NCBI GenBank assembly: GCA_013314775.1
Contig: JABUFB010000002.1
Span: 186,576 to 250,575 of the forward strand
From: Armatimonadota bacterium
GTDB taxonomy: Bacteria; Armatimonadota; Zipacnadia; Zipacnadales; JABUFB01
DNA length: 64,000 bases
Direction: 5' to 3'
The notes beneath the pieces were generated by a model that was not told the DNA's origin, made no database searches, and was given only the letters and a program-made list of their open reading frames with translations. The position numbers and the translations under genes are program-made. Below are positions 1 to 64,000 of the stretch, piece after piece (position 1 is the stretch's first letter; each line of letters begins with the position of its first letter).

Positions 1-2
1 AG

Positions 3-1157
3 CTGCGGTTCGTGGCGCCGATTGCAGCTGATGCCACAGGTGGCCAGCTGGCGCTGGGATTGCAGGCGAGCAGCGGGGTAGCGTGGTTCGATGAGATCAA
101 GGTGACGGTGGCCTGGCCGCCTCCACCGGCGCGTCCGGAGGCTGCCGCGAATGCAGGTCCTGTCTACAGGGGACATGATTTGCCGCGGCTGAGGGGAGTG
201 ATGTCCCCGAACGCTTTCGTGGACGAGGACATGCGGGTACTTGGGCAGGAGTGGAACGCGAACCTGATCCGCTGGCAGATGACGCGGCGGTGGGGCGTAC
301 CCAATACCGACCGGGACCTGGATGAGTATGACCAGTGGATTGCCTCGGAACTCGACGATCTGGAGAAGGCCCTGGAAGCCTGCAACCGATACGGGATCAA
401 GGTGGTCGTCGACCTTCACTCGCCGCCGGGCGGGCGTTACGAGAACAGCGACGTGGCCATGTTCTACGAGCCTAAGTACCAAGATCATTTCGTGAAGGTC
501 TGGGAGCGGATCGCCACGCGGTTCAAGGGCAACCCCGCCGTCTGGGGATACGACCTGGTGAACGAGCCGGTGCAGGCGGATGCGCCGGTGGAGGGCGTCC
601 CGGACTACCTCGGGGCACAGGTGCGCGCGGCAAGGGCAATTCGTGCCATCGACCCGGATGTGCCGATCATTTTCGAGGTGGACCAGTGGGACTCAGCCCC
701 TGGGTTCCGCTACCTGGAGCCGGTGGATGTGCCGAATGTCATCTACCAGGTCCACATGTACTGGCCGGGCGGGTTTACGCACCAGGGCGTGCACTCGAAC
801 CCGGTGGGGGTCAAGTACCCGGGAGTCATCGGTGGGATGATGGTTGACAAGGAAGCATTGCGCCGGCACCTGCAGCCAGTGCGCGATTTCCAGCTGGCCT
901 TCAATGTGCATATCTACGTCGGCGAGTTCAGCGCGGCGCGATGGGCCCCGGGAGCCGCTCAGTATCTGTCGGATTGCATCGAGATTTTCGAGGAGTATGG
1001 CTGGGACTGGTCGTATCACGCGTACCGGGAGTGGGATGGCTGGAGCCTGGAGCACGGTCCCGACCCCAATGACCACTCGCGCACCGCGGAGCCGTCGGAC
1101 CGGATGCAAGTGGTGCTTGGGTGGTTCGCGAAGAACGTGAAGCCGCCGGTTAGGTGA
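3..1157 (+). CDS. GH5-type glycoside hydrolase, 5' truncated by window edge
   Basis: The reading frame is open from base 3, so the start lies outside the window. It encodes the C-terminal part of a (beta/alpha)8 hydrolase that probably cleaves beta-linked glucan or mannan. The first ~40 residues look like the end of a jelly-roll carbohydrate-binding domain (AWFDEIKV), followed by a Pro-rich linker. The catalytic domain shows the clan GH-A signatures: a DLVNEPV segment whose Glu codon is at 564-566 (acid/base) and YVGEFS with Glu at 924-926 (nucleophile). An internal GTG at 12 is only an apparent start. No partner gene is seen on this strand for 2.5 kb. Substrate is not predictable; GH5 is favoured over other GH-A families by the RWQM and NEP spacing. 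Confidence 0.8.
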   Translation: MRFVAPIAADATGGQLALGLQASSGVAWFDEIKVTVAWPPPPARPEAAANAGPVYRGHDLPRLRGVMSPNAFVDEDMRVLGQEWNANLIRWQMTRRWGVPNTDRDLDEYDQWIASELDDLEKALEACNRYGIKVVVDLHSPPGGRYENSDVAMFYEPKYQDHFVKVWERIATRFKGNPAVWGYDLVNEPVQADAPVEGVPDYLGAQVRAARAIRAIDPDVPIIFEVDQWDSAPGFRYLEPVDVPNVIYQVHMYWPGGFTHQGVHSNPVGVKYPGVIGGMMVDKEALRRHLQPVRDFQLAFNVHIYVGEFSAARWAPGAAQYLSDCIEIFEEYGWDWSYHAYREWDGWSLEHGPDPNDHSRTAEPSDRMQVVLGWFAKNVKPPVR

Positions 1158-1296
1158 CGGGAGCAAGACATTCAGTCGTGCCCCTTGGATGACGGTGTCG
1201 GTGGTTACGGCCTGCTGCGGTCGTGCCTCGCGTCCAGTGCAGGTGCGCCTGAGCCGCGCTTTCGATAGCGCCGAAGTGCCCGGTGTGGCTGCTCTC

Positions 1297-2910
1297 TCAC
1301 GCGGTGTCGTTGAGTGCGGCCGCGTGCTTTCCGGCGGCTGGATCCCCCGCAGCATGCACGACTTGAGTCTCTGGATCAATGCACAGCATGACCGGATGGG
1401 CGATGGGCTCACTGGTCACCGTCACCCTGTGTCCGCGCGCAGCGAGCTCGGAACGGACCTGCTCCGCCACGCCCTCGTGAAGGTTGAGACTCCCTGGGGC
1501 CAGGAATGCCGCGTCCCGGTCCGGTCGGGAGCTGAATGAGTTTTCCATGTGGTTGGTGCTGAAACGCGGCGCAGTCACCGCTTGGCCCGGGGGCATGCCA
1601 AACTCGATGTGGTTGAGCAGTACATTCAGGGAAGTCTGATCCTGCAGGTCCCCGCCTGCGACGCTGATTGCCACGACCGGCCTGCCCTCCCGCAATACGA
1701 GGGTGGGGGTCAGGGTGACCCGTGGACGCTTGCCCGGCTGGATGCGGTTCGGGTGCCTCGGGTTCGTGTTCAGGCAGCGCAGGCGATTGCCCTGGGACAC
1801 GCCCGTGACAGGGTCGGGTTCATTCCCGGCCAGATTGCAGCTGGGCGTGGCCGCCACCACATTCCCCCACCGGTCGGCGACCACGCAGGTGGTCGTGTCG
1901 GAAATCGGCGTGCGGACCGGGTTCTCCGGTGCGTCTCCTTCGCACAGAATCGCCCGCATCCGGACTGGATCACCCGGACGCCGCTCCATCGACGCAGCTC
2001 CGGTGATGAGGTCCGCCCGTAACGCGGTGTATTCGTCGGACAGCAACTGCTGCAAGGGCACGTCCGCGAAATCCGGGTCAGCATAGTAAGTGTCGCGGTC
2101 GGCGTATGCAAGCTTCATCGCTTCAGTGACCGTGTGGATGTAGTCGGCTGACAGATGGCCGAGGCCCCTCAACTCCCACCCTTCGAGGAGACGCAGCGTC
2201 TGGCACAGGACTGGTCCCTGGGTCCAGGTGTTGCACTTGCATACCTCGTAACCGCGGTAGCCGACCGACACCGGGTCTTCGACTGTCGTCTCGTGGGCGG
2301 CAAGATCCTCCCTGTCCAAGAATGAACCCTTGCTCCGGTACCATGCCACGAGGTCATCGGCGATGTCCCCGGTGTAGAAGCGGTCGCGGGCGGCGCGCAG
2401 TCTCTTCTCTCGGCTGCCGACGGCTTGCGTTTCCGCCTGCACCATCTTGCGCAGCGTCGCCGCCAGTTGTGGGTGCCACTCATCCCTGCCTGCGTCGAGA
2501 AGTTCCAGCGTCGGGGCGACGGCCTGCGCGAAGCTGCGCGTTCCGAACAGTTCCAGCGCCGTGATGCACAGGTGAAGCGCGCCGGGGACGGGCATGGCGA
2601 GGTAGCTGCCCTCGTCCGGAATCCCGTTGGCGTAGTACCACTCGATGGCCTCGGGGCTGAGCGGTGCCCGGCCGATGCCGGACAGCACCCGCACGCGTTC
2701 CTGCGCCGCGTCGTAGATCATGAACGGGACCTCGCCGCCGATGGCGAACAGCCCGTAGTCGGTGACCGCCAGGGCCAGGATCGTCGCGACAGCAGCGTCG
2801 GCGGCATTGCCTCCCTCCGAGAGCAACCGGACTCCCGCAGCCACCGATTCCGCCGCCCCGGCAGCGACCGCACCCCCGGTTCCGGATGCACACCAGCCGA
2901 TCTGATCCAT
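1297..2910 (-). CDS. gamma-glutamyltransferase family protein (Ntn hydrolase)
   Basis: A 537-residue protein of the GGT family, which normally autocleaves before a Thr and transfers or hydrolyses gamma-glutamyl groups. The GGNAADAAVA helix is at residues 33-42, GPVLCQTLRLL near 232 and the nucleophile region SDTTTCVVAD at 337-346. The likely catalytic Thr339 is the first Thr of the usual TTH(F/Y)S motif, but the His is replaced by Thr and the next residues by Cys-Val. There is no signal peptide, so the protein is probably cytoplasmic, unlike classical periplasmic GGT. The C-terminal half carries the VAGGDLQDQTSLNVLLN region that forms the oxyanion and product site. It could also be a GGT-like amidohydrolase such as oxamate hydrolase. 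It is convergent with the GH5 gene; 140 bp between them hold nothing recognisable. Confidence 0.85.
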   Translation of the reverse strand: MDQIGWCASGTGGAVAAGAAESVAAGVRLLSEGGNAADAAVATILALAVTDYGLFAIGGEVPFMIYDAAQERVRVLSGIGRAPLSPEAIEWYYANGIPDEGSYLAMPVPGALHLCITALELFGTRSFAQAVAPTLELLDAGRDEWHPQLAATLRKMVQAETQAVGSREKRLRAARDRFYTGDIADDLVAWYRSKGSFLDREDLAAHETTVEDPVSVGYRGYEVCKCNTWTQGPVLCQTLRLLEGWELRGLGHLSADYIHTVTEAMKLAYADRDTYYADPDFADVPLQQLLSDEYTALRADLITGAASMERRPGDPVRMRAILCEGDAPENPVRTPISDTTTCVVADRWGNVVAATPSCNLAGNEPDPVTGVSQGNRLRCLNTNPRHPNRIQPGKRPRVTLTPTLVLREGRPVVAISVAGGDLQDQTSLNVLLNHIEFGMPPGQAVTAPRFSTNHMENSFSSRPDRDAAFLAPGSLNLHEGVAEQVRSELAARGHRVTVTSEPIAHPVMLCIDPETQVVHAAGDPAAGKHAAALNDTA

Positions 2911-3007
2911 GCTTTGTCACACTCCGCGATTGTCTCTCTCAAAGGCCTCGCCCTGGGCGTTCCCCGCCCTGCCCATTCTCCCCTTCCGCGGCCGCCAGTC
3001 TCTGTAG

Positions 3008-3184
3008 CTGGAAAGCCTGCGGCTCTTCTTCGGCGCGGTGGACGAACAGGCGTGGGTCTACATCAATGGGCAGCCGGCTTTCGAACACACCGTTGCGACC
3101 ACGGGGCTGCCGGTGGGGATTCTCTGGACCACCCCCTTCGGCTTCGCCCCCCGGTTCTTCCTGCAGGCCGAGTTCGGATTCTGA
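3008..3184 (+). pseudogene. remnant of a galactose-binding/jelly-roll protein C-terminus
   Basis: An open stretch of 58 codons, closed upstream by TAG at 3005-3007 and lacking a start. It reads as a coherent domain fragment with AWVYINGQPAFEHT and GILWTTPF. The pattern VDEQAWVYINGQ resembles beta-sandwich segments of glycosidases and discoidin-like domains. No upstream in-frame sequence continues the domain. I read it as the decayed 3' end of a former secreted hydrolase gene. Weak evidence, based on residue pattern only. Confidence 0.35.
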
Positions 3185-3647
3185 TGAGTTGGCTGCTTGC
3201 GCGCGACCGGTTCGGTTCGATGGCGGCCCCGGAAGCCTCGCAGTTGTGGGTCGTCACGGATATGTGGGAGCACGCTGGGGTGTTCGAGTGGACCGATGAA
3301 TCGGCGGGGAAATGTTGCTGCAAGCGGATCTCGGCCCCGACTGGCGAGATTCGGGCACTGAGTCCAGCGTCCGCGGGGATGCTCTGAAGCGCGAGTTGTG
3401 AGTGCCACTGGCAGGGCTACGAATCGAGATGGCGTTGGCGTGTGGTCTCGTCCAGACGCCGGTGTTGCAGAAGGCGTACGGCCCGGGCTCAAGGTACCCG
3501 CGTCAGATGAAGGAGGACTTGACAGCCGCAGTGCGAATCCGATTACTGGAAAGGCGGTTTGCTGAGGTAGTCTGCGCCGCCTCACCAGTTGTTGGAGGTA
3601 TCGAAGAACACGCCAGTCCCAGGGCGTTGGTTCGAGACGGAGGTGCA
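3185..3647. other. 463 bp without a convincing gene
   Basis: This stretch between the gene remnant and the CARDB protein has only short, overlapping frames with no ribosome site or domain signature. The large frame that runs into the downstream gene from 3402 has no plausible residues before the signal peptide at 3648. A GGAGG ribosome site at 3639-3643 serves the downstream gene. No clear promoter hexamers were found. Confidence 0.5.
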
Positions 3648-6600
3648 ATGATGACGAGCAACCGGTGGGTCTTCCCTGTCGTGATTGCTATCCTGGCGTA
3701 CCTGGGGACACTTCCCGCCCCTGCCGAAGACATTCGGCTCAATGACTGCGAGATACGAGGAGCCGACTCCTTCGGTGATTTCCACAAGATGTTCCGATGG
3801 CCGGTCGGTTCTGGCGCGCCGATAGCCTTCGCCTGGGGGCAGTTCGAGCATGATGGCGATGAGTTCTGCCACGTCACCTCCAATACTTTCAGCGCCCAGA
3901 TCGAGTATCGGGCCCTCACCCCAAAGGCCTATCTGGAGCTCAAGACCTACTTCGCCAACGACGACGAATCCAGCGTGATCTTCGAGCTCACTCCGAGCGA
4001 GTTCGAGGACGACTGGCGCACCCTCACCCGCGCCTTCGCAAGCATTGACGATGTTGAGGACGTCGCCCTGCCCTTCCCTGCCGCCGGTGTCCATTTCCGC
4101 CTGCGAGAGCACTGTGGCACGAAAGAAGTGATCCGCGAGGACGGGTCGGTCGCCAATGTGTCCATCGGCGACAGCAACGCACGCTTCAGGGTTGTATCGA
4201 TAGGTTTCGCCTACGGGAACTGGGCGGCGAACTGGCAGGGCATGGACTTCCACCCCGGCGACGCCCAGGACAACTTTGACAATGTGACTCTTGAGCACGA
4301 GCGCGCCACCGACTACATCGAGTTCACCGCCGGGCAGTCGGGGCAGTGCACCCTCCAGGCTTACTGCCGCAGGAAGCAGGGCGAGGAGGGCAGACTGCAG
4401 GTGAAGGTCAACGGGAGCGTGAAAGCTGAGCCTTCGGTGCCCGGCACGGATTTCGCCTGGGTCGACCTGTGGACCGGCGAGCTGGCGGGTGGCGAGACGA
4501 TCCGCGTTGCGAATAACGAGTGGGAGGAATCCACCTGGCTGGGGCTGTCCAGCACACTGCATAAGTCCTGCGTTGAGTTCGCCCATGAGTCCCGCAATGG
4601 TCCGGTCTTCCGCATCGTTCCGGTGGGGGGAGATGGCGGCGGGATCGTCGAGCCTCCACCACCTCCGCCTCCCGACACAACCCCGCCGATCCTGGAGAAT
4701 GTGGCGGCCGGCCCTGTCTCCCACGAGGCGGCTATCGTCCATTTCGACGCCAGCGAGGACGTGCAATGGCGCGTGGAATATGGAACGACCAGCAACTACG
4801 GACAGACTTCGATCTCTCGGGGTTTCGATGACCCCAGGGCCGCCTCGCTGACGGGTCTCGCGCCCGACACTACCTACCACTTTCGCATCGTCGCCGCGGA
4901 CGCCGCAGGGAATGCCGCCGCTTCACCCGACCATACCTTCACCACCAAAGCCGTGCCCGACCGGACTGCCCCGGTCATCACCAATGTGCAGGCGGCCGTC
5001 ACCCACAACTCAGCAACCGTAACCTGGAATACCAGCGAGCCCGCCAACTCGAAGCTCTATTACGGTCGCGCGCCATCAACTGCGACCTGGACCGGTTTGG
5101 CGGACTTCGTGACAAACCACTCGGTCACTGTAGACGGCCTCCTGCCCAACACCACGTATGTATTCTGGGTGAAAGGCTCCGACGCGGCGGGCAACGAGGG
5201 CATCTCGCCTCAGTCGAGTTTCACCACCTCTCCGACTCCCGACACGCAGGCGCCGACGATTATCGCTCCAGCTGTGACCGCCATCACCCAGACCTCCGCG
5301 TCCGTCGTCTGGCGCACCGACGAGCCCACCGTTTCCTGCGTCGAATACGGGACCACACCGGCTTACGGTCTTGTTGCAACCCTCCAGGGCACGCGCACCG
5401 CTCATAGCATCGCCCTTTCGCAGCTGCAACCAGGTCGCCAGTACCACTATCTTGTGAAGGCGACCGACGCAGCCGGCAATACGGCCACGCACTCCGGTAG
5501 TTTCCAGACCGACCCGCCGGATGTGGGCACGGTTACGGGCACCGTGACCCGCCAGGATACCGGGGCGCCTCTGGCAGGGGCCACCGTGACCGTGCTGGGG
5601 AGCACCGGTCTGTCCGCCACCTGCGACGGCAATGGGGTGTACACCATCGCCGGCGTACCCACCGGAACCCGCAGCCTTCGTTTTGCCGCATCCGGGTGGC
5701 GTACCGCCACTGCCCAGGTAACGGTTCGCCGCACCCAGACCGTGACGCGCAACTTCGCTCTCGTCCCCGTGGGCACGGTCTACGGGTATGTGCAGACCCC
5801 GGTTACTGGGGATGCTGGCGGGCGGCCCAGGCCGCGCATGATCGGCCTCAATGGCGCAACCGTGCGCATCGCCGCCGGCAACCGGACCACCCAGACCGCC
5901 AACGGATACTTCGCTAAGCCTGACAGACCGGCGGATGGCTACTACGCCCTCGACGACGTGGCCGTGGGGACACATACCGTGACTGTTTCTCTGTCGGGGT
6001 TCGTGCCGCAGACGCTCAATGTCACCGTCCCCGGCCCGGGCGGGAAAGTTCGGCAGGATTTTAGCCTCGAGAAAGCCCGTCTCGACCTGTCGGTCACCCA
6101 TGACTCTCTCAACATTTCGCCGGAATCACCCATCGCAGGCCAGCGCGCCACCGTCGCCTGCACCGTAGTCAACTCGGGCAACATCGAGGCCCGGACGGTC
6201 CGGGTACGCTTCCTTTGGAATGGCGCGCAGATCAGTCAGTCTGTCATCGCGACCCTCAACCCCGGGGCCTCCCGACGCCTCACGTACTCCTGGCTCGTCC
6301 CTGCCGATGGGCCGACCAAGGGCGATCTGTCCGCGGTGGTGGAACCGGATGCCGGCATCGTGGAGGCCGATGCGAGCAACAATGTGGCCACCCGATCGCT
6401 GACCATTGTCCCCCTGAAGCCAGACGTCTCCATCCTCGCCGCGGACATCACGCACACACCGGAGTCACCCGGGTGTGGTCAGACTGTCACCATCCGCGCC
6501 ACCGTGAAGAACATGGGCGGCCTGGCGGCTGAGAACCTTGAGGTGGCCCTGAAGCGCGGCGATGAGACCGTGGCCACCCGCTCCCGATCGAGGCTCAATC

Positions 6601-7433
6601 CGGGAGAGCACTACCAAGCGTCCATGAGCTGGACCGTGCCCGCGGCCACCTACGACCCGGTTGCATTCCGAGTAGTCTTGGACCCCTCAAACAACATCGA
6701 TGAGCTGGACAAGACCAACAACCAGGCCGAGCACACCGTCGTGCCCGCTCTGCCGGATCTCTCCGTGGACGCCGCCGAGATAACCAGCACCCCCGCAGCA
6801 CCCATCGCAGGTGAGGACGTCCGCCTTAGCATCAAGGTCCGCAACCTCGGCGGCTCCAAGGCCTATAACATCCCCCTGCGAATCATGCGCGGCACCGACG
6901 TCTTGTCCGAGCAGACCATCAGCTCTCTGAGCGCCGGGAGCAGCACCACTCGGTATTTCACATGGGACATACCGGACACAGCCGGGGATTCGGAAAAACT
7001 CGGGGTCGTACTGGACCCGGCGAACTCTATCCCCGAGAGCAACGAGGCCAATAACGCCGCTCCGCACCTGGTGCTGGTCACGCCCCGGCAGATCGACCTG
7101 TACATCGCCGCCGCGGACATCACCCACACTCCGCCGGAACCCGAAGCGGGACATACGGCCACGATAAGCGTAATTGTGCACAACGGCGGGAACGTGAAGG
7201 CGAGCGGAGTGAAGGTGCGGTTCCTGCGAGGCGGCCAGCAGATAGGCGAGAAGACCATCTCCTCGATCACTGCGGGGGACGATTACACGACGAAACTCTA
7301 CTGGAGCGTTCCGGACGGCACCGTGGGCCCGGTGACGATCAATGTCGTCCTGGACCCGGACGGCGAAATTGCGGAGACCGACGAGAGCAACAACACGGCG
7401 TCCCACAGCTTCGCTGTACTTGCCGGGGACTAA
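3648..7433 (+). CDS. secreted multidomain protein: FN3 x3, carboxypeptidase-regulatory x2, CARDB x4
   Basis: A 1261-residue exported protein. The start at 3648 is chosen over the longer frame because it has a GGAGG site 4 nt upstream and opens a signal peptide (WVFPVVIAILAYLGTLPAPAE). Layout by residue: a beta-rich N-terminal region (25-330), a Pro linker (PPPPPPP), three FN3-like repeats at about 344, 439 and 532 (each with ATNDAAGN-like loops such as VAADAAGN, VKGSDAAGN, VKATDAAGN), two carboxypeptidase-regulatory-like folds at about 626 and 708, and four CARDB repeats at about 811, 924, 1035 and 1148 (LDLSVTHDS, PDVSILAADIT, PDLSVDAAEIT, IDLYIAAADIT). No catalytic motif is seen. CARDB arrays are typical of cell-surface adhesion or scaffold proteins, so a binding or matrix role is inferred. 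Confidence 0.85.
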   Translation: MMTSNRWVFPVVIAILAYLGTLPAPAEDIRLNDCEIRGADSFGDFHKMFRWPVGSGAPIAFAWGQFEHDGDEFCHVTSNTFSAQIEYRALTPKAYLELKTYFANDDESSVIFELTPSEFEDDWRTLTRAFASIDDVEDVALPFPAAGVHFRLREHCGTKEVIREDGSVANVSIGDSNARFRVVSIGFAYGNWAANWQGMDFHPGDAQDNFDNVTLEHERATDYIEFTAGQSGQCTLQAYCRRKQGEEGRLQVKVNGSVKAEPSVPGTDFAWVDLWTGELAGGETIRVANNEWEESTWLGLSSTLHKSCVEFAHESRNGPVFRIVPVGGDGGGIVEPPPPPPPDTTPPILENVAAGPVSHEAAIVHFDASEDVQWRVEYGTTSNYGQTSISRGFDDPRAASLTGLAPDTTYHFRIVAADAAGNAAASPDHTFTTKAVPDRTAPVITNVQAAVTHNSATVTWNTSEPANSKLYYGRAPSTATWTGLADFVTNHSVTVDGLLPNTTYVFWVKGSDAAGNEGISPQSSFTTSPTPDTQAPTIIAPAVTAITQTSASVVWRTDEPTVSCVEYGTTPAYGLVATLQGTRTAHSIALSQLQPGRQYHYLVKATDAAGNTATHSGSFQTDPPDVGTVTGTVTRQDTGAPLAGATVTVLGSTGLSATCDGNGVYTIAGVPTGTRSLRFAASGWRTATAQVTVRRTQTVTRNFALVPVGTVYGYVQTPVTGDAGGRPRPRMIGLNGATVRIAAGNRTTQTANGYFAKPDRPADGYYALDDVAVGTHTVTVSLSGFVPQTLNVTVPGPGGKVRQDFSLEKARLDLSVTHDSLNISPESPIAGQRATVACTVVNSGNIEARTVRVRFLWNGAQISQSVIATLNPGASRRLTYSWLVPADGPTKGDLSAVVEPDAGIVEADASNNVATRSLTIVPLKPDVSILAADITHTPESPGCGQTVTIRATVKNMGGLAAENLEVALKRGDETVATRSRSRLNPGEHYQASMSWTVPAATYDPVAFRVVLDPSNNIDELDKTNNQAEHTVVPALPDLSVDAAEITSTPAAPIAGEDVRLSIKVRNLGGSKAYNIPLRIMRGTDVLSEQTISSLSAGSSTTRYFTWDIPDTAGDSEKLGVVLDPANSIPESNEANNAAPHLVLVTPRQIDLYIAAADITHTPPEPEAGHTATISVIVHNGGNVKASGVKVRFLRGGQQIGEKTISSITAGDDYTTKLYWSVPDGTVGPVTINVVLDPDGEIAETDESNNTASHSFAVLAGD

Positions 7434-7526
7434 CGCACCAGGGACCTGCAACGAGGTCAGCCGAGAGCGAACGGTGAACATCGTTTCGTCTTGTACATCC
7501 GTAGCGATGGGAGCGAGAGTGAAACG

Positions 7527-9419
7527 ATGACCGCCAGTGAAGGTCGGTACACTCGCGAGTTGGCGGTCGCCATCCAAGCCGCACTCGATGCCGGGCGCAT
7601 TCTGCGCGAGGACTTCCACCGTCCCGGCGGCCCGCGCGGATCGGGGCACCATGCCGTCGCAGACGGAGAAGCCGAAGCCCTGATCAGGGGCGCCCTGATC
7701 GAAGCCTTCCCCGAGTATGCCTACCTGGGCGAAGAGACCGGCTACAGGCCGGGGTCGGGATCTTCGCCCTGCCACGTCTGGGTGGTCGACCCGAATGACG
7801 GAACCAGCGCTTACCTGAAAGGATTCCGCGGCGCAGCAGTGTCTATCGCGCTGCTGCGGGACGGCAGACCGGTGCTTGGCGTAGTCTACGCTCACTGCGC
7901 TCCGGACGACGGGGGCGACCTCTTCTCGTGGGCCGAAGGTTCGGGCCCCGTCCAGCGCAATGGCCGCGCGGTCCCCCGCAAGTGGCCTGTCACTGCGGGT
8001 CCGGAGTGTACAGCGCTGGTGTCACAGAGCGCGGACAAGAGCCCCCGGGCCAATGCACTCGCAGCGCACCCGATGAGGTTTCGTGCGGTGACAGGCATTG
8101 CGTATCGGCTGGCGCTGGTTGCTGCGGGTGAGGGTGAACTGGCCGTCTCACTCAACGGACCATGCGCCTGGGACTACGCCGGGGGACATGCTCTGCTGCT
8201 GGGAGCCGGCGCGGACCTGTTTGACGCTGAGGGCCATCCTGTCACCTATGGTCCCGACGGCCGCAGCAGTTGCGGAGGGGCCTGCTTTGGGGGGCCATCG
8301 GCGCTGGTTGCCGAAATGGTGGGCCGCGACTGGAGCAGTGCGCTGCACCACGGTCATCCTGAAGAAGGCTACCTGCAGCTGTCCTGGCCGGTGCGCGGGC
8401 GGACTGTTCCCGTCGCGGGTGTCTTGTCCCGCGGTCAAGGGTGCCTGCTGGGCCAGTTTGCCGGTGACTCCCTGGGCGGCCTCGTGGAGTTCGAGGGAGC
8501 CGATTACATCGCCTCGCATTATCCGCAGGGCGTGAGGCTGCTGGCCGATGGCGGGGCATGGGGAACCATCGCGGGACAACCCACCGACGACTCAGAGCTG
8601 GCGCTGTGCCTGGCGCGGTCGATCGTGGCCGCGGGAGGCTATGATCCCGAGGCGGCGGCGCGAGCCTACGCTTGGTGGTATAATTCCGGCCCCTTCGACA
8701 AGGGCGACACCACGAGACAGGCTCTCATACCTGCCGCAAGATCGTTCGGGCACGGGCAATCGGCCGCCGACGCGGCCCGGGCGGCAGCGAGCACCACAAG
8801 CCAGGCAAACGGCGCCATGATGCGGGTGTGCCCCATCGGGGTCGCCGGTGCAAGCCGTTCGCCTGACACCGTGATCCAGTGGGCCAGAGCCGACGCGGAG
8901 TTGACTCACCCCCATCCCGTGTGCCAGAGCGCCAACGCGGTGTTCGCCGAGGCCATTGCCTTCGCAATCCGCGTTGGCGCGAGTCCCGCTGAGACCTACG
9001 AGCACGCCTGCGCGACCGCCGCCGAGATTGGTGCCGAGACGAGCGTCCGGGAGACCTTGGCTCTGGCTGCGAGCGCGGCCCCAGCGGACTACTCGAAGCA
9101 GCAGGGCTGGGTCCTGATCGCTCTGCAGAACGCGTTCTTCCAGCTATTGCACGCGCCGGATCTGGAGGCAGGCGTGGTGGACAGCATCATGCGTGGGGGC
9201 GACACGGACACGAACGCCGCCATCGCCGGTGCGCTTCTTGGTGCAGTTCACGGCAGGGACGCCATCCCATCGCAATGGGTCGACCGCATTCTGACCTGCC
9301 GGCCCCTGGAAGGTCTGTCCGGGGGCAACAAATCGCGTCCGCAGGCTTTCTGGCCGGTGGATGCTCTCTGGCTGGCCGAATTGCTTCTCACAGCCACCAA
9401 GGGTGACGCGCAGCCATGA
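7527..9419 (+). CDS. fusion of inositol-monophosphatase-family phosphatase and ADP-ribosylglycohydrolase
   Basis: A 630-residue two-enzyme protein. Residues ~1-270 are an IMPase/CysQ-like phosphatase with the metal ligands kept: GEETGY (Glu69, Glu70), WVVDPNDGTSAY (Asp88, Asp91) and AWDYAGG (Asp216). The usual DPIDGT has Asn in place of Ile. Residues ~295-620 are a DraG/ARH-type ADP-ribosylglycohydrolase with AGDSLGG (Asp314), TDDSEL (Asp354, Asp355) and GGDTDTNAAIAGALLGA (Asp559, Asp561), so the binuclear metal site looks intact. No signal peptide: cytosolic. The upstream GTG/TTG-type longer frame at 7491 is possible, but ATG 7527 begins the folded domain. A role in removing ADP-ribose and dephosphorylating a related nucleotide or sugar is inferred. 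A second ADP-ribosylglycohydrolase is at 12724-14046. Confidence 0.85.
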   Translation: MTASEGRYTRELAVAIQAALDAGRILREDFHRPGGPRGSGHHAVADGEAEALIRGALIEAFPEYAYLGEETGYRPGSGSSPCHVWVVDPNDGTSAYLKGFRGAAVSIALLRDGRPVLGVVYAHCAPDDGGDLFSWAEGSGPVQRNGRAVPRKWPVTAGPECTALVSQSADKSPRANALAAHPMRFRAVTGIAYRLALVAAGEGELAVSLNGPCAWDYAGGHALLLGAGADLFDAEGHPVTYGPDGRSSCGGACFGGPSALVAEMVGRDWSSALHHGHPEEGYLQLSWPVRGRTVPVAGVLSRGQGCLLGQFAGDSLGGLVEFEGADYIASHYPQGVRLLADGGAWGTIAGQPTDDSELALCLARSIVAAGGYDPEAAARAYAWWYNSGPFDKGDTTRQALIPAARSFGHGQSAADAARAAASTTSQANGAMMRVCPIGVAGASRSPDTVIQWARADAELTHPHPVCQSANAVFAEAIAFAIRVGASPAETYEHACATAAEIGAETSVRETLALAASAAPADYSKQQGWVLIALQNAFFQLLHAPDLEAGVVDSIMRGGDTDTNAAIAGALLGAVHGRDAIPSQWVDRILTCRPLEGLSGGNKSRPQAFWPVDALWLAELLLTATKGDAQP

Positions 9420-9761
9420 AGCATGGGGGCAGATCGCACGGCCTGCCCCAACCTGTATTGCCGGCAGCCGCGGCGATCAGACTGCTTTGCGCCCGGCCCT
9501 ATCCGCCGGTCAGGCAGCCTGAAGTGGAGTGAAGACAGCCGACAAGAAAGAGCCAGACTGCAAAGGGGCGGACGGCTAACCTGGAATGGGTGGCTGAGAT
9601 GGGCAAGGCGCATAGAATGCCGGCCTTTCTCGTGGAGCTGCCGAGTGCGGCCCAATCCGGGGTGGTGGTGAAAGGTAGCGGTGACCGCGGTGCCGCCGCA
9701 CGGCATCGGGAGCGACCAGGGAAAATGAGAAGCCCGCATCGCTGCGGGCTCAGAGGACAAC
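9420..9761. other. intergenic, 342 bp
   Basis: Apart from the hairpin at 9731-9750 nothing recognisable is seen here. Short frames on both strands lack ribosome sites and coding-like residue composition. Confidence 0.5.
9731..9750 (-). terminator. intrinsic terminator of tRNA-Ser
   Basis: An 8-bp perfect inverted repeat (AGCCCGCA / TGCGGGCT, 4-nt loop) begins 11 nt beyond the encoded CCA of tRNA-Ser. Read on the minus strand it is followed by TCTCATTTT, as expected for a rho-independent stop. Confidence 0.7.
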
Positions 9762-9847
9762 TGGCGGAGGCGGAGGGATTCGAACCCCCGAGGCTTGCGC
9801 CCAACGGTTTTCAAGACCGCCGCCATCGACCACTCGGCCACGCCTCC
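9762..9847 (-). tRNA. tRNA-Ser (anticodon TGA)
   Basis: The minus strand folds as an 86-nt class II tRNA with the CCA encoded. The acceptor stem is GGAGGCG paired with CGCCTCC and discriminator G. The anticodon stem GCGGT/ACCGT closes the loop CTTGAAA with anticodon TGA. A long variable arm fits serine. The T arm contains GGTTCGAATCC. Confidence 0.97.
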
Positions 9848-9853
9848 ATAACC

Positions 9854-9883
9854 AGTATAGCCACCGCCGCGCGGGGCCGTCAA
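9854..9883 (-). promoter_or_regulatory. sigma70-type promoter of tRNA-Ser
   Basis: On the minus strand, TTGACG (9878-9883) and TATACT (9854-9859) are separated by 18 nt. The expected transcription start falls within about one base of the mature tRNA 5' end at 9847, so little or no leader is made. Confidence 0.75.
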
Positions 9884-9973
9884 GGAACGTCCGGAGGTCG
9901 CCTCACTCCACGCCTGCGCAGGGATTCGCGCCGGATCCGGCGAAAAGATTCGTGACGGGGCACGGGAAGGGGC

Positions 9974-10747
9974 ATGGCAATGCTGCGTCTTTATCTGACC
10001 GCCCTGCTCACATTCACGTGGAGCATCGCGGGCGCTGGGGCCGTCGAGCGCGAGGTCAGCTTCCCCAGCAGGGGCGAGGACGGCGTCATTCTCTCCGGGC
10101 GTTTGCACGTGCCTGCTGGCGCGACAGGATGCCCGGGTGTGGTGCTTGTCCACCCTGACCCGCGTTTCGGCGGGAGCATGGATGTTGCCGTGACCGTAGG
10201 CCTGCAGGAGGCCTTCGAAGCATCGGGGTTTGCCACGCTGCGGTTCAACCTGCGAGGCGTGGGGGCATCAACCGGAAAGTTCGACAATGGTGAAGGGGAG
10301 ATGCGCGACTGCCTGGGCGCCTTGGACTTCCTGCGCAAGGTGCAAGGCGTGGACCCAAGGTGCATCGCTCTGGCGGGGTACTCCTTCGGCTCGTGGGTAG
10401 GCCTGAGAGCCTGCGTGGTGGACAGGAAAGTGCGTGGCTGCGCATGCCTGGCCTTCCCCGTGCCCGAGGGCGAGGACCCCGAGCGGCACCCGTACTTCCG
10501 CGAGATCAAGTTCCCGGCGCTATTCGTGACCGGGACCGCCGACCCGATCAGCGACTTGGGGGCGATCCGCCGCATTATCGCCCGGCACGAGGCGGGTGAG
10601 CGATGCACCGTGACCGAACTTGCGGGCGCCGACCATTTCTTCTGGCAGCAGGAGCAGCTTGGCCAGGCTGTGAGAGCGATTCACGACTTCGTGAAGAGGG
10701 TCTGCTGCGCACCGCCGGAGCCGGTGGAAGGGGAAGGCGTCGAGTAG
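9974..10747 (+). CDS. exported alpha/beta hydrolase
   Basis: A 257-residue alpha/beta-hydrolase with an N-terminal signal sequence (LYLTALLTFTWSIAGAGA). The nucleophile elbow is GYSFGS, the acid is probably the Asp in GTADPIS and the catalytic His lies in GADHFF; an HPDPRFGG oxyanion loop follows strand three (VVLVHPDP). The architecture matches the small dienelactone-hydrolase-like group COG2945, whose members are esterases of unknown natural substrate. The start ATG at 9974 has a GGAAGG site a few bases upstream; a second ATG is at 9980. It ends 55 bp before the toxin-antitoxin pair and shares its direction, but the strong promoter in that gap suggests separate transcription. Confidence 0.8.
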   Translation: MAMLRLYLTALLTFTWSIAGAGAVEREVSFPSRGEDGVILSGRLHVPAGATGCPGVVLVHPDPRFGGSMDVAVTVGLQEAFEASGFATLRFNLRGVGASTGKFDNGEGEMRDCLGALDFLRKVQGVDPRCIALAGYSFGSWVGLRACVVDRKVRGCACLAFPVPEGEDPERHPYFREIKFPALFVTGTADPISDLGAIRRIIARHEAGERCTVTELAGADHFFWQQEQLGQAVRAIHDFVKRVCCAPPEPVEGEGVE

Positions 10748-10750
10748 CGG

Positions 10751-10779
10751 TTGCAGGTGTGATTGCATCCCTGTATACT
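10751..10779 (+). promoter_or_regulatory. promoter of the toxin-antitoxin operon
   Basis: TTGCAG (10751-10756) and TATACT (10774-10779) are spaced by exactly 17 nt. The predicted start is near 10786, giving a leader of about 17 nt before the antitoxin ATG. The -10 hexamer lies inside the inverted repeat at 10771-10792. Confidence 0.75.
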
Positions 10780-10792
10780 GAAATGTATACAG
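10771..10792. promoter_or_regulatory. operator-like inverted repeat over -10 and ribosome site
   Basis: A perfect 8-bp inverted repeat CTGTATAC / GTATACAG with a 6-bp spacer. It covers the -10 box and the start site and its right arm runs into the AGGAGG ribosome site (10791-10796). This is the expected geometry for autorepression by the ribbon-helix-helix antitoxin encoded immediately downstream. Confidence 0.7.
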
Positions 10793-10802
10793 GAGGTTGA
10801 GG

Positions 10803-11069
10803 ATGATGGCGAGTTCAATGGTGCGGGTGAATGACAGCGCGCGTATGGCGCTCAAGGCGCTTGCGGAGCAGAGCGGGGAGACGATGGGCGCGGTGCTTGA
10901 GAAGGCGATAGAGTGCTATCGCCGCCAGCGCATACTCGAGCAGGCCAACTGCGCCTATGCAGCGCTTCGCAAGGACCCACAGGCCTGGCGGGAAGAGACC
11001 GAGGAGCGGCAGGCTTGGGCGGGGACGCTGGCGGATGAACTCGATGGGGATGGGAACCCGCCGGAATGA
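10803..11069 (+). CDS. ribbon-helix-helix antitoxin of a PemK/MazF-type pair
   Basis: An 88-residue protein whose first 45 residues (VRVNDSARMALKALAEQSG, then ETMGAVLEKAIECYRRQ) match the RHH/CopG DNA-binding fold of antitoxins. The C-terminal half is charged and would wrap the toxin. ATG 10803 is chosen because AGGAGG sits 6 nt upstream; the TTG at 10797 overlaps that site. It overlaps the toxin gene by four bases (ATGA at 11066-11069), so translation is coupled. It is expected to bind the inverted repeat at 10771-10792 and repress its own operon. Confidence 0.85.
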   Translation: MMASSMVRVNDSARMALKALAEQSGETMGAVLEKAIECYRRQRILEQANCAYAALRKDPQAWREETEERQAWAGTLADELDGDGNPPE

Positions 11070-11413
11070 CGCACTCGAAGCCCTCTCGCGGCGACATCTG
11101 GCTGGTGGATCCCAACCCCGTGCGTGGACACGAGCAGGCCGGCAGGCGACCGGGGCTGGTGGTTTCGGTGGACGGGTTCAACCACGGTCCCGCGGGGCTG
11201 GTGATCCTGGTTCCGATTACCACGCGGGAACGCGGAATCCCGTTCCACGTGCGCCTGGACCCGGGCGACAGCGGCCTGCGTCAGGCAAGTTTCGCGAAGT
11301 GCGAAGACGTGCGGTCAGTCGCCGCAGAGCGGCTGGTCCGCAGGATGGGATCCGCACCCGAGAACGCCATGAGCGCAGTGGAGGACTCACTCAGGATCCT
11401 ATTGGGCCTGTGA
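11066..11413 (+). CDS. PemK/MazF-type mRNA interferase toxin
   Basis: A 115-residue protein with the PemK/MazF core: RGDIWLVDPNPVRGHEQAG at the N-terminus (the active-site Arg-Gly and the His-Glu-Gln loop), GLVVSVDGFN, VPITTR, and the C-terminal strand SFAKCEDVRSVAAERLVRR. Length and order fit the family (about 110 residues). Members are sequence-specific ribosome-independent endoribonucleases neutralised by the upstream antitoxin. The gene ends 29 bp before the convergent URO-D gene. The cleavage sequence cannot be predicted. Confidence 0.9.
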   Translation: MTHSKPSRGDIWLVDPNPVRGHEQAGRRPGLVVSVDGFNHGPAGLVILVPITTRERGIPFHVRLDPGDSGLRQASFAKCEDVRSVAAERLVRRMGSAPENAMSAVEDSLRILLGL

Positions 11414-11442
11414 CAGGCGCGGGTACCCGCCATTTCGCCCCC

Positions 11443-12585
11443 TCAGTATCTTCCGTAAGTCCTCGCAACCTCAACCATCGCGTGCAGATTCTCGAAGGGC
11501 GTGTCCCGGCCGCACTGGTCGCCTGTCGACAGGACAAAACGCCCGCCCTCGGCAGCATCGTCAATGGCCTGCTTCGCCGCCGCGACCACATCCTCTACCG
11601 TGCCCCGCAACATGGTATCCGTCGTGTGCAGGTTCCCCTTGAGGCAGATTTTGTCCCCGTAGAGGCGCTTGAGTTCCGCGAGATCGCAGTCTCCCATAGG
11701 CGGGCGTTCCAGCGGGTCAATGATGGTCAGCTCGGTCTCGAGAGCCATGATCTTCACCAGTTCCCGCTCTGGCCCGCAGGAGTGAATGTGGGTCGGGATT
11801 CCCGCTTCCGCCGCGAGGCTGATGACGCGCTTCAGCGCGGGCAGGGCGAGCTGCCGGAAGATCGCGGGGGTCTGCCAGATGAGTGTCCCCGAGCCGCCGA
11901 CCGCCAGGAAGTCCGGGCGGTTCTCTTCATCGAGGGCCATGATCCGGTGGAAGCGCGCTTCACCGGCTTCGACGCGCTGCTGCGCCCACTCCTCGTGCTT
12001 GTCCGGGTTATCGTAGTAGTGGTAGAGGGCCTCTTCGCTGCCGATGGCGCAACTGCTGATGACGAATGCGCCTACCAGGCCGTTGTCGCCCATCATGCGC
12101 TTCAGGCGACCGATGTTCGCGGGGCCGTAGTCCACGGGCTTCACACCCTCCACCGGCTCCCAACGCTCCGGGATGGGCGGCAGGCCGACTTTCTCCGGCG
12201 CGATCCCCCAGACCGGCGGGTCGGCGATGCGGTACACGTTGACGTGTCCGGCCCAGATCCGCTCACCCTTCTCCACCCGGGAGTTCTGAGTGACGATGCG
12301 GTCTTCGGTGCGATGGACGATGAACTGCTCCCATTGCGGGGCATCCGGATTGACTTCCTCGGGGAAAACCAGCGGCGCGTAGCCGTCCATGAGGGAGTCC
12401 AGGTCGAAGTACCGGGCGGCTGCGATGTACGCTTCCCAGATGGGCGGGTCGTTGTACAGGTAAAGGTCCCAGAATGGCTTGCCGGTAAGTTTCGCGGGAA
12501 CCATGTTGGAAATGTCGGGCATCACTGGGACACAGTCGGGAATGCGGCCGGCGAGTGTCGCGAGGAGGCGTTCGCGTTTGGTCAT
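11443..12585 (-). CDS. uroporphyrinogen-decarboxylase-superfamily protein (methyltransferase-like)
   Basis: A 380-residue protein of the URO-D/MtaA superfamily, starting MTKRERLLATLAG as is usual for the environmental branch. The metal-type motif HIHSCG (His-x-Cys-Gly) lies near residue 263, with GDCDLAELKRLYG and GNLHTTDTM downstream. In MtaA and MtbA the equivalent His and Cys bind zinc that activates a thiol for methyl transfer, so a methyltransferase or demethylase role is more likely than haem synthesis. No corrinoid protein is adjacent. A related protein is at 54414-55583. The gene follows the ADP-ribosylglycohydrolase on the same strand after 138 bp that contain a GC palindrome. Confidence 0.75.
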   Translation of the reverse strand: MTKRERLLATLAGRIPDCVPVMPDISNMVPAKLTGKPFWDLYLYNDPPIWEAYIAAARYFDLDSLMDGYAPLVFPEEVNPDAPQWEQFIVHRTEDRIVTQNSRVEKGERIWAGHVNVYRIADPPVWGIAPEKVGLPPIPERWEPVEGVKPVDYGPANIGRLKRMMGDNGLVGAFVISSCAIGSEEALYHYYDNPDKHEEWAQQRVEAGEARFHRIMALDEENRPDFLAVGGSGTLIWQTPAIFRQLALPALKRVISLAAEAGIPTHIHSCGPERELVKIMALETELTIIDPLERPPMGDCDLAELKRLYGDKICLKGNLHTTDTMLRGTVEDVVAAAKQAIDDAAEGGRFVLSTGDQCGRDTPFENLHAMVEVARTYGRY

Positions 12586-12627
12586 TGGTGAGGGCTCCCT
12601 TGAGGATTGCGACGATAGCGGACCGCC

Positions 12628-12646
12628 GGCGGGCGCGACGCCCGCC
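12628..12646. repeat. GC-rich palindrome, dispersed intergenic type 1, copy 1
   Basis: Perfect 8-bp arms GGCGGGCG / CGCCCGCC with loop CGA. The same layout recurs at 24819-24837 with compensating changes in the arms and a shared CCNAC tail. It may also end transcription of the upstream minus-strand gene. Confidence 0.55.
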
Positions 12647-12723
12647 CCACGCGGAAGAACGCTCAGCCATGCTGCCGGCAGGCTCGCACCCGGAGGCCTG
12701 CCCCTCCGGCGTGCACCGCACGG

Positions 12724-14046
12724 TCAGGATAGTGCAAGTACTTTGCGGGCGACCTTCACAGTTCGCGCGGTGAGGTCGCTGATCTTGCTCACGTTCATGC
12801 CCTCCAGGGAACTATGCAGCGTGTTCCGCAGAGGGGCGGTCCACTTGGACGGGACCGCGGAAGCACCCAGAAGCGCGCCCATGACCGACCCCGCGGTGGC
12901 GCCATTGCAGTCGGTGTCCAGCCCGCCCATGACGCTGATGCAGATCGCCTTCTCCAGGTCGCCTTTCGCATGCAGGCAGCCGATGAGCACGATGACCGCA
13001 TTGTTGATGGTATGCACCGGGTGGTAATGCCCGTACTTTGCATTCATGCGGTCCCAGGTGGTCTCCCAGTCAGCATCCCTGGCGCACCAGCGCACGGTGT
13101 CATCAATGGCCTGCGCCAGGCGGGACCTGTTGGGTATCTCGGCCCGGGCGACCTTGATGGCCTGCAGAAGGTCATCCGTCGCCATGCATGCGGCGATGAG
13201 GGCGGCGAAGAACATCTCCCCGTAGATACCGTTCTTCACGTGGGATACCACGGCGTCACGGAAGGCGAACTCCGCGGCTTTTTCCGGCCAACCTGGGGCG
13301 CAATAGGCGAAGCCGTCGCAACGGATCTGGGCGCCGATCCATTCGCGATAAGGGTTGAGCACCAGCGCGGAGTCCGGCGGCATGATATCATCCACCAGGT
13401 TGCGGTAGGCGGCGCGCTCGGCGGTGTAGACCCGGTGGAAAGGCAGGCGGCCCAACCATTCGGCAGCCACGTTCGCGGGGGTGAAGTCCGGGCCGTACAT
13501 TTCCATGATGTGCAGGCCGAGAAGAGTGTAGTCGGTGTCGTCGTCGCGGACGCTGTAGCGGATGTTTCCGCGCAGGCACGGGTTGCCTTTGGAGTGATAC
13601 GCCCGCATGCCCTCGGGCGGGTTCTTGAGCTGGGGGAAGTAGTCGGCGAGGGGGTAGTCGCCGGCGAACTCCAGGAGCGCCCGAATATCCTGCTTCGTCC
13701 AGCCTTCGACGGGCTTGCCCAGCATGCACCCCGCGCAGCGTCCCAGCCATGCGCCCTCGATGCGGTCGGCGATGGCGTCGTCGTCGATGGCCATCCGGCG
13801 CGGTCCCTTTCGGCGAGCAGCCCGGATTCCGTCGAGGTCTGACGGCTCGACATACGGGAAGTCGGGCGCGGGCTCGCATTTCGCCGCAAGGGCGAAGAAG
13901 CGCTCCAGTTGGGCCCTGCTCTTTGCTGCGGGAAGGTTGATTGACTGTTCGTAGATGGCTTTGAGCGCGTCTACGTCACAGCCTTCCTCCTTGAGCTGAA
14001 CTAGTTCCTCGGCGGCGAGACGCTTCAGGGAATCCAGGCTTGGCAT
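12724..14046 (-). CDS. ADP-ribosylglycohydrolase family protein
   Basis: A 440-residue DraG/ARH-family hydrolase. The start is set at 14046, since GCGGAGG lies 9 nt upstream; the longer open frame to 14382 runs into the divergent gene and has no folded sequence. A ~95-residue helical N-terminal extension precedes the core. The core has GAWLGRCAGCMLGKPVE (98-114), DDDTDYTLLG (168-177) for the metal-binding TDD region and GGLDTDCNGATAGS (374-387), where the usual GGDTDTN has Leu and Cys substitutions. The metal Asp residues appear kept. Known members remove ADP-ribose from Arg, Ser or other acceptors. Whether this one acts on protein or on small-molecule glycosides is open. Divergent from the beta-propeller gene at 14215. 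Confidence 0.85.
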   Translation of the reverse strand: MPSLDSLKRLAAEELVQLKEEGCDVDALKAIYEQSINLPAAKSRAQLERFFALAAKCEPAPDFPYVEPSDLDGIRAARRKGPRRMAIDDDAIADRIEGAWLGRCAGCMLGKPVEGWTKQDIRALLEFAGDYPLADYFPQLKNPPEGMRAYHSKGNPCLRGNIRYSVRDDDTDYTLLGLHIMEMYGPDFTPANVAAEWLGRLPFHRVYTAERAAYRNLVDDIMPPDSALVLNPYREWIGAQIRCDGFAYCAPGWPEKAAEFAFRDAVVSHVKNGIYGEMFFAALIAACMATDDLLQAIKVARAEIPNRSRLAQAIDDTVRWCARDADWETTWDRMNAKYGHYHPVHTINNAVIVLIGCLHAKGDLEKAICISVMGGLDTDCNGATAGSVMGALLGASAVPSKWTAPLRNTLHSSLEGMNVSKISDLTARTVKVARKVLALS

Positions 14047-14214
14047 GGCTTTGGCCTCCGCTGGTGTCGAGTCGTGGCCGCGTATTCGCCTGTCGTGGGC
14101 GATGGACCTGCACGTCCAGCCGGTGGTTGCCGCCCTTGCTGGTTCGGGAGGAGTCCAGTCACGAACAGGGGAACTGACGCCTGCGGCACGAACCAATGGA
14201 CCGGGTGATGAACC

Positions 14215-15639
14215 ATGCTTGCGGTTGACTGGCTGATCGTTGCGTGTCTTGGCTGCATTCTCGCTCTTAGCTTGGCGCAGGGCCAGGAGGACGGCCCACG
14301 AGAGATCGGTTCCCGGCTTGAGTTGATGGTGGACGACTGGCTGATCGAGCGCATGGATGGGGTAAGGTTGGAGCTGAACCACCCTGTGCCGCAGGAAATC
14401 GCGCTGGTGTTCGACAAGCCGTGGGAAGGCAGCACCTGCTGCTATGTGACGGTCTTCAAGGACGACGACCTGTTCCGCATGTACTACCGAGGTTCAGACT
14501 ACGACATCCCGACGCAAAAAGCCACCCATCCGGAGGTGGCCTGCTATGCCGAGAGCCGGGACGGGATCACGTGGACCCGGCCCAATCTCGGGCTGTTCGA
14601 GTTCGGCGGGTCGAAAGACAACAATATCGTGTGGACCGGCGTGGGCTCGCACAACTTCACGCCTTTCAAGGACGCGAACCCGGACTGTGCACCGGACGCA
14701 AAGTACAAGGGGTTCGTGGGCGGCGAAGGTGGCCTGCTGCCCATCAAGTCTCCAGACGGTATCCACTGGGAGCTGATGCAGGAGACGCCGGTGATCACAC
14801 TGGGGGACTTTGATTCCCAGAACCTGGCTTTCTGGGACACGGAGCGCAAGTGCTACGTGGACTACCACCGCAGGGGACGAAACGGCGTGCGGGACATCAT
14901 GACCTGCACCTCGCAGGACTTCATCCACTGGACCGAGCCCGTGTACCTGGACTACGGCGACGCGCCGCCGGAACACCTGTACACCAATGCCATTACCCAG
15001 TATCACCGCGCGCCCCATCTCCTCGTGGGGTTCCCGAAACGGTTCGTGCCCGAGCGGGTTGCGGTGGAGCACCCGTATCCGGGTGTATCCGACGGGGTCT
15101 TCATGTCCAGCCGCGACGGGGTCAACTTCAAGCGCTGGACGGGAGCGTTCATCCGTCCGGGCCTTCAGAGAGAGCGCTGGGTGAACCGCAACAACATGAC
15201 CGCCTGGGGCATCCTCGAGACCCCTCCGGCTGAAGAGGGCCTGCCGCCGGAACTGTCGCTATACTCCAGCGAGTCGTACTACATGCCTGGGAACCGCATC
15301 CGCAGGTTCACGCTGCGCCTGGATGGGTTCGTGTCCGCGACAGCAGGCTACCCGGCAGGCGAGATACTGACGAAGCCACTGGTGTTCGCCGGGAACAGGC
15401 TCGTGCTGAACTACGCCACTTCGGCGGCGGGCAGCGTGAAGGTGGAAGTGCAGGACGCCGCGGGGAATGTGATCCCCGGATTTGCACTGGCGGATTGCGA
15501 GCCGTTGTTCGGGGACGAGACCGCGGGTGTCGTGAAGTGGACTGGCAAGCCGGATCTGGGGGCGCTTGCGGGGCAGCCCGTGCGCCTGCGGTTCGTGATG
15601 ATGGATGCGGACGTGTACTCGCTGCAGTTCCAGGAGTGA
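14215..15639 (+). CDS. exported five-bladed beta-propeller glycoside-hydrolase-like protein
   Basis: A 474-residue protein with a signal peptide (LIVACLGCILALSLAQG). The body has the repeated blade signatures of GH32/GH43/GH62-type propellers: SRDGITWTRPNLG, SPDGIHWELM, TSQDFIHWTEP and SRDGVNFKRW. A C-terminal beta-sandwich (VKVEVQDAAGNVIPGFAL) closes the protein. This type is common in planctomycete-like genomes and often carried as unclassified GH. A catalytic acid set cannot be assigned by eye. It is followed after 5 nt by the GH-A-type gene and is presumably translated from the same mRNA. A role in trimming exocellular glycans is inferred. Confidence 0.7.
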   Translation: MLAVDWLIVACLGCILALSLAQGQEDGPREIGSRLELMVDDWLIERMDGVRLELNHPVPQEIALVFDKPWEGSTCCYVTVFKDDDLFRMYYRGSDYDIPTQKATHPEVACYAESRDGITWTRPNLGLFEFGGSKDNNIVWTGVGSHNFTPFKDANPDCAPDAKYKGFVGGEGGLLPIKSPDGIHWELMQETPVITLGDFDSQNLAFWDTERKCYVDYHRRGRNGVRDIMTCTSQDFIHWTEPVYLDYGDAPPEHLYTNAITQYHRAPHLLVGFPKRFVPERVAVEHPYPGVSDGVFMSSRDGVNFKRWTGAFIRPGLQRERWVNRNNMTAWGILETPPAEEGLPPELSLYSSESYYMPGNRIRRFTLRLDGFVSATAGYPAGEILTKPLVFAGNRLVLNYATSAAGSVKVEVQDAAGNVIPGFALADCEPLFGDETAGVVKWTGKPDLGALAGQPVRLRFVMMDADVYSLQFQE

Positions 15640-15644
15640 CGCAG

Positions 15645-18600
15645 ATGGTTCGCCTTACGGCTTTCGCGCTGATGCTCCTTGCTCTCGCAGCCTGGACGCA
15701 GGATGACGAGCTGCTCTTGTACGCGCCCTTCGATGATTCAGGGGACGCGGCGATTGCCGTGGGAGACCCGCGCAATCTGCATACGGAGCAGTCCCTGGCG
15801 AAAGGCGCGCTGATCCTTGACCGTGACTGCGAGTTCCGAGTTCCGGGGAACTTCCGGCGCGAAGAGGGCACGGCGGCGCTCTGGATCCGCCCACACTGGG
15901 ACGGAAACGCTGCGGGTCCGCACCAACTCTTCTGCCTGTACGGACGGCGCGATCTGGAGGAATCCTGGGCGCGGAACCGCTGGAACCTGGTGTGCGCCGG
16001 GGGCAACTGCACCTTCAGCATCTACCCCGAAAAGCCCGGCGCGGCGCTGCACATTTCGGCGCCGATTCGCGACTGGATTGAAGGCATGTGGCACCAGGTG
16101 GCCATCACGTGGAGCAATGTGAACAGCGGGCAGGCCGATGCGGAGATGCGGCTGTACATTGACGGAAACCTCGCCGCGCAGCTTTCGGGGAAGCGCATTG
16201 ATGTGGGCCCGACTCACGACGCGATGGCCATCGGGCGCGATCAGGATGCTTCTCCCGACTACGCGCAGGCGGATGTGGATGAGCTGTTCGTGTACGGCCG
16301 GGCGCTGACTGGGGAGGAGATTGCTGCGGGGTATACCTGGCGGACCACAGGGGGCGTTTCGCCACTGAGCCCGGCCGAGCGACGCCGGCGGGTGGGTCCC
16401 GCGCGGGTGCTCGAGGGCTGGTGGAACACCAACTGGCCATACCGGGCGAAGGTGACGGTTGGCCCGGCGAACGTTGACCGCGAGGGCCTGTTCGTGCAAT
16501 GCCCGCTGCACATCGGCGCGGATATCGCGGCCATGGGACTGCCGGCATCGGTGGCGCCGGGTTCGATCCGGGTTGTGGACGAAGCCGGCACTGTCCTGCC
16601 CTCACGCATCGACGGCGGGCTGCTGGAATGGCAGGCTCCCGGGGTCACCCCTGCAGGCGCAGCGCGGGAGTTTGAAGTCTACGCCCAGGTTCTGCGCTAC
16701 ATGGTGTTCGCGCCACTTCAGGCAAAGCGCGAAGAGGGACCCACGGAACCCAGTCCCGAACTCCCGCCTGTGCCGGATTACGCCACGCTGGCCTACGGCA
16801 AGCCCTGGGATTTCGAGGACGGGAGCTTCTCGGGCATCGACCAGTGGGGCAACAAGCCGGAGTTCATCCGAAATCGCAAGGTGGAAGACGGCATCCTGAG
16901 CATGGATGTGGAGCAGGACCCATGGTTCATCTGGGGCGACATGTGGGGACAGGTGCCGGAGACGAACCGCAAGGTGAACATCGACCTGGACCGCTTCCCG
17001 ATCCTGGAAATGCGCGTCCGCCAGAGCGTGAATGAGGCCACCTGGGAGCTTTACGGGCGCCCGGGAACCAGCGAGCGGCTGCTCACCTACAAGTTCCCGG
17101 TGCGAGGCACCGGCTGGCAGCGGATACGGATCAATCTGCAGAAAGACGCCGGCTGGCACGCGGTGCTGTCGGCGCTGCGGATCGACCCAACCACGGAGAC
17201 GAAGGCTCACGTGGAGATAGACTGGGTGCGCCTGAGTGCGGTGACCGTGGCGAACCATGACCCCGCGGAAGCACTCGGGGAGCCGTCGTCCGAGCCGGCG
17301 CGGATCGCCCTGAGCGTGCCGCAGGCGCGGGTGCGAGCGGGAGCGAGGCAGGAGATCGCGGCGCTGGTTGAAGATGCCGAGGGCAAACCGGTGTCCGGGC
17401 AGCCGCTGATCGTGGAACTGGCGGCTGGATCCGGTGGCGAACTGCAGTCGGCGCAGGGGCAGAGCTCACTGGGTCTGTCGACCACAGCGCGACGGGGGAT
17501 CACCGATGGCAAAGGCAGGCTGCGCGTGGCATACGTAGCGAGCCGGGAGGCGAAGGAACATGCGGACACGGTGGTTGCGCGCCTGGAGTTCGCAGCACCG
17601 GCCGTGGACCGTAAGACCGTGGACACCATACCCGGACCCGCCCACCATTACCGGGTGTCGCCAGTGAAAGTGGCGGCTTTGCGCGAGGCGGACCTGCCGC
17701 TGAAATTGACCGCGCAACTGGTGGATCAATTCGACAACCCGGTGGCCGAGAGACGAACCATCGCGTGGGAGACCGATGCGCCGGGCAGTCTGGCCCAGGC
17801 CGAAGAGGAGCTCAGTGCGGAGGGAGTCGCCTCGGCGCAGTGGACAGGGGATGAGGCGCAGCGCTGGGTGTACACCGTGCGGGTGAAGGATGACAGTGGA
17901 TTGGCAGGAGAATCCGCGGCGATCTGCCTGCTGCCTTCGGAGCCGCGCAAAGACCCCGTGGTGCTGGGTGAGGACGGGCGCTTCCACAAGGGCGTTGGCG
18001 GGCCGACGTGGTTTCCGCTGGGCGGGTTCTACGCCAACTGGGTGGGCCTGGAGCAGGATGGGGAAGAGGGCCGGCGACTCCTGTCTTTCGTGGACGCCAC
18101 CGAGGAACAGATCCAGCATTGGCTGGAGTTCCTGGCGAACCAGGGCGTGACCTCGCTGCGCTTCATGCTCCGGGCCCACACGTCGCGAGGCATGGAGCCG
18201 ATGGACGTGATCGGCCGGGTGAACATGCCGCTGTTTGCGAAAGTGCTGCGGTACATGGACCTGGCGCGGAAGCATGACATCCGGTTCATGCTCACGATCC
18301 ACGAGGATTACACGAAGCCCGCGTACTACAACCGGCAGGCGCTGGAGACCTTCTGCATCCCGGCCTTCGCGGGGGAGGATCTGGACGCGCTGCCGCCACA
18401 CCAGCGGCGGTTCATCCGTGACCGGAACACCATTTCCAGTATCGACCTGAAGTACACAGACCCGGATGTGATGGCCTGCCAGGACCAGTACGCGCGGGAC
18501 TTGATCGGGCTGCTCAAGGACAATCCACAGCTCTTTGCGTGGGAGTTCGAGAACGAGATGGTGGACTGCCCGCAGAGCTGGGCGAACCATGCGGCGGCGG

Positions 18601-19550
18601 TGATTCGCAGTGTGGACCCGGTGACGCCGATCTGCGCAAGTCACGGCGGAGGAGGCATCGCCACGGCGGACCCGCTGTGGTGGACGAAGAAGACGGATAT
18701 CGACTTCTACACCTACCACATCTACCCGAACACGTCCACCACGCTGCCGGAACTGGATTACGGCGCGGCGGTGGACCTGCTGACCTGCTACGGGCGCATG
18801 GCCGGCGTCTGCATGCTGGGCGAATCTGCGGGAGACGAATGGAGCCGCTACCCGCGCGAGGGTGATGATGACCGGCGATATGTCATGCGGGACATCATCT
18901 GGTTCAGCCTGGTGAACGGGAACCCGGGGTGCTACTTCTGGAATGCCCGGGGCTTCGAGGTGGAGCAGTTCCGGCTGGCAAAGGAAATCGCGGAGGGCAT
19001 CGACTGGGAAGGTTGGGTGCGGCGCAAACCCGCAGTTGGGGTCGACGTCTCACATCCGTGGGACGATGACAAGTACTACCGCACTCGTCAGGGCAACCGC
19101 GACTATGCGATGATGGGGCGATATGTGCAGCATTACCTGAGCGCGGGAGTGGACTTCGACTTCACCTTCGACCCCGAAGCGTACAGCAGGAGCGCGGGGC
19201 TCGCGGAATTCACACCACCGGTTGGGGAGAGTCTGCTGACCCCTGGCGCCGGATGGCAGACACGGGTCAATGCGCGTGATGACCTGCAGCAGGGGCTCGC
19301 ATACGTGCGGAACTTCGGCGGCGTAAAGCATTGGGATATGAGCAGCGTGGCGCGGGGCCCGAATCTGTACATGCGGCAGCGCAAAGCGGCGCCGCTGCGG
19401 ATACGGCTCGGGTTGGGAGCGGGGACCGTCCGGGTGACCGCAACGGACCTGGACACGGGGCTGCGCCGGGAGTTTACCGTTCCAGGCGACGGTGAGTTGG
19501 ACCTGGGCACCAACGATCACGACTGGGCGGTGGTGTGGCAAGTGCAGTAA
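15645..19550 (+). CDS. large exported GH-A-type hydrolase with LamG and DUF2341-like domains
   Basis: A 1301-residue secreted protein. ATG 15645 starts a signal peptide (LTAFALMLLALAAWTQ) 5 nt after the upstream stop. In order: a LamG/concanavalin-like sandwich (25-210), a DUF2341-like domain beginning WWNTNWPYRAKVTV (~260-350), a jelly-roll (~380-535), Ig-like/Big_1 repeats (~560-760, with LVDQFDNPVAERRTIAWET) and a TIM barrel (~780-1170). The barrel has FAWEFENEM (Asn970-Glu971 acid/base) and MLGESAG (Glu1060 nucleophile), the clan GH-A spacing. It resembles GH5-like cellulase or mannanase barrels. Substrate unknown; the lectin-like front end suggests a polymer. It shares an operon with 14215-15639. 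Confidence 0.78.
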   Translation: MVRLTAFALMLLALAAWTQDDELLLYAPFDDSGDAAIAVGDPRNLHTEQSLAKGALILDRDCEFRVPGNFRREEGTAALWIRPHWDGNAAGPHQLFCLYGRRDLEESWARNRWNLVCAGGNCTFSIYPEKPGAALHISAPIRDWIEGMWHQVAITWSNVNSGQADAEMRLYIDGNLAAQLSGKRIDVGPTHDAMAIGRDQDASPDYAQADVDELFVYGRALTGEEIAAGYTWRTTGGVSPLSPAERRRRVGPARVLEGWWNTNWPYRAKVTVGPANVDREGLFVQCPLHIGADIAAMGLPASVAPGSIRVVDEAGTVLPSRIDGGLLEWQAPGVTPAGAAREFEVYAQVLRYMVFAPLQAKREEGPTEPSPELPPVPDYATLAYGKPWDFEDGSFSGIDQWGNKPEFIRNRKVEDGILSMDVEQDPWFIWGDMWGQVPETNRKVNIDLDRFPILEMRVRQSVNEATWELYGRPGTSERLLTYKFPVRGTGWQRIRINLQKDAGWHAVLSALRIDPTTETKAHVEIDWVRLSAVTVANHDPAEALGEPSSEPARIALSVPQARVRAGARQEIAALVEDAEGKPVSGQPLIVELAAGSGGELQSAQGQSSLGLSTTARRGITDGKGRLRVAYVASREAKEHADTVVARLEFAAPAVDRKTVDTIPGPAHHYRVSPVKVAALREADLPLKLTAQLVDQFDNPVAERRTIAWETDAPGSLAQAEEELSAEGVASAQWTGDEAQRWVYTVRVKDDSGLAGESAAICLLPSEPRKDPVVLGEDGRFHKGVGGPTWFPLGGFYANWVGLEQDGEEGRRLLSFVDATEEQIQHWLEFLANQGVTSLRFMLRAHTSRGMEPMDVIGRVNMPLFAKVLRYMDLARKHDIRFMLTIHEDYTKPAYYNRQALETFCIPAFAGEDLDALPPHQRRFIRDRNTISSIDLKYTDPDVMACQDQYARDLIGLLKDNPQLFAWEFENEMVDCPQSWANHAAAVIRSVDPVTPICASHGGGGIATADPLWWTKKTDIDFYTYHIYPNTSTTLPELDYGAAVDLLTCYGRMAGVCMLGESAGDEWSRYPREGDDDRRYVMRDIIWFSLVNGNPGCYFWNARGFEVEQFRLAKEIAEGIDWEGWVRRKPAVGVDVSHPWDDDKYYRTRQGNRDYAMMGRYVQHYLSAGVDFDFTFDPEAYSRSAGLAEFTPPVGESLLTPGAGWQTRVNARDDLQQGLAYVRNFGGVKHWDMSSVARGPNLYMRQRKAAPLRIRLGLGAGTVRVTATDLDTGLRREFTVPGDGELDLGTNDHDWAVVWQVQ

Positions 19551-19579
19551 GGCACATGTGAGGGCACTGGCGAAGCGAG

Positions 19580-19610
19580 AAGGCCGCCGGGCAATTGCCT
19601 GGCGGCCTTT
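19580..19610. terminator. bidirectional hairpin terminator
   Basis: AAGGCCGCC and GGCGGCCTT form 9-bp arms, with GGCAATTGCC pairing further inside. It lies 30 bp after the GH-A gene on the plus strand and just beyond tRNA-Ala on the minus strand, so it can serve both. Confidence 0.65.
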
Positions 19611-19618
19611 GGTTCACA

Positions 19619-19694
19619 TGGTGGACGGGATGAGATTCGAACTCACGGCCTCTTCCGTGCGAGGGAAGCGCTCTCCCAGCTGAGCTACCCGCCC
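19619..19694 (-). tRNA. tRNA-Ala (anticodon CGC)
   Basis: The minus strand folds as a 76-nt tRNA with encoded CCA. Acceptor arms GGGCGGG and CCCGTCC include the G3-U70 wobble pair that defines alanine tRNAs. The anticodon loop CTCGCAC gives anticodon CGC, closed by CTTCC/GGAAG. The T arm has GAGTTCGAATCTC. Confidence 0.97.
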
Positions 19695-19713
19695 ATTTGG
19701 TTGAAGGAACGCA

Positions 19714-19742
19714 ATCTTAGACCCTCCGCGGCGAAGTGTCAA
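19714..19742 (-). promoter_or_regulatory. promoter of tRNA-Ala
   Basis: On the minus strand a consensus TTGACA (19737-19742) and TAAGAT (19714-19719) are separated by 17 nt. The predicted start near 19707 leaves a leader of about 13 nt. Confidence 0.75.
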
Positions 19743-19765
19743 GCTCATTCGCGACCCCAATCAGA

Positions 19766-21172
19766 CTACTCCTTACCCCCGATGGCGTCGGTGCGCTTGC
19801 CGTCCACGTAGACCGGCATTTCCCCGTCACCGTCGGCCAGGACCCGGGCCCAGGCGCGTTCGGCGACTTCGGGAGCCGACTCCGCAATGTTGTTCATACA
19901 GCCCGGATCAGTGCGCAGGTCGAAGATCGCCCGGGGAGTACCATGGACATCGATGATGGCCCAGTGTGTCTCGTCGCGGTACCAGCAGGTGTCGCCGTAA
20001 CGAGATGTCAGGTAGTGGCGCGGGCGCCAATCCCGACCCGAAACGAGAGTGCGCAGATCCTGCCCGTCAATGGGCTGGCTGGGCTCGACACCCGCCATGC
20101 CGTAGAGCGTGCCCACGAGGTCCAGGTTGTAGACGAGTTGATCGAACCTGCGGCCGCGCCCTGCTCCGTCGGGAAAGCGGACCATGAAAGGCAGGTGCAT
20201 GACCCCCGGGTACAGGGCATACGAGGGCTTGCCGATGATGCCCTCGGGGTTGTCCGAGACGAAGTTCGTGCCGTGGTCGCTGATGAACGCTACGCAGGTG
20301 TTCTCGCGCAGCCCGGCTTCGTCCAGGGCCGTCATGAGCCGGCCGAAGCAGGTGTCCACCAGGGTGACGAGACCGCAGTAGTGGGCCACGATATCGCGTA
20401 CCTGGGCATCTGAGTAGCGGCCTTTGGCAGGGCCGTAGTGGGTATGGATGATGGTCTTGTCGCTGAAGTCCAGATCGGCATAGATCCCATAGTACGCAGC
20501 CGGGGCCTCCCAGGGCTCGTGTGGATCGAAACAGTCCAGCATCAGGTAGAAGGGCTGCAGGGAGACGTTCTCCTGAATGAACTGAATGCCCCAGTCGAAA
20601 GTGCGCCAGGTGCTGGTGTCCTTCGCGTCGCGCACGTGTGCGGTGTTGGCGGCGTGGCGGGTGACGGTGTTGTAAGGCCCCTGCTTGCGGAGCGCCGCCG
20701 GGTCACCGAACCGGGAGAGACGCTGATCCGAGACGATAGCAGGAGACTTCCAGCGGTCCTGCTGCTGCCCGCGCAGGTACTCCCACTGCCAGAATCCACG
20801 GGTGAAATTGAGCCCCGGCTGAAAATAGGGAAGAGTGTCGGTGGCGAAGCCCGTGTGGTATCCCGCACGGGCGAGGTCTTCGGCGAGAGTGCTCTCGTCA
20901 TCCGCCATCGGCTGCCAGCCCGGCAGATAGACGATGTCCCACGGGATAGGGCGATAGTCGCGGAACGGATACGCACGCCGGCCCGTATGCAATGCGCGGC
21001 GGACCGGGATGGTGGGCAGCGACTCGGGGTAGGCGGAATCGAAAACCGCGCTCTCGGCGGCGAAGGCGTCGAGGTTTGGTGTGCGAATATTGGGGTTCCC
21101 GTAACAGCCCAGGTACGCAGTGCGCAGGGTGTCGGACACTACCACGATCAGGTTCGGGCGTTCGTCGGACAT
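19766..21172 (-). CDS. sulfatase-superfamily (alkaline-phosphatase-like) hydrolase with Thr nucleophile position
   Basis: A 468-residue protein of the sulfatase/alkaline phosphatase fold without signal peptide. The N-terminus LIVVVSDTLRTAYLGCYG holds the first metal Asp (Asp14). The nucleophile motif, normally C/S-x-P-x-R, reads T54-I-P-V-R58, followed by ALHTGRR. CVAFISDHGTNF supplies the C-terminal metal Asp-His. With Thr there, formylglycine cannot form from Cys or Ser, so the enzyme may be a phosphodiesterase or phosphonate-type hydrolase rather than a classical sulfatase. The start at 21172 is supported by GGGAGGGG upstream; the longer frame to 21277 overlaps the neighbour. It follows 21192-22124 after 19 nt and belongs to the same run. 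Confidence 0.8.
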   Translation of the reverse strand: MSDERPNLIVVVSDTLRTAYLGCYGNPNIRTPNLDAFAAESAVFDSAYPESLPTIPVRRALHTGRRAYPFRDYRPIPWDIVYLPGWQPMADDESTLAEDLARAGYHTGFATDTLPYFQPGLNFTRGFWQWEYLRGQQQDRWKSPAIVSDQRLSRFGDPAALRKQGPYNTVTRHAANTAHVRDAKDTSTWRTFDWGIQFIQENVSLQPFYLMLDCFDPHEPWEAPAAYYGIYADLDFSDKTIIHTHYGPAKGRYSDAQVRDIVAHYCGLVTLVDTCFGRLMTALDEAGLRENTCVAFISDHGTNFVSDNPEGIIGKPSYALYPGVMHLPFMVRFPDGAGRGRRFDQLVYNLDLVGTLYGMAGVEPSQPIDGQDLRTLVSGRDWRPRHYLTSRYGDTCWYRDETHWAIIDVHGTPRAIFDLRTDPGCMNNIAESAPEVAERAWARVLADGDGEMPVYVDGKRTDAIGGKE

Positions 21173-21191
21173 TGCTCCCCTCCCGTGCAGT

Positions 21192-22124
21192 TCAGAACTG
21201 GAGTGGCAGGCGCCAGCCACGTATCTCATTGGTCGCGTTGGGCCGGGCCACCTCCGCGTAGACGAAGAGCGCGCCATCGGCCCACATCCAGTGGGAGTAG
21301 CGCCAGGTCATGTATGCGCCGGGAGTGGTGCTGGTGAGGAGCGGCTCGTGGGGCGTGAGGTCGGTGAAGCAAGCGAAGTCGGCGGTCCAGGCCAGCCCGG
21401 TGGCGATGTTGTAGACCGGGTCATACCAGCTGGAGTTCGCACCCTCGTAGATCATCAGGTAGCCGACGCCCATGGGAAGCACGGCTGCCGGGCGCGTGCA
21501 GAATGAATGCCACCCGCCGAGATCGAAGACCGGATCGGGCCTTGTCATGGCCCAGTTCCAGCCGTCAGGCGAGGTCAGGTGATATGTGCGTTCCGCGCGG
21601 AAGACGCCGATGGTCAGGCAGTGCCAGACCCCGGCGGACACGAAAATGAAGGGGTCTTTGAACCCGGTCACGTGGTTGGCGCGAGGGTCTTCGGGCGGCG
21701 GAGTGGGCTGGATCACCGGCCTGCAGCTGCCCGGGACAAAGCGCGTGGGGTCCGGAGCGTCGTCGAACCGCAAGATCGACCAGGGGCCGCCGTCCCACGG
21801 GCCGCAGCCGAAGAGACTGAAGCTGCCGGCGTTGCGGTTGTGGACCATCGCGGGACGCTCGAAGCCCGGGATCGGCACCTGTTCGCGGGGGATGCTGTGA
21901 ACGTGCTCGAAATCGAGACCGTCCTCGCTGCGCAGGATGCGGATCTCGTAACCGCGAAGGCCGCGGGGCGAATCACCTTCGCGCATGCGGCAGGCCATCC
22001 AGAAGACGCCTTCGGAATCGCGACAGACCGATGGCGCGCCGGCCCACCACTCCGGGACATCGCGATCGGGCTCGAGAACCACGTGGTAGTCGTCGAAAAG
22101 AGCCCGCAGAGCGTTCAGGTTCAT
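21192..22124 (-). CDS. beta-propeller glycoside-hydrolase-like protein, cytoplasmic
   Basis: A 310-residue protein with no signal peptide. Blade signatures include VCRDSEGVFWMACR, RSEDGLDFEHVH, TSPDGWNWAMTRP and ATGLAWTADFACFTDL, as in GH43/GH130-like propellers. The GFKDPFIFVSAG segment resembles the conserved KDP motif of this class. It is the third gene of a minus-strand run: it starts 11 nt after the PP-loop protein gene ends and the sulfatase-like gene follows it. Enzymatic activity cannot be deduced; a role in intracellular handling of imported oligosaccharide is inferred. Confidence 0.65.
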   Translation of the reverse strand: MNLNALRALFDDYHVVLEPDRDVPEWWAGAPSVCRDSEGVFWMACRMREGDSPRGLRGYEIRILRSEDGLDFEHVHSIPREQVPIPGFERPAMVHNRNAGSFSLFGCGPWDGGPWSILRFDDAPDPTRFVPGSCRPVIQPTPPPEDPRANHVTGFKDPFIFVSAGVWHCLTIGVFRAERTYHLTSPDGWNWAMTRPDPVFDLGGWHSFCTRPAAVLPMGVGYLMIYEGANSSWYDPVYNIATGLAWTADFACFTDLTPHEPLLTSTTPGAYMTWRYSHWMWADGALFVYAEVARPNATNEIRGWRLPLQF

Positions 22125-22135
22125 TGCCTGTTCCC

Positions 22136-22795
22136 TTACCCGAGATCCAGCACCGCGTACTTGCCCATGCGAATATGCTTGCCCTGCCCAATTGTGACAG
22201 GCGCGCGGAAGATGGGCCCATCGATAACCAGGGTGTGGAACTCACCGGCCTCGCCACAGACGTCGATGTCCTGGTCCGCGAATTCGGCCAGCAGCGCAGC
22301 ATCGAGTTCTCGCCCGAGGCAGTCCTCGGGCACGCGCTCGGTGTCCAGCGTCACGATGATGGCGCGGAATCCGGCATCCAGGAACTCGCGCACGAGCGCG
22401 CCATGGTCCTCTTCCCAGATCGGCAGCAGGGCGCGCAGGCCGGCGCTTGCGCACACACGCTCCTCCCACTCGCGGTGGGCGTCGAGGTTGATATCGCCGA
22501 AGGCGCAAGCCTTGGCTCCCCGGCTCGCGGACGATCTCAGCAGGTCGACGAAAGCGGTCTCGTAGTCTTCCCAGGTGGCGCTTCCGAAAAGAATGGGTAC
22601 TCCGATGGCGTCGGCCTGGGCCTGGAGTATCGCGCGGGTGAGCCCGTGGGACCGGGAATGTTCTCCATCTTCGGAGAGCATATTGAGGAGTGCGGTCGCC
22701 GGGCCATGTTCGACCATCGCGCGGTGCAGAGCCAGGCAGGAGTCTTTGCCGCCACTCCAGGAGCAGACATAGGGCAGTTGGTTGCTGGTTGCCAT
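22136..22795 (-). CDS. PP-loop ATPase of the diphthine-ammonia-ligase (Dph6/DUF71) family
   Basis: A 219-residue protein with the N-type ATP pyrophosphatase loop SWSGGKDSCLALHRA near residue 12 and the family-specific C-terminal box GEAGEFHTLVIDGPIF. Eukaryotic and archaeal members finish diphthamide on EF-2. Bacteria lack diphthamide, so bacterial members must act on another substrate, probably adenylating a carboxylate before amidation. ATG 22795 begins directly in front of the loop; the open frame to 22903 lacks fold. It sits between slipin (73 bp upstream) and the propeller gene (11 bp downstream). Confidence 0.85.
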   Translation of the reverse strand: MATSNQLPYVCSWSGGKDSCLALHRAMVEHGPATALLNMLSEDGEHSRSHGLTRAILQAQADAIGVPILFGSATWEDYETAFVDLLRSSASRGAKACAFGDINLDAHREWEERVCASAGLRALLPIWEEDHGALVREFLDAGFRAIIVTLDTERVPEDCLGRELDAALLAEFADQDIDVCGEAGEFHTLVIDGPIFRAPVTIGQGKHIRMGKYAVLDLG

Positions 22796-22868
22796 CGGGG
22801 AAAGCCAAGGGAGCGCGGCCGCCCGGCAGTGGGCCTGCGCTCCCGGTCCCTTCATCGAGTATGAGCGG

Positions 22869-23645
22869 CTACATCGTGAGGCCTTTGCTCTTGCTTGGAT
22901 CATGGTCGCCGAGGCTCGCGACCGCCTTGAGAACCTCGATCGGGATCGCGAAGACCACGGTATTGCTCTGGTCGGAACTCAGGTCATTGAGCGAGTGCAG
23001 GGTGCGCAGGTGCAGGGCGCCATCGGCTCCAGAGAGAAGCTTCGCCGCGGCGACGAGATTGTCCGCCGCGATGCGCTCACCCTCCGCCTTGATGATGACC
23101 GCGCGGCGCTCGCGCTCGGCCTCAGCCTGCTTTGCGATGGTGCGCTTCATGTCCTCAGGGATGATGACATCCTTGAGTTCCACGGTCTCAACTTTGACCC
23201 CCCAGGGGTCAGTCTGCTTGTCCACGATCTCCCGGATGCGTTCGGAGATGTGCTCGCGGTTGGCCAGAAGCTCGTCGAGCTCCACTTCGCCGACGATGTT
23301 CCGCATGGTGGTCTGGGCAAGCTGGCTGGTGGCGTAAGCGTAGCTTTCCACGTCAAGAACCGCTTTTTCCGCGGCAGCGATGCGGTAGAAAAGAACGGCA
23401 TTGACATGGACCGAGATGTTGTCCCGGGTGACGCACTCCTGGCCGGGGACATCCACGGTCTTCACGCGCAGATCAACCTTCTGGTATCCCTGCACAATGG
23501 GGAGAACCACACGCAGGCCCGGGTTCATCACGCCCACGTACTTGCCGAAGGTGAACTTGATGCCGCGTTCGTATTCCTGGATGACCTTGAGGCTGGACAG
23601 AATGTAGAGGCCCACGATGATAATGAGAAAGACAAAACCACCCAT
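22869..23645 (-). CDS. slipin/stomatin-like SPFH (band 7) membrane protein
   Basis: A 258-residue SPFH protein. It has one N-terminal membrane helix (GGFVFLIIIVGLYILSSLK) followed directly by the signature EYERGIKFTFGKYVGVMNPG. The central band 7 domain includes DVPGQECVTRDNISVHVNAV and the coiled coil AKQAEAERERRAVIIKAEGE. Such proteins form oligomeric rings on membrane microdomains. Bacterial slipins are often paired with NfeD proteases, but none is adjacent here. GGAGGG lies about 11 nt upstream of the start. It is the first gene of the run ending with the sulfatase-like gene. Confidence 0.92.
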   Translation of the reverse strand: MGGFVFLIIIVGLYILSSLKVIQEYERGIKFTFGKYVGVMNPGLRVVLPIVQGYQKVDLRVKTVDVPGQECVTRDNISVHVNAVLFYRIAAAEKAVLDVESYAYATSQLAQTTMRNIVGEVELDELLANREHISERIREIVDKQTDPWGVKVETVELKDVIIPEDMKRTIAKQAEAERERRAVIIKAEGERIAADNLVAAAKLLSGADGALHLRTLHSLNDLSSDQSNTVVFAIPIEVLKAVASLGDHDPSKSKGLTM

Positions 23646-23811
23646 CAGTGATCATCCCTCCAGGGGTTTCATAAGACCAAGGTTAGCACCAGCGACTTGT
23701 TCGCCACAGGATGCGGTGTTCCTTCGTCAAGTTCGAATGATGCGGGAGGAGTTGGCGCGGCCACGCGGAATCGTTGGATGCCTGAAGCGTCTACCTGCAG
23801 GGGGGCAGTCC

Positions 23812-24702
23812 ATGCGCGTCCCGACCTTCGCCACTCTCCCGACTGCTGCTGTGTGTCTTGCACTCTACCTGACATCGTTCAGCCACGCGTCGCCTCCGGG
23901 TGCGGTGGAGATGGTGCGGGCGGAACTGCTCACCGGTTGCTCCTTCCTGTCTGACGGCACCGGTATTCTGGTGTCCGGCAAGGGCGATACCAACCGCGAG
24001 ATCCGCCTGGTGACTTTCGCGGAACGCGAGGAGCGGAAAGGCGAGACCCTCTGGCTGAACCAGCGCCCCTTCGTGACGTGGGGCATGAATCCTGTGAGCT
24101 TCGGGACGAAGATGTTGTTCGTCCGCAGGGGCAGCACTGAAGGCGGGTTGTGGGTGCATGACTTCACCGGCGGCGAGCCGGTGTGCGTGCGCAGAGACCC
24201 CTTCGTCGGATTGCCGCCGGCGACCTCCGCGGACGGCTCGCTGATCCTGTGCTACCGGTGGGCCGGGCGCTCGAAGCGCATTGGGACGGTGGACCCGGCA
24301 ACGGGGAAGTTCACGTCGATTCCGGGCAATGACATGAGTCAGCCTGCGTTGACCGGCGATGGGCGAAGGCTTCTTTTCATTCGCGAAGGCCAGGTGTGGC
24401 TGCGTGAACTGACCGATGGCAAGCCTGATGCAGACGTGAAACTGACCGCGCTTGAGGTCGAATGTGGCTGGCCGGCGTGGTCACCAAGGGGTGACCTGAT
24501 CGCCTTCACCACGATGCACGCCGAGAAGCGGGGGAGGGTCGGCTTACTGCGGGTCGGCGAGACGCATGTACGCTGGCTCACCGAGGACCTGAATGAGCCG
24601 CGCTGCCCGGTATTCAGCCCGGACGGCAGACAGGTGGCGTTCATCGCGCGCACGGATGAACGTCCGCCGGACGACGTGTTGTGGGTGATGGAGGTGGATT
24701 GA
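23812..24702 (+). CDS. exported TolB/WD40-like (PD40) beta-propeller protein
   Basis: A 296-residue protein with signal peptide (LPTAAVCLALYLTSFSHAS). The rest is a series of PD40-type blades: SDGTGILVSGKGDTNREI, SADGSLILCYRW, TGDGRRLLFIREG, SPRGDLIAFTTM and SPDGRQVAFIARTD. These match TolB-like propellers used for protein-protein contact in the periplasm. No OmpA or Pal partner gene is near, so a Tol role is not proposed. ATG 23812 is preceded by a G-run; the upstream part of the frame lacks residues of protein character. It is divergent from slipin. Confidence 0.75.
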   Translation: MRVPTFATLPTAAVCLALYLTSFSHASPPGAVEMVRAELLTGCSFLSDGTGILVSGKGDTNREIRLVTFAEREERKGETLWLNQRPFVTWGMNPVSFGTKMLFVRRGSTEGGLWVHDFTGGEPVCVRRDPFVGLPPATSADGSLILCYRWAGRSKRIGTVDPATGKFTSIPGNDMSQPALTGDGRRLLFIREGQVWLRELTDGKPDADVKLTALEVECGWPAWSPRGDLIAFTTMHAEKRGRVGLLRVGETHVRWLTEDLNEPRCPVFSPDGRQVAFIARTDERPPDDVLWVMEVD

Positions 24703-24818
24703 GCGGAACCGTGGGCAAGGACGCATGGGGCAGGTACGGGCACCGCATCCCCATGGGGCTTGGCGCCGGATGCCGGTTCGCCAATGCAGTGCGGACAGCG
24801 ACGGCGAGAGCGACGCCT

Positions 24819-24837
24819 GGGGGGCGAGACGCCCCCC
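24819..24837. repeat. GC-rich palindrome, dispersed intergenic type 1, copy 2
   Basis: Perfect 8-bp arms GGGGGGCG / CGCCCCCC with loop AGA. Compared with 12628-12646 the arm changes are compensated. It sits between convergent genes and could also terminate both. Confidence 0.55.
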
Positions 24838-24856
24838 TACCCGGGCAAAAGGCGAA

Positions 24857-24887
24857 CGGCCGGCGCGTCAGAGGTCCGCGCCCTACA
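24857..24887. repeat. short palindromic repeat, dispersed intergenic type 2, copy 1
   Basis: A CGGCCGGCGCG block, 9-nt variable loop and CGCGCCCTACA. A second copy with the same arms and loop length is at 50605-50633. GGCGCG/CGCGCC forms the stem. Both copies lie between convergent genes. Confidence 0.5.
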
Positions 24888-24909
24888 GACGGTGATGGCA
24901 GTCGGCGTC

Positions 24910-27624
24910 TCAGAAGCTTAGTTCCACCCGCTCCACGCCGAACCAGGGTCTGCCCCCGCGAGAACCTTCGGTCTCGGTATTGCGGATCTCCAGAAAGTTC
25001 ACGCCCGCCTTCAGTGCGTCCTGTGGAACGGTTATCTTCAGCGGCGTGAGCTTGCGCTGGTCGAAGGGCATGTTGCCTTCAAACACCGGCCTGTCGTTGA
25101 GAAGAACCTGCCCTGAGATGGTGCCAACATCGAGGACCGGCGTCAGGAGACCGTGCAGAGTGAGGCTCAAAGGCCCGGGGATGGATCCGTCGATCCGGAA
25201 GTGCACTGTCATGCGGTCCGCCGGTCTGCCACCGCGAGCGTACAGGTAGTTCCCATGATCCGAGACATGGATGCGTCCCGGGAATGAGTTGAGCCCCACG
25301 CCGAAGTAGGGTGCACCGCCACCCACGAACTCTTCCCCGTAGAGCATCAGAGGTCTGCCCGCCGAGACGGCCTTCAGGCGGTCCGGGTCCGCGGGACCAA
25401 GGAGGATCTGCAGGTTGGGCAGCGCACCTGCGGCATAGCTGGCGACCAGTGCATTGGGAGCGCTGGCGTGGCTTGATGAGTAGGCAGTCGAGGTCTTGTC
25501 GGCCTCGAGCAACTTCGCGATGCTCTTCGCCTCATCATATGCGGTGAAAGCCCTCTTGCCCTCCCCGGCACGCAGCAGGTCATAGGTGCGCACCAGAGCC
25601 TCGTAGAACTGGAGCGTTCGCTGGCCGTAAGTGAACAGCCGCTCATCCTCTTCCACCCGGGCACGAACACGTTCGGGCAGGTCCATGGCCAGGACTTCAT
25701 CCAGAATTGCCCGGCAGTTGTTGGCAAAGCGCAGAGAGTCGTCGAGCCCCGGGCCGGCGTCTTTCTCGTAGAGTGTCACCCCCGGGCTTTCCTGTGCATC
25801 GACCGGCGGTGTGAGTGACTCGCGTTGCAGATGCGACGCGGGGAAGAGGTTCGCTGTCCCGTTCTCCAGGCGCTGCGCTAGCCCATACTTCAATTCGGTT
25901 ACATTGCACAGCATCCACTCGAGGTTTGCGTAGAAGTCGCGCATGCGTGAGTATGCCGGCCCGTAGCGACCGGCGAAATAATCGTTCCACACCGCCCCGC
26001 AATCCACTTCCGGGTCCCAAAGTTGCCGGGCCATCTGCCAGTTGGTGAGGGCCTTGTTCCCCCAGTTCCGGGTCGTGCAGTGCATGTAGTGGAAATGCCG
26101 GGCGCCCACAGAGTAGTAGTACGGGATGTCCGACATCATGGTGCGCATGAAGCAGACGGGCAGGCACTTGTACCCGGAGACATTGTAGTACTCGCCGATG
26201 CAGATCTGCCCCCGGTAATGGCGGTCGGGCTTCACCGCCCAGCCCTGCAGATGCCGATTGTACGAGGCATTCCGCCCGCATGCAGGATCGGTGAACTCGT
26301 GCACATAACATCGGGCAATTGGGAAGTACGTGGCGATGCAGGTCTCATAGTCAAAGTCCGGGGGAAGGGGTCTGGTTGGCGGCTGAAGGACGTCGGCGTA
26401 CGCCAGAAAGAGCAGGCGCACGGTGCGGTTGATGCGACGCTCCGCCTGGGCGCGCTTGATAGCCCGGTCGTACTCGTGGACGAAGAGGAGGTTTCGGTCA
26501 GTGGGAGTGCCCAGGGCCTTGCACCTGTCGCACTGGCACCAGCGGCCGCCATCCAGCATCCATGCGTTCATGATCCCCGCGTCCTTGTACCGGCCGGTTG
26601 CGAGGTCGTCCACCGCGTGCTTCATCCACTCGGTCATCGCGTGCGGGTTCGACGTGCAGAAGTTATCGCCGCCATCGCCGTGGATCTTGTCACTGCGTTT
26701 GCCGTCGATAAGGGCATACCACTCCGGGTGGGCCTCGAAATAGGTGAGCTTTCCGTCGCCGTTGGCGTCTCCAAGAAAGGCAGTCTCGACCGGGTACGGA
26801 TCGGCAGGCTTGTTCTCGTCGCCGGTGAAGCGGGTATGGTTGTACGGGTAGGCGTCGTGAGGGTTGAGGTAGTAGCTGGTGAGGACATGGCCGCCGCCCA
26901 CAAGCATGATCCCGAGCTTGTGCAAAAGGGGCTTGTTGCTCTGCTCCACGCACCAGTAATTCAAGCGATTGCGGGCCATCCAGAGGATGAACTCGTCATC
27001 CCCGCGGTCTTCCCATGCGTGAAATCCGCGGGTATAGAAGGCCGGCGTCTCGGTGACACTAAGCTCCGGCAGGCTCGTGAGCTTGAGGGAAGGGACTTCC
27101 TGATTCACCTCTCCCGGAGCGTACCAGCGAACGCCCAGGCGGTGCAGGAGGTCGTACGCGCCGTAGAGGGTGCCCACTCGCCCGCCACCCACAATTGCCA
27201 GCACGCGCCGGCCGTTCTGATCGGCTGAACGCAGGAGATAGCCTTCCGGACCCAGTTCGGCCAGTTCGGCGCTGGTAAGTCGCAGAGAGTCGGCCAACGC
27301 TCGGGTAATTCGGTTTGTGTCGGGGCTGCCCACGAGGATGAGATCCCCGCCGGGGTCGGTTGCATCTCCAGCGAGCAAGAAGTCTCCATCGCGGCCCGTC
27401 ATCTTTCGCAGATAGGCCTGGAGTTCGAGGGCCGCGAAGCATTGGGTGCAAGCAATGTCATCGGCGGGATCAGGGTCATGCCAGGAAACGCGGTCATCTG
27501 CCAGACCGGCTTCTTCTGGCGCCTGGAACGGCCCCGGTGACACAACGATGGTGACGGCGCAGGCGACGTGCAGGGAGAACAGCAGGAGCACGGCAGACGC
27601 GATCTGGCGATGCACGTGGTTCAT
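24910..27624 (-). CDS. exported DUF4838 protein, alpha-glucuronidase-like N-terminal domain
   Basis: A 904-residue secreted protein; signal peptide IASAVLLLFSLHVACA. Residues ~45-190 resemble the GH67/GH20-type N-terminal domain (QCFAALELQAYLRKMTG, LILVGSPDTN, GTLYGAYDLLHRLGVRWYAPGE). The large middle part (~195-650) is the DUF4838 TIM-barrel-like domain with HPEWYALIDGKR, DGGRWCQCDRCKAL and YYYSVGARHFHYMH. The C-terminus (~770-904) is a jelly-roll (FRIDGSIPGPLSLTLHG, NFLEIRNTE). DUF4838 is widespread beside polysaccharide-degradation genes but has no settled activity. The CxCxxC in the middle domain is typical. It ends convergent with the PD40 gene and lies 13 bp from the sensor kinase gene, probably in its operon. 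Confidence 0.82.
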   Translation of the reverse strand: MNHVHRQIASAVLLLFSLHVACAVTIVVSPGPFQAPEEAGLADDRVSWHDPDPADDIACTQCFAALELQAYLRKMTGRDGDFLLAGDATDPGGDLILVGSPDTNRITRALADSLRLTSAELAELGPEGYLLRSADQNGRRVLAIVGGGRVGTLYGAYDLLHRLGVRWYAPGEVNQEVPSLKLTSLPELSVTETPAFYTRGFHAWEDRGDDEFILWMARNRLNYWCVEQSNKPLLHKLGIMLVGGGHVLTSYYLNPHDAYPYNHTRFTGDENKPADPYPVETAFLGDANGDGKLTYFEAHPEWYALIDGKRSDKIHGDGGDNFCTSNPHAMTEWMKHAVDDLATGRYKDAGIMNAWMLDGGRWCQCDRCKALGTPTDRNLLFVHEYDRAIKRAQAERRINRTVRLLFLAYADVLQPPTRPLPPDFDYETCIATYFPIARCYVHEFTDPACGRNASYNRHLQGWAVKPDRHYRGQICIGEYYNVSGYKCLPVCFMRTMMSDIPYYYSVGARHFHYMHCTTRNWGNKALTNWQMARQLWDPEVDCGAVWNDYFAGRYGPAYSRMRDFYANLEWMLCNVTELKYGLAQRLENGTANLFPASHLQRESLTPPVDAQESPGVTLYEKDAGPGLDDSLRFANNCRAILDEVLAMDLPERVRARVEEDERLFTYGQRTLQFYEALVRTYDLLRAGEGKRAFTAYDEAKSIAKLLEADKTSTAYSSSHASAPNALVASYAAGALPNLQILLGPADPDRLKAVSAGRPLMLYGEEFVGGGAPYFGVGLNSFPGRIHVSDHGNYLYARGGRPADRMTVHFRIDGSIPGPLSLTLHGLLTPVLDVGTISGQVLLNDRPVFEGNMPFDQRKLTPLKITVPQDALKAGVNFLEIRNTETEGSRGGRPWFGVERVELSF

Positions 27625-27637
27625 CCTCTCCGGGGGG

Positions 27638-30058
27638 TCAGGCTCGTAACCTTTGTTCGATCAACTCCCTGAGCTGGCCGATCGTGAAGGGTTTCGCCAG
27701 GGCTGCATCAATCCCTTCGAATTCTCCCGCGGCCAGGTCCCAGCCCGTCATAATGACCGTTGTAATGTTCGGGTGGATTCGCCGGGCTTCCCGCGCAAGA
27801 CTCACGCCAGACAGGCCTTCCATTCCATAGTCCGTGAGGAGCAAGTCGAAGGCGTTCTCCTTGAGCTTTGCGAGAGCCGCGTTCCCATCATACACGGTGT
27901 CCGCTTTGTGTCCCATACGGCGCAGAGCAGTGGCGGCGAAATCTGCGATTGGGCGGGTGTCGTCTACCACCAGGATGTGCAGAGGGCCCCGTTCCTCGGG
28001 CCTGGACGCCGCTGCTTCCTCGTGGTCCTCTACCCGCTGGGCGGCGGGCAAGGAGACTGTGAAGCAGGTGCCTTTGCCCAACTCGGATTCGACGCTGATA
28101 TTGCCGCCGTGGCGCAAGATAATCCCGCGGATGACCGCAAGACCCAGGCCGGAGTTGTCCGCGCCCTTGGTGCTGTAGAAGGGCTGGAAGATGTCGTCAA
28201 TCATCTCCTCGGGGATGCCCGTGCCTGTGTCGCGCACCGAGAAGACGGTCATGTCGCCCTCCTGGTGTCCGGACACGGTGATCGAGCCGCCTTTCGGCAT
28301 GGCCTCGCACGCGTTCACGATGAGGTTCGTCAGGACATTGCCGATTTCTCCGGAGCTTCCCACGACCATCAAGTCCTCGGTGATCTCGTTCTTCACCGCG
28401 ATGCGGACGCCTTCGCGCTGAGCCTGGTCTCGCCAGCGGGGACGCAGGGTGTGGATGACGTCGTCCGCGAGTTCGCGCAGATTGAAGACTTGACGGTCCA
28501 TGTCTGTTCGGGCTTGCGAGAAGCGCTGGATGCGTTTCACCGTCTCTGAGCCGCGTCGAGCAGCGGCGACAATCGCGCTGAGTTCGTGCCGACGCTCGGG
28601 GTCTGTCTCGTCGAGAAGAAGCAACTCCGCCGGACCCATGATTCCCGCGAGGGTATTGTTCAAGTCATGCGCCACTCCACCGGCCATCTGTCCCAGGGCG
28701 CGCAGGCGTTCAGCCGCCACGGACTGGCGCTCCAGCATGCGCTGCTGGGTGACGTCGATACCGACCGTGATGATGGCGACGACGTTGCCGGATGTGTCCA
28801 GTTGCGCCACGTAGCGCCAGGAGATGATTCTTTCCTCGCCTGAGCTTGTGAGGACCGTGTCTTCCAGGTGCCCGCGGGTATTGCCCTCGCAGATGCCGCG
28901 GATGAGCATTCGGGCCTGGTCGTGGGCTTCGGGGGCATAGAGATACTCCCAGAAGGGCTTTCCGCGGAGAGTCTCCTCGGAATAGCCGGTGATGCGCTCA
29001 CCGGCGGGGTTGAACCGCAACACATTGCCCCGGGGGTCCAGGGCCATGATGATGGCGTCGGCGGCGTTGATGATATTGCTGGTGAAGTCGCGCTCGCGCT
29101 GTATTTCGTGCTGGGCGCGCAGGCGTTCAGATACGTCGAGAAGCGTGGCGACGACGGCCTCACGATCTCTGTAGGTGGCGTCCACGATGGCAACTTCGCA
29201 CCACAGGCTCGGCCCTTTGCGGGGCTTGAATACCACCTGCTCAGAGTGGATGTCGGCGCTGGGGTCGCTCTGGCGCCGCTGGAGTTGGGCCCTGAGCTTG
29301 TCGGCATCTTCGGGTGAGAAGAAATCCCACAGTGACAGCCCGTAGACCTCATTCTGCACGCATCGGGCCATTTCCGCGAGGCGCGGGTTGGCGTAGACCA
29401 CGTGGCCGTCCTGCTGGATAATGATGCCGGTGGGGGAGCTTTCGGTAATCGCCCGGAACTGCTTCTCGCTGTCCTGCAGGTCCCGTCGTGCACGCTCCAT
29501 CTCCATGAGGAGAACGTTCTGGCGGAGCATGGCCTGTTGCATGGCCCGGAGCGCCAATTGCACCACGCCGCCGACGGTAACGTAGATCAGGAGGCTGGAC
29601 GCGGCGACGGAGGGCAGTGTGGCCTGCTCGTGGATGTCTCCGTTGAGATAGGCCAGGCCGAACATGGGCAGGGAGGCGATCCCGGCGATCAGTCCACCCC
29701 GCGAACCGATGAGCACCTGGGCCAGAACGATCACAATGAGGTAGCCCGGTGCGAGGAACTCAATCTGTTCGGGTACGATGACGCCGACGGTGATGACCGT
29801 GCGCGCTGCCAGGACGCAGATGAGCACCCACGAGGCGGCTTCGTACTGCTCGTTCCGCGCCAGGTAGCGCACGCTGAAGACCGTTCCAGCCATCACCAGG
29901 GACAATGCCAGGTCGATGCCGAAAATGGCGCCGCCAACCGGAAGCGACAGCCACAGCGCCAAGTCGAACGCCGCGACGATGACCATCAGAAAGATGAAGC
30001 CGAAGGCCACGGCCTCTAACAGGCGGCGCTTCTGGTTTTCAATAGGGGTGATGGTCAT
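27638..30058 (-). CDS. membrane hybrid sensor histidine kinase (PAS-PAS-HisKA-HATPase-REC)
   Basis: An 806-residue kinase. Residues ~15-170 hold about six hydrophobic helices (AVAFGFIFLMVIVAAF and on), with a helical linker ending RARRDLQDSEKQF. PAS domains are at ~203-320 and ~335-455 (NPAGERITGYSEETLRG). HisKA follows with GGVAHDLNN; the phosphorylated His is His464. HATPase has NLIVNACEAMP and GTGIPEEMIDDIFQPFY plus GLGLAVIRG. A C-terminal receiver carries Asp743 in LLTDYGMEG and the conserved Lys in LAKPFT. No output domain follows. ATG 30058 is favoured over the longer frame to 30133. It precedes the DUF4838 gene by 13 bp, so it may control glycan use; this is inference. Confidence 0.9.
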   Translation of the reverse strand: MTITPIENQKRRLLEAVAFGFIFLMVIVAAFDLALWLSLPVGGAIFGIDLALSLVMAGTVFSVRYLARNEQYEAASWVLICVLAARTVITVGVIVPEQIEFLAPGYLIVIVLAQVLIGSRGGLIAGIASLPMFGLAYLNGDIHEQATLPSVAASSLLIYVTVGGVVQLALRAMQQAMLRQNVLLMEMERARRDLQDSEKQFRAITESSPTGIIIQQDGHVVYANPRLAEMARCVQNEVYGLSLWDFFSPEDADKLRAQLQRRQSDPSADIHSEQVVFKPRKGPSLWCEVAIVDATYRDREAVVATLLDVSERLRAQHEIQRERDFTSNIINAADAIIMALDPRGNVLRFNPAGERITGYSEETLRGKPFWEYLYAPEAHDQARMLIRGICEGNTRGHLEDTVLTSSGEERIISWRYVAQLDTSGNVVAIITVGIDVTQQRMLERQSVAAERLRALGQMAGGVAHDLNNTLAGIMGPAELLLLDETDPERRHELSAIVAAARRGSETVKRIQRFSQARTDMDRQVFNLRELADDVIHTLRPRWRDQAQREGVRIAVKNEITEDLMVVGSSGEIGNVLTNLIVNACEAMPKGGSITVSGHQEGDMTVFSVRDTGTGIPEEMIDDIFQPFYSTKGADNSGLGLAVIRGIILRHGGNISVESELGKGTCFTVSLPAAQRVEDHEEAAASRPEERGPLHILVVDDTRPIADFAATALRRMGHKADTVYDGNAALAKLKENAFDLLLTDYGMEGLSGVSLAREARRIHPNITTVIMTGWDLAAGEFEGIDAALAKPFTIGQLRELIEQRLRA

Positions 30059-30121
30059 GAACGGAAGAGCCCGCCGGGCCGGGGAAACACCTATTCGCAG
30101 GATTTGCGGTTCGTTGTGCGA

Positions 30122-30149
30122 AGTATACCACAAAGGTGTCCAAGCGCAA
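30122..30149 (-). promoter_or_regulatory. possible promoter of the sensor kinase operon
   Basis: On the minus strand TTGCGC (30144-30149) and TATACT (30122-30127) are separated by 16 nt. The -35 is a weak match; the -10 is good. Confidence 0.4.
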
Positions 30150-30227
30150 CGCAGGCTTTGACCCCCTCGAGCCCTGGAGAATGCTATGCTCCCGGCGCTC
30201 CGCGTGGGTCTGCATGGAGGGATTCGG

Positions 30228-31496
30228 ATGGAGATTCGCTACCGAGTGGCCACTGCCGAGGACGTGGAGGCGATCCTGCGCGTCACGCTCGCGGCCTTCC
30301 GCTTCAAGGAGGACAGCCCGCGTTACCCCGCCCTGCGCAGGGAGCTTGAGTCTGCCCCGCACCGCTACCGGGTGCTGGAGCAAGGTGGCCAGGTCCTGGC
30401 GTCTCTGCACATAGGAGACAGCTGGATTCAAGTGGGGCAATGTGCGGTGCTCAAGGGTGACATCGGGCATGTCGCCGTGGATCCAGCGCAACAGGCACGC
30501 GGTCTGGGCAGTATGCTCATGAATCAGGCGCTGGCCGACCTGAAAACGTCGGGATATCACCTGTCCCGGCTCGGAGGGCTGGTCCATTTCTACAAACGGT
30601 TTGGGTACGAGCCTTTCCCGCGGAGATTCGTGGAATTCCGCGTGAAGCCTGTCCAGGGGCAGAGAGAGCCGGTTCCCGCAGTGGAGGCGTACCCGCCGCC
30701 CAGTGGATATGCAGGCGACCTGCGGCCCTTCGACGAGGCCAGCGACTGGCGGGGTGTCGGGGGAGTCATCCACCGGTTCATGGCGGGCAGGTCCGGTGCG
30801 GATGTGGTCCATCGGCCTCTGACTCCGCCGGCGCACCCGGCTCCTCCTGACCCGACCGGGCTGAAGTTCGTGCACGAGGTATCGGGTCAGATACGCGGCG
30901 TGCTGTTCGCGCATGACAACCCGCTGGAATCCACGGAGACCGAGCGCTGCTTCTCCATCGGCACATTTGCCTACGAGCCCGACTGTCCCGACACGGCGGC
31001 CATCCTGCTGAAACTCCTCTTCTCGCGTCTCGCCCCATTGGCGCCGGTGCGGATTACCTCGCGGCTCCCCTTCGATGAGAAACTGGCTTGCGACCTGCAT
31101 GAGAACGGGATTGGGTTCGAGCGGATTGAGATGCATCAGGCTGTCGGCTCCAACATGATCCAGGTGCTGAATTTGGGCGCGATCTTCGACGCCATTGCCC
31201 CTGAACTGGAGGCGCGCCTGCAGGAGTCCCTGCTGCCCGAGTGGGACGGTGTTGTGGGGTTCAAACTGCCCAATGAGAGCTGTGCACTGCGGGTGGCCAA
31301 AGGCGAACTGCGTGCGTGCGACCCGCGGGATGCGACCGTCACCGTGGAGCTGAGTCAGTCGCAGTTTGTAAAAGCGCTGTTTGGGTTGTGCGGCATAGAT
31401 GAGTTGCCCTGTACGATGGGTCTCACGAAACTGGAACGGGCACTGCTTGGTTTCCTTTTTCCTCGCTGCCCTGCAGGGTCGGGTTCGTGGGGGTAG
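30228..31496 (+). CDS. Eis-like GNAT acetyltransferase with SCP2-type C-terminal domain
   Basis: A 422-residue protein. Residues 1-140 are a GNAT fold with the acetyl-CoA loop VDPAQQARGLGSMLMNQAL and the strand GLVHFYKRFGYEP. A second GNAT-like half follows, and the C-terminus (~330-415) is an SCP2-like sterol-carrier fold (LLPEWDGVVGFKLPNES, ATVTVELSQSQFVKAL). This three-part layout is that of the Eis family, which acetylates amines such as aminoglycosides or Lys side chains. ATG 30228 has GGAGGG 6 nt upstream; an ATG at 30186 extends the frame without support. It is divergent from the kinase. Confidence 0.85.
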   Translation: MEIRYRVATAEDVEAILRVTLAAFRFKEDSPRYPALRRELESAPHRYRVLEQGGQVLASLHIGDSWIQVGQCAVLKGDIGHVAVDPAQQARGLGSMLMNQALADLKTSGYHLSRLGGLVHFYKRFGYEPFPRRFVEFRVKPVQGQREPVPAVEAYPPPSGYAGDLRPFDEASDWRGVGGVIHRFMAGRSGADVVHRPLTPPAHPAPPDPTGLKFVHEVSGQIRGVLFAHDNPLESTETERCFSIGTFAYEPDCPDTAAILLKLLFSRLAPLAPVRITSRLPFDEKLACDLHENGIGFERIEMHQAVGSNMIQVLNLGAIFDAIAPELEARLQESLLPEWDGVVGFKLPNESCALRVAKGELRACDPRDATVTVELSQSQFVKALFGLCGIDELPCTMGLTKLERALLGFLFPRCPAGSGSWG

Positions 31497-31556
31497 TGGA
31501 GAGTGGCGCGGAGGGTGAGCGTGCCGGTCCAAGAAGGCTGGGCGACAGGGGAAGGA

Positions 31557-32405
31557 TCACACCGAAAGCTGCATGCCTTCGCGGCCGGCGTCGCACTGAA
31601 TGTCGTAACCGTAGCGCCTGATGTAGTCTTGGGCGCGCCACGCGACCTCATCGATCTGTTCGTCGGTCCGGTCGGGGTGGTGGTGGAAAAGGATGACGCG
31701 CTTGACCCCGGCGGCGGCCGCCATGTCGATAACATCGGGATATGAGGAATGGCCCCAGCCCAGGTGTGAGGGGAGTTCCTCTGGCAGGAACTGGGCGTCG
31801 TGAATGAGGACGTCCACTCCCTCGCACATTCGCGTCAGTGCAAGGCGGCGCGCCTCCCCATCGCGCCCCCCGGCTCGCAGTTCGTTATCCGTGACGTGCA
31901 TGAGGGTTCCCGTTGTATCGTCACTGATTCGAAAGCCGCAGCATCCGCCGGGATGACTGCACATGCCAAGTTGCAGGGTCGCGGACTGGATGCGGGTCAC
32001 GCTGTCGCCCAGGTCCATGAAGTCTATGTCGGCTCGCAGTTGCCCGAACTCAACGGGAAAGCTGAGCCCGTCCATCTGGGTGTAAAGGAGATCTTTGATG
32101 GCCTTGATCGAGTGTGACCAACCGGCGACGTGGACCTGCCAGCCCTCGCGGTAGGCGGGCTCGAAGAAGGGGAAGCCGTGCACATGGTCCCAGTGCGCGT
32201 GACTCATGAGAACGAAAACGGAAGCTGGAGGCCCTTCGGCAACCAGTTTATGCCCCAGCGCGCGGATACCTGTCCCGGCGTCGAGGATCAGTTCGGTCCC
32301 GTCGGAGAGTTGGACCTCGACGCAGGGGGTGTTGCCGCCATATCTCACCGTCGCGGGACCAGGAGCCGGCACTGAGCCCCGCGTTCCCCACAGCGTGACC
32401 AGCAT
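31557..32405 (-). CDS. metallo-beta-lactamase-fold hydrolase
   Basis: A 282-residue protein with the MBL signature SHAHWDHVHG (His69, His71, Asp73, His74), a further His in MCSHPGG, Asp in LIHDAQFL and a terminal FHHHPDR. The N-terminus LWGTRGSVPAPGPATVRYGG matches the cyclic-nucleotide/phosphoribosyl phosphodiesterase branch (COG1235-like) rather than beta-lactamases. No signal peptide: cytosolic. A phosphodiesterase or RNase Z-related activity is likely. It ends 60 bp from the convergent Eis-like gene and is divergent from the methyltransferase gene. Confidence 0.85.
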   Translation of the reverse strand: MLVTLWGTRGSVPAPGPATVRYGGNTPCVEVQLSDGTELILDAGTGIRALGHKLVAEGPPASVFVLMSHAHWDHVHGFPFFEPAYREGWQVHVAGWSHSIKAIKDLLYTQMDGLSFPVEFGQLRADIDFMDLGDSVTRIQSATLQLGMCSHPGGCCGFRISDDTTGTLMHVTDNELRAGGRDGEARRLALTRMCEGVDVLIHDAQFLPEELPSHLGWGHSSYPDVIDMAAAAGVKRVILFHHHPDRTDEQIDEVAWRAQDYIRRYGYDIQCDAGREGMQLSV

Positions 32406-32494
32406 AGAGCCACCTCAGACGAACGATGCTGGACTGCTATTCGACGCCTGCAGTGCTTCGCCCTCCCCGCAGCGGCCGCTTCCCAGGATAGGTA

Positions 32495-32523
32495 TTGCCT
32501 AAGCGAGGACGATTCACTAACCT
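32495..32523 (+). promoter_or_regulatory. possible promoter giving a leaderless mRNA
   Basis: TTGCCT (32495-32500) and TAACCT (32518-32523) are 17 nt apart. The next ATG is at 32530, so the predicted start coincides with the start codon. No ribosome site precedes that ATG, which fits a leaderless transcript. Confidence 0.4.
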
Positions 32524-32529
32524 AGCTGT

Positions 32530-33141
32530 ATGTCCAAGAACGAGCACTACTTCACCGAAGAGCCCACCAGTCGCTCCGAACCCCACGAACTGGTGGTGCA
32601 GGTCCGAAAGCACACCCTGACGCTCACCAGCGACCGCGGGGTTTTCTCACACGCCGAAGCGGACAAGGGTACCTTGCTTCTTGCGGCAAAGGTCCAGTTC
32701 GGTGAGGCGAGACGTGTTCTCGATCTGGGTTGCGGCTATGGCCTGCTCGGAATAGTCGCCGCTCTGGAGTGCCCGGATGCAAGGGTCACTTTCGTCGACA
32801 CCAACCAGCGGGCGGTGGGCCTGGCGAAGCTCAACGCCGAGCGTCTGGGCCTGCGGGACACCGAGTTCCTGACCGGTGATGCTCCGGCGGTCCTTGGCGA
32901 CCGTATCTTCGACCTCGTGATGTGCAATCCGCCCTATGCCGCCGGCAAGAAGGTCTTCATGCCCATGCTCACCGACGCGGCCGCGAGGCTCTCGGCCGGT
33001 GGCAGCCTGTGGATCGTTGGGCGGACCAAGCAGGGAATCAAGACCCTCACCAGGGACCTGTCGGGGCTGTTCGAGACCGTCGAGACCGCAGACATCAAGG
33101 GCGGCTACCGGGTGATACGTTTGGCCACCGCGCCGACATAG
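32530..33141 (+). CDS. class I SAM methyltransferase, RsmC/RlmG-type small domain
   Basis: A 203-residue methyltransferase small domain. The SAM-binding loop is VLDLGCGYGLLG near residue 62 and the catalytic NPPY is at ~136 (MCNPPYAAGK). The N-terminus has the family pattern HYFTEEPTS and FSHAEADKGTLLL seen in single-domain RsmC-like enzymes. NPPY members methylate exocyclic amines of guanine or adenine in rRNA, so a 16S or 23S rRNA target is likely. No ribosome site is visible upstream. It is convergent with the lipoprotein gene at 33175. Confidence 0.85.
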   Translation: MSKNEHYFTEEPTSRSEPHELVVQVRKHTLTLTSDRGVFSHAEADKGTLLLAAKVQFGEARRVLDLGCGYGLLGIVAALECPDARVTFVDTNQRAVGLAKLNAERLGLRDTEFLTGDAPAVLGDRIFDLVMCNPPYAAGKKVFMPMLTDAAARLSAGGSLWIVGRTKQGIKTLTRDLSGLFETVETADIKGGYRVIRLATAPT

Positions 33142-33174
33142 GTCCTGAGAGGAAAGGGACCGCGGCGCCCTGGA

Positions 33175-33597
33175 TTACCAGACCTGAACGATGTAGTACT
33201 TGCCATCGCTCTGCATCATCTGGAGGCTGAGGGAGCCGGCGTCACCCTTGAGCACAACGGTATCCCCCTGTTCGGATTCCACCTTCGCATTGCCCCCCAG
33301 CCTGGACGCATAGACCGAGAGCGCCGCGGCGCGCTCTTCCTGCAGCTTGCTGATGATAAGATCGCGCTGGCCTTTGGGGATCTCGTCCCAGTTCTCGTTT
33401 TGCCGGCGCGCGCTGGTGGTGTAATCGAAGGCGGTGGCAGCGAGGGCGAAGTCCTGCTTTGCCAGGGCGGCGGCGAAGCCCTCGGCCGTGGCTTTCGCGC
33501 TGGTTCCTGCAAGACCCTTGCTCCCGCAACCCGCAAGCAATGCGAAGGAGCCGCAGAGGGCCAGCGCCGCGAGTGTGGACATGAGACGATTTGGCAT
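33175..33597 (-). CDS. small lipoprotein, DUF4878-like
   Basis: A 140-residue protein with a lipoprotein signal ending LLAGC, so Cys24 is the likely lipidated residue. The mature part (AEGFAAALAKQDFALAATAF, ending GKYYIVQVW) is the small cystatin/NTF2-like fold used by DUF4878-type lipoproteins. Function unknown. It is the last gene of a three-gene minus-strand run, 3 nt after the methyltransferase gene. Confidence 0.7.
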   Translation of the reverse strand: MPNRLMSTLAALALCGSFALLAGCGSKGLAGTSAKATAEGFAAALAKQDFALAATAFDYTTSARRQNENWDEIPKGQRDLIISKLQEERAAALSVYASRLGGNAKVESEQGDTVVLKGDAGSLSLQMMQSDGKYYIVQVW

Positions 33598-33600
33598 CGG

Positions 33601-34413
33601 TCAAGACTCCTTGCGAGCCACGTAATATGCTCGGTCGCTCCACCGGGTGAGGGGGCGGAAGGTGTAGGCCTGGTACGCATGCACGCGCGCGAAACCAGCG
33701 GCCTCGAGCATCTCAATGATCTCGGCGTTGTTGTACGCGAACTGGCAGTGGGTCTCGCGGAACTCCACCGGGGCACCCGACTGCCCCCGCCACTGAAACC
33801 ACATGTCCACCCTGCAGATGCGCGAAGCCGCGTCCCAGTTCGCCTTCCAGCGGTACAGGAGCGGGTCCTGGGAGTCCATGTTGTCCTGGGTGAACAGGCC
33901 GGAGCTCAGGGCGCGCGGGGTATTCACGTCGAATATGAAAAGCGCACCGGGACGCAGGGTCCTGAATACTTCGCGGAAACAACGGGCGAGGCTCCCCGGA
34001 TCGAGGATATAGTTGAGGCTGTCATAGACCGAGATGGTAAGGTCGAAGCTTTCATCTCGAATCGCGAGCCACGATGCATCGGAGACAATCGCCGGCAGGG
34101 CCGGCGAGCGCCCGGCACATTCCCGCACCATGGGCTCGGACAGATCGGCGCCCACCGTGTCGTAGCCCCTTCGTACAAATTCCTCTCCGGCCCTTCCCGT
34201 GCCGCAACACAGGTCCAGGACCCGCTTCGGGCGCGCGTCGTGGTGGCGCAAGAGGGACTGGATGTAGTCCACCCATTGGCTATACGGCACCGCGCGCATG
34301 AGGTGGTCGTAGTAAGGCGCGACGCCCTCGAACTCGCCGCGTCCGGGCCGCAGGTCGGACAGGTCCGGACCTTCGAAGGCGGGAGGCTTCTTCTGGAAGA
34401 GCTTTCCAAGCAT
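33601..34413 (-). CDS. class I SAM-dependent methyltransferase
   Basis: A 270-residue methyltransferase. The SAM loop is VLDLCCGTGRAGEEFV near residue 66, with GADLSEPMV after it and the motif FDLTISVYDSLNYI for strand four. The second half folds as an extra beta domain (FIFDVNTPRAL, CRVDMWFQWRG) found in small-molecule methyltransferases. Substrate unknown. It starts 11 nt after the anchored barrel-protein gene ends and precedes the lipoprotein by 3 nt, so the three are co-transcribed. Confidence 0.85.
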   Translation of the reverse strand: MLGKLFQKKPPAFEGPDLSDLRPGRGEFEGVAPYYDHLMRAVPYSQWVDYIQSLLRHHDARPKRVLDLCCGTGRAGEEFVRRGYDTVGADLSEPMVRECAGRSPALPAIVSDASWLAIRDESFDLTISVYDSLNYILDPGSLARCFREVFRTLRPGALFIFDVNTPRALSSGLFTQDNMDSQDPLLYRWKANWDAASRICRVDMWFQWRGQSGAPVEFRETHCQFAYNNAEIIEMLEAAGFARVHAYQAYTFRPLTRWSDRAYYVARKES

Positions 34414-34424
34414 CGTTCAGGAGC

Positions 34425-36563
34425 CTACTTCACTGTGATGTACTGGTCCGTGATGAGAATGATGACCCTGGGCAGGTCGTTCCTGTACTCCTGACCGTAT
34501 TGTGCCTCGGGCCAGGTAATGCGCAAGCCCAGCATGAACCGATTCTTGCGCTCAGCGTTGGTCCCGGTGATCTGGGCACGGAAGGGCACTGTCAGGGTCT
34601 GCTTCGCACCCAGTTCCTGGATGGTGCGCGTCGATGCGTCCGTGTACTTGACGCCCGGTGTGGGTACGGGCTGGATGCGAATCTGCCGGACGGAACGCTC
34701 GGAGAGATTCTCCAGCTTGACTCGGGCTTCAAATGTTGAGCTTACACCCGCAGTGGAGGGCGCCTCAAGAGCCGCTGTGAGCGGGTAGCAACGCCAGGTG
34801 TCGCGCAGGCGACTGAATGCGGCGCCTCCGGCAAGTCCCCATTCCGTGGCGGAAAACGGTCCGAGATTTCCCACCAGGGCGGCGCGGCTAATGTCGTGCC
34901 AGAAGGCGCCCATGGTGCGGCCGCCGTTGATGAACCGCTGGTGGGCCTCCACCATGCGCCTGTACAGTTCGGGCGGGCCCTGGTTCTGGTGCCAGTAGTT
35001 GTCCACCTGGTCCCCGCAGACGAGGTTCACCTGGTTGGGCCGGATATAGCCGTTCCAGTCCTTGAGGATGAACTCGTAATGCTCCCGACTGCCCACCTGG
35101 TAGAGCATGGGCGCGATCATCCATGCTCCGGCGTCGGAGAACATGATGGGGTCCTGTCCGTGCTGCACCCCGTGCTTCCAGCTAAGGGTGAATACCCAGA
35201 GGGGCTTCTTGAGCTGGGATTTCTCGATGATGGTCTCGATGATCTGCGCCCCGCGGTGGGCCCGGTACCAATTCCAGGCCTCATAGAACTCCGGGTGCTC
35301 ATAACAGCCCGGCGGTTCGGTGCGGCGGGCCACGTACGTCCAGCGCTGCTCTCGGCTCATGTCGCTCCAGTTCTTCGGTAACGGGACGGGCATCTCGCGG
35401 GCGAAAGCGTCGGCAAGCTCGTAACCCGGTTCGGTGCGCATGTAGTCCAGGCCGACGTGGTCCACATGCTGCTCATCCTGCATGGCTTTGAGGAACGTGG
35501 CCAGATGATCGTGACGGCGCTGGTCGCGGAACGAGATGAAACTACTATGGGAGATCCGACCGGTGGATCGGGAGATATCGCTGGCGTACTGGTATGGCGG
35601 CTTGCCTGAGTTGCTGGTCTCCGGCAGTGAGTTGAAGGCCATGGCCCAGACGCCGAATTTCAGTCCGTGACGGTGGGCCTCCGCCGCGAGTTGCGGGATC
35701 TTGGCGAGGTTCGATGTCACGAAAGGCTTCTCAAGAGTGGCCGCGGGGCTGGATGCGCGAGTGAGTGCGCCTCGGACCCAGAGCGAGTCGGCGCCGATAA
35801 ACTCGCACCAGTCGAAAATGGCGCGCCAGTCGGCCGACTTGCCCATGGGCCGATTGAGGGTCATGCCGGGCCAGGGGAGGTCCTCCTCCCAGGTGGCCGC
35901 GCACATGCCCTTCGTGATTGGCGGCGGCCTGCGGGTCTCGACCTGGAACGAGGCAGAGGCCACGCAGAAGGCATCGCCGCCGACGCCGGGCAGTTCCGTG
36001 CCTTCCCGCTCCGCTTTGCGTCGGGCGACGAGCTCCTCCTCGGCGGTCATCCAGGGCCAGTCCTGAGCAACCGGGATGCGCACGCGCGCGGAAACCGTGT
36101 ACTCTCCCGGGGGTGCATTCCAGGGAACGGGCCAAGAAAGTATGTACTCGCCGGGAGTCGCCCCGGGTTGGGGGATGAGCTGCTCCAGGCCGCCGATCGT
36201 CTCCACGGGTTCATCTCCCCGGCACACAAGAAGCTGAGGAGGGGTCTTCGTGTATACCGGGTAGCCGGACTTATCGGTCAGGCGCAGCGTTATCTTCACC
36301 AGGGAATGATGGCGGTAGACGCGGGCATCGGTCTCGACATCCAGCGGAAACTGTGATGCATTGCGCTCCCGGGCCTGCTGGATCTCGAGCCGGTTTGCCC
36401 GCCAGTTCTTGAGGGGCGTCCAGAGGGCGATGGCGCCCAGAACAACGCACGCGAGCGCAAGGGCGCAGCCGCAGCAACGGGACTGTTGTTGGGCGATGCG
36501 CCGCCTGCGATTGGCGATGGGTGAGGCTGTGCTGATCTGGACGTCGTTCACAGGATCCATCAA
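34425..36563 (-). CDS. signal-anchored protein with TIM-barrel-like hydrolase domain
   Basis: A 712-residue protein that I do not recognise as a named family. A basic N-terminus is followed by one hydrophobic helix (GCALALACVVLGAIALW, residues ~32-50), so it is anchored in the inner membrane facing outward. Residues ~75-185 are a beta-sandwich (LVKITLRLTDKSGYPVY). Residues ~210-560 look like a glycosidase-type barrel (WCEFIGADSLWVRGAL, RHGLKFGVWAMAF, HVDHVGLDYMRTEPGYE). A C-terminal NPCBM/Ig-like part follows (VKLENLSERSVRQIR). Asp and Glu in LDYMRTEP could be catalytic. First gene of the run with the methyltransferase and lipoprotein. Confidence 0.5.
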   Translation of the reverse strand: MMDPVNDVQISTASPIANRRRRIAQQQSRCCGCALALACVVLGAIALWTPLKNWRANRLEIQQARERNASQFPLDVETDARVYRHHSLVKITLRLTDKSGYPVYTKTPPQLLVCRGDEPVETIGGLEQLIPQPGATPGEYILSWPVPWNAPPGEYTVSARVRIPVAQDWPWMTAEEELVARRKAEREGTELPGVGGDAFCVASASFQVETRRPPPITKGMCAATWEEDLPWPGMTLNRPMGKSADWRAIFDWCEFIGADSLWVRGALTRASSPAATLEKPFVTSNLAKIPQLAAEAHRHGLKFGVWAMAFNSLPETSNSGKPPYQYASDISRSTGRISHSSFISFRDQRRHDHLATFLKAMQDEQHVDHVGLDYMRTEPGYELADAFAREMPVPLPKNWSDMSREQRWTYVARRTEPPGCYEHPEFYEAWNWYRAHRGAQIIETIIEKSQLKKPLWVFTLSWKHGVQHGQDPIMFSDAGAWMIAPMLYQVGSREHYEFILKDWNGYIRPNQVNLVCGDQVDNYWHQNQGPPELYRRMVEAHQRFINGGRTMGAFWHDISRAALVGNLGPFSATEWGLAGGAAFSRLRDTWRCYPLTAALEAPSTAGVSSTFEARVKLENLSERSVRQIRIQPVPTPGVKYTDASTRTIQELGAKQTLTVPFRAQITGTNAERKNRFMLGLRITWPEAQYGQEYRNDLPRVIILITDQYITVK

Positions 36564-36650
36564 GAATACCCGTGGCCGGGAACTGGCGATTCGGGCGGCG
36601 GCCAGACAATCGCTCGCGGCGCGGAATCAGCCCCGAAATCCGGGCCGGGG

Positions 36651-37931
36651 TCAGCCGTTGAGCATGGCCAGCAGTTCGCGGGTGTGCCCGAGGGCCTCTC
36701 TCAACGCTGCGATCACCGTGTTGATCTGCTCTTCGGTGATGACCGCGGGAGGCTCCAGCCGCAGCACTTCGGGATTGTTCATGCTGAACGCGGACAGGAT
36801 CTTATGCTGGACCAGGCCCGAGATGACCAGGCCGCCGATGTCGCTGTCCGGGAACTCGATGCCCACCAGCAGGCCCCGTCCGCGCACGTCAGTCACCAAA
36901 TCTGGGAATTCGCGGCCCAGTTCCTTCGCACCTGCCAGCAGTTGCTCTCCACGCTCGGCGCAGCGGGCGGTGAGATTCTCTTCCTCGAGAACGTTCAGGG
37001 CTTCCAGAGCCACGGCGCAGGCCAGCGGATTGCCCCCGAAAGTGGAAGTGTGGACATAGGGATTCTCGGCGAAGATGTCCCAGATCTCGGGGCGGGCCAC
37101 GAAGGCTCCCATGGGCATGACTCCGCCGCCGATGGCTTTGCCGAGTGTCATTATATCCGGAGCGACGCCGTCCCAGTCACAGGCCCACATCTTCCCGGTG
37201 CGGCCCAGGCCGGTCTGGATCTCGTCGATGATGAGCAGGGCGCCTGCACGGTCGCAGATCTCGCGCGCGGCAGCAAGGTACCCATCGGTCGGGACCCGGA
37301 TCCCCCCCTCGCACTGGATCGGTTCGAGAATCACCGCGGCGGTAGTCTCGTCGACAGCAGCACCCAGGGCATCCAGGTCATCGAAGGGCACGTGGGTGAA
37401 TCCGGGAAGGAGAGGGAGGAAGGGCGTCTTGTAGACATCGCGCCCCGACGCGCTCAATGCGCCGAAAGTCTTTCCATGGAATGCCCCGTGGCACGCGACG
37501 AACCCAGGCCGCCCTGTGTGCATGCGTGCGGCTTTGAGTGCGCCCTCGATTGCTTCCGCGCCGGAGTTGCAGAAGAAGCTGTACTGCAGATCGCCCGGCG
37601 TTATCTGGGCGATGCGCTCGGCGAGTTCGGCCATGACCGGGTCCATGAGGATGTGGCTGCTCAGGGGCATCTTGTCGGCCTGGGCTTTGAGCGCGGCAAT
37701 GATGCGCGGGTGACGGTGACCAGCAGTGAAGACCCCCGGTCCGCCGAGGCAGTCGAGGTAGCGCTGGCCATCGGCGGCTGTGACGAAGCAGCCCTCGGCC
37801 TCCTCTTCCACGGATTCCAGGCCCATGAACTTGAGAAGCTGAACCATGCCTGGATTGACGAACTTCTCGTAACGGGCGATGGTCCGGCTGGTGATATCGG
37901 CTGCGGTGTCAGACAAGGCGGAGCCCTCCAT
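36651..37931 (-). CDS. class III PLP aminotransferase (putrescine/acetylornithine type)
   Basis: A 426-residue fold-type I aminotransferase. Motifs: FFCNSGAEAIEGALKAARM (phosphate loop), VILEPIQCEGGI, LLIIDEIQTGLGRTGKMWA and the Schiff-base Lys265 in TLGKAIGGG. FGGNPLACAVALEALN follows. The residues around HVPFDDLDAL and the N-terminal ERYVNPG-like segment (YEKFVNPGMVQLLKFMG) are closest to putrescine aminotransferase (PatA/YgjG), but other omega-amino acid transaminases cannot be excluded. ATG 37931 is used; the frame extends to 37970 without support. It starts 40 bp after the tRNA-Pro terminator and is probably transcribed separately. Confidence 0.85.
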   Translation of the reverse strand: MEGSALSDTAADITSRTIARYEKFVNPGMVQLLKFMGLESVEEEAEGCFVTAADGQRYLDCLGGPGVFTAGHRHPRIIAALKAQADKMPLSSHILMDPVMAELAERIAQITPGDLQYSFFCNSGAEAIEGALKAARMHTGRPGFVACHGAFHGKTFGALSASGRDVYKTPFLPLLPGFTHVPFDDLDALGAAVDETTAAVILEPIQCEGGIRVPTDGYLAAAREICDRAGALLIIDEIQTGLGRTGKMWACDWDGVAPDIMTLGKAIGGGVMPMGAFVARPEIWDIFAENPYVHTSTFGGNPLACAVALEALNVLEEENLTARCAERGEQLLAGAKELGREFPDLVTDVRGRGLLVGIEFPDSDIGGLVISGLVQHKILSAFSMNNPEVLRLEPPAVITEEQINTVIAALREALGHTRELLAMLNG

Positions 37932-37972
37932 GGGGAACCGGGGATTGCGGGCACGGGACCGAATCAGCAAAA

Positions 37973-38005
37973 CGGGCCGCCGCTATGAACAGTGCGGGCG
38001 GCCCG
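37973..38005 (-). terminator. intrinsic terminator after tRNA-Pro
   Basis: CGGGCCGCC (37973-37981) pairs with GGCGGCCCG (37997-38005), perfect 9-bp arms. On the minus strand TTTT follows at once (37972-37969). It ends the der-plsY-gpsA-HU-tRNA-Pro transcript. Confidence 0.8.
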
Positions 38006-38044
38006 ATCTCACAGGCTGCGAAGTGTGCTGTTTGAAGCAGTGAT

Positions 38045-38122
38045 TGGTCGGGGCGGCCGGACTCGAACCGGCGACCTTTAGACCCCCAGTCTAACGCGCT
38101 AACCAAACTGCGCCACGCCCCG
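38045..38122 (-). tRNA. tRNA-Pro (anticodon GGG)
   Basis: The minus strand folds as a 78-nt tRNA with encoded CCA. Acceptor arms CGGGGCG/CGCCCCG with discriminator A. The loop CTGGGGG, closed by TTAGA/TCTAA, gives anticodon GGG. It lies 16 nt after the HU stop codon with no promoter between, so it is likely processed from the HU mRNA. Confidence 0.97.
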
Positions 38123-38138
38123 ACCGAAACCAACCACG

Positions 38139-38423
38139 CTATTTTACAGCATCTTTGAGCGCTTTACCAGCCTTAAATGCAGGAACATTGCTCGCGGCGA
38201 CGATGATTTCTTCGCCGGTGCGCGGATTCTTGGCCTTGCGCTCGCCGCGCTTGCGGGATTCGAAGGTGCCAAACCCCACGAGAGTGACCTTATCGCCGTT
38301 CTTGAGTGCGTTGGTGATGGTCTCCACCGCCGCATCGAGAGCGGCTCCGGCATCTTTCTTGCTGAGCCCGGTCTTGTTCGCTACGGCCTCGACGAGATCT
38401 GCTTTATTCCAGCTGCGTGCCAC
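38139..38423 (-). CDS. HU-family DNA-binding protein
   Basis: A 94-residue histone-like protein. The start is a GTG at 38423, chosen because GGAGGG lies about 7 nt upstream and the sequence from there ([19 protein letters not shown]) is the standard HU N-terminus; the longer frame from 38501 overlaps gpsA. The DNA-binding arm is [24 protein letters not shown] bends and compacts DNA as a homodimer. It follows gpsA by 47 bp and precedes tRNA-Pro. The order der-plsY-gpsA-HU matches Firmicutes-like synteny without spoIVA. Confidence 0.95.
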
Positions 38424-38470
38424 GCTCGTCCCTCCCTTGGATTTGTGTGGCGTCCTGAGACGCTCTGGAA

Positions 38471-39505
38471 TTACTGCCACGCTTCCGCTTCCGCACGCCA
38501 TTGACGGCGCATCAGTTCCGCAACGGCGTCGGATGGTTCCCGGTCCTCGAAGAGAATCTGGTGCAGGACTGTTGCGATGGGCAGTTCGACGGAAAGATGG
38601 GCGGCGAGGCCACGAACGGCAGCTGTGGTGGGTACGCCCTCGGCCACTGCCCCCTGGGTGTCAAGTATCTGTGCGACCCGCTCGCCGCGTCCCAGGCGGA
38701 ACCCGACCTGGTAATTGCGGCTCAAGCAGCTGTTGCAGGTGGCGAGAATATCACCGACGCCCGCAACCCCCCAGAAGGTGGCTCGCGACGCTCCCAGTTT
38801 CGTTCCCAGGCGCCCGATCTCCGCTAGACCTCTGGTCAGGAGCGCCGCCTTTGCGTTCGCCCCGAAGCCCATCCCGTCGCTGACGCCCGCCGCGATGGCC
38901 AGGACATTCTTCAGGGCCCCGCATATTTCCACGCCGAGTATATCATAGTTGGCGTAGATGCGGAAGAGGGGCGTGGACAAAAAGGCCTGGCAATCCAGCA
39001 CCGTCTCCTCCACAGTTCCCGCCACCACACTTGTCGCAGGCATGCCGGCGATGATCTCCGCAGACAGGTTGGGCCCCGAGAGCGCGAGGATGCGGTCGGA
39101 GCCGAAACCGGTCGCCTCGGCGATGACCTGGCTCATCCGCTTGCCTGAAGAAAGCTCCAGACCCTTGGTTGCGCTGACGATGATAGCCCCCGGATTGAGG
39201 TGCGCCCGTGCTTGGGCCATGACTTCGCGCAGGTGTTCGGAAGGCACCGCGCAAATGACCAGATCAGAGCCGGCGAGGGCCTGCGCAAGGTCTGCTGTTG
39301 GCTGGACGCTGTCGGGCAAGATTACCCCAGGGAGGCGGTCCGCATTCTCGCGCTGCTGGCACATGGCTTGGGCGAGGGATCCCCGGCGGGCCCAGAGATT
39401 CACGGACCGGCCCTGGCTTCCGATGAGCCACGCAAGGGTGGTGCCCCAGGCTCCGGCGCCGATCACTGCGGTCTGGTGGAAGACTGCCGGATCAGTCCTG
39501 GTCAT
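38471..39505 (-). CDS. gpsA: NAD(P)+ glycerol-3-phosphate dehydrogenase GpsA
   Basis: A 344-residue enzyme that makes sn-glycerol 3-phosphate for phospholipids. The dinucleotide loop is [13 protein letters not shown] (residues 14-26). [18 protein letters not shown] and the catalytic Lys in [15 protein letters not shown] follow, with [16 protein letters not shown] in the substrate helix. Length fits the family (about 335). It overlaps plsY by 14 bp, so both lipid-precursor enzymes are translated together. HU follows after 47 bp. Confidence 0.95.
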
Positions 39506-40130
39506 TAGGGGTACCCGATCCGGGTTCGGCTTTCTCGCCGATCTTGCGTTCTGTTCCGTTCATGAGCCTACGAATATTGGGGCCGTGTCTGTAGATGATC
39601 ACCGCCGCACACAGTGACGCCATAACTGCATACGGTAGCGTGTAGGGCGCGATCATGGGCGACAAGAGTAGCACCCACACGATGCTGCTGGCGGCCCCCA
39701 CCATGCTGCCCAGGGAGACATATCGAGAGTATTTCACCACCAGCAGGAACACGAGAAAGGCCAGGAGCCCGACAGGCCAGAAGAAGCCGAGGACCACGCC
39801 GAGACTGGTGGATACCCCGCGCCCGCCGGTGAAGCCCAGAAACGGCGAGAAACAGTGGCCCATCGCCGCTGCAAGCCCGGCCGCCCCGACGCCCCAACCC
39901 TCAAGGCCAAGGAAATGCCGGGCAACGAGAACGGGGATCAGGCCTTTTAGCAGATCGATCACCCACACCGCCAGACCTGCTTTCCAGCCGATGACTCGCA
40001 GGATATTCGTTGCGCCGATGTTTCCGCTCCCATGCTGACGGATATCAGGGATGCCATACATCCGCCCGACCAGGAGACCGACGGGGATGCCCGCGAAGAA
40101 ATAGCCGAATACCAGGGCAACGATGATCAT
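39492..40130 (-). CDS. plsY: glycerol-3-phosphate acyltransferase PlsY
   Basis: A 212-residue membrane acyltransferase that moves acyl groups from acyl-phosphate to glycerol 3-phosphate. Three family motifs are present: SGNIGATNILR, GHCFSPFLGFTGGRGVST and the third loop IIYRHGPNIRRLMNGTE. Five or so membrane helices alternate with them. The usual GGKGVAT reads GGRGVST. The tail after the last motif is hydrophilic. It lies 58 bp after der and overlaps gpsA. A PlsX gene is not in the window. Confidence 0.95.
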   Translation of the reverse strand: MIIVALVFGYFFAGIPVGLLVGRMYGIPDIRQHGSGNIGATNILRVIGWKAGLAVWVIDLLKGLIPVLVARHFLGLEGWGVGAAGLAAAMGHCFSPFLGFTGGRGVSTSLGVVLGFFWPVGLLAFLVFLLVVKYSRYVSLGSMVGAASSIVWVLLLSPMIAPYTLPYAVMASLCAAVIIYRHGPNIRRLMNGTERKIGEKAEPGSGTPNDQD

Positions 40131-40188
40131 CGGGAGCGTGTGCCTGCCTTGCGCTGGAATGCGGTGAGAGATGATGCGGGTGTGGGCA

Positions 40189-41571
40189 TCAGTCTTCGGG
40201 AAAACGGTCTTCTTTGCGTCTCGCGCGGATCAGCAGTTTGACCGGTGTGCCCTCGAAGCCGAACTCCGCGCGAAGGGCATTCATCAGGTACCGTTCGTAG
40301 CTGAAATGCATAAGCTTCGGGTCGTTGACGAACAGAGCGATGGTGGGTGGGCGGGTCTGCACCTGGGTCGCATACAGGATGCGCAGAGGTCTCCCGCCTT
40401 TGCTGGGCGGGCTGTGTTTTGCCACAGCGCGGCGAATGCAGCGGTTGAGTGGCCCGGTGTCGATACGGCGTGTGAACTGTTCATGGACGCGCTTGCAAAG
40501 AGGAAGCAGGTCGGCCACTCCCTCGCCGGTGAGCGCGCAGGTGGGCAAAATCGGCGCGTAGCTGAGGAAAGGCAGCTCGTGTTCGGCAAGGCGCTGGAAG
40601 TCGGACCAGACAGTCTTCATCTGGTGTGCGCGGCTTTTGGCATCGAGCTCATCGGCGCTTCCTAGAGCGCTTTCCACGATGGTGTCCCACTTGTTCGCGA
40701 CCACGATGGCGGCGCGACCCATCTCGTGGACTTCCAGGGCGACTCGGGCATCCTGGGCGGTGATCCCGTCCAGGGCATCCACGACGATAACGCCTATATC
40801 GGCTTCCTGGACTGCGCGCAGAGTGCGCAGGGCGCTGTAGAACTCCGTGCCCTGGCTGCGCTTACCCTTACGGCGCAGGCCGGCGGTGTCCACGAGACGC
40901 ACCGGTTTTCCATCGAACTCGGCCCAGGTATCCACTGCGTCCCGAGTGGTCCCGGGAACGTCGCTGACGATGAGGCGTTCCTGTCCGAGAATGGCGTTGA
41001 TGAGCGCGGATTTCCCGGCGTTCGGGCGGCCGACCACCGCAATTGCCATCTCGTCGCCGCGCAGTGGCTCTTCCTCGGGGCGCGGGAGCAGGTCGATGAT
41101 GGCGTCCTCGAGGTAGACGATACCGTGGCCCTGTTCCGCGGAAATGTCGATAGGTTCCCCAAGGCGAAGTTCGTAGAACTCGGAACTCTCCGCCGAGGGC
41201 TTCTCCATTTTGTTGACCGCCAGCACATAAGGCTTGCCGCTGCGGCGAACAATATCGGCGATTTCGTGGTCGCCGGCGGTCACGCCCTCACGGCCGTCCA
41301 TGAGCACCACAAGCAGGTCGGCCTCGCCCAGGGCCTCGATGGCCTGCTCCTTGACCTTCTCGGCGAAAACATCGCCTTCGCCACCCACGAGACCGCCGGT
41401 GTCTACGGCAATGATCTTGCGGGTATTGACTTCGCCCTGTGCGTAGAGCCGGTCACGAGTGACACCCGGGAAGTCCTCCACCACGGCGAGCTTCTTGCCG
41501 ACGAAGCGGTTGAAGAGAGTGGATTTCCCGACATTCACGCGCCCGACGATTGCGACGATAGGTAATGCCAT
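40189..41571 (-). CDS. der: ribosome-biogenesis GTPase Der (EngA)
   Basis: A 460-residue double-GTPase that acts in 50S subunit assembly. Domain 1 has P-loop [11 protein letters not shown] (the usual GRPNVGKS with Val for Pro), DTGG and, for guanine recognition, NKME (residues 120-123) where NKxD is usual. Domain 2 has [16 protein letters not shown] and NKWD. A KH-like C-terminal domain ends [12 protein letters not shown]. The Asp-to-Glu change in domain 1 may alter nucleotide choice or affinity. ATG 41571 has GGGAG a few bases upstream. First gene of the run to plsY, gpsA, HU and tRNA-Pro. Confidence 0.95.
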
Positions 41572-42121
41572 TGCATCTCCCGCACACAAATCCACCAGGT
41601 GAAAGACAGGTAACGCGGGCGTCATAGCCCGCGCACCGCTGTATATAGTGGCAGATGCAGGGCCGGCGCGTCAAGGCTTGGGGGCCAGCCGGCGTGCGTT
41701 TCCTGAGATCAGGTGAGTCCGCTCGAGCCGGGACCTCATCTCGTTCCTCGGGCGTACCCGACAACGAAAAGATACGCCGCCGATACCTCAAGGCGCGCGC
41801 TACGGGCGACAGCCCCGAACACCGGCGCGCGGAGATCACTAGGGGCCCCTGGAAGGGCAACACAACTGCCCGGCGTTCTCCTCATGTGTGTCGCCCCCTT
41901 TGGGGGCTCGAGAAATGCAACTCGGCCGCTGAACACGGGTTCCGTTCCGCTTCGCTCCATTCCACCCGTGGCTCCAGGCTGCCGTCGGCTTCGCGGGCTG
42001 TGAGGCAAGATGTGCACCAGCGGGACTGCAAGACCCTCGGGCCAGCGATAGATGACGCAGATGCCCACAAGACTGAAGCGCACTCGGCCGGCTGTTCACA
42101 GCCCCGTCACGCAGAGCGCCA
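41572..42121. other. 550 bp intergenic with repeat copy A
   Basis: No gene is supported here. A hairpin GCGGGC/GCCCGC lies in the der leader near 41620-41640, half of a GGCCGGCGCG palindrome is at 41661-41670, and the repeat copy A (41740-42008) fills the middle. GGCTG/CAGCC at 42090-42103 may be a weak stop for the TPR gene. Confidence 0.55.
41740..42008 (-). repeat. structured repeat, copy A (inverted relative to copy B)
   Basis: Read on the minus strand from 42008 this aligns along most of its length with 43107-43342 on the plus strand, with about three quarters of bases alike by eye. It keeps the terminal 13-mer GGCTGTGAGGCAA (41996-42008), the ACGGGT...ACCCGT stem and a GCCCCC/GGGGGC hairpin (41893-41907). 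The other terminal 13-mer is degraded. Confidence 0.7.
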
Positions 42122-42865
42122 CTACATTTTCTCCCGGCAGCGCTCGATACCCATCTGCGCGGTGGTATTGCCGGGGATCTGCACAAGCACCCCTTTGAAG
42201 TCCGCGATAGCGGCGGCATAGTCGCCCAAAGCCTCGTGGACTTCGCCCCGCCCGAGGAGGGCCTCGGCATTCTTTGCGTCAAGGGCCAGGGTTTGGTTGA
42301 AGTCATCGATGGCGTTCTTCAGGGCCTGCAGGCCTTGTTCACGCAGCGAACCCGCTTCGATGAAGTAGGCGCGGCCGAGGATGGACTTGGCCTGTGCACG
42401 GCCCAACCAGGCATCTGGGAGATCTCTCCGGATCTCGATGGCTTTGGTGAAGCTGGTGACCGCATCGTCAATGACCTCCGCGTCGACCAGCCCTTCTTCG
42501 GGCTGCGCAAGACCGGTGAGCACTCGTCCGCGCCCCATCCAGGCGTCGATGTTTCCTCGGTCCAGCTCAACCGCGCGATTGAAGGCCTCGTTGGCATCCA
42601 GCCATTCGCCATTGTCCAGGGCTTCCTGCCCCTTGACCACGAGGCGTTCGGCCTCTTTCGCGTCTTGGGGGCTGACGGCCGGAGGGCTGTTTTCTTCGGG
42701 GTCTTCCGGGGCCGCTTCTTTCGACGGCTTCTCAACCAATCCGGCGTTTTTGGGCTGGGAAGCGACAAAGCGTTGATTGCCGGGGATGCCCGTCCTCTGC
42801 TGGCACCCGCAGGCGAGTGCGATAATGCAGAGAAAGGACAGGAGTGTGAAGGACCTGCAGACCAT
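42122..42865 (-). CDS. TPR-repeat lipoprotein
   Basis: A 247-residue protein with a lipoprotein signal (LLSFLCIIALACGC; lipid-bearing Cys ~19 or 21). After a low-complexity acidic linker (APEDPEENSPP) it has tetratricopeptide repeats at ~70-105 (KGQEALDNGEWLDANEAFNR), 107-150, 155-200 and 203-245 (RGEVHEALGDYAAAIADFKG). TPR lipoproteins serve as envelope adaptors for multiprotein machines; the partner is unknown. AGGAGA lies about 10 nt upstream of the ATG. It is alone between two inverted copies of a repeat. Confidence 0.8.
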   Translation of the reverse strand: MVCRSFTLLSFLCIIALACGCQQRTGIPGNQRFVASQPKNAGLVEKPSKEAAPEDPEENSPPAVSPQDAKEAERLVVKGQEALDNGEWLDANEAFNRAVELDRGNIDAWMGRGRVLTGLAQPEEGLVDAEVIDDAVTSFTKAIEIRRDLPDAWLGRAQAKSILGRAYFIEAGSLREQGLQALKNAIDDFNQTLALDAKNAEALLGRGEVHEALGDYAAAIADFKGVLVQIPGNTTAQMGIERCREKM

Positions 42866-43106
42866 GGGTGCTCATCTCCTGTCTTGGCAGGACCGCACCC
42901 CCACTTCAGAATTCCTTCGACACGCAGGGCGTGCTTTCCTGCAGGAGGACAATGCGGGTACGTTTCGGTTTTGCAGACACCTGCGCGCCGTCCATCGCTT
43001 TCCCGGGCGTGTCTGAACCCAGGGAAATCGTCCGCCCTACGTGTTTGGCACGAGTTCCACTGACCGAGCGAGTTGATGGCGTGTTGGCATCTCACGGGCG
43101 GTCCTT

Positions 43107-43342
43107 TTGCCTCACAGCCCGAGAAGCGGGCGACAGCTTGTAGCCACGGGTGGAGTGGAGCGAAGCGGAACGAGACCCGTGGAATCGGTGGGCTTTGCAT
43201 CGCCTGAGCCCCCGAGGGGGGCGACAGAAATCATGAGCCCGCCGGGCGGTTGTGCCGCTCCGTTCAGGGATTGCGGCCCGCTGCGCAGGCTGTGAGGCAA
43301 CGAGAAGGTCGCTCTTCGTTGGCGGGCAGAGCGAAGGAAGGC
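43107..43342 (+). repeat. structured repeat, copy B, with 13-bp terminal inverted repeats
   Basis: TTGCCTCACAGCC (43107-43119) and GGCTGTGAGGCAA (43288-43300) are perfect 13-bp inverted ends of a 194-bp unit. Inside lie CCACGGGT/ACCCGTGG (43144-43182) and GCCCCC/GGGGGC (43208-43222). Similarity with copy A runs on to about 43342, past the right inverted end. No target-site duplication is visible. Confidence 0.7.
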
Positions 43343-43408
43343 GACGACGCCCCACTTCGACCGAATCGTCCCCCTTGCGGGGAGCACCCTCCAATGCCAC
43401 GGGGCCGT

Positions 43409-43438
43409 TTGACCGCCTCGCGAGCGACGGGATATACT
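43409..43438 (+). promoter_or_regulatory. promoter for the pentad-repeat/lpxC run
   Basis: TTGACC (43409-43414) and TATACT (43433-43438) are spaced by 18 nt. The predicted start is near 43445, leaving a 5' leader of about 28 nt with a GGGAGGG ribosome site. Confidence 0.65.
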
Positions 43439-43472
43439 GCACTATGGAATACACCGACTGCGGGAGGGCGGG

Positions 43473-44042
43473 ATGGAAAGCCGGCGCGAGAGGGAACTGC
43501 AGGAGCAGGTGGACAAGCTGCAGGCGGAAGTCGAGAGCCTGCGGGCGCAGGTTGGGACCGGCCGGAGCTACCAGGCGCGTCGGCATGAGTACAAGTCGAA
43601 CATCACCTGGATGGGACTACCACTGGTGCATATCTGTCAGGGTGCGGACCCGGAGACCGGGAGGCCCGGTGTCGCCAGGGGAGTCATCGCTATCGGGGAC
43701 GTGGCCATCGGCATCTTGGCCATGGGGGGATTGGCTGCAGGTGGAGTGTGCATCGGTGGGGTCAGTCTGGGGTTGATCGCGCTGTCGGGCGTTTCTATCG
43801 GCCTGTTGGCGGCATTCGGGGGAGTAGCCATCGGGGGCATGGCATTCGGGGGGCTTGCCATTGGCGGCCTGGCTGTTGGCGGTTTCGCCCTGGGGTATGT
43901 TGCCATCGGCGGCAGCGCAATGGGCTACTACGCTGTCGGCGGCGAGTACTCGACGGTCAGAGAGTTCGCGGAAGCACTGCGTGACCCACTCATACCCGGA
44001 TTCGTACGCAGGTTTATTGAGCTTGTCTGGGAGTTGCGATGA
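43473..44042 (+). CDS. glycine-rich pentad-repeat protein with N-terminal coiled coil
   Basis: A 189-residue protein of unknown function. Residues 1-28 form a coiled coil (RRERELQEQVDKLQAEVESL). After a short linker, about 17 tandem pentads with consensus x-A-hydrophobic-Gly-Gly fill residues ~66-155 (GDVAIG, GGLAAG, GGVAIG, GGLAIG, GYVAIG). The C-terminus (EFAEALRDPLIPGFVRRFIELVWELR) is an amphipathic helix. The array has the regularity of a beta-solenoid, or it may insert in a membrane. It is driven by the promoter at 43409 and overlaps lpxC by four bases (ATGA), so it is coupled to lipid A synthesis. Confidence 0.75.
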   Translation: MESRRERELQEQVDKLQAEVESLRAQVGTGRSYQARRHEYKSNITWMGLPLVHICQGADPETGRPGVARGVIAIGDVAIGILAMGGLAAGGVCIGGVSLGLIALSGVSIGLLAAFGGVAIGGMAFGGLAIGGLAVGGFALGYVAIGGSAMGYYAVGGEYSTVREFAEALRDPLIPGFVRRFIELVWELR

Positions 44043-44875
44043 GCAAGCGATCTATCCCACGCTGCACTCTTGCGGCGCCGGCAGGACCCGTCCGTGGCGT
44101 TGGTGTGCGGAGTGGACGGAATATCACCGTTACGCTGCGCCCTGCTAATTCCGGGCAGGGCCTGGCAATCCGGCGAAGTGACCTGGGTGTCGAGTACCCA
44201 CTTCACCTGGACAATGCGCTGAACCTGCCGACCTGTACGGCGGTGGGTACAAGCCCGCAAGACGCCACGCTGTTCGTGGAGCACCTTATGGCGGTGCTGC
44301 ACGTGCACCGGATCACGGATCTGGTTCTGGAGCTGGACGGGCCGGAGATACCACTGCTGGACGGAAGTGCAGCCCCCTGGAATGCGTTGGTGCGCCAGGC
44401 AGGCACGCGAGAGCTGGAGGGCAGTGTGGAGCCGGTGGTGGTTTCGGAAAACGTGCGCCTCGGGGAAGGTGACCGCTGGATTGAAGCGCGGCCGGCTGAT
44501 GCGGCGACTTTCTGCTTCGATCTGCAGTACGACCACCCGATGATCAGGTGCGAGATAGCACGATTCAGCATGGATGCGGATGGCTTCGCGCGGATGCTTG
44601 CGCCGGCCCGGACTTTTGCGCTCAAAGAGGAATTGGACGCGGCAGTGGCGGCGGGTGAACTGAAGGCCGGGACGGAAGAGAACTGCCGCATCATCTACCA
44701 GGACCGCGTCTCCGAGCCGGCCACACTGCCCGATGAGCTTGCGCGGCACAAGGTGCTGGACATGCTGGGCGATCTATACCTGCTGGGGCGTCCGGTGATC
44801 GGCGAGATCCACGGCTACAGGACGGGACACGCGCAGAACCGGGAACTGCTCCGCGCGCTTTCCCAGGTGAAATAG
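44039..44875 (+). CDS. lpxC: UDP-3-O-acyl-N-acetylglucosamine deacetylase LpxC
   Basis: A 278-residue zinc deacetylase that commits UDP-acyl-GlcNAc to lipid A. All ligands are in place: EHLMAV (His82), LARHKVLDMLGD (His237, Asp241) and RTGHAQN (His264), close to E. coli numbering 79, 238, 242 and 265. EIPLLDGSAAPW and ARTFAL support the fold. It is about 25 residues shorter than E. coli LpxC at the C-terminus. It shows that the host makes an LPS-type outer membrane. Start ATG overlaps the stop of the pentad-repeat gene. No other lpx genes are adjacent. Confidence 0.92.
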   Translation: MSKRSIPRCTLAAPAGPVRGVGVRSGRNITVTLRPANSGQGLAIRRSDLGVEYPLHLDNALNLPTCTAVGTSPQDATLFVEHLMAVLHVHRITDLVLELDGPEIPLLDGSAAPWNALVRQAGTRELEGSVEPVVVSENVRLGEGDRWIEARPADAATFCFDLQYDHPMIRCEIARFSMDADGFARMLAPARTFALKEELDAAVAAGELKAGTEENCRIIYQDRVSEPATLPDELARHKVLDMLGDLYLLGRPVIGEIHGYRTGHAQNRELLRALSQVK

Positions 44876-44922
44876 GCGCCGCAAAGCGAACACGAGAACC
44901 GAGTTGAGGAGGTACCACACCC

Positions 44923-46026
44923 ATGCAGTATCGCGAATATGGCAAGACAGGGATCAAGGTGTCAGCGCTGGGGTACGGGGCCATGCGCTTGCCCAAGGAC
45001 GATGAGGAAGCGATCTCGTGCATGGTTCGAGGGATGGAGTTGGGCATCAACTACATCGACACCGCCTACGGGTACAATGACGGCTGGAGCGAGAAGATGG
45101 TGGGCAAGGCTGCGAGACGCTTCGGTCGCGACAAGGTCTTCATCGCCACGAAGAACCCGATGCACGACGACACCAAGGACGGCTGGTGGAAGCGGCTTGA
45201 GCGGTCACTGGATTACCTGAACACCAGCTATATCGACTTCCTGAAGGTCGTGCACGCGCTGTCGTGGGAAGCCTGGGAGCGCATCAACAAACCGGGCGGG
45301 ATGATCGAGGCGATCATCGAGGCGAAAGATCAGGGCTTGTTCCGCCACACGGTATTCTCCTGCCACGATAGCCCCGAAAACATGATGAAGCTGATCGACA
45401 CGGGGTTCTTCGAGGGCATTTTGGTGCAGTACAACCTGCTGGACCGCCGGAACGAGGATGTCATCGCCCATGCCGCAGAAATGGGCATGGGTGTGGAAGT
45501 CATGGGACCAGTGGGTGGTGGCAGGTTGGGGATGAGTTCGGAGAAGTTGGAGAGCCTCGCGCCCGGCGTCAAGAGCACGCCGGAACTTGCGCTCAGGTTC
45601 GTGCTGGCAAATCCGAACGTGTCCATCGCCTTCAGTGGTATGAGCAATATGGATCAGGTGGAAGAGAACTGCGCCACCGCTTCGCGCGAGGATGCGTTGA
45701 GTGCGGAGGAGCTTGAGTCCATCGAGCAGGCGCTGCGGGAGAACCAGCGGCTGGCGGAGTTGTACTGCACCGGCTGCAATTATTGCATGCCGTGTCCGCA
45801 GAAGGTGGGCATCCCGCAGGCTTTCGCGGCGATGAATATGCACAGGGTGTGGGGTCTCACCGACCACGCGAAGCACATGTACCGCAGGCTCGGGCCCAAT
45901 CACCGCGAAGGGCTGCTTCAGGCGGACGCGTGCGTTGAATGCGGGAAGTGCGAAGAGAAATGTCCGCAGAACATCCCGATCATCCAACAGCTGAAGGAAA
46001 CCCACGAAGCTCTGGCGCAGGACTGA
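44923..46026 (+). CDS. aldo/keto reductase with C-terminal 4Fe-4S ferredoxin domain
   Basis: A 367-residue AKR. The catalytic tetrad is seen as Asp and Tyr in YIDTAYGYNDG, Lys in FIATKNP and His in LKVVHALS. The C-terminal ~90 residues carry two Cys clusters, CTGCNYCMPCP and CVECGKCEEKCP, for one or two 4Fe-4S centres. Such fused AKRs are common in anaerobes and probably take electrons from ferredoxin-like partners. GAGGAGG sits 10 nt before the ATG. It follows lpxC by 47 bp; the cation-efflux gene overlaps its end. Confidence 0.92.
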   Translation: MQYREYGKTGIKVSALGYGAMRLPKDDEEAISCMVRGMELGINYIDTAYGYNDGWSEKMVGKAARRFGRDKVFIATKNPMHDDTKDGWWKRLERSLDYLNTSYIDFLKVVHALSWEAWERINKPGGMIEAIIEAKDQGLFRHTVFSCHDSPENMMKLIDTGFFEGILVQYNLLDRRNEDVIAHAAEMGMGVEVMGPVGGGRLGMSSEKLESLAPGVKSTPELALRFVLANPNVSIAFSGMSNMDQVEENCATASREDALSAEELESIEQALRENQRLAELYCTGCNYCMPCPQKVGIPQAFAAMNMHRVWGLTDHAKHMYRRLGPNHREGLLQADACVECGKCEEKCPQNIPIIQQLKETHEALAQD

Positions 46027-46733
46027 CGGCGCAGAGAACTGAATCGAAAGATGACCGCGCGCCCGACCATGGAGGCTCTCAACTCCACGGTCGGGCGTTG
46101 CTGCTCTCATACGTCACCGTCACCTACAACGTGGTAGAGGGTATGGTCTCGATCCTGGCCGGCGTGATGGCCGGGAGCATTGCGCTCATCGGGTTTGGAC
46201 TGGACAGCGCGGTTGAATCACTGTCGGGCGGCGTCATGATCTGGCGCTTCCGACTGCACGGGCGCGTCTCAGCCGAGCGCGAGGAGCAGGTTGAGCGGAA
46301 GGCGGCGCGGCTGGTTGGGATCACGTTCTTCATCCTGGGCCTGTACGTGCTGTATGAATCCGCGGAGAGCTTGCTGCAACGCCAGGCCCCAGATCCGAGC
46401 CCGATCGGTATCATCATCGCCGTCGTCTCGCTCATTGTCATGCCCTGGCTGGCCGTGACTAAACGCCGGGTCGGCGAGGCCATAGGCAGCCGCAGCTTGA
46501 TGGCAGACGCCAAGGAGACCTTTGCCTGCGCCTGGTTGTCCGCGGCCCTGCTGGTGGGATTGGGGCTGAACACGCTATTCGGACTCTGGTGGGCCGACCC
46601 GGCGGCGGGACTGATCGTCGCCGGCTTTCTGTTTCGAGAAGGCTATGAAACCATCTTCGAGGATGATGAGTGCGAGTGCGACGACGACGAGTGCGAACCG
46701 GAAGGACAGGAGGCGGGGGAAGCGGTTCCGTAG
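45963..46733 (+). CDS. cation-diffusion-facilitator-like membrane protein with acidic Cys-rich tail
   Basis: A 256-residue protein if started at ATG 45963, which overlaps the AKR gene by 64 bp; a TTG at 46098 directly before the first membrane helix is the alternative. The core (SYVTVTYNVVEGMVSILAGV, GFGLDSAVESLSGGVM) matches cation-efflux proteins, with Asp-Ser in helix two. Four to six helices follow, ending ADPAAGLIVAGFLFREG. The tail DDECECDDDECEPE could bind metal. The classical cytosolic CDF domain is missing, so this is a short form. Start uncertain. Confidence 0.7.
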   Translation, partial: SAEHPDHPTAEGNPRSSGAGLTAQRTESKDDRAPDHGGSQLHGRALLLSYVTVTYNVVEGMVSILAGVMAGSIALIGFGLDSAVESLSGGVMIWRFRLHGRVSAEREEQVERKAARLVGITFFILGLYVLYESAESLLQRQAPDPSPIGIIIAVVSLIVMPWLAVTKRRVGEAIGSRSLMADAKETFACAWLSAALLVGLGLNTLFGLWWADPAAGLIVAGFLFREGYETIFEDDECECDDDECEPEGQEAGEAVP

Positions 46734-46795
46734 AAGGAGTCCCGAACAGGCGCTATGCCGAACAAACCCGGCTGGAGGAATTGGGGGAGAATCTG

Positions 46796-47863
46796 ATGAT
46801 GCTCACAATGTGCCTTATGCTTGGCGTTGCTCTGCTGGTGACCGCTGCGATGGGACAGGACGCTCTCTTCGAAGACGTGCACGTGGTCAAGATGGAGAAG
46901 GGGCAGTACGGCCCCCGAGGGATGCCCGGAGACATCATCGAGCTGAAGGATGGCTCGCTGCTCATGTGCTACACCGCCGGAGGCATCGTGGGGCGAAGCT
47001 CCACGGACAAGGGGAGGACCTGGAGCGAGCAGTTCCCGCTGGTACCCAATCCCGGACCGTCCATGGAGCGCGGGTACTACTGCCACCCCAGTTTCGCGCG
47101 ACTTGCCAATGGCGACATCCTCCTGTCCTATATCTACGGCTCAGAGTCGCTTCCGTATTACGGGCATAACTACTACAGGCGTTCCCGGGATGAGGGCAAG
47201 ACCTGGGGCGACCAGTTCATCTGCACGCCCATGCCCGGCTATGTGATCATGCACAATGACAAGATGCGGGTGCTGTCGTCGGGCAGGATTCTGGCGCCGA
47301 CCGAGTACAAGAAGCGCTGGCCGGACAGCAATGACCACGGTGGGTACGTGGCCGAGGTGTTCTACTCGGACGACAATGGGTACTCGTGGTTCCGAGGGAA
47401 TAATGACGTGGATTTCAACCCCCACGAGGCCCAGGAAGCCCACGTGGTGGAACTGAAAAACGGCACGGTCATGATGATGTTTCGCACCTATAGCGGCTGG
47501 ATGGGGCAGGCGTTCTCGCCCGACGGCGGCGTCTCCTGGTCCCAGCCGGAAGCCCGCGAAGACCTGAGCCTGCCGCGTTCGGGCGCGGTGTCGGTGGACA
47601 GAATTCCGTCCACGGGCGACCTGCTGCTGATCCGGATCACTGGAAGCTGCGACGGCAAGCGCCGGGCGCCGCTGACTGCGATGATCTCGAGGGATGAGGG
47701 CCAGACCTGGGAGAACCCGCGACACATCGGCGCGGACCCCGAGGATGACTACGGCTACCAGAGCGTGACCTTCGTGGACGACATGGCGATCATCAGCTAC
47801 CATGCGCGCGATGGCCTGCACGTGGCGAGGATCAAGACTGACTGGTTCTACCAGAAGGACTAA
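46796..47863 (+). CDS. exported sialidase-like (BNR) six-bladed propeller
   Basis: A 355-residue protein with a signal peptide (TMCLMLGVALLVTAAMG). Five Asp boxes (S-x-D-x-G-x-T/S-W) are visible: SSTDKGRTW, SRDEGKTW, SDDNGYSW, SPDGGVSW and SRDEGQTW. That number and spacing fit the GH33-type six-bladed propeller. The Arg triad is not certain: YGPRG near the N-terminus may give the first, MFRTYSG and LPRSG the others. A role in releasing sialic or other terminal acids from glycans is likely. ATG 46796 follows GGGGGAG. Confidence 0.8.
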   Translation: MMLTMCLMLGVALLVTAAMGQDALFEDVHVVKMEKGQYGPRGMPGDIIELKDGSLLMCYTAGGIVGRSSTDKGRTWSEQFPLVPNPGPSMERGYYCHPSFARLANGDILLSYIYGSESLPYYGHNYYRRSRDEGKTWGDQFICTPMPGYVIMHNDKMRVLSSGRILAPTEYKKRWPDSNDHGGYVAEVFYSDDNGYSWFRGNNDVDFNPHEAQEAHVVELKNGTVMMMFRTYSGWMGQAFSPDGGVSWSQPEAREDLSLPRSGAVSVDRIPSTGDLLLIRITGSCDGKRRAPLTAMISRDEGQTWENPRHIGADPEDDYGYQSVTFVDDMAIISYHARDGLHVARIKTDWFYQKD

Positions 47864-47888
47864 ACGAAACCGGTGAGGAGTGGTCTCG

Positions 47889-48398
47889 GTGGTACGTTTC
47901 GCTCTGCTCTTGTGTGCGACTGCAATCTCGATGGCTGCCTGGGCTGACAGGCCGGCGCACAAGCCGATCACGGTGACACTGGACGGGAAGGCCGTGGAGT
48001 ATCATTCGTCCGTGGTGGACTCCGACATCACGGCGGGGGTCGTGGTGGATGGCAAGCCGATGGTGGCCATGCGGTTCCTGATGGGAACACTGCGGCCAGA
48101 CACGGAGACCTATCTGCTCCAACGGTGGGGTGTGTTCAAGCTCAACGACTACGCATTCAAGGTGGGCAGCAACCTGGTGATCCGCGAGATTGCGACCCCC
48201 GGAGGCGGCGGGTGGGTTGAGCGGCGCATGCCAATCGCGCCGATGATCCTGCCCGACCACGGCGCGGACAGGCTCTACATTCCCGCTATCCCGGTGCTGG
48301 GGATGCTTGGGCATGGAACGCAGTGGGTCCCGGAGACGAACACACTGCACATTCGAACCGGCCAGGCCACAGATCAAGAGAAGAGCTTCATGTACTGA
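47889..48398 (+). CDS. exported stalk-domain (copper-amine-oxidase-N-like) protein
   Basis: A 169-residue protein. GTG 47889 is chosen since GAGGAG lies 8 nt upstream; an in-frame GTG at 47880 overlaps that site. A signal peptide (FALLLCATAISMAAWA) is followed by two beta-rich halves: GKPMVAMRFLMGTL and WVPETNTLHIRTG. These match the 'copper amine oxidase N-terminal' stalk fold, a surface anchoring module, not an enzyme. 25 bp after the sialidase gene. Confidence 0.65.
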   Translation: MVRFALLLCATAISMAAWADRPAHKPITVTLDGKAVEYHSSVVDSDITAGVVVDGKPMVAMRFLMGTLRPDTETYLLQRWGVFKLNDYAFKVGSNLVIREIATPGGGGWVERRMPIAPMILPDHGADRLYIPAIPVLGMLGHGTQWVPETNTLHIRTGQATDQEKSFMY

Positions 48399-48420
48399 AC
48401 CGGAGGACATTGGTAAGCAG

Positions 48421-48747
48421 ATGGCAACCGTCAAGACCACCGTTGACCCCGGCATCTGCCAGATGATCGCGGTCATCACTGCGACGTGCGAGGACGGGCG
48501 AAACGCCAGGGTGAGCATCGAGAGCCGTTGCGAGAAGGTTGGGAAGTTCGCGCCGATGGTGGAAGAGATCGATGTGTTTGGGGAACTGGGGCGCGATCTG
48601 GACACCGCCGTATACCGCGCCATGTCCCGGTGCATGTACGGGGGCTGCACCAACTGCATTGTGCCGGCTTCCGTGTCGAAGACCGCGCAGACCGCGGCCG
48701 GGCTGGCATTGCCCAGGGATGCGAAGATTGAGTTCGAGGTGGATTGA
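48421..48747 (+). CDS. small Cys-containing conserved protein (DUF6951-like)
   Basis: A 108-residue cytosolic protein. Five or six Cys are seen: GICQMI, ATCEDG, SRCEKVGK and the cluster SRCMYGGCTNCIVPAS. The paired pattern C-x4-C-x2-C suggests a metal or Fe-S site. I recognise the arrangement from the uncharacterised DUF6951-type family of anaerobes but cannot assign a function. It is between the stalk-domain gene (22 bp) and the nitroreductase gene (1 bp), so it may be a partner of the latter. Confidence 0.6.
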   Translation: MATVKTTVDPGICQMIAVITATCEDGRNARVSIESRCEKVGKFAPMVEEIDVFGELGRDLDTAVYRAMSRCMYGGCTNCIVPASVSKTAQTAAGLALPRDAKIEFEVD

Positions 48748-48748
48748 T

Positions 48749-49747
48749 ATGGAGGATAGGCGCGGCGAGACGGACCCAGCCCAACATCGACTGACACCTG
48801 ACATCCGGCTCATCCTGGAAAGCGGCATCCGGGCACCTTCGGGGCACAATACCCAGCCGTGGAGATTCGATGTCGATGGCGACACTATCCGCGTGCTGCC
48901 GGACCTGACGCGGCGCCTGCCGGTGGTGGACCCTGATGACCATGCGCTGTTCATCAGCCTTGGCTGTTGTGTTGAAAACATGTTCATCGCCGCAAGACAC
49001 GTTGGCATGGACGCGGCGGTGAGTATTGAGGCGGACGGCAGCATCTTCGTCCGGCTCATGGAATCCACTGATGGGCAGAGGGATGATCTGTACGAGGCTA
49101 TCTCGGAGAGGCAGTCGAACCGTGGCCCGTATGATGGCAGGCCGATCCCCGAAGATCATCTGAAGATGCTACTGGAGGCCGCGGTGCGCGAGGGCGTCCG
49201 TGTTCTGCCGTTCGTCGGGCAGGATGAGTTCAGAGAGCTTCTGCCGTTCATCGCGGAGGGGAACCGCTCCCAGTTCGCAGACCGCGGGTTTGTCGACGAG
49301 CTTATCTCCTGGGTGAGGTTCACCGACGCCGAAGCAAGGGCCACGCAGGACGGCCTCTGGAGCCGGTGCATGGGTGTCCCCGCGGTGCCAAGGTGGCTCG
49401 GCAGTCTGTTCATGCGAGTACTCACCACGCCTAACAGTGAGGCCGCGCGCTGCGAAAAACTGGTGCGCAGTTCGTCGGCGCTCGTGCTGATCGCCGCCGA
49501 GGGCAACGACCGTGCCGCGTGGGTGAATGTGGGCCGGTCTTTCGAGCGCCTGGCACTGACGGCCACACGTCTGGGGATCAGTCACGCCCACGTGAACATG
49601 CCCTGCGAGGTGCTTCCCGTGCGCCGCAAGCTGGCCGAACATCTCAGTCTGGACGCCGTCCAGCCGTTGCTTCTGATTCGGCTGGGCTATGCGTCGCCGC
49701 TGCCGTATTCGATGCGTCGCCCTCTGACGGAAGTGCTGGTCGCCTGA
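48749..49747 (+). CDS. nitroreductase-family (Acg-like) flavoprotein
   Basis: A 332-residue protein of the nitroreductase fold. The N-terminal signature is ESGIRAPSGHNTQPWRF, with SERQSNRGPYDGRPI before the middle and the C-terminal NVGRSFERLALTATRLGISHAH, LLIRLGYAS. Long members (about 330 residues) belong to the Acg-like group, whose FMN may be used for storage rather than reduction. Start ATG lies one base after the preceding stop, so translation is coupled. A redox role with the Cys-rich neighbour is possible. Confidence 0.85.
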   Translation: MEDRRGETDPAQHRLTPDIRLILESGIRAPSGHNTQPWRFDVDGDTIRVLPDLTRRLPVVDPDDHALFISLGCCVENMFIAARHVGMDAAVSIEADGSIFVRLMESTDGQRDDLYEAISERQSNRGPYDGRPIPEDHLKMLLEAAVREGVRVLPFVGQDEFRELLPFIAEGNRSQFADRGFVDELISWVRFTDAEARATQDGLWSRCMGVPAVPRWLGSLFMRVLTTPNSEAARCEKLVRSSSALVLIAAEGNDRAAWVNVGRSFERLALTATRLGISHAHVNMPCEVLPVRRKLAEHLSLDAVQPLLLIRLGYASPLPYSMRRPLTEVLVA

Positions 49748-49790
49748 GCGAATACACACTCACTGGCCGAAGAGATCCCCGGAGGCACGA

Positions 49791-50504
49791 ATGCCCAAGA
49801 TCAAGACCCTTCTTCTTTCGGGTGCGAATAATCATGACTGGCAGCGCTCGACGCCGTACATCAAGAAGATACTCGAGGAATCGGGGAAGTTTGAGGTCAC
49901 GGTGACCGAGGACCCGTCGTCGGTTCTCGAGGATGCCGCCGCCCTGGAGGAGTACCCACTTCTCTTCTCGGACTACAACGGCCCGGAATGGAGCGATACT
50001 GCGAAGGCGAACTTCGAGGCGGCGGTGCGCGGCGGAACGGGGCTTGTGATCTTGCACGCCGCCGACAATGCCTTCCGGGGCTGGGTGGAGTACGAGAAGA
50101 TGGTGGGGCTCCTGTGGCGCGACGGCACAGGCCACGGGGAGTTCCACGAGTTCCCGGTGACGATTGTGGACCGTGAGCATCCCATCACCGCGGGCGTGGC
50201 CGATTTCAGGATCATGGATGAACTTTACCATCGGCTGGTGCACATGCACGGGGTGCCTTACCACGTGCTTGCGACGGGGTTTTCGTCGGAGGAACGCGGT
50301 GGAACCGGTAGAGATGAGCCGGTGATGGTGGTGACGCAGTACGGCGAAGGCCGGGTCTTTCACCAGGTGCTCGGGCACATCTGGCAGGGCGACCCAGAGG
50401 GGGAGTACAAGGGCGCGAGTTACATCGCGCTGGAAAACCCGGGGTTCGTACAGAGCACGATCCGAGGCTCGGAATGGGCGGCGACAGGGGAAGTGACGGG
50501 GTGA
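49791..50504 (+). CDS. ThuA-like (trehalose-utilisation) domain protein
   Basis: A 237-residue class I glutamine-amidotransferase-like fold of the ThuA group. Characteristic: TLLLSGANNHDWQRSTP at the N-terminus, GLVILHAADNAFRGW in the elbow region, HEFPVTIVDREHPITAGV, and GEGRVFHQVLGH near the end. ThuA proteins take part in sugar catabolism via 3-keto sugars; in planctomycete-type genomes they often accompany glycan use. No Cys nucleophile is seen at the elbow. Start ATG follows GGAGGC by 7 nt. It ends the long plus-strand run. Confidence 0.88.
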   Translation: MPKIKTLLLSGANNHDWQRSTPYIKKILEESGKFEVTVTEDPSSVLEDAAALEEYPLLFSDYNGPEWSDTAKANFEAAVRGGTGLVILHAADNAFRGWVEYEKMVGLLWRDGTGHGEFHEFPVTIVDREHPITAGVADFRIMDELYHRLVHMHGVPYHVLATGFSSEERGGTGRDEPVMVVTQYGEGRVFHQVLGHIWQGDPEGEYKGASYIALENPGFVQSTIRGSEWAATGEVTG

Positions 50505-50604
50505 GGTGTGAAGCCGGCCTCACCCCCAGCGTCGTGACCGACCTGCTCCCAACTGTCCGTCGCGGTGAGGCTTCTTCGGATCAAAGGGAGATGGCAGGAA
50601 ACGA

Positions 50605-50633
50605 CGGCCGGCGCGCCACGGGTACGCGCCCTG
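50605..50633. repeat. short palindromic repeat, dispersed intergenic type 2, copy 2
   Basis: CGGCCGGCGCG, a 9-nt loop and CGCGCCCTGCA, the same plan as 24857-24887. It lies between the convergent ThuA and cupin genes. Confidence 0.5.
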
Positions 50634-50672
50634 CAACCGACAGAGAGCGCACGATAGACGCCGGGGCGCGCG

Positions 50673-50990
50673 TCACTGCATGTTCTTCGGGTGCGGAGTC
50701 TTGATAACCAGGAAAGTCACCGGAGCATCGCCCGCGGAAACGTCCATGGGTGTGTCGAAGGGGACGGAGATCGCACTGCCGGGTTCGGCCGTCCAGGATT
50801 CGCCGCCCGTAGCCAGGGTGACGGAACCGGTCAGGGGCATGAGGAGCACGTTCGAGTTGCTGTTGTGGTGAGGCAGGGCTTCCCCGGCTGCAAGACGAAC
50901 TCGCATGATCTGGACATCCTCGGTCTCGTAGGCGCACATCCGATCGCCGGCGTCGGTCAGGTGCAAGTCGACAAGGCTGATCTCAGGCAT
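50673..50990 (-). CDS. small cupin-domain protein
   Basis: A 105-residue single-domain cupin. The beta barrel has MRVRLAAGEALPHHNSNSN for the first motif (two His) and GSAISVPFDTPMDVSAGD for the second. It likely binds a divalent metal or small ligand. No catalytic role can be assigned. It is downstream of hcp on the same strand with a strong terminator between, so it is transcribed separately. Confidence 0.78.
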   Translation of the reverse strand: MPEISLVDLHLTDAGDRMCAYETEDVQIMRVRLAAGEALPHHNSNSNVLLMPLTGSVTLATGGESWTAEPGSAISVPFDTPMDVSAGDAPVTFLVIKTPHPKNMQ

Positions 50991-51042
50991 GATGGGCCCT
51001 CCTGGGTATCTGCGGGAGTGGGGAAAGCTTGGGAGAGTTGAA

Positions 51043-51078
51043 CGAACGGCCCCGCGGGTTATCGCGCGGGGCCGTTCG
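51043..51078 (-). terminator. strong intrinsic terminator after hcp
   Basis: CGAACGGCCCCGCG (51043-51056) pairs with CGCGGGGCCGTTCG (51065-51078) around an 8-nt loop: 14 perfect pairs. It begins 13 bp past the hcp stop; the following minus-strand bases are TTCAACT. Confidence 0.75.
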
Positions 51079-51091
51079 CGGTTCTCCGGGA

Positions 51092-52723
51092 TCAGGCAAG
51101 GCAGGCGGCGAGGTCCTCGTCGGGGTCGCCGATGGGCATGATGTTGAAGTTCTCCACCAGGACGTCCAGGATAGCCGGGGTGACGAAAGCGGGCAGGGAC
51201 GGTCCCAGGCGGATGTTCTTGATGCCCAGGTGCAGGAGGCTGAGCAGGATCGCGACCGCCTTCTGCTCATACCAGCTGACGATCAAGGACAGCGGCAGTT
51301 CGTTCACGCCCACGCCGAAGGCGTTCGCGAGGGCAGATGCAATCTGCACGGCGGAGTAGGCGTTGTTGCACTGGCCCACGTCCAGCAACCGCGGAATGCC
51401 GCCGATCTCGCCGAAGTCCAGCTTGTTGAACCTGTACTTGCCGCAGGCCAGGGTGAGAATGACGCAGTCATCCGGCACCTTCTGCGCGAACTCGGTGAAG
51501 TAGTTCCGGCCGGGCTTTGCGCCGTCGCAACCGCCGATGAGGAAGAAATGCTTTACTGCGCCGGACTTGACGGCCTCAATCACCTTATCGGCGATGCCCA
51601 GCACTGGAATGTGGTGGAAGCCGGTGAGGATGGTCTTGCCCTCGGTGTCTTCGAAGCCGGGCATGGCCTTGGCCATCTCGATGACTTCGGAGAAGTCGCG
51701 GCTGGTGCCCAGGTGCTTCACGCCGGGCCAGCCCACCGGGCCGAGGGTGAAGATCCGGTCCTGGTAGCTCTCCTTCGGCTTCTGGATGCAGTTGGTGGTC
51801 ATGACGATGGGGCCGGGGAAGGCGTCAAACTCTTCCCGCTGATTCTGCCACGCGCCACCGTAGTTCCCCACCAGGTGCGGGTACTTGTTGAGTTCCGGGT
51901 ACATGAAGGCCGGCAGCATCTCTCCATGGGTGTAGACATTGACCCCAGTGCCTTCGGTCTGCTTGAGGAGCTCCAGCAAGTCGGGCATGTCGTGACCGCT
52001 GACGAGAATGGCCGGGCCCTTCTTCGTGCCAAGGAAGACCGGGTGCGGTTCGGGGGTGCCGAGAAGTTCGACGTGGCCCGCGTCCAGGATCTCCATGGCC
52101 TTGACGTTGGCTTCGCCCGCCTTGAGCGCAAGGCCTACCAGGTCGTTTACGCCCAGAGAGTCATCGGTTGTGGCGGCCAGGCCCTCGTAGATGAACCCGT
52201 CGACGAAATCATCGGTCTTGCCCAGTTCTCGGGCATGGAAGGCGTACGCGGCGATGCCCTTGATGCCGTAGACGATGAGCTCGCGCAGGGCGCGGACGTT
52301 CTCGTCGAGGCTCGGGTCGCTGAGAATGCCTACCTGGGCGCCGATGCCGAGCAGGTCCTCCAGCCCGGCGTCAGCGGGGATGCAGGGCTTGAGGCAGTCG
52401 GGAGCAGTGCCACCCGCTGAGGCCAGGAGGTCCTTGGCCTTCTGCTTGATCTGTTCGGCTTCCTTGACATATTCCACGAAGCGTTTTTCGTCGAAGTTCA
52501 CGTTGGTCAGAGTGGAGAATATGGCTTCTTCCACGAACGCGTCGATCTCATCACTGCGGGCACCCAAGTCCCATGCGGCTTTCATGATCCGGGCAGTGCC
52601 CTTGAGGGAGTGGATCAGAAGGTCCTGCATTGTTGCGGTCCGCGGATCCTTGCCGCAGACCCCCATCTTGGTGCAGCCGGTTCCTCCAGCGGTTTGCTCG
52701 CACTGAAAACAGAACATCGACAT
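51092..52723 (-). CDS. hcp: hybrid cluster protein (hydroxylamine reductase) Hcp
   Basis: A 543-residue enzyme. The N-terminal Cys set CFQCEQTAGGTGCTKMGVC (Cys5, 8, 17, 23) holds the cubane cluster with class I/III spacing. The hybrid cluster pocket is in VSGHDMPDLLEL, NVYTHGEMLPA, TTNCIQKP, GGCDGAKPGR and VGQCNNAYSA. Hcp reduces nitric oxide or hydroxylamine in anaerobes. AAGGAGG lies before the ATG. A perfect FNR-like palindrome is 72 bp upstream and a Crp/Fnr regulator gene lies next to it, so control by that protein is very likely. No hcr reductase is adjacent. Confidence 0.95.
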   Translation of the reverse strand: MSMFCFQCEQTAGGTGCTKMGVCGKDPRTATMQDLLIHSLKGTARIMKAAWDLGARSDEIDAFVEEAIFSTLTNVNFDEKRFVEYVKEAEQIKQKAKDLLASAGGTAPDCLKPCIPADAGLEDLLGIGAQVGILSDPSLDENVRALRELIVYGIKGIAAYAFHARELGKTDDFVDGFIYEGLAATTDDSLGVNDLVGLALKAGEANVKAMEILDAGHVELLGTPEPHPVFLGTKKGPAILVSGHDMPDLLELLKQTEGTGVNVYTHGEMLPAFMYPELNKYPHLVGNYGGAWQNQREEFDAFPGPIVMTTNCIQKPKESYQDRIFTLGPVGWPGVKHLGTSRDFSEVIEMAKAMPGFEDTEGKTILTGFHHIPVLGIADKVIEAVKSGAVKHFFLIGGCDGAKPGRNYFTEFAQKVPDDCVILTLACGKYRFNKLDFGEIGGIPRLLDVGQCNNAYSAVQIASALANAFGVGVNELPLSLIVSWYEQKAVAILLSLLHLGIKNIRLGPSLPAFVTPAILDVLVENFNIMPIGDPDEDLAACLA

Positions 52724-52795
52724 GTGCAGCCCTCCTTCGTATCGTATCGGCCGTCCAGCGTGCCTTGACCGTACCCCATCGGCCGCGCCAACACT

Positions 52796-52809
52796 TTGAC
52801 TTGAGTCAA
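52796..52809. promoter_or_regulatory. FNR/HcpR-type binding site upstream of hcp
   Basis: A perfect 14-bp palindrome TTGAC-TTGA-GTCAA. It fits the TTGAnnnnnnTCAA form used by FNR, DNR and HcpR-type regulators. It is between the regulator stop (52838) and hcp start (52723). Confidence 0.8.
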
Positions 52810-52837
52810 CCCCCTGAACTTTTTCGGCGTTCGCGGC

Positions 52838-53506
52838 TCAGATTCCCTCCACGAGACCCCGCAGCCCGTCCTCGTCCAGGATTCGGACGGTCCCGCTACG
52901 GTCTTCGATGAAGTTCTCCTGGCGCAGTCTGCGGAAGGCGCGGGAGAGAGGCTCCAGCACGGTACCCAGGCGGGCAGCGAGTTGCGTCTTCGTGCCGGGC
53001 AGCACGCAGACGCCGTCGCGGGAGTTCTCCAGCAGATACCGGGCGAGGCGCGCGGCAACATCGCGCAGGGACAGGTCTTCGATGGTCACTACAAACTCCC
53101 GCAATCGCTGGACCAGGCCTCCGATCATGGACAGGGCAAGCTCGGGGTCCTCACGGATGAGATCCAGGAGCCGGTCTCGCTGGATGCCCAGCAGCCGCGA
53201 GTCTTCGGTGGCCATTGCTGATGCGGGGTAGATTCCGCCGCCGAACACTGCGGCCTCGGCAACGAGATCGCCCGGGCCGAGAATGTGCAGGATCTGCTCA
53301 CGGCCTTCCGACGACAGCAGGTAGACCTTCACTGCGCCGGACAGGATCAGGTAGAAGGCCCGCGCCTCCTGTCCGCCAGTGAAGATCTCGGACTCCTTCG
53401 GGTAGCTGCGAACGGTGGATGCGCTTGCAAGCCGGGACAACTGTCGCTCACTGAGATCACTGAAAAGGCTGGTGGAGCGCAAGGCGTCGTGCACAGACTG
53501 TTCCAA
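52838..53506 (-). CDS. Crp/Fnr-family regulator, probably HcpR-like
   Basis: A 222-residue regulator. A TTG at 53506 is chosen as start, since AGGTGG lies 6-7 nt upstream; the frame extends to 53545 without a site. The cyclic-nucleotide-type barrel includes FYLILSGAVKVYLLSSEGREQIL and GPGDLVAEAAVFGG. A coiled dimer helix follows and the HTH is TKTQLAARLGTVLEPLSRAF with recognition helix EPLSRAFRRL. There are no N-terminal Cys for an Fe-S cluster, so it is not FNR proper; HcpR and DNR instead sense NO by haem. Adjacent hcp and palindrome point to that class. Confidence 0.88.
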   Translation of the reverse strand: MEQSVHDALRSTSLFSDLSERQLSRLASASTVRSYPKESEIFTGGQEARAFYLILSGAVKVYLLSSEGREQILHILGPGDLVAEAAVFGGGIYPASAMATEDSRLLGIQRDRLLDLIREDPELALSMIGGLVQRLREFVVTIEDLSLRDVAARLARYLLENSRDGVCVLPGTKTQLAARLGTVLEPLSRAFRRLRQENFIEDRSGTVRILDEDGLRGLVEGI

Positions 53507-53621
53507 GGAACACCACCTGCGAAAGATTGATCTGGGCCCGGACACCTACCGACCAAGTGGACATTCGCCGGAACCCGAACTCGGCCCTTCCTCGAAGTCT
53601 CAAATGGGGAGCGCGAACAAC

Positions 53622-53653
53622 CGACGCCCGGGCCAATGTGGCTCCGGGCGTCG
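53622..53653 (-). terminator. hairpin after the Cys-rich gene
   Basis: CGACGCCCGG (53622-53631) and CCGGGCGTCG (53644-53653) pair over 10 bp; 62 bp beyond the Cys-rich stop codon. The minus-strand bases after it are GTTGTTC, a poor T tract. Confidence 0.5.
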
Positions 53654-53715
53654 CTGGTGATGCCGCCGGACGGTGCTGCGGCGACAGACGAAAGACCTCT
53701 TATCGTGCGGACAGC

Positions 53716-54192
53716 CTAATCCTTCGGCTTTTCGGCGGTTTTCTCGTTGGCCTTCGGGGCATCTTTCGTGTCACTGGCGGTCTCTTTGCGGCAGCCCTCG
53801 TCACAGTCGGCGCAGTTGCCATCGCAGGGCTCGGATTTGGCTGCGTGCGGGCAGTCCGCGCATTTTTCGGCATCGCAATTGTCCGCACAAGCCTCGTCGT
53901 CATAGGGGCAACTCTCACAGGTCTCTTTGTCGCAAGCCTCCGAGCAGGAGCCCTTCTCTGCCTCTTCCTTCGCGGCGATCAGGCTCTGGGCCGGGCAGAC
54001 GCCCTGGTTCTCGGGGCCACCACCGCAACCGCCCCCACCGCAACCGCCCCCTGTACTGAGCACGCAGGCACCGGCGCTTTCAGCGGCAGCAGCCGCTTCC
54101 TTGCGGTTGAGCGTCTCGCTTACGGACAACAGGGCGGATGCGACCAGAACCGCAGACAAGATGACAACCAGCACCGTCTTCGTGCTTTTCAT
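53716..54192 (-). CDS. exported Cys-rich protein
   Basis: A 158-residue protein. ATG 54192 is preceded by GGGAGGAG. A membrane or signal segment (VLVVILSAVLVASALLSV) is followed by a small Gly-Cys stretch (GGGCGGGGCGGG) and then about 12 Cys in CxxxC and CxxC spacing (SCSEACDKETCESCPYD, CADNCDAEKCADCPHA, CDGNCADCDEGC). The tail is Lys/Glu/Asp-rich. It looks like a metal-binding or disulfide-rich envelope protein. No family recognised. It is upstream of the HcpR-like regulator on the same strand but separated by a hairpin. Confidence 0.7.
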   Translation of the reverse strand: MKSTKTVLVVILSAVLVASALLSVSETLNRKEAAAAAESAGACVLSTGGGCGGGGCGGGPENQGVCPAQSLIAAKEEAEKGSCSEACDKETCESCPYDDEACADNCDAEKCADCPHAAKSEPCDGNCADCDEGCRKETASDTKDAPKANEKTAEKPKD

Positions 54193-54413
54193 GCGCGCTC
54201 CTCCCGGAATGGGCTCCAATATTGCCCGGGGTCGTGGGTACCAGGCAGATGGTATCACAAAAGCATATCTGGTGTGCATAAGTTCCCGACAAGAAATGTA
54301 TGACATTTTCTGGGGCAGGACAGGGGAGCATCTCGGGCCTGCAGGAAAGAAGAGCGCGGACGGCGAACTGCCTCCAGTTACTACGGCCGACTCATTCCTC
54401 AGGAGCCCCTCAA

Positions 54414-55583
54414 ATGCTGCCTCGCGAGCGCGTCGCGCTTACTCTGGAGCACCGCGAACCTGACCTTGTTCCCTGGGGTGAGCATTTTATCGACTGGAAC
54501 ATTCACGAGATGGTGCTGGGCAGGCCGACCTGGGTCCATGCGAAGATCAGGGAGCTCACCGCCCTGTGGGAAGGCCGGCGCGACGAGGTGGTGGAGTCAT
54601 ACAAGCGAGACACGCTGGACATCACCGACGCGCTGGGGATGGACATCATCACCGTATATCTGAACCCCGCTGCTGGAACCGTAGGCAGCCCGTATGAGAA
54701 GGTGGACGACGAGACGTATCAAGACGGGGCGGGCAACCTTTATCGCGTCTCGGCATCGACTGGACAGCTGATGCCTTACAAGCGGGTTGCGCCCACTTCC
54801 GAATACACGGTGCCTACACCGGAACAGATTCGCGAGCAGATCGAGCAATTTGAAGCGAACCCGCCTGCGAAGCCCGATGACTCATGCTGGGAACTGACGC
54901 GGCACGTTGTGAAGGAGAGGAAAGATACCCACTGGATCAATATCTGCATCGGGGATTTCGGCTGGCCCATGGTGGGGCCCACCGAGGAAGAGCAGTATAT
55001 GAACCTGATCCTGCACCCCGAACTGCACGAACCGATCACCGAACTCAACGCGAAGCGAATGATTCACCAGCTCAAGTGGTATGCGGAGGAGGGCGTCGAT
55101 TCGGTGATGCCCGCGGGAGACCTGGGCAGTTCGACGGCACTGCTGGCTAGCCCCAAGATTCTGCGGGATACGGTGCTCCCATGGTGGAAAGAGTTCGTGA
55201 AGACCGGGCATGATCTGGGCCTGAAGATGATCAAGCACTGCTGCGGGAATGTCTGGGAGGCCCTGCCGATGCTGATCGAGGCAGGATACGACGGATACGA
55301 GGGCATTCAGGCCAGCGGGACCATGGACATGAAACCACTCAAGGAGAAGTACGGGGACGCCTGGACGCTCTGGGGAGGAATCTGGAACGAGCACTTGATC
55401 CTGGGCACCCCCGAGGATATTGAAAACGATGCGAAGCACGCTATCAAGTACGGCGCGCCGGGCGGAGGGTTCATCTACGGGGCGACCCATTCGCTGGCGG
55501 TTGGGACGAAGCCGGAGAATCTCGAGCGGATGAAGGAATGTCGGGAGAAGTATGGGCACTACCCGATCCACGTGCCGGATTGA
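54414..55583 (+). CDS. uroporphyrinogen-decarboxylase-superfamily protein, second copy
   Basis: A 389-residue URO-D/MtaA-superfamily protein beginning MLPRERVALTLEHREPD. ATG 54414 has AGGAG about 10 nt upstream. LKMIKHCCGNVWEALPMLIEAGYDG (seen as KHCCGN) is the His-x-Cys-Gly region that binds zinc in methylcobamide:thiol methyltransferases. MNLILHPELHEPITELN and WGGIWNEHLILGTPED match the barrel of this environmental clade. A methyl-transfer role is favoured over haem synthesis. The similarity with 11443-12585 is distant. Its operon context is empty: it stands alone. Confidence 0.75.
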   Translation: MLPRERVALTLEHREPDLVPWGEHFIDWNIHEMVLGRPTWVHAKIRELTALWEGRRDEVVESYKRDTLDITDALGMDIITVYLNPAAGTVGSPYEKVDDETYQDGAGNLYRVSASTGQLMPYKRVAPTSEYTVPTPEQIREQIEQFEANPPAKPDDSCWELTRHVVKERKDTHWINICIGDFGWPMVGPTEEEQYMNLILHPELHEPITELNAKRMIHQLKWYAEEGVDSVMPAGDLGSSTALLASPKILRDTVLPWWKEFVKTGHDLGLKMIKHCCGNVWEALPMLIEAGYDGYEGIQASGTMDMKPLKEKYGDAWTLWGGIWNEHLILGTPEDIENDAKHAIKYGAPGGGFIYGATHSLAVGTKPENLERMKECREKYGHYPIHVPD

Positions 55584-55912
55584 TAAGGTGGTCGGCGGGT
55601 CGGGAGCCCCGGAGGCACTTGAGGATTATTGGTGTTCATATCGCTCGACTGAGCATACTCCAGGCAAACCAAGATGACTGTGGTCCATCCCTTGCGGGAA
55701 GCGAGGTCCCAGGAATGGGCCAGAAGCCCTGGAAGGGCGGCCGGACCCGGTGAGAACCGGGGTATACGCAAGAACACTCGCGCCGATGATCGGATCCGCT
55801 CCGCGAGCTTTGGGGCAAGGGCTCAGGGCGAGGGCACGGTGAGTACGAATTCGGCCCCAGCCGGCATGTACTCCACCAAACCGATGGTCAGGCCCTCGGG
55901 CCCGCGGTCGCG
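55584..55912. other. 329 bp non-coding, one GNRA hairpin
   Basis: No gene is supported. CCCGGT-GAGA-ACCGGG (55746-55761) forms a stem closed by a GNRA tetraloop, flanked by more GC-rich stems. It lies upstream of the protease promoter and could be a small RNA or a terminator of the URO-D gene. Nothing specific recognised. Confidence 0.45.
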
Positions 55913-55941
55913 TTGACTTGCACCAAGGCGTCGTGTATCAT
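55913..55941 (+). promoter_or_regulatory. promoter of the first subtilisin-like protease
   Basis: TTGACT (55913-55918) and TATCAT (55936-55941), 17 nt apart. The predicted start near 55948 gives a leader of about 54 nt up to ATG 56002. Confidence 0.75.
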
Positions 55942-56001
55942 GCTAGGCGGCTCATTCCGCGAATTCCTGGCGTGCGCTGGGTAACCAGGAGGCCGATTTT
56001 C

Positions 56002-59000
56002 ATGCGTCGCGTTCTGCCATCATCTGTGTGCGCACCGAGGCACTCGAGGACCGCAGCCTGCACTGCCGGATGGGTGGCATTGGCCCTGCTGGCGCTGGTC
56101 ATCTGCATCCCCGCGGGCGCGGCGGTCAAGACGGAGCCGGTGCCAGGCAAGACTGTAAACACCTGGACTCCCGACGGTACCAAGGTCGTTCCGCCAGAGG
56201 CTGTTTCGGGGCAGGTCCTGATCCAGTTGCATGCAGGAACGACCGATGCCCAGTTGCAGGCGGCCCTCGCCCGGCGCCAGGGGACTGTCCTCAAGGCGAT
56301 CCCCAGCATCAACACGTACCTGGTGAGCCTGCCGGACGGTATGAGCGTGATGCAGGGTGTGGCGGCGTGGGGGGGAGAGAGCATTGTTGCGCTTGCGGGC
56401 CCTGACCTGGTCTGCCATTTCACTGCGGTGCCCGGTGACCCGCTGTATTCGCAGCAGTATCATCTCCCACTCATCAGTGCACCCAATGCCTGGGACGTGA
56501 CGCAAGGGAGCGCGCAGGTGATCGTGGCCGTCGTAGACAGCGGAGTGGACATAGATCACGAAGACCTGGCGACGCGCATCTGGCGCAATACGGCAGACCC
56601 GATCAACGGCATAGACGACGATGGCAATGGCTATGTCGATGACCACGTAGGCTGGGACACCGGCAACAACGACAATGATCCGAAGCCCAACCCGGCCGAC
56701 TCCGCCGCGTACAATGTGGTGACCCATGGGACCCATGTAGCCGGCATAGTCGGCGCTGCCACCAACAATGCCGCAGGAGTAGCCGGCGTTGACTGGACCT
56801 GTCGGCTCATGGCGGTCAAAGTCGGGGATGAAAGTGGCAACCTGTCGACGAGCGCGATACTCGAAGGCTTCACGTACGCTGTGGACAACGGTGCGGACGT
56901 GATCAACCTGAGCCTGAGAGGCGGGTATACGGAGCTGTGGAATAACCCCATTTCGCAAGCCATCGCCAAAGGCGTGGTTGTGGTGGCCGCTGCCGGGAAC
57001 GACTACTGGGAGTTCACCGACAGCCAGGCAACCTGGATGAGCCCAGTCTGCAACGATGGGCCCTTCTTCACCGACAACTACGTCCTCGGCGTTGCCGCAA
57101 CCGATGAAGACGATATCAAGGCGGACTTCTCCAACTATGACGGTTCGAGCCGCAACTTCGTGGATGTCTCCGCTCCGGGCGTAGATATCATTAGTACATA
57201 CCTGAATGATCCTGTCGCCGGTCTCGGCCAACTCTACGGTCCGATGAGTGGCACCTCCATGGCGTGCCCGGTTGTTGCGGGTGTGGCCGCGATGGTCAAA
57301 GCGCGGTTCCCTCAGGCCACGCCGGCGGATGTCATCAAACAGATTCGGCTGTCTGCGGACAACATCGACGCTGAGAACCCGTTCTACCTGGGCAAAATCG
57401 GCACGGGGCGCGTCAACCTGCACAAATCGGTCATTGACGTGCCACCAGCCGCCCCCAAGACAGTGTCGGCATTCGACAGCCCGGGCGATGAGGGCGGCAG
57501 CGTTACAGTGATCTGGAGCAAGTCCGCGGACGACGGCAAGGGCTTCAATGACGTGGTGGGTTACGACGTGATGCGCTCCACCACCGGGCAGGACGGGAGC
57601 TTCGCCACCATCAAGACAAACCTGCCCAAGGGCACCACGAGTTACATCGACACAAACGTGGTCGATTTGACCAGTTACTGGTACAAAGTGCGCGTGCGCG
57701 ATGCGGCGAACGTCACGGAGTCAGCGACTGCCGGGCCCGCGATCCCACGCGATGACTTGGCGCCGGCCCCGATCGACAACCTGTTCGCGGCCGATACGCT
57801 GGGTGATGACGGCGGCTCGGTGACCGTCAATTGGTCGGGCTACAAGAGTCCCGCCGACTTCGTAGAATACCGGGTATACCGGTCGGAGAAGGCTTTCACC
57901 GCGCTGGGCGAGGATGGCGTCACTGAAATTGCGACTATCGACGAGGCCACGGAGCAGGTGTACGTGGACCAGAGCGTGATCGATGGGACGCAGTACTGGT
58001 ATGCAGTGGGCGTCGTGGACGACTTGGACAATGAGAACGCGCAGGTCCAGGTAGCCGGTCCGGTCGTGCCGAGCCCGAATTTCACCTTCAACTACCCGGC
58101 GGGCCTTTCGATGGTGGCCATCGGCGCGGAGACCCCGGAGAAGGATCTGGCGAAGCTGCTGGGCATTGATGCCGCGGATCTGAAGGCCGCTCGGTACGAC
58201 CCGGCGCAGGGCGCTTACCGCAAGTATGCGGACAATCCCGCAGACCCGTTCCTGCGACAGGCCCTGGGCCGGGCATTCTGGGTGTCGGCGCCGTCCGCGC
58301 TCCTGCGCAGCATTGCGGGGGAAGAGACCACCGACGATCCGTTCCCGATCCCGATCGTTCCGGGCTGGCAGATGATCGGTAACCCCTTCACCACCGCGGC
58401 GGACATCGAATTCGCCACGGTGACGGCGAACGGTGACACCGTGAGTCTGCGAGAAGCCGCGCAACGCGGCTGGGTTCGGGACTACATGTGGGCCTACGAC
58501 GCCTTCCTGCGAAGTTACACGCTTCTGAGCCCCAGTATCGACTGGGCCTCGACGATTATCAGCAAGGGCCGCGGTGTATTCTTCCGGTCCTTCGTAACGG
58601 GAACCCTCAATCTCCCGCGCCAGGGTGCAGCGACGCCCGCGGGTGCTGTCGCGGAGAAGCTGGCGGGGGCCGACTGGAAGATCCGGCTGGTCGCCGAAAC
58701 CGCGAGCGGCGCGGATGTGGACAATTTCGTGGGCGTGAGCAGTGCGGCAACAAGCCTCAATACTCTGTCCAGCCCGCCTCCGCAGGGGGTAGACCTGTAT
58801 TTCGACGGTGACGGCGCGGTGCGCCCTGCTGCGAAGTTCGCCGAGCCTGGCGGGGCAATCAACTGCACGGTGAACGTGCGCACTGAGAGCGCGGGCACTG
58901 TGGTGCTGCGTTGGCCGGACCTGAGCGGAATGCCGGCAGACTACCGGCCCGTGCTGGTGGACACCCGGAGCGGGAAGAGGACCTACCTGCGCACCGTTAC

Positions 59001-59364
59001 CAGCTATGCATTCGAGGCGGAAGCCGGCGGCGTGCGGTCCTTCGAACTGGAATTGGCACCGGTCAGCGGTGCAGCGCTCGTGGTTCGCAGCATGGCGGCG
59101 GCTCCGTCCGGCGCGGGTGCGCAGGTCGTGTTCACGCTGAGCCAGGATGCATCGGTGACGGCGGAGGTGCTGAACATTGCGGGGCGGCGGGTCAGGACAC
59201 TGGCCACGGTTGAGGCCAACGGCGGCGAGCTTACCACGTTGAGCTGGGATGGCCGCGGCGACTACGCTCCTGTTCCGGCGGGGCGGTATCTGGTGCGCGT
59301 GACCGCCACGACGCGGGACGGCCAGACGGCGTCTGCGGTGACAACTCTGAACCTCGCGCGCTAG
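56002..59364 (+). CDS. exported subtilisin-like (S8) protease with FN3 and FlgD-Ig C-terminus
   Basis: A 1120-residue secreted serine protease. ATG 56002 has AGGAGG 10 nt upstream. A signal peptide (WVALALLALVICIPAGAA) and a propeptide (~45-150) precede the S8 domain, whose triad is Asp179 (VVDSGVD), His242 (HGTHVAG) and Ser419 (GTSMACP). Two FN3-like repeats follow (~475-680). Then two copies of a small module around GLSMVAIG...LGRAFWV and GWQMIGNPF...GRGVFFRS (~695-870), and a final FlgD-type Ig (EVLNIAGRRVRTLA, PAGRYLVRV). The last domain resembles outer-membrane sorting tags. A paralog follows at 59488. Confidence 0.92.
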   Translation: MRRVLPSSVCAPRHSRTAACTAGWVALALLALVICIPAGAAVKTEPVPGKTVNTWTPDGTKVVPPEAVSGQVLIQLHAGTTDAQLQAALARRQGTVLKAIPSINTYLVSLPDGMSVMQGVAAWGGESIVALAGPDLVCHFTAVPGDPLYSQQYHLPLISAPNAWDVTQGSAQVIVAVVDSGVDIDHEDLATRIWRNTADPINGIDDDGNGYVDDHVGWDTGNNDNDPKPNPADSAAYNVVTHGTHVAGIVGAATNNAAGVAGVDWTCRLMAVKVGDESGNLSTSAILEGFTYAVDNGADVINLSLRGGYTELWNNPISQAIAKGVVVVAAAGNDYWEFTDSQATWMSPVCNDGPFFTDNYVLGVAATDEDDIKADFSNYDGSSRNFVDVSAPGVDIISTYLNDPVAGLGQLYGPMSGTSMACPVVAGVAAMVKARFPQATPADVIKQIRLSADNIDAENPFYLGKIGTGRVNLHKSVIDVPPAAPKTVSAFDSPGDEGGSVTVIWSKSADDGKGFNDVVGYDVMRSTTGQDGSFATIKTNLPKGTTSYIDTNVVDLTSYWYKVRVRDAANVTESATAGPAIPRDDLAPAPIDNLFAADTLGDDGGSVTVNWSGYKSPADFVEYRVYRSEKAFTALGEDGVTEIATIDEATEQVYVDQSVIDGTQYWYAVGVVDDLDNENAQVQVAGPVVPSPNFTFNYPAGLSMVAIGAETPEKDLAKLLGIDAADLKAARYDPAQGAYRKYADNPADPFLRQALGRAFWVSAPSALLRSIAGEETTDDPFPIPIVPGWQMIGNPFTTAADIEFATVTANGDTVSLREAAQRGWVRDYMWAYDAFLRSYTLLSPSIDWASTIISKGRGVFFRSFVTGTLNLPRQGAATPAGAVAEKLAGADWKIRLVAETASGADVDNFVGVSSAATSLNTLSSPPPQGVDLYFDGDGAVRPAAKFAEPGGAINCTVNVRTESAGTVVLRWPDLSGMPADYRPVLVDTRSGKRTYLRTVTSYAFEAEAGGVRSFELELAPVSGAALVVRSMAAAPSGAGAQVVFTLSQDASVTAEVLNIAGRRVRTLATVEANGGELTTLSWDGRGDYAPVPAGRYLVRVTATTRDGQTASAVTTLNLAR

Positions 59365-59487
59365 AGCGCTGGGAGGCGAGTGTGGGGAACAAAGCGGGCC
59401 TGTCGGCGGTCTCATAAATGCCCGTTGTAATGATCCAAGACTGCCCCGGGAAAACCGCTGACGTATTCCCAGGCAATCAGGAAGACG

Positions 59488-62400
59488 GTGTTCCGTTTGC
59501 GCTGCCCGAGTACATGCACATATTTCAGGGGGATGGCCGGCGTTGCTCTGGCCGTCCTCCTTTTCGCATCCTGGATGCCGGCGCTGGCGCTTCCGAGTCC
59601 ACGCGGCGTGGTGGAATTGCGTGGGCCAGGAAGCCTGGGAACCATGCGTGTCGCCGGCCATACCGCTCCGGACCTTGCCGCGCGGGGCCGACTGCTGGTG
59701 GGCGTCAGGCCAGGCGTAGCCACCGCTTCCGCAGTCTCGCAGTCTGTTGGTGCGGTGGATGGTAAAGTCGTGCACGCCATGGGTGGCGGCAGGATACTGG
59801 TGGTGGACATTCCGGATGATGCCGACATTCTCGCGACAGCCGCCAGACTGGCCAAGCAGGCAGGGATTGAGTTCGCCGAGCCGGACCGGGTCGTGTATCC
59901 CCAACTTGTCCCCAATGACGCTGAATACCCCAGCCAATGGCATCTGCCCAAGATTTCCGCTCCGGCCGCATGGGACATCATCACCAGCAGTCCACAGATT
60001 ATCATCGCCGTCATCGACTCAGGGATCGACTCGGACCACCCGGACCTGGCAGGGCGTCTCTGGGTGAACACTGGTGAAATCCCCGGGAATGGCAGGGATG
60101 ACGACCGGAATGGGTACATCGATGATGTGAATGGGTGGAATTTCGAGGCGGGGAACAATAATGTTGAGGCAATCCCGGACGGGATCGACCAGAATGGCGA
60201 CGGCACGCCCGATGAGCAGGTGAACCACGGAACGCTCACAGCGGGGCTTGCGGCAGCGACCGGGAACAACAATTTCGGTTGCGTCGGCGTTTCCTGGGCG
60301 GCCACAATCATGCCGGTCAAGGTCTTTGATGACGACGGCACGACCTTCGTCTCAACCGTTGTGGACGCCATGTACTATGCGGCGCGCAACGGCGCGTTCG
60401 TCATGAACCTGAGTATCGGGGCGCCGTATGAGGACAGCTTTACGCCGCCCATCCAGGAGATGTGGAACAGGGGTGGCCTGACTGTTTGCGCCGGCGGCAA
60501 CGAGGGCCGGGAGATCACAGACAGCCGCAGCAGTTGGACCTCGCCGACCTGCAACAACGGCCCGAGCCCCCTCACGGACAACATGGTGATCGGCGTCGGT
60601 GGTCTGACACAGCAAGACAGGAAGGCTTCGTGGAGCAACTACGACGGGAGCAGCGCGAAGACTTTCGTGGATGTGTTCGCCCCTGGGCTGAACATCTTCG
60701 GCCCGGCGGTGTACTACCCGTCGATTCCGCAATTTAGCTCGTATTTCACCACGAACAGCGGGACTTCGTTCGCTGCCCCGCTTGTGTCGGGGCTGGCTGC
60801 TCTGCTGAAAGCTCAGAACCCGGCGCGCACCAACGCGGAAATTGTGTCGCTGATACGTTCTTCATGCGACAACATCGACGCCCTGAACCCCGGATTTGCC
60901 GGGAAGCTTGGTATGGGGCGGATCAACTGCGCGCGCGCAGTCGGTGCAGACCTGCCCGTCGCTGCGCCGACCAACCTGCAGGCGTATGATACCCCCGCAG
61001 ACCAGGGCGGCAGCATCACCCTTCTGTGGACCCGCTCGATCGACGATGGCGGGGGGAGCAATGCCGTGACGCATTATGTGATCAGCCGGGCGCGCGATGC
61101 CCTGCCCACCACGAACGGGGGCTGGTTGGAGATCGCGCAGGTGCCCGCGGGGACGGGCCAGTACCTGGACGCGAGCACGATCGACGGCGTGGGGTACTTC
61201 TACCGCGTGGCCGCTGTGGGCGCGAATAGTCGCAGCGAGTCAACCCCCGTGGGACCGATCTACTCCTTCGACGATTCTGCGCCCCCGCGTGTAGACTCTC
61301 TGCGAGCGTACGACCGTCCAGTGGACGGCGGCGGCGCCATTGAGCTGGATTGGGCCGGATATGCTGGGCCGGATGACCTCGCCGGGTTCCGCATCTATCG
61401 CAGCTCGACCGGGTTCACGACGGTGCTGAACATGCTGCCCGCATTCAGCATCAACAACCCCAATGCTCGGTCCTTCACCGACACCACCACCACAGACGGG
61501 ATTGACTACTTCTACGCGGTGGTTGGCTATGACACGCTGGGCAACTCCCGGCCCGATGTTGTCGCCATCGGGCCAGTGCAGAGCTTTGCTAACGGCCCGG
61601 TGACCTTCGAGGCGGGCCTGCATTTCATGAGTGCGCCGATAATCCCCGACGACGGCCATCCGGCCACTCTTTTGGGGATCCCGACGGCGCAGCTGCGCTA
61701 TGCGCGGTACAACAACGCACTGGACAATTACAGCGTGTACTCGGGCGAGCCCCTCAGCGAGTTCCTGAGACTCGAGCTGGGCCGGGGGTTCTGGCTGCAG
61801 CTCCCGAGCCGCACCACCTTTGTTCCAGACGGCGCGATCGCTCCAGCAGGGAATCTGACCATCCCTCTCGAACCGGGCTGGCAGCAGGTGGGCAACCCAT
61901 ACTTCGGGCGGCTGGACTTCAGCGCGTCCACGGTTACCTACAACAACAACACGATGGACCTTGACAGTGCAGACAGCCTTGGGATTTTGGCCAGTTATGG
62001 CTGGAAATACGACCGTGTCACGAACGACTATGTCCTGCTGCATCCTGTTCTTGGACAAAGCACGGCAGTGGAAGCCTGGTGCGGGTTCTGGGTGCTCGCG
62101 GAGAAGGAGTGCAGCTTGACGCTGATGCGGCCGTCAGGCACGGCGGGTGTCGCGGCGGCGAGTAAGCAGGCCGTCCCTGCCGGCGAGTGGCCGCTGCAGA
62201 TTGTCGCGCACGGCAAGGGCAACGTGGATTCTGCGAACTACTGCGGGGTGTCCAGCGCGCCCAGCGGGATTATCTCTCCTCCCGCCGCCGGCGGCGGGGT
62301 GACACTGAACTTCCAGGCCAAGGGCTCAAGCAGTGCACAGTGTGCGACAGCCTTCGAGACTGCCGCACGGCCGGCAATGGAATGGCCGTTCACGGTAAGC

Positions 62401-62892
62401 TGGCAGAAGCCGCAAGGCACAGTGAGGCTGGAATGGCCCGACTTGAGCCGGGTGCCGCGAGAGTACTCGCTGGTACTGGAGGACCTGGATACCGGCCGCA
62501 CGCTGAGCATGAGACATCAGACGTCGTATTCTGTGGATGCAACGTCTGCGGAGGGCACGCGGCGGTTCGTGGTGAAGGCTAGCCAGCAGACTTCGGGCGG
62601 GGTGCAGATCACGGCGATGTCCGCACAGACAACGGCGGTCGGCGCCCAGGTTGCGTTCACCCTATCCACCGCAGCGACATGCGATGTGGCAATACTGAAC
62701 ATCGCGGGACGGCGGGTTGGAACAGTTGAGACGGGTAAGGTGCGGGGCGCCGGAGCTAACGTGGTGGTGTGGAACGGGCGCAATGATGGGGGCTCGCGGG
62801 TGCCTGCCGGACAGTATCTTGTGCGAATAACCGCTCAGTCTGACGACGGAACGAGCACTTCAGCCTTGCGCAGTATGCGCATTGGCAACTAA
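59488..62892 (+). CDS. exported subtilisin-like (S8) protease, paralog of preceding gene
   Basis: A 1134-residue paralog. GTG 59488 has AGGAAG 5 nt upstream; ATG 59533 is the alternative. Signal peptide (GVALAVLLFASWMPALA) and propeptide precede the S8 domain: Asp177 (AVIDSGID), His247 (NHGTLTAG, where HGTHVAG is usual) and Ser427 (NSGTSFAAP). FN3-like repeats (~490-690), the doubled 'GxGFWV / GWQxxGNPF' module and the FlgD-Ig (AILNIAGRRVGTVE, PAGQYLVRI) match the first protease in order. They are close duplicates by layout but clearly diverged in sequence. 123 bp separate the two. Confidence 0.92.
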   Translation: MFRLRCPSTCTYFRGMAGVALAVLLFASWMPALALPSPRGVVELRGPGSLGTMRVAGHTAPDLAARGRLLVGVRPGVATASAVSQSVGAVDGKVVHAMGGGRILVVDIPDDADILATAARLAKQAGIEFAEPDRVVYPQLVPNDAEYPSQWHLPKISAPAAWDIITSSPQIIIAVIDSGIDSDHPDLAGRLWVNTGEIPGNGRDDDRNGYIDDVNGWNFEAGNNNVEAIPDGIDQNGDGTPDEQVNHGTLTAGLAAATGNNNFGCVGVSWAATIMPVKVFDDDGTTFVSTVVDAMYYAARNGAFVMNLSIGAPYEDSFTPPIQEMWNRGGLTVCAGGNEGREITDSRSSWTSPTCNNGPSPLTDNMVIGVGGLTQQDRKASWSNYDGSSAKTFVDVFAPGLNIFGPAVYYPSIPQFSSYFTTNSGTSFAAPLVSGLAALLKAQNPARTNAEIVSLIRSSCDNIDALNPGFAGKLGMGRINCARAVGADLPVAAPTNLQAYDTPADQGGSITLLWTRSIDDGGGSNAVTHYVISRARDALPTTNGGWLEIAQVPAGTGQYLDASTIDGVGYFYRVAAVGANSRSESTPVGPIYSFDDSAPPRVDSLRAYDRPVDGGGAIELDWAGYAGPDDLAGFRIYRSSTGFTTVLNMLPAFSINNPNARSFTDTTTTDGIDYFYAVVGYDTLGNSRPDVVAIGPVQSFANGPVTFEAGLHFMSAPIIPDDGHPATLLGIPTAQLRYARYNNALDNYSVYSGEPLSEFLRLELGRGFWLQLPSRTTFVPDGAIAPAGNLTIPLEPGWQQVGNPYFGRLDFSASTVTYNNNTMDLDSADSLGILASYGWKYDRVTNDYVLLHPVLGQSTAVEAWCGFWVLAEKECSLTLMRPSGTAGVAAASKQAVPAGEWPLQIVAHGKGNVDSANYCGVSSAPSGIISPPAAGGGVTLNFQAKGSSSAQCATAFETAARPAMEWPFTVSWQKPQGTVRLEWPDLSRVPREYSLVLEDLDTGRTLSMRHQTSYSVDATSAEGTRRFVVKASQQTSGGVQITAMSAQTTAVGAQVAFTLSTAATCDVAILNIAGRRVGTVETGKVRGAGANVVVWNGRNDGGSRVPAGQYLVRITAQSDDGTSTSALRSMRIGN

Positions 62893-62995
62893 AATAGGTC
62901 GGCAGCTGCGTCCGCCTGCCGGATGCGGGCTGGCAGTCGTATGCCGAGGTGTCTGAAGTCTACGAGGTCCAACATACCTCGGGAGGGTTCGTGGC

Positions 62996-64000
62996 ATGTC
63001 ACGAACAGCCTGGATGCTACCGCTGGTGCTGCTGGTGCTCATCGTTTTCGCTGGTTGTGGTGGTGACGACGCCGTTGTGCCTCAGGACGACGGCAACGCG
63101 CCGCACCCGGACAACGCTACAGTCGCAGGACGCGTAGTGAAGGCGGACAACCCCAATCCGACTCAGCCCGCTGAGGGTCTGAGCCGGGCCGTGGTCACAG
63201 AGCCCTCGACAGGGCGCAGCGTTGAAACCGATTCAACGGGTGCCTTCGTCCTTACCGGGCTGCCGGCCAGCAACAATCTGCTGATCAACGCCTCGGTGCC
63301 GCGGTCGGGTGAATACGACTCGGCGCACCTGTATGTGCAGACGACGCGCAACCAGGTCACTCAGGTTGAAATCTCGGTTCTGCCGGTTGCCCTGGGCAAA
63401 CCGACCGCGCTGGCGATCGGGCCCGAGAATGTGACCGTGGAGGCCGGCGCGTCGGTGCAGTACACGGCCACCGTCGCTTTTGGCGCACAGGTCGTGCAGG
63501 TGCAGCCATCCTGGACGCTGCTGAACGATCCGGTGGGGGCGTTCCAATACAACGGGCGGCCAGGCAGGTTCGTGACTACCCAAGCCGGCGTGGGGCGAAT
63601 TCGGGGCACTGTGGGGGATCTGGTTGCGGAGACCACCTTGACGGTCGTCGGATCCAGGCCGCCGGACATCAGTTCGGTGTTCGCTTCGCACAGCGTTGAC
63701 CGGCCTGTGGCGGCTACGGGTGGAAATGTGACCGTAACTGCGGCGGTCAGCGACGGGGACGGCGTGCGCCATGTTTACCTGGACGTGTTCCCGCAGCATG
63801 CGGCGCCGGAGGCCCCGATCGCCGGGACGCTCATAGCCGGCGCTTCGGATGACGGTACCTGGCGCATCGTGTATCCGGCCCCTGCCAACAGCAACCAGCC
63901 CAATGCCCAGGGCGTGCAGGCGCCGCAGATGTACAGCATGCGCGTTCGAGCGCTGGACGCTGACGAGCCTGCGCCGGGAACTTTGACCCCGGCCGAACTG
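62996..64000 (+). CDS. lipoprotein with carboxypeptidase-regulatory and Ig-like domains, 3' end outside window
   Basis: The frame is open from ATG 62996 to the window end (335 codons), so it is partial. GGGAGGG is 8 nt upstream. The signal peptide ends LIVFAGC, a lipobox with lipid-bearing Cys21. A spacer (GDDAVVPQDDGN) leads to a carboxypeptidase-regulatory-like domain (~40-130, TVAGRVVKADNPNP, DSTGAFVLTGLPA) and then Ig-like/Big-type domains (~140-215, TVEAGASVQYTATVAFG; ~220-335, GGNVTVTAAVSDGDGV). It is probably a surface-exposed binding lipoprotein. It follows the proteases by 103 bp in the same direction. Confidence 0.8.
   Translation, partial: MSRTAWMLPLVLLVLIVFAGCGGDDAVVPQDDGNAPHPDNATVAGRVVKADNPNPTQPAEGLSRAVVTEPSTGRSVETDSTGAFVLTGLPASNNLLINASVPRSGEYDSAHLYVQTTRNQVTQVEISVLPVALGKPTALAIGPENVTVEAGASVQYTATVAFGAQVVQVQPSWTLLNDPVGAFQYNGRPGRFVTTQAGVGRIRGTVGDLVAETTLTVVGSRPPDISSVFASHSVDRPVAATGGNVTVTAAVSDGDGVRHVYLDVFPQHAAPEAPIAGTLIAGASDDGTWRIVYPAPANSNQPNAQGVQAPQMYSMRVRALDADEPAPGTLTPAEL

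Follow-up and report, generated by a model that had tools for sequence, protein, structure and literature searches.

Why would a bacterium carry a phosphatase and an ADP-ribosyl hydrolase in one polypeptide? The question is raised by a gene at 7527-9419 (+) of a 64,000-nucleotide stretch of Armatimonadota DNA (the window), in which an N-terminal inositol-monophosphatase-fold (IMP) domain is joined to a C-terminal ADP-ribosylglycohydrolase (ARG) domain of the DraG/ARH type.

Architecture, predicted structure, and active sites of the fusion

The gene is one unbroken open reading frame, running from the ATG at 7527 to a TGA stop at 9419 and encoding 630 amino acids. A first-pass annotation had read the product as an IMPase/DraG-type fusion and had named a profile scan that finds just one domain as a refutation. 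Pfam retrieved the two rather than one alone, each far above its cut-off: Inositol_P (PF00459) at residues 12-242 (7560-8252, +; 114.6 bits, 7.7e-33; gathering score 27) and ADP_ribosyl_GH (PF03747) at residues 305-582 (8439-9272, +; 201.4 bits, 3.3e-59; gathering score 26.2). The intervening residues 243-304 (8253-8438, +) comprise the end of the IMP fold and the linker, whose median length is 34 residues across 85 fusion sequences. Profile scores and metal ligands together place the halves in the PF00459 and PF03747 superfamilies.

The AlphaFold model of the protein, for which 60 window or locus sequences were used and four plasmid rows were left out, reached a pLDDT of 95.8 and a pTM of 0.95; the model is rigid, and it positions the domains confidently with respect to each other. 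Structural alignment with VIA-align matched the ARG half (residues ~296-628) to Tri1 above all, and to Thermus thermophilus ARG, DraG, ARH3, and ARH1, at Z 30-39; the IMP half (residues ~8-274) matched SuhB and IMPases at Z ~29-30. Among solved structures retrieved by sequence, DraG ranked first for the ARG half, followed by others that include ARH3 and the Tri1 immunity protein, and the IMP half retrieved SuhB, IMPases, and CysQ.

Both active sites are conserved. T353, D354, D355, D559, and D561 of the ARG half are invariant in all 85 full-length fusions, as is H461 of the TH motif (85/85), and D391, present in 84 of the 85, aligns with Asp97 of Rhodospirillum rubrum DraG, a position taken from the D97N structure entry 2woe. 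On the IMP side, E69, E70, D88, D91, and D216, together with D46, align with the ligands of Escherichia coli CysQ and SuhB and are kept in 82-84 of the 85 fusions; the loop before D46 often reads RPGGPRG, unlike that of either E. coli enzyme. The claim that the window protein retains the recognized Asp and Glu ligands in both halves is borne out and holds across nearly all of the family. Exceptions fall in the IMP half. Two related Bryobacteraceae proteins (L075 and L079) have lost most IMP ligands and have an intact ARG half; given these losses, and an identity of 80% between their ARG halves against 49% between their IMP halves, the IMP function was dropped there and the ARG function kept, which makes the pair a natural experiment on the importance of each activity. 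A single IMP ligand is missing or altered at four other loci (L046, L049, L052, and L095).

Distribution and descent

Relatives were sought with two short ARG-half peptides in 84,980 species genomes, which yielded 446. All of the best 80 of these 446 are full length, matching the window protein from about residue 1-32 to 610-630 across both domains, at 45-59% identity. According to record titles, the fusion occurs under some 14 phylum labels, which include Acidobacteriota, Planctomycetota, Hydrogenedentota, Chloroflexota, Myxococcota, Proteobacteria, Verrucomicrobia, and Armatimonadetes, as well as Gemmatimonadales, Synergistaceae, Spirochaeta, Riflebacteria, Schekmanbacteria, Krumholzibacteriia, and others. 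Many carriers are metagenome bins, for which individual taxon assignments may err. Finished records with the fusion are those of Sorangium cellulosum, Minicystis rosea, and plasmids of Azospirillum, Rhodobacter, and Pseudomonas luteola; four plasmid records carry it, and these annotate the gene solely as "inositol monophosphatase family protein." The search for the two-domain order and the phylum count, both proposed as checks in the first-pass annotation, thus support a genuine fusion, and an assembly artifact is ruled out by the 80 of 80 best loci and the four plasmid records, the complete Sorangium and Minicystis genomes included.

Within the window's own phylum, the fusion is a patchy, accessory gene. 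The full form was found in 1 of 101 genomes examined, that of the window, and in none of three examined genomes from the same genus and family. The window genome encodes three ARG and two IMP domains in total. A DNA pattern for GQPTDD proved too unspecific for counting fusions across the phylum.

The fusion has a single origin and has moved horizontally. In quick maximum-likelihood trees of the two domains, the fusion ARG halves form one clade apart from other ARGs, and the fusion IMP halves likewise form one clade, each with 100% support. Between pairs of fusions, identity in one half tracks identity in the other (r = 0.56, with 0 of 999 permutations as high). The fusion tree departs from taxonomy, with two UBP9 bins and a Burkholderiales bin as near-identical neighbors. 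Nested within the ARG clade are ARGs from phage contigs and four that stand alone, of which two come from Rhizobiaceae plasmids and two from the window's phylum. An IMP-only gene on a Pseudomonas aeruginosa plasmid (L134:5974-6780) nests beside the P. luteola fusion; it is annotated suhB_1 and lies near a rimK gene. The simplest history for these trees would be one old fusion that spread widely by horizontal transfer, after which several lineages lost one of the halves. Because the ARG half persists where the IMP half is lost (phage-labeled contigs, Rhizobiaceae plasmids, and the two Bryobacteraceae), the pattern suggests ARG as the core activity, with IMP in an accessory role; the reverse loss also exists, in the one IMP-only gene. 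Two further architectures were seen. One is an ARG-IMP-ARG triple fusion (L057:199-3234), with an altered second metal motif, KDNDT, in the first of its ARG domains. The other, a single case (L086:8972-11806), apparently adds a divergent DHH/NrnA-like domain to IMP-ARG, on the basis of a weak match (E = 0.0022) and DHH and GGGGH motifs.

These descendants bear on whether the domains were joined by chance and are functionally unrelated, each with its own job. The existence of ARG-only, IMP-only, and dead-IMP forms speaks for such a joining, but a single fusion has been retained under ~14 phylum labels with both active sites, and its domains are confidently placed relative to each other in the model. 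We consider a chance joining improbable.

Gene neighborhoods and candidate functions

A tRNA-Ser(tga) gene (9762-9847, -) lies directly downstream of the fusion gene in the window. A genomic island at this tRNA was considered and rejected, with no exact repeat of at least 14 bases of the tRNA region found elsewhere in the window. Upstream, 3402-7433 (+) encodes a very large protein with several repeated segments. The second ARG and the intervening PemK pair noted in the first-pass annotation are both present. The ARG gene (~12724-13869, -) belongs to a different subfamily, with no NGAxMR motif seen, and adjoins a gene for a URO-D/MtaA-like methyltransferase (11443-12585). The pair at 10797-11413 (+), a small ORF of ~90 codons without a Pfam match that overlaps a gene for a PemK/MazF-like toxin (97.7 bits), is probably a type II toxin-antitoxin system. 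No link was found between the fusion and either of these loci, which look like ordinary neighbors, incidental to it.

Across the family, neither clustering of 5,717 neighboring ORFs nor a Pfam count over 111 adjacent genes revealed a shared operon or constant partner, and most chromosomal copies of the fusion are solitary. Defence-type neighbors occur at ~15 of 85 loci, a figure that is a count and not an enrichment test. WYL/WCX regulators stand beside the fusion in L110 and in P. luteola (L036), and NUDIX genes directly downstream in Rhodobacter (L035) and Gemmobacter (L111). YbjN-like proteins are encoded near it in L055, L063, and probably L058, and RecB-like nucleases related to the TM0106 family in L033, L035, L036, L095, and L112. 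Other loci hold another ARG with metallophosphatases (L033), a ZacA match (L107), an MkoA match (L035), a ResIII-type helicase (L118), or restriction endonuclease genes (L034 and L036). A HIRAN-ARPP protein is adjacent to the fusion in the sister loci L042 and L116; ARPP scored over the cut-off in 20 of 80 fusion genomes, and since adjacency is confined to those two loci, we rejected it as a constant partner. A nearby candidate DHH phosphoesterase (L042, 5012-6601) was also discarded, as an NCBIfam scan identified a sigma-54 regulator related to NorR and RtcR. On two phage-labeled contigs (L128 and L129), an ARG-only relative directly follows McrB- and McrC-like genes and overlaps the McrC gene. 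The restriction operon there (L128:5825-10939, and L129) reads HARE-Mrr, McrB-like AAA, and McrC, with the ARG-only relative as its last gene.

One possible role, which we hold tentatively, is anti-phage or anti-toxin immunity. Host molecules ADP-ribosylated by the transferases of phages or rivals would be cleared of the modification by the ARG half, in the manner of Tri1; once NUDIX cleavage had taken place, the released nucleotide would be broken down by the IMP half. The defence-type neighbors, including those of plasmid copies, the overlap of ARG-only relatives with McrC in McrBC-like operons, and the rank of Tri1 as top structural match point in this direction, as does an explicit prediction for ARG systems in PMC9503650. 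A conservation of ~50% across phyla is unlike that of fast-evolving defence proteins, however, most copies are solitary, and no PADLOC model matches the IMP-ARG fusion.

Any shared pathway is constrained by chemistry. Enzymes of the IMPase fold hydrolyze phosphomonoesters, and free ADP-ribose contains only an internal pyrophosphate, offering such an enzyme no phosphomonoester. The first-pass annotation had proposed a two-step clean-up in which an ADP-ribosyl bond is cut and the released product then loses a phosphate. The core of that proposal stands, in that an ADP-ribosyl-hydrolase-type domain is joined to a phosphatase, with intact sites and long selection, but its order does not: free ADP-ribose lacks a phosphomonoester, and cutting followed by simple dephosphorylation is therefore impossible. 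A shared pathway would need either a substrate phosphorylated beforehand (for example, NADP-derived adducts, alpha-NADP, or ADP-ribose-1''-phosphate) or an intervening NUDIX step.

We favor, as the probable explanation, a mobile enzyme that pairs ADP-ribosyl hydrolysis with an integral phosphomonoesterase for the same substrate class. The C-terminal domain would hydrolyze an alpha-ADP-ribosyl bond, on a modified macromolecule or on a small molecule such as alpha-NAD+, and the N-terminal domain would take a phosphomonoester off the same class of molecule. Most plausibly, that phosphate would be the 2'-phosphate of an NADP-derived ADP-ribosyl substrate, removed before cleavage; the other option is a nucleotide or ribose phosphate arising after a NUDIX step. 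Biologically, the enzyme would serve to undo or clear ADP-ribosylation and aberrant NAD(P) derivatives, and in some lineages the fusion may have been recruited into defence loci, comparable to the ARG-plus-phosphatase systems predicted in PMC9503650. Several observations weigh against this explanation. A conserved partner gene is missing at most chromosomal copies, and WYL, NUDIX, and nuclease genes are absent from the scanned genes flanking the window copy. The two activities are not always needed together, as the ARG-only relatives and the pair of dead-IMP lineages show, and the fusion scores far below every equivalog cut-off.

Narrower forms of the favored explanation are harder to sustain. 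An enzyme devoted to phosphorylated ADP-ribosyl compounds (alpha-NADP, or 2'-phospho-ADP-ribosyl adducts formed from NADP) and working in two steps, with the IMP half taking off the 2'-phosphate and passing its product to the ARG half, is in our judgment unlikely. It would amount to an eraser with specificity for ADP-ribose derived from NADP, and we know of no described example. Similarly doubtful is metabolite repair of alpha-NADP(H) and alpha-NAD(H), with removal of the 2'-phosphate by the IMP half and hydrolysis of alpha-NAD+ to ADP-ribose and nicotinamide by the ARG half. Repair would suit a solitary, conserved, widespread gene and would account for the joining of the activities, and PMC8553519 describes IMPase-family members that act as NADP phosphatases, one of them naturally fused to an NAD kinase. 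It fits poorly with the very patchy distribution (1 of the 101 genomes in the window's phylum) and leaves the defence-type contexts unexplained. Repair and immunity are both specific forms of the favored explanation, and our confidence in each overlaps with our confidence in it.

The first-pass annotation had raised, as its alternative, the recycling of a phosphorylated inositol or sugar glycoside; this reading, widened here to phosphorylated nucleosides, found little in its favor. Sugar and inositol phosphates are frequent substrates of the IMPase fold, and certain genes of the ARG family belong to operons for sugars or nucleosides, such as E. coli yegTUV. Against this, no kinase, transporter, glycosidase, or other sugar gene recurs beside the fusion, and the ARG half, at 28% identity to YegU, the ARG of that E. 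coli sugar operon, is closer to DraG and ARH3. We view glycoside recycling as quite unlikely.

Under the favored explanation, the retention of a phosphomonoesterase tied to an ADP-ribosyl hydrolase in many phyla speaks for a substrate in which an ADP-ribosyl bond and a phosphate ester occur together. To our knowledge, NADP-derived adducts, alpha-NADP, and ADP-ribose phosphates have hardly been looked for in bacteria. The fusion gene offers a ready marker of loci that may reverse ADP-ribosylation, some of them among anti-phage genes.

Comparison with known systems

DraG, the ADP-ribosyl-[dinitrogen reductase] hydrolase, is the best sequence match of the ARG half and shares its fold, di-metal motif, Asp97 equivalent (D391), and TH motif. 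The window ARG half differs in its fusion to a phosphatase and scores 134.3 bits against the TIGR02662 equivalog cut-off of 337.05. Its top structural neighbors, Tri1 and ARH1/ARH3, are stand-alone proteins with 20-26% identity to it, and for Tri1 the fusion reaches 70 bits against an equivalog cut-off of 490 (NF041672). CysQ, SuhB, HisN, and the wider IMPase family share the fold and metal ligands of the IMP half, whereas the fusion IMP halves form their own fully supported clade; the equivalog scores are 80.3 bits for CysQ (TIGR01331, cut-off 228.8) and 76.4 bits for HisN (TIGR02067, cut-off 275.15). Given that every score falls far below its equivalog cut-off, no specific substrate can be transferred to the fusion. 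In MJ0917, an NADP phosphatase/NAD kinase described in PMC8553519, an IMPase-fold domain is likewise joined to an enzyme of NAD metabolism, but the partner is a kinase and not an ADP-ribosyl hydrolase.

A further parallel concerns entire loci. Section 3.8 of PMC9503650 predicts ARG-centered host systems that reverse ADP-ribosylation and comprise an ARG, a phosphatase, a WYL or NUDIX regulator, ARPP, YbjN-type chaperones, and nucleases; slightly more than 55% of these couple ARG to a phosphatase and more than 42% have a WYL or NUDIX regulator, which is therefore not obligatory. The phosphatases named in its main text are of the rhodanese-type, calcineurin-like, HD, and HAD families, and that text nowhere uses the words inositol, IMPase, or bisphosphatase. 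The fusion resembles these systems in coupling an ARG with a phosphatase, here within the same polypeptide, and a minority of fusion loci have WYL, NUDIX, ARPP, YbjN-type, or nuclease neighbors. It differs in that its phosphatase superfamily lies outside the list in that main text, and in that few relatives, and none of the scanned genes flanking the window copy, provide a WYL or NUDIX regulator. No paper in the literature searched contained both family names, and the IMP-ARG fusion is undescribed there; it is a real and conserved architecture that extends the ARG-plus-phosphatase theme.
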